In this document: piece by piece, positions 1-10,089 of the stretch
How the letters are laid out: the number at the start of each line of letters is the position of its first letter
How positions within the stretch are numbered: position 1 is the first letter of the stretch
Assembly (NCBI GenBank): GCA_019454625.1
Contig: JACFNY010000041.1
Coordinates: forward strand, 1,324-11,412
Length of the DNA stretch: 10,089 bases
Reading direction: 5' to 3'
Origin: Sphingomonadaceae bacterium
GTDB lineage: Bacteria; Pseudomonadota; Alphaproteobacteria; Sphingomonadales; Sphingomonadaceae
The notes under the pieces: generated by a model
What the model was told of the DNA's origin: nothing
Databases searched by the model: none
What the model saw: the letters and a program-made list of their open reading frames with translations, nothing else
Program-made: the position numbers and the translations under genes

Positions 1-1179
1 CCGCTCACGTGGGTGATCGGCGGCTTCTACCAGAAGGCGAAGCAGACCTCGATCCAGCAGGTGGAGGACCGCTTCCTGTTCGAATACGCGCCGTTCCTGA
101 TCCCGTTCTTCCCGCCGCTCGTCGACGGGCGCCTCATCTACGATCAGGCGACGAGCTCGAAGGACACGCAGATCGCGGCGTTCGGCCAGGTGAACTTCCG
201 CCCCGTGGACCGGCTGACGCTGACCCTCGGCCTGCGCTACGGCGAGACCAAGTTCGACATCAACTCGTTTGCGCAGGGCCCCGTGGTCGGCGATCCCGTG
301 ACGGACGTTGGCCGCCAGAAGGAGAAGCCGTTCACGCCGAAGTTCGGCGTGGAGTTCCAGGTCGATCCGGCGAACCTCATCTACGCCTCCGCGTCCAAGG
401 GCTTCCGGCCCGGCGGCTACAACCCGCAGGTCGGCGCGCCCTGCCAGGCGACCGACCTCGATCCGCTCGGCTATCCGGACGGCCGCCCCGAGACCTACAA
501 GTCGGACTCGGTGTGGAGCTATGAAGCGGGCGTGAAGAGCCGGACGCTCGGTGGACGCCTCAGCCTGCAGGGCAGCGTCTACCAGATCGACTGGAAGAAC
601 ATCCAGCAGGTCGTCGGTCTCGGCGGCTGCGGCTTCCAGTTCACGGCGAACCTCGGCTCGGCGCGGAGCCGCGGCTTCGATCTCCAGCTCGATTTCCGCG
701 TGACCGACGATTTCACGCTGCAGGCCGAAGTCGGCTACACGAACGCCAAGTTCCTCGACACGTTCTTCGGCGGCCCGCTCGCCACCGTGCCGCTGGTGAC
801 GGACGGCAACCACATCACCACGCCGCCGTGGACGATCTCGGTGCACGCGCAGCACGAGTTCTCCCTGCGCGAGCAGGACGACGCCTATCTTCGCGCCGAC
901 TTCGACTACCGCGCGCACCAGACGAGCCTGACGCCGGGCATTGATCCGCGCAACGGCGGCGTCGATCCGACGCTCGACAACGCACCCGCCATCCGGGCGC
1001 TGTCGCTGCGTGCCGGTTACCGCCTGAACGGCGTCGACCTCTCGCTGTTCGCCAACAACGTGCTCGATCAGGCCGTGTGGGCCGGCCGCCGGGCGCGCGA
1101 CAACAACAACGCCACGATCTATCGTTCGCACATCGTGCGGCCGCGGACGTTCGGCGTGACGGCTGCGTACCGGTTCTAG
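1..1179 (+). CDS. TonB-dependent outer-membrane receptor, C-terminal part (5' end outside window)
   Basis: The reading frame is open from base 1, so the plug domain and TonB box lie upstream; 392 residues of barrel are visible. TonB-dependent receptors bind a substrate (iron chelate, vitamin, oligosaccharide or other large molecule) at the cell surface and import it into the periplasm using TonB-ExbBD energy. Support: alternating beta-strand patterns throughout; the family-like strand FGQVNFRPVDRLTLTLGLRY; the segment YASASKGFRPGGYNPQ, very typical of siderophore-type receptors; LFANNVLDQ near the end; and a last strand ending in the aromatic Tyr-Arg-Phe expected for outer-membrane insertion. 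Two cysteines sit in likely extracellular loops (GAPCQA and GGCGFQF) and may pair. The substrate cannot be read from the sequence. Its position ahead of secreted hydrolases suggests it imports their substrate, but that is inference. A strong hairpin follows the stop. Confidence 0.95.
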   Translation, partial: PLTWVIGGFYQKAKQTSIQQVEDRFLFEYAPFLIPFFPPLVDGRLIYDQATSSKDTQIAAFGQVNFRPVDRLTLTLGLRYGETKFDINSFAQGPVVGDPVTDVGRQKEKPFTPKFGVEFQVDPANLIYASASKGFRPGGYNPQVGAPCQATDLDPLGYPDGRPETYKSDSVWSYEAGVKSRTLGGRLSLQGSVYQIDWKNIQQVVGLGGCGFQFTANLGSARSRGFDLQLDFRVTDDFTLQAEVGYTNAKFLDTFFGGPLATVPLVTDGNHITTPPWTISVHAQHEFSLREQDDAYLRADFDYRAHQTSLTPGIDPRNGGVDPTLDNAPAIRALSLRAGYRLNGVDLSLFANNVLDQAVWAGRRARDNNNATIYRSHIVRPRTFGVTAAYRF

Positions 1180-1192
1180 CCGCCGGGGCGCA

Positions 1193-1233
1193 GGCGCCGC
1201 AGCCGTACCGGGCGGCTGCGGCGCCGCGGTTTT
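1193..1233 (+). terminator. Strong GC hairpin with short T run between receptor and hydrolase genes
   Basis: The arms 1193-1205 and 1213-1225 are perfect reverse complements (13 bp, almost all G/C) around a 7-base loop (TACCGGG). Four bases later comes a run of four T (1230-1233). This looks like an intrinsic terminator for the receptor gene, though the T run is short and not adjacent to the stem. The next gene starts only 20 bases after the T run, so the hairpin may instead cause partial termination or protect the receptor mRNA end. Confidence 0.7.
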
Positions 1234-1240
1234 CGAAAAA

Positions 1241-1251
1241 GGGGAGAGGGG
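1241..1251 (+). promoter_or_regulatory. Ribosome binding site of the first amidohydrolase
   Basis: The purine-rich run GGGGAGAGGGG contains GGAG at 1243-1246, six bases before the ATG at 1253. This supports that start. It lies only a few bases after the T run of the hairpin, so no clear separate promoter fits between the two. Confidence 0.65.
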
Positions 1252-1252
1252 C

Positions 1253-2986
1253 ATGGTTTCAGGATCGGCCAAGGTTCAACGAATAGTTCGGCGGATAGTT
1301 CGGCTGACGGCGCTTGCCGCCGGTGCGGCCGTGCTCGCGTCCGCGGCTCAAGCGGCGTCGCCGTCAACGATCTACCGGAATGCGCAGGTCTACACGCCCT
1401 CGGGCTGGAAGACTGCGTTCGCGGTGCGGGACGGCCGGATCGTCGCGGTGGGCAGCGATACAGAGGTGCGCAAGGCGGCGAAGGGCGCGCGCGAGGTCGA
1501 TCTTGGCAACCGGACGGTGCTGCCCGGCCTCTACGACATGCACGTGCACCCCGTGCTTCAGGCGAAGGGCGGCGAAGGGCGCTGCGGCATCTCGCCCAAC
1601 GTTCCGGCGGCCGAGCTTCTCGCCGGGGTGAGCGCCTGCGCGAAGACCGTGGCGAAGGGCGAATGGGTGGCGGGCGGCCAGTGGCAGGCCTCCGTGCTGG
1701 CGGGCACGCCGATCACCGCCGCGACGCTTGATGCGGTGTCGCCCGACAACCCGGTGATGCTGTTCGACGTGAGCGGCCATAGCCTGTGGGTGAATTCCCG
1801 CGCGCTCGCGATCGCGGGCATCGCGAAGGAGACGCCGAACCCGGAAGGCGGCATCATCGAGCGCGATGCGGCGGGGCTTCCGACCGGCGTGCTGCGCGAA
1901 ACCGCGCGCGATCTCGTGCTGCGCCACATTCCGCCGCAGCCCGCCGAGCAGACGCAGGCGGAGCTGAAGAAGAACCTCGATTACCTGCTGTCCTTCGGCA
2001 TCACCGGCTATGTCGAGGCGATGGCGTTCCGCGACGACCTCGAAGCCTATGCCGCGCTCGCCGACAGGGGCGAGCTCAAGCAGCATGTGCAGGCGTGCAT
2101 CGCCTACAGCCACGCGGGTCATCCGAACCCCGATCTCGACGCGACCATCGCGGCAATCCCCGAATACACGCGCGAACGCTTCAAGCCGACGTGCATCAAG
2201 GTCTTCGCGGACGGCGTGCCGACCGAAAGCCACACCGGCGCGATGCTGGAGGCGTATCAGGGCGGACAGCCGAACGCGCCCGCGAAGGGCTTGCTGCTGT
2301 TCGATCCCGCGAAGCTGGGTCCGCTGATGGCGAAGTGGGACAGGCTCGGCCTCAACGTGCTGTTCCACGCGGCGGGCGACGCCGCCGTGCGCGCCTCGCT
2401 CGACGCCATCGCCCATGCGCGGCAGCAGAACGGCGGCAATGGCCCGATCCATCAGGTCGGGCACCTGACGTTCATCGACCCCGCCGACCTGCCGCGCGCG
2501 AAGGCGCTGCATTCCGCGTTCGAATTCTCGCCCTACCTGTGGGACCCGCAGCCGATCAACGACGACATCACGATGGCGGTCGGGGAACCGCGGATCAGCC
2601 GGGTGTGGCCGATCCGCGAAGGCTTCGAGGCGGGCGCGCTGGTGATCGCGGGGTCGGACTGGGCGGTGATCCCCGCGCCCGATCCGTGGCTCGGCATGGA
2701 GACGGCGGTCACGCGGCGCAATCGCGGCGGCGGCGATCGCAGCTTCGGCCTCGATGAAGCGATCACGATCGAACAGGCGGTGCGGATGTTCACGATCAAC
2801 GCCGCGACCCGCCTCGGGCTCGACAAGGACCTCGGCACCATCGAGACAGGCAAACGGGCGGACTTCATCGTGATCGACAGGAACCCGTTCCGGATTCCGG
2901 CGACCGAGATCCACACGATCAAGGTGCAGCAGACCTATATCGACGGCGAGGTCGTGTTCGACCGTCAGGCGAGCGGCGGCCGGTGA
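1253..2986 (+). CDS. Secreted metal-dependent amidohydrolase (amidohydrolase family 3, YtcJ/NfdA-like)
   Basis: A 577-residue member of the amidohydrolase superfamily, which hydrolyses C-N or C-O bonds of amides, formamides or related substrates with one or two metal ions in a TIM barrel. An Arg-rich n-region, hydrophobic stretch 18-33 and an Ala-x-Ala site near residue 35 form a Sec signal peptide, so it acts in the periplasm. Visible elements: N-terminal beta-sandwich portion with DGRIVAVGS; metal motif HVH (H97, H99) after LPGLYDM; IKVFADG (K316); H372 in [10 protein letters not shown]404 in VGHLTF (H400 nearby); and the catalytic Asp in AGSDW (D469). The C-terminus has the usual family ending ([17 protein letters not shown]). 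The start is set by a good ribosome site. It is a paralogue of the gene at 4532 and shares a GTGA stop/start overlap with the next gene, so they are co-translated. The substrate is unknown. Confidence 0.9.
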
Positions 2987-4509
2987 AGGCGGCGTTCGCC
3001 CTCGCGCTGCTCGCCGCGGTCGTGGCAGCGCCCGCGCACGCCGGGCCGGTGCGGACGGTCACGGTCTACAAGGGTGATTTCGCCACGGTGAACTCGTTCG
3101 TCTTCTCGAACGGCACGTCGCTCGTGGTGATGGACGTGCAGCGCAAGGCGAACGAGGCGCGAAAGCTCGCCGCCATGATCAAGGCGATGAAGCTGCCGCT
3201 GACGCATGTCCTCATCAGCCACGGCCATACCGACCATTTCACCGGAATGGCGGTGTTCCGCGAGGAATTCCCGGACGCGAAGATCGTCGTCGCGAACGAG
3301 GACATCAAGGCCGACATCAAGCGCTACGCGATCTACATGGACACGGGCGGCGAGACCGGCGCCGAGCCGCCGCTCGATCCCGCGCTGAAGCCGAAGACGC
3401 CGGAGCACCCGGACGGTTTCGACTATGAACGCAACATCGCGGTTCTGAACGCGCCGGCGCTGGAGATGGTCGGCGGCGGGACGCTCGAACTTTCCACCGA
3501 CTACATGCGCGCGGAAACGCCCTATATCACCACCGTCTACAGCCCCGATCTCAACGCGCTGTTCCTTTCGGATTTCGGCTACAACGGCGTGCATTTCTGG
3601 ATGGGCGACGACATCAGCCGCGAGGACCTGAAGAACTGGCGCGCCGAGCTCGTCGCGCTGAAGGTGCGCTACGCGAAGCAGAAACCCAAAGTCTATCCCG
3701 GTCACGGCGACCCGACCGATGTGCGCATCTTCGATCCGTCGGTGCGCTACATCGACGATTTCCTCGCCGTGACCGAAACCGCCAAGTCGCCGGAAGAAGC
3801 GATGGGGAAGATGATCGCGCTTTACCCGGGTTACAAGGAGGCCGACTTCTTCCTGAAATACAGCGCCATGGAGCACGTGCCGGGCCGCCCTTCGAGCGTC
3901 GGCCACCGGGCGGAGGCGGCATGGCGCGCGAAGGTGCGCGAACTGGCGGCCAAGGAATTCCGCAATCCCGCGTGGGGCTATTCGCACAGCGTGCGGGACT
4001 ATGTGCTGGCGCAGCAGCTTGCACGCACAGATGGTGTTCGCCTCGACGACGACGTGATGTTCGCCGCCGCGTATCTCCACGACATGGCGGCGTTCCCGAA
4101 ATGGGCCGTGGAGGGCACGGACCATGCCGACCGCGCCGCCGCGATCGTCGACACGATCCTGAAAGACAGCGGCTTTCCCGAGCGCAATCTGGATGCCGTG
4201 CGCGAGGCGATCCGCACCCACATGTACGACCGCGAGCCGAAGACGCCGGAGGCGCTCTGCCTGCACGACGCCGATGCGCTCGACTGGCTCGGCGCGGTGG
4301 GCGTGGCGCGCGTGATGGCGCTCGTCGATCCGCAGGGCGGCAAGCCCGGGGGGCCGGACATGGTGAAGATGCTGGAGGCCAATCTCGCGAACGTGCCCGC
4401 GCGGATATTGTCGCCCGCGGGCAAGGCGCTGCTGCCGGAACGCAAGGCCGGGCTGGAAACCTTCCTCCGCGATCTGCGCGATCAGACGGAAGACTATTCG
4501 ACACTTTAG
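2983..4509 (+). CDS. Secreted fusion of metallo-beta-lactamase-fold hydrolase and HD-domain phosphohydrolase-like domain
   Basis: 508 residues, starting at GTG inside the GTGA overlap with the upstream stop. Residues 1-20 form a clear Sec signal peptide ending AHA, so the protein should be exported. The first domain (about 24-265) is a metallo-beta-lactamase fold with the HxHxDH metal motif SHGHTDHFTG (H80, H82, D84, H85), a later Asp (D197 in LSDFGYN) and His (H241 in YPGHGDP). The usual middle metal His appears absent; E178 or a neighbour occupies that region, as I recall for some subfamilies. The second domain (about 325-500) has HD-type residues: H335 in GYSHSVRDY, H366-D367 in YLHDMAAF and D429 in LHDADALDWLG, close to the YedJ-like consensus. 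Single-domain family members are far shorter (about 250 and 200 residues), so this is a real fusion. It lies between two amidohydrolases. The combined activity is unknown. Confidence 0.85.
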   Translation: MKAAFALALLAAVVAAPAHAGPVRTVTVYKGDFATVNSFVFSNGTSLVVMDVQRKANEARKLAAMIKAMKLPLTHVLISHGHTDHFTGMAVFREEFPDAKIVVANEDIKADIKRYAIYMDTGGETGAEPPLDPALKPKTPEHPDGFDYERNIAVLNAPALEMVGGGTLELSTDYMRAETPYITTVYSPDLNALFLSDFGYNGVHFWMGDDISREDLKNWRAELVALKVRYAKQKPKVYPGHGDPTDVRIFDPSVRYIDDFLAVTETAKSPEEAMGKMIALYPGYKEADFFLKYSAMEHVPGRPSSVGHRAEAAWRAKVRELAAKEFRNPAWGYSHSVRDYVLAQQLARTDGVRLDDDVMFAAAYLHDMAAFPKWAVEGTDHADRAAAIVDTILKDSGFPERNLDAVREAIRTHMYDREPKTPEALCLHDADALDWLGAVGVARVMALVDPQGGKPGGPDMVKMLEANLANVPARILSPAGKALLPERKAGLETFLRDLRDQTEDYSTL

Positions 4510-4531
4510 GAACGGGCAGAGGAGACAGGGG

Positions 4532-6232
4532 ATGCTGAAGGCGATTGCAGGGAGCGTGCTTGCCCTTTCGGCGATCGGCGGCGCGGCGGCGGAAGCCCCG
4601 GCGGACACGATCCTGCTGAACGGCGACGTGCGCACCCCGTCCGGCTGGGCGCAGGCGGTCGCGATCCGGGATGGCGTGATCGTCGCGGTCGGCGATGCGA
4701 AGGACGCGGAGGCGTATCGCGGGCCGGCTTCGGTCGTCGTCGATCTGAACGGCGCGGCGGTGCTGCCCGGCCTCCACGACATGCATGTTCACAGCCATTT
4801 CGCGGGGCTCGAGCAGTTCGCGTGCGGCTTCGCCTACGGTGCGAAGCCCGCCGCCATCGCCGCGCGCGTCAAGGAGTGCGTGAAGGCCGCGAAGCCCGGC
4901 GACTGGATCGTCGGTGGCAACTGGGTGGGTGCGGTGTTCAGGAAGGGCGAGCAGACGCGCGCCTTCCTCGACAAGGTCGCGCCGAACAATCCCGTGCTGC
5001 TTTCGGATGAATCGCACCACAGCATCTGGGCGAATTCGAAGGCACTGGAGGTCGCGGGCGTGACGCGCGACACGAAGGACCCGGCGGGCGGCATCATCGA
5101 GCGCGACGCGAAGGGCGATCCCACGGGCGTGTTCCGCGAAACGGCGACGGAGCTTGTCGAGAAGGCCGTGCCCGCGCCGAGCGAGGAGATGAACCGCAGG
5201 GCGCTGACGCTTTCGACGGCGCAGATGCTGTCGTTCGGCATCACCTCCTATACGGAAGCGACGGTGCGCGACAGCAACATGAAGACGATCTCCGATCTTT
5301 CCGGCGAAGGTATCGTCAAGCAGCGCGTGCGCGGGTGCATCGTGTGGACGCCGGGCGATGCCGCGGGCGACCGCCTGATCGAGACGCGCGCCCTCTATGC
5401 GAAGCCGCGCTTCAAGACCGACTGCGTGAAGATCTTCATGGACGGCGTGCCGATCGAGAGCCACACCGCCGCGATGCTCGAACCCTACAAGGGCGTGTCG
5501 AACACCGATCCCGCCAACAAGGGCATATTGCTGATCCCGCAGCCGGTCCTCGACGAGGCGGTCGCGCGGTTCGACCGCATGGGGCTGCACGTGAAGTTCC
5601 ACGCCGTCGGCGACGGCGCGGTGCGCTCGGCGATTTCCGCCGCGGAACATGCGCGCAAGGTGAACGGCTGGGCGGGCTCCGCGCACGACATCGGCCACAC
5701 GACCTTCGCCGATCTCGCCGACATCCCGCGCGTGCGCGACCTGCACCTGACATGGGAGTTCTCGCCCTACATCTGGTATCCGACGCCGATCACCGACACG
5801 GACATCCGCCGCGCGGTGGGCGACGAGATGATGAAGCGGCTGATCCCGATCCGGGAGGCTGTGGCGAGCGGCGCGAACGTCGTCGCGGGGTCGGACTGGT
5901 CGGTGGTGCCGTCGGTCAACCCGTGGCTCGCCATCGAGACGATGGTGACGCGGCAGGCGCCGGGCAGCGGCGGCACGGTGATCGCGCCGGACGAGCGCGT
6001 GACGCTCGACGAGGCGTTCCGCATCTTCACGGAGAATTCGGCGGCGCTGATGGGCACGCGCGACATCGTGGGGGCGATCGAGCCCGGAATGCGCGCCGAC
6101 GTCATCGTCACCGAAAGGAACCCGTGGAAGGTGCCGGTCACCGAAATCCACGCCACGAAGGTCCGCATGACCTTCATCGACGGTGAAAAGGTCTATGATG
6201 CCGCGAACCCGCCGAAGTTGACGGCTGACTGA
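4532..6232 (+). CDS. Secreted metal-dependent amidohydrolase (family 3), paralogue of the gene at 1253
   Basis: 566 residues with a short Sec signal peptide (hydrophobic 3-19, AAA near 20), so periplasmic. Same fold and metal set as the protein at 1253: H85 and H87 in DMHVHSH, K300 in VKIFMDG, H357 in KFHAVGDGAV, H389 in IGHTTF (H385 nearby) and D455 in AGSDWSVVP. Shared blocks ([45 protein letters not shown], the C-terminal tail) show the two came from one ancestor. Differences lie mainly in the segment after HVH (SHFAGLEQFACGF here) and at 159-165 (DESHHSI versus DVSGHSL), where substrate pockets often differ. This suggests divided substrate ranges rather than redundancy. The start is supported by GAGGAGACAGGGG just before the ATG; the gap from the upstream stop is 22 bases. 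The substrate is unknown. Confidence 0.9.
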   Translation: MLKAIAGSVLALSAIGGAAAEAPADTILLNGDVRTPSGWAQAVAIRDGVIVAVGDAKDAEAYRGPASVVVDLNGAAVLPGLHDMHVHSHFAGLEQFACGFAYGAKPAAIAARVKECVKAAKPGDWIVGGNWVGAVFRKGEQTRAFLDKVAPNNPVLLSDESHHSIWANSKALEVAGVTRDTKDPAGGIIERDAKGDPTGVFRETATELVEKAVPAPSEEMNRRALTLSTAQMLSFGITSYTEATVRDSNMKTISDLSGEGIVKQRVRGCIVWTPGDAAGDRLIETRALYAKPRFKTDCVKIFMDGVPIESHTAAMLEPYKGVSNTDPANKGILLIPQPVLDEAVARFDRMGLHVKFHAVGDGAVRSAISAAEHARKVNGWAGSAHDIGHTTFADLADIPRVRDLHLTWEFSPYIWYPTPITDTDIRRAVGDEMMKRLIPIREAVASGANVVAGSDWSVVPSVNPWLAIETMVTRQAPGSGGTVIAPDERVTLDEAFRIFTENSAALMGTRDIVGAIEPGMRADVIVTERNPWKVPVTEIHATKVRMTFIDGEKVYDAANPPKLTAD

Positions 6233-6245
6233 GGAGGACAGGGCC

Positions 6246-7352
6246 ATGCCGCGCACCGGATTCTACACCGACGAACGCACCTTCTGGCACGCGACCGGGA
6301 TGCAGGCGCTGTTCCTGCCCGTCGGCGACTGGGTGCAGCCGCCCGGCGGCACCGCGGGCGCGGACACGCCCGATTCCAAGCGCCGCCTGCTCAACCTCGC
6401 GAACGCCTCCGGCCTCACGCGTAAACTTGTGATGGCTGACTCCGTCCCCGCCACGGTCGAGGACGTCTGCCGCGTCCACCCCCGCGACTACATCGACAAC
6501 TTCAAGAGGGTGAGCGACGCGGGCGGCGGTGATCTCGGCCGGCTCGCACCGTTCAGCAAGGGCGGTTTCGAGATCGCGATGATTTCGTGCGGCCTCGCCA
6601 TTTCCGCCGTCGACGACGTGCTGACCGGCAAGGTCGACAACGCCTACGCGCTCTGCCGCCCCGCGGGGCACCACTGCCTCGCCGACATGCCGATGGGCTT
6701 CTGCCTGCTCGCCAACATCCCGATCGCCATCGAGGCCGCGAAGGCGCGGCATGGCATCTCGCGGGTCGCGGTGGTGGACTGGGACGTGCACCACGGCAAC
6801 GGCACGCAGTCGATCTTCTACGACCGCGCCGACGTGCTGACGATCTCGATCCATCAGGACCGCTGCTTCCCGCCGGGATACAGCGGCACGGAGGATCGCG
6901 GCACGGGCGCGGGGCTCGGCTTCAACCTCAATATCCCGCTTCCCGCCGGCGCAGGGCACGACGCCTACGTCCACGCGTTCGACGCGCTGGTGCTGTCTGC
7001 GCTCGAAAGCTTCCGACCGGAACTCATCATCGTCGCGTGCGGGCTCGATGCGAACAGTGTCGATCCGCTGGCGCGGATGCTGCTGCACAGCGAAAGCTAC
7101 CGCGCGCTGACGCAGAAGATGATGGACGCGGCCGGGCGCCTGTGCGGCGGACGGCTCGCGGTCGTTCACGAGGGCGGCTACGCGGAAGCCTATGTGCCGT
7201 TCTGCGGCCACGCCGTGCTGGAAGTGCTGAGCGGCGAGCGGACGGCGGTCGTCGATCCGGTGCTCGACATGGCGCTCGGCTGGCAGCCGGGGCCGGAGGC
7301 GACGGCGTTCCACCAGCAATGGGTCGAGCGGCTGGCCGCGGCCCTCAAATGA
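6246..7352 (+). CDS. Histone-deacetylase-family amidohydrolase (class II HDAC-like, HDAH type)
   Basis: 368 residues, no signal peptide, so cytoplasmic. The family is zinc-dependent deacylases that remove acyl groups from amines: histone lysine in eukaryotes, acetylpolyamines and other small N-acyl compounds in bacteria. All key residues are visible: the charge-relay pair H142-H143 in RPAGHH; zinc ligands D180 and H182 in DWDVHHGNGTQ; the third zinc ligand D268 in CGLDANSVDPLARM; and the transition-state Tyr 312 in HEGGY. GFCLLAN and SIHQD are further family blocks. The DPLARM and EGGY-x4-PFCG signatures resemble, as I recall, the Bordetella/Alcaligenes HDAH enzyme (strain FB188) more than acetylpolyamine amidohydrolases. 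GGAGGACAGG just before the ATG supports the start. It follows the amidohydrolase by 13 bases and overlaps the next gene by ATGA. A role in deacylating an imported amide is plausible but inferred. Confidence 0.92.
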   Translation: MPRTGFYTDERTFWHATGMQALFLPVGDWVQPPGGTAGADTPDSKRRLLNLANASGLTRKLVMADSVPATVEDVCRVHPRDYIDNFKRVSDAGGGDLGRLAPFSKGGFEIAMISCGLAISAVDDVLTGKVDNAYALCRPAGHHCLADMPMGFCLLANIPIAIEAAKARHGISRVAVVDWDVHHGNGTQSIFYDRADVLTISIHQDRCFPPGYSGTEDRGTGAGLGFNLNIPLPAGAGHDAYVHAFDALVLSALESFRPELIIVACGLDANSVDPLARMLLHSESYRALTQKMMDAAGRLCGGRLAVVHEGGYAEAYVPFCGHAVLEVLSGERTAVVDPVLDMALGWQPGPEATAFHQQWVERLAAALK

Positions 7353-8032
7353 CCGCGCTTCGCGCTGTGACGGCGGCCCTGCTGTTGTCGCTGCCGTCGG
7401 CAGCGCTCGGCAGCGAGTGGCTGATGATGGTGAAGTCCGAGAACGTCGATCCGGTGCGCGAGGCGGAATTCGAGCACTGGTACAACGAAATCGACATTCC
7501 CGATGTGCTCGCCGTGCCGGGATACGAGCGCGCGCGGCGCGGAGCTGCCGTGACGGAGGACGGCGCGCGGCCCTATGTGGCACTCTACACGATCACATCG
7601 TCCGACATGGACAAGACGATCATCGCGATGCTGATGGCGAGCTGGCGCATGGACCAGCTCGGGCGCGGCACCGATCTCATCAAGGTGACGGAGCGCATCT
7701 ACTACCAGCGGGAGGGGAAGGGCACGCGCAGCGCAGATGCGCCGAAGCCGACACATCTCTACCTGCACCGGTCGAAAGGGGTGGCGTCGAAAGAATTGAG
7801 GGCCATCGTGAACGCGGGGCTCGCGGTCGGTGCGACGCCCTACCGGGTCTACAATGTCCTGATGCACGAACCGGTCGCGGTGCCGGATCGGCTTGTCGTG
7901 TTCGAGATTTCAGCCGCGTCGGATGCCGCGGCGAAGGATGCGGTGAAAGCGATCGAGACGCGGACCGGTGTCAGCGGATGCGGGGCCGACTGCGCGGCGC
8001 TCTATCGGGTGATACTCGACGTTTCGGGCTGA
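7349..8032 (+). CDS. Small exported protein, dimeric alpha-beta barrel (EthD/NIPSNAP-like) type
   Basis: 227 residues, starting at the ATG in the ATGA overlap with the deacylase stop. The frame is open further upstream, but only this start gives a signal peptide (hydrophobic 5-20, cleavage near ALG-S). The mature part begins with SEWLMMVKSENVDP, then EFEHWYNEIDIPDVLAVPGY (residues 40-59), a pattern typical of ferredoxin-like dimeric alpha-beta barrel proteins that bind or transform small aromatic or lipid molecules. The protein seems to hold two such halves (about 23-120 and 134-225), the second beginning HLYLHRSKG. Cys211 and Cys215 near the end could form a disulfide in the periplasm. No catalytic role can be assigned; His43, Tyr45 and Asp49 are the residues most worth noting. 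It is last in the plus-strand run, and its 3' end overlaps the convergent cytochrome gene by 31 bases. Confidence 0.8.
   Translation: MTALRAVTAALLLSLPSAALGSEWLMMVKSENVDPVREAEFEHWYNEIDIPDVLAVPGYERARRGAAVTEDGARPYVALYTITSSDMDKTIIAMLMASWRMDQLGRGTDLIKVTERIYYQREGKGTRSADAPKPTHLYLHRSKGVASKELRAIVNAGLAVGATPYRVYNVLMHEPVAVPDRLVVFEISAASDAAAKDAVKAIETRTGVSGCGADCAALYRVILDVSG
8002..8032. other. Convergent 3' overlap of two genes (31 bases)
   Basis: The plus-strand stop TGA (8030-8032) lies beyond the minus-strand stop TAG (8002-8004), so the last ten codons or so of each gene share the same DNA. No terminator hairpin with a T run is seen between the two units, so transcripts from each side probably extend into the other gene. 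Confidence 0.85.
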
Positions 8033-8454
8033 GCGAACTTCGCGACGAGCGCGGCGCGCGTGCCGGTAACGTCGACGAGTCGCTGCGCGCGATAGAGCGC
8101 GACCTCTTCCGCTGTATAAGGTTTGAATCCATCCGCCGTGATGCCGCCCATCTTCGGGAGCAGCCAGTTGAGCAACGCGGCGAGATCGGCGTCGCTGAGC
8201 TTCGAATTCGCCGAACCCGGCACCTGCACGAGGAATTCCCGGCCGCCCTCCACCGCCAGGAAGCGGTGAAGCTCGCCCTTCATCGACGGCACGCTGCCTT
8301 TCTGGCCGCTGCCGTCGGGCAGGTGGCAGCCCTGGCATTCGGTCATGTAGTTGACGTGTGCCGAACGCCCGTTGCGCGCGAGGTTCGGCGCTGTACCGGC
8401 GTGCGCCACCACGGCGGCGGCGCACAGCAGGACGGGAAGGACGGCAAGGCGCAT
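8002..8454 (-). CDS. Periplasmic monohaem cytochrome c, likely electron acceptor of the amine dehydrogenase
   Basis: 150 residues. The frame stays open far upstream, but the ATG at 8454, two bases after the amine dehydrogenase stop, gives a proper Sec signal peptide (hydrophobic 3-17, AHA-G near 19) and a family-sized product. A single haem c site, C40-Q-G-C43-H44, is present. Met58 (VPSMKG) or Met102 (LPKMGG) could be the second iron ligand. The C-terminal part has LSDADLAALLNWLL and PYTAEEVALYR, a pattern I associate with small class I cytochromes. It is far too short, and has one haem too few, for the dihaem enzyme MauG. A small monohaem cytochrome gene (orf-2) directly after the small subunit is described for the Alcaligenes faecalis aau cluster, which fits. 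In methylamine clusters this place is taken by amicyanin (mauC). Transfer of electrons from TTQ to this cytochrome is inference. Confidence 0.88.
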   Translation of the reverse strand: MRLAVLPVLLCAAAVVAHAGTAPNLARNGRSAHVNYMTECQGCHLPDGSGQKGSVPSMKGELHRFLAVEGGREFLVQVPGSANSKLSDADLAALLNWLLPKMGGITADGFKPYTAEEVALYRAQRLVDVTGTRAALVAKFAQPETSSITR

Positions 8455-8456
8455 CC

Positions 8457-8966
8457 CTAGTCGGCAGCGCCGAGCACGACGGCGGTCGAGCAGTTGTAGA
8501 CGACGCCGACCTCGGTGCCGAGGCACCAGTTGATGTCGTTCGAGCCCGCGGGCTGGTGGACAGGCGTGTCGCCTTCGTTGCGGTTGCACATGCAGCGGCC
8601 GCACGCCGACTTGCCGCAGCAGTCGTTGTAGGAGATCACGTAATCCTTGCCGTCCACCGGGTTGCGGCAGGTACCGACCCATGTGATCGGCGACGGCTCG
8701 GTGCCCGGCGGGCACGACGAGGTGCTGCCGCCGCAGCAGGAGCAGAGGAAGCCGTCGATCGCGCAGTAGCGCCAGTAGTCGCACGACTGCGGATCGCCGC
8801 TTTCGCCCGGCTGCTGCGCCGCGTTTGCGCGTGAGACGGGGAGCAGCGGCATGGACGCCGCGGCGATGCCGAAGGCGCTCGCGCGGCCGAAGAAGCTGCG
8901 GCGCGACATGCCGCGCGCGGCCGTGCGGCTCAGCCGCTCCATGATCCTGTCGAGCCTGTGGTTCAT
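8457..8966 (-). CDS. aauA: TTQ amine dehydrogenase small subunit, probably aromatic amine dehydrogenase
   Basis: 169 residues; start ATG at 8966, overlapping the upstream stop by ATGA. With a large beta-propeller subunit it oxidises primary amines to aldehyde plus ammonia in the periplasm, using tryptophan tryptophylquinone built from two of its own Trp residues. These are W96 (ITWVGTC) and W147 (NDINWCLG), 51 apart as in characterised enzymes. D115 (SYNDCCG) matches the catalytic Asp, 19 after the first Trp, and D71 (AIDG) the second conserved Asp, 25 before it. A twin-arginine leader (SRRSFF, 21-26, then a hydrophobic stretch) indicates Tat export. The mature part has 14 Cys, two more (C78, C122) than the 12 of Paracoccus methylamine dehydrogenase. 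The core (GFLCSCCGG, PSPI-W-GTC, DCCGK-ACGRC-C) is, from memory, closer to Alcaligenes faecalis aromatic amine dehydrogenase. Automatic annotation may call it methylamine dehydrogenase light chain (mauA). Confidence 0.93.
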   Translation of the reverse strand: MNHRLDRIMERLSRTAARGMSRRSFFGRASAFGIAAASMPLLPVSRANAAQQPGESGDPQSCDYWRYCAIDGFLCSCCGGSTSSCPPGTEPSPITWVGTCRNPVDGKDYVISYNDCCGKSACGRCMCNRNEGDTPVHQPAGSNDINWCLGTEVGVVYNCSTAVVLGAAD

Positions 8967-9586
8967 TGGGCAGCTCCCGTGCTTGCGCCCGCATCGCGGC
9001 GCGCCATGTAATCCTGGATCGAGGCGATGCCCGTCCGTTCGGCTTCGAACAGGCTCTCGACATGCTCGCGGTTGTTGACGAGGCCCTTGGAGGCGACGCG
9101 TCCGTCCGCGCCGAGCAGTACGGCGTAGGGCAGCTTGCCGACGCCGTGCGCACGGCCGAGATCGGTGGAGAGCACGAACGGATGGTCGCCGAGCTTCTGC
9201 TGCACGATCATCTTCATTTGCGCGGCCTCGTCGCCGTCGCTCGCGAACACGAGGCGCGTGGTGGCGGCGTTCTCGCGTGCGACGGAGAGCAGCACTGGCA
9301 GCATGGACTTGCACATCGGGCAGGTCGGCGAGAGGAAGAACACCAGCGTCGAGCGTCCATCGCCTGCGATGCCGCCGATGCGGACGTCACCGCCGGTAAG
9401 GCTCGGAAGCTCGAATGCGGGTGCCGTCTCGCCGACCTTGGCGCCGCCCGAGAGCGTCAGCGCGCCGACCGGCCCGAGCCGTTCGTGGAGCATCCCGACC
9501 TGACGCAGCAGGCCGACCATCAGCAGCGCGAGTCCGATGATCGCCACCCATTGCAGCGCGAACGCCGCGAGAAAGAACTCGTTCAT
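8963..9586 (-). CDS. mauD: MauD-type membrane-anchored thioredoxin-fold protein for small-subunit folding
   Basis: 207 residues. MauD (AauD in aau clusters) is needed for correct disulfides in the amine dehydrogenase small subunit; in Paracoccus, loss of mauD makes that subunit unstable. One N-terminal membrane helix (about 6-27) anchors a periplasmic domain with the redox motif C89-P-M-C92 in FFLSPTCPMCKSMLP and the usual cis-proline (P153 in GKLPYAVLL). The block VGETAPAFELPSLTGG is typical of the TlpA/MauD group. The length matches the family (about 200). Start ATG overlaps the mauE stop (ATGA), and its stop overlaps the small-subunit start, so E, D and A appear translationally coupled. 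The 14 cysteines of its presumed client fit a disulfide oxidase or isomerase role. Its partner MauE probably supplies the redox equivalents. Confidence 0.93.
   Translation of the reverse strand: MNEFFLAAFALQWVAIIGLALLMVGLLRQVGMLHERLGPVGALTLSGGAKVGETAPAFELPSLTGGDVRIGGIAGDGRSTLVFFLSPTCPMCKSMLPVLLSVARENAATTRLVFASDGDEAAQMKMIVQQKLGDHPFVLSTDLGRAHGVGKLPYAVLLGADGRVASKGLVNNREHVESLFEAERTGIASIQDYMARRDAGASTGAAQ
8974..8978 (-). promoter_or_regulatory. Ribosome binding site of the amine dehydrogenase small subunit
   Basis: On the minus strand GGGAG lies seven bases before the ATG at 8966, inside the end of mauD. It supports this start over longer in-frame extensions, and fits the Tat leader that begins there. 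Confidence 0.6.
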
Positions 9587-10089
9587 CTGACTACCGCCTT
9601 TCCGCGCAGCCTACCTGCGCTGAACTGTCCGAAACCGAGATAAAGAAGCGCGAACGCCGCGACCGCGCCGATGCCCGAAATCCAGTCGATGGGTCCGAAC
9701 GGGCGGGCGCTGACGGGAAGTACGAACACCGCAAAGGCGATGACGCCGAGCGCCACGTTGCGGGCGACGAGTTCCCAGCCGAGCGAAGCGCGCGCCGCAC
9801 CGAAGCTGCAGCCGCAATCAATGTGATCGCGCCCGCGCGCGATGTTGATGCCCATCGCAGCGGCATAGACTAGCAGAAGCGCGGCGATGCCGAGCATGGC
9901 GATCTGACTGCCGAGCGGCACGGCGACAATCGCCGCGGCGCCGAGGGTGAGTTCGGCGACGGCGATCGTCGCGCCCGCCGGACGGACAAGTCCGCCCGGG
10001 AGCAGCCGGTAGTTGCCGAGCGTTTCCGCGAAAGCGGTGAAGTCCCTGAGTTTGCTCGCGCCGCCGACAAGGAACAGGCCGCCAAACAG
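9583..10089 (-). CDS. mauE: MauE-type membrane protein (5' end outside window)
   Basis: 168 residues are visible; the frame is open through the right edge, so the start lies beyond it, probably by few codons since family members are about 180-190 residues. It is an inner-membrane protein of the MauE/DoxX-like family that works with MauD in folding the amine dehydrogenase small subunit. Four hydrophobic stretches can be seen (about 1-11, 40-58, 63-83, 113-125 with a further one at 138-154 of the visible part). The family hallmark is DCGCSFG, with Cys92 and Cys94 of the visible part in a loop after ARGRDHI; this Cys-x-Cys pair probably exchanges electrons with the CPMC site of MauD. KLRDFTAFAETLGNYRLLP in the first third is also typical. 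The stop overlaps the mauD start. The preceding gene should be the dehydrogenase large subunit (aauB/mauB), outside the window. Confidence 0.9.
   Translation of the reverse strand: MFGGLFLVGGASKLRDFTAFAETLGNYRLLPGGLVRPAGATIAVAELTLGAAAIVAVPLGSQIAMLGIAALLLVYAAAMGINIARGRDHIDCGCSFGAARASLGWELVARNVALGVIAFAVFVLPVSARPFGPIDWISGIGAVAAFALLYLGFGQFSAGRLRGKAVVR

What the first reader, a model, noticed from the sequence alone, without database searches (positions are those of the whole stretch)
8002..10089. The minus-strand operon looks like an aromatic amine dehydrogenase (aau) cluster, not methylamine (mau)
Seen: order E-D-A-monohaem cytochrome; a small subunit with 14 Cys; core segments GFLCSCCGG and ACGRC. 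Known: the A. faecalis aau cluster is aauBEDA followed by orf-2, a small monohaem cytochrome c, whereas Paracoccus mau clusters have amicyanin (mauC) there. Default annotation would say methylamine dehydrogenase. If right, the substrates are phenethylamine-, tyramine- or tryptamine-like amines.
Basis: partly seen in the sequence, partly recalled or inferred. Interest (0 to 1): 0.7.

Follow-up and report, generated by a model that had tools for sequence, protein, structure and literature searches.

The report
Amine dehydrogenase operon lacking MauG
A sphingomonad gene cluster for an amine-oxidising enzyme with a cofactor built from two of its own tryptophans resembles the aromatic-amine type more than the methylamine type, and its neighbour, which looks like an ordinary cytochrome, has lost the part that normally caps its iron, making it a candidate for the unknown helper that finishes this cofactor.

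Summary
"Aau, not mau" is half right. The small subunit lies outside the MauA clade (99/97) and has AADH's Asn, not MADH's Ile/Val, beside the second TTQ tryptophan; complete close relatives lack mauF, mauC and mauG. But it also lies outside the AauA clade of A. faecalis, the large subunit of its nearest relative is equally far from AauB and MauB (31%), and 14 Cys is not diagnostic. It is a third, aau-like lineage; substrate unproven. A neighbouring amidase resembles dimethoate hydrolase.

More interesting is the "cytochrome": a Thermus c552-type haem protein whose axial-Met loop is deleted. A loop-deleted copy lies within 0.8 kb of the small subunit in 73 of 80 genome loci and 25 of 25 evenly sampled Sphingomonadales loci, and in the cluster in 9 of 9 non-mau and 0 of 4 mau plasmid loci; its 13 plasmid matches all adjoin TTQ genes. 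The MauG family is undetected in 13 of 23 TTQ-bearing genomes. I propose, unproven, that this haem protein replaces MauG in making TTQ.

The parts
9583..10089 (-). mauE/aauE-like membrane protein, 5' part beyond the contig end
   Evidence: PF07291 86.4 bits; contig C296 ends at the window's right edge
8963..9586 (-). mauD/aauD-like thiol-disulfide protein (CPMC motif)
   Evidence: TIGR02661 200.3 bits over cut-off 188.6
8457..8966 (-). TTQ-bearing small subunit, 169 aa, RR leader (by eye), 14 Cys, both TTQ Trp, catalytic Asp, Asn before the second TTQ Trp
   Evidence: PF02975 176.4 bits; AADH 2agl_D 164 bits; residues
8002..8454 (-). haem c protein with a signal-like N terminus, of the T. thermophilus c552 fold with the axial-Met loop deleted; proposed TTQ maturation factor
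   Evidence: linkage
7349..8032 (+). protein of unknown function with a signal-like N terminus, convergent with and overlapping the haem gene by 31 bp; kept in the sphingomonad clusters L006-L010
   Evidence: no Pfam or NCBIfam match at E 0.001
6246..7352 (+). HDAC-fold amidase, close to dimethoate hydrolase DmhA and propanil hydrolase PrpH; proposed amine supplier
   Evidence: PF00850 262.6 bits; 9gkw 751 bits, 9gku 625 bits; linkage
4532..6232 (+). Amidohydro_3 enzyme with a signal-like N terminus; kept with the cluster in L006-L010
   Evidence: PF07969 297 bits

Best explanation
The operon makes a periplasmic TTQ amine dehydrogenase of aau-type architecture (B-E-D-A plus haem protein) that belongs to its own lineage, neither MADH nor AADH proper. 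Shown by sequence: E, D, A, the haem gene, intact TTQ residues and, in the nearest relative, B, a His/Met-type cytochrome c and a TonB receptor upstream. Inferred: E and D export and fold the disulfide-rich small subunit; TTQ is completed without MauF and MauG, probably with help of the c552-like haem protein encoded next to it, whose haem lacks the axial Met and could bind peroxide or oxygen; the enzyme oxidises a primary amine larger than methylamine, possibly freed by the neighbouring DmhA-like amidase; electrons pass to a separate cytochrome c.
Against: No biochemical data. The window's own genome does hold one PF03150 protein on another contig, so MauG-independence is argued from relatives. 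One of the 80 loci (L025) has a strong MauG homologue (368 bits) next to its loop-deleted haem gene, so the two are not strictly exclusive. 7 of 80 loci have A and B without the haem protein. The haem iron could take an unpredicted ligand or one from the dehydrogenase. Holding MauA and the sphingomonad rows together is only 8.6 log units worse (p 0.079). Residue 107 is not a perfect divider: of 93 small subunits in the first set of loci 61 have Asn, 24 Leu, 4 Ile, 3 Asp, 1 a gap. The amidase has no leader that I can see while the dehydrogenase is periplasmic, so the feed line is loose.
Confidence: 0.6

Rival explanations
1. A true aromatic amine dehydrogenase (aau) system for phenethylamine, tyramine or tryptamine; the haem protein is an electron carrier, as a small monohaem cytochrome (orf-2 of A. 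faecalis, recalled) would be read by default.
For: AADH is the best solved relative of the small subunit (58.6% identity against 48.6% to MauA); Asn at 107 as in 120 of 120 AauA-like rows; N. aromaticivorans keeps its copy beside catechol and beta-ketoadipate genes.
Against: Outside the AauA group; Ser instead of Thr at MADH position 122 (AADH Thr172, recalled) in 119 of 120 window-like rows against Thr in 120 of 120 AauA-like rows; large subunit of the nearest relative equidistant.
Confidence: 0.3
2. In practice a methylamine (small amine) dehydrogenase of another lineage: the neighbouring DmhA-like amidase frees methylamine from N-methyl amides.
For: [quoted passage not shown] an HDAC-family gene is within 10 kb of the cluster in 9 of 9 genomes with the window-type cluster, six of them one synteny block.
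Against: Asn at position 107 instead of Ile/Val; TIGR02659 below cut-off; PrpH of the same amidase family frees 3,4-dichloroaniline, so the family does not point to one amine.
Confidence: 0.12
3. The loop-deleted haem protein is not a maturation factor but a dedicated electron acceptor whose open iron site is ligated by a residue of the dehydrogenase or by water.
For: It lies directly downstream on the same strand, and in 64 of the 80 loci my search found no second cytochrome of the pCyt1 or upstream type. A. faecalis AADH uses azurin (recalled), so a local carrier is not needed either way.
Against: In 8 of 9 non-mau plasmid loci and 13 of 25 order-sample loci a separate cytochrome of the pCyt1 or upstream type is found too; all 9 pCyt1-type rows that I aligned keep the Met, which would make a second carrier redundant. 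The 4 mau loci, which have MauG, lack the loop-deleted protein.
Confidence: 0.4

Closest known systems
aau cluster of Alcaligenes faecalis (aromatic amine dehydrogenase, AADH)
   Same: B-E-D-A order followed by a small monohaem protein gene, no mauF/mauG (cluster content recalled), Asn at position 107, 14 Cys, closest solved small subunit
   Different: separate small-subunit lineage, Ser for Thr at 122, large subunit of the nearest relative only 31% identical, TonB receptor and class I cytochrome upstream in relatives
mau cluster of Paracoccus denitrificans (methylamine dehydrogenase)
   Same: B-E-D-A core, TTQ residues
   Different: no mauF, mauC, mauJ, mauG, mauM or mauN match in the stretches of L006-L013; outside the MauA group
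Thermus thermophilus cytochrome c552 (1c52)
   Different: residues 50-69 with Met69 are missing and replaced by a short PG turn
MauG, dihaem TTQ-completing enzyme
   Same: proposed role only
   Different: no match to the MauG family in Pfam; one haem motif instead of two
DmhA dimethoate hydrolase / PrpH propanil hydrolase (cluster 1b bacterial deacylases)
   Same: the neighbouring amidase, 751 and 625 bits over residues 1-367 of 368
   Different: natural substrate unknown; linkage to a TTQ dehydrogenase was not mentioned in the passages seen

Membership tests
TTQ amine dehydrogenase small subunits (PF02975) | domain match over cut-off | tested here: met
   176.4 bits, cut-off 25
TTQ amine dehydrogenase small subunits (PF02975) | both TTQ tryptophans and catalytic Asp | tested here: met
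   W, W and D at MADH positions 57, 108, 76
Methylamine dehydrogenase (mau) | small subunit in the MauA group | tested here: not met
   MauA rows 99/97 without the window; forcing MauA plus sphingomonad rows together is 8.6 log units worse, p 0.079, so not excluded by that test
Methylamine dehydrogenase (mau) | TIGR02659 over its cut-off | tested here: not met
   157.2 against 196.85
Methylamine dehydrogenase (mau) | mauF, mauC, mauG in the cluster | tested here: not met
   no match in L006-L013; mauF in 0 of 10 genomes; tested on relatives, as the window's own upstream part is off the contig
Aromatic amine dehydrogenase (aau) | small subunit in the AauA group with A. faecalis | tested here: not met
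   AauA rows 99/97 without the window; AauA plus sphingomonad rows alone as one clade rejected, p 0.001
Aromatic amine dehydrogenase (aau) | Asn before the second TTQ Trp | tested here: met
   Asn in the window and in 120 of 120 AauA-like rows; Ile/Val in 74 of 75 and 40 of 44 MauA-like rows; other lineages vary (Leu in 24 of 93 loci rows)
Aromatic amine dehydrogenase (aau) | large subunit of AauB type | tested here: inconclusive
   the window operon's own large subunit was not found in the assembly; L006 relative 31.2% to AauB, 31.4% to MauB; its own clade
Aromatic amine dehydrogenase (aau) | oxidises aromatic amines | not testable with these tools
   needs an enzyme assay
c552-type electron-transfer cytochrome | fold and haem motif | tested here: met
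c552-type electron-transfer cytochrome | axial Met (Met69 of c552, role recalled) | tested here: not met
   loop deleted, gap at that column in the loop-deleted rows shown; no Met, His, Lys or Cys outside the haem motif reaches 40% of rows
MauG family | dihaem CCP_MauG domain | tested here: not met
   the window's haem protein matches only Cytochrom_C in Pfam at E 0.001 and has one CxxCH

The most novel reading that the evidence does not exclude
TTQ in the large non-mau group of amine dehydrogenases, A. faecalis AADH probably included, is completed not by MauG but by a small monohaem protein made from a c552-type cytochrome by deleting its axial-Met loop; MauG-type maturation would then be the derived, minority solution.
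Probability: 0.33. Interest if true: 0.82.

Novelty: new variant of a known kind. Interest (0 to 1): 0.55.

Why it matters
As I recall it, how AADH-type enzymes get their TTQ cofactor has been open since the aau cluster was found to lack mauF and mauG. The work here narrows it to one small gene that can be deleted, and shows that automatic annotation hides both the enzyme type ('methylamine dehydrogenase') and the odd haem protein ('cytochrome c' or 'hypothetical protein' in the plasmid records).

Tried and rejected
Rejected: 14 Cys as an aau marker. The two extra Cys are present in 45 and 46 of 75 closer MauA-like rows and in 42 and 42 of 44 more distant ones; P. denitrificans MauA has 12 Cys.

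Rejected: a cupredoxin (amicyanin, azurin) as the evident acceptor. PF00127 was found in 4 of 10 genomes, not in the window's own (own genome 78% complete).

Rejected: the claim that TTQ genomes avoid MauG, or that MauG and the haem protein exclude each other. PF03150 is present in 10 of 23 TTQ-bearing and 41 of 173 other genomes (Fisher p 0.073), so it is not depleted; and L025 has both side by side. The point is that PF03150 is dispensable and mostly unlinked: in the 10 genomes that have it, it lies on another contig (7) or on the same contig at about 108 kb or more (3: G015, G020, G024); for different contigs distance cannot be told.

Led nowhere: a dihaem protein 0.8 kb from the second cluster's large subunit on contig C527 has no counterpart within the fetched stretch around the same cluster in S. 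microcystinivorans. Promoter/terminator scan gave nothing above chance. No TTQ small subunit match in phage records. The literature searches (listings only, empty) showed no paper on MauG-free TTQ biogenesis or on this haem protein; most subscription journals are not held, and the 2001 aau paper is recalled, not seen. Passages only were seen of PMC7876137, PMC4949571, PMC6405878, PMC7699789, PMC11532494 and PMC2147049. The model of the haem protein holds no haem, so an unforeseen ligand is not excluded.

Rows dropped: P0196 (PDB-derived fragment) was left out of the residue counts (119 of 120 MauA-query rows used). The small-subunit trees use 100, 42 and 75 rows chosen by me (455 were aligned; the third tree adds order-sample loci); the large-subunit tree uses 54 of 95. 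The 105 homologues were chosen by score (over 45 bits, best query the window's haem protein); alignments A1 and A2 were further limited to rows with the VPG turn, so their conservation there is by choice. Four order-sample haem proteins failed my first VPG pattern and were counted after reading them (LPN in place of VPG, same deletion; recount). Order-sample loci hold only about 1.5 kb on either side, so a cytochrome further off would be missed there.
Full report
Where it is. The window is the right-hand part of an 11.4 kb contig of a fragmented genome (677 contigs, 78% complete) and ends exactly at the contig end, inside mauE. The large subunit of this operon is therefore off the contig. A search of the whole genome found only one large subunit, and it belongs to a second TTQ cluster on another small contig with its own E and D. 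The closest named relative, Sphingosinicella microcystinivorans DSM 19791 (L006, small subunit 98% identical), shows the complete operon: TonB receptor, class I cytochrome c, B, E, D, A, haem protein.

The observation. The tryptophans that form TTQ and the catalytic Asp are present.

Mau or aau. Against solved structures the small subunit scores 163-164 bits with AADH and 118-151 with MADH. It fails the curated MADH cut-off (157 against 197). In a 42-row tree the MauA rows form one side of a branch with support 99/97, without the window; the AauA rows, A. faecalis included, lie in another with 99/97, also without it (the wider, less resolved trees agree). Holding MauA and the sphingomonad rows together costs 8.6 log units (p 0.079, not rejected at 0.05); holding AauA and the sphingomonad rows together to the exclusion of the rest costs 30.9 (p 0.001). 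So the window belongs to a third lineage that falls on the AauA side of the MauA split. The large subunit of L006 is 31.2% identical to AauB and 31.4% to MauB, its best PDB matches are AADH 160 and MADH 148 bits, and in a 54-row tree it sits in a sphingomonad clade of its own (99).

Residues. The position before the second TTQ tryptophan (Ile107 in MADH, part of the substrate channel as I recall) is Asn in the window, Asn 102 / Asp 18 in its 120 nearest proteins, Asn in 120 of 120 AauA-like proteins, and Ile or Val in 74 of 75 and 40 of 44 MauA-like ones. This favours a substrate larger than methylamine, but the position is not a perfect divider: among 93 small subunits of the first loci it is Asn 61, Leu 24, Ile 4, Asp 3, one gap, and L138 and L142, which carry Ile, fall on the window's side. 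MADH position 122 is Ser in 119 of 120 window-like proteins and Thr in 120 of 120 AauA-like ones, a difference from AADH. The 14-Cys pattern is common in MauA-like proteins too and proves nothing.

No mauF, no mauG. MauF of P. denitrificans finds nothing at E 0.001 in 10 of 10 sphingomonad genomes and itself in the control plasmid. The MauG family PF03150 is not found in 6 of these 10, including S. microcystinivorans with two TTQ small subunits. MauG itself finds nothing at E<=1 in G001, G005 and G008, only weak short matches (E 0.002-0.2) in G003, G004, G009, and clear homologues in G000, G002, G006, G007. In an even sample of 196 genomes of the order, 23 carry a TTQ small subunit; 13 of the 23, and 10 of the 18 near-complete ones, have no PF03150 match. 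The window's own genome is among those that do have one, on another contig. Among the 80 first loci one, L025, has a MauG homologue (368 bits) in the fetched stretch.

Linkage. A loop-deleted protein follows the small subunit on the same strand, its haem motif 80-758 bp after the stop codon, in 73 of 80 genome loci, and at 95-750 bp in 25 of 25 order-sample loci (21 by the first pattern, four read by eye). It is present in 9 of 9 non-mau plasmid loci and 0 of 4 mau loci. In 13 of the 80 loci it is present although neither E nor D was found at my sensitivity. Among 72,556 plasmid records the protein finds 13 at E 0.001, all 13 among the 30 records that carry a TTQ small subunit, 102-870 bp from it; none of the 15 records annotated as mau is hit, and the two remaining non-mau records are Paracoccus SMMA_5 and SMMA_5_TC, of which the second, the one I fetched, has a more distant copy. 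On the small-subunit tree the four MauG clusters fall in one clade (98) inside the MauA half, while loop-deleted partners occur on both sides of the MauA/AauA split. The simplest reading is that this protein is an old, dedicated partner of TTQ enzymes that MauG replaced in one branch. In MADH, MauG acts on a mono-hydroxylated Trp and must oxidise Trp at about 1 V (PMC7876137 and PMC6405878, passages seen), work that suits an open haem. That this protein does it is inference.

What it eats. The gene 1.2 kb away on the other strand encodes an HDAC-fold amidase whose closest solved relatives are dimethoate hydrolase (751 bits) and propanil hydrolase (625 bits). In 9 of 9 genomes with the window-type cluster a PF00850 gene lies within 10 kb of the small subunit, at 1.2-1.4 kb in six that share one arrangement and at 3.2, 5.5 and 9.8 kb in three others, while each genome has only one to four; G009, which has only the other type of cluster, has none on that contig. 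DmhA frees methylamine from dimethoate, PrpH frees 3,4-dichloroaniline, and octanoic acid was seen in the DmhA crystal, so its natural substrates are open (PMC11532494, passages seen). An amide-to-amine-to-aldehyde route is plausible; the amine is not identified.

Verdict. The part worth following is the loop-deleted haem protein as a candidate for the missing TTQ maturation step.

Noticed in passing
L033, L037, L050, L062, L063, L065, L066: Seven gammaproteobacterial loci have TTQ-type A and B but no loop-deleted haem protein. Six of them (all but L033, which keeps a weak D match) also show no E or D, form one clade, and have next downstream a gene that looks like a Rieske-type ring hydroxylase (judged by eye).
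   Followed up: partly
L022, L024, L029, L030, L034, L039: Tandem B-A-B-E-D-A arrangements: two small and two large TTQ subunits in one cluster (L029 is cut in its first copy).
   Followed up: no
L025 4140-5676: A locus with both a loop-deleted haem gene and, on the opposite strand next to it, a strong MauG homologue (368 bits); neither E nor D was found. It may be a natural test case for what each does.
   Followed up: no
L112 (own contig C527) 2925-7558: Second TTQ cluster of the same genome, B-E-D with A beyond the contig end; the S. microcystinivorans counterpart (L114) continues A, two cytochromes, TonB receptor, aldehyde dehydrogenase. A dihaem protein gene lies upstream on C527.
   Followed up: partly
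L087 (N. aromaticivorans pNL2): The cluster stands between an amidase/Rieske dioxygenase group and catechol/beta-ketoadipate genes, a hint at an aromatic amine route; its haem protein is annotated 'hypothetical protein'.
   Followed up: no
window 1253-6232: Two Amidohydro_3 enzymes flank a metallo-beta-lactamase/HD-domain fusion, all with signal-like N termini by eye, beside a TonB receptor: a possible periplasmic amide-degrading island.
   Followed up: no
window 8457-8966 homologues: Asp instead of Asn before the second TTQ tryptophan in 18 of the 120 nearest proteins and in the two Novosphingobium plasmid copies L086 and L087: a natural variant next to the cofactor.
   Followed up: no
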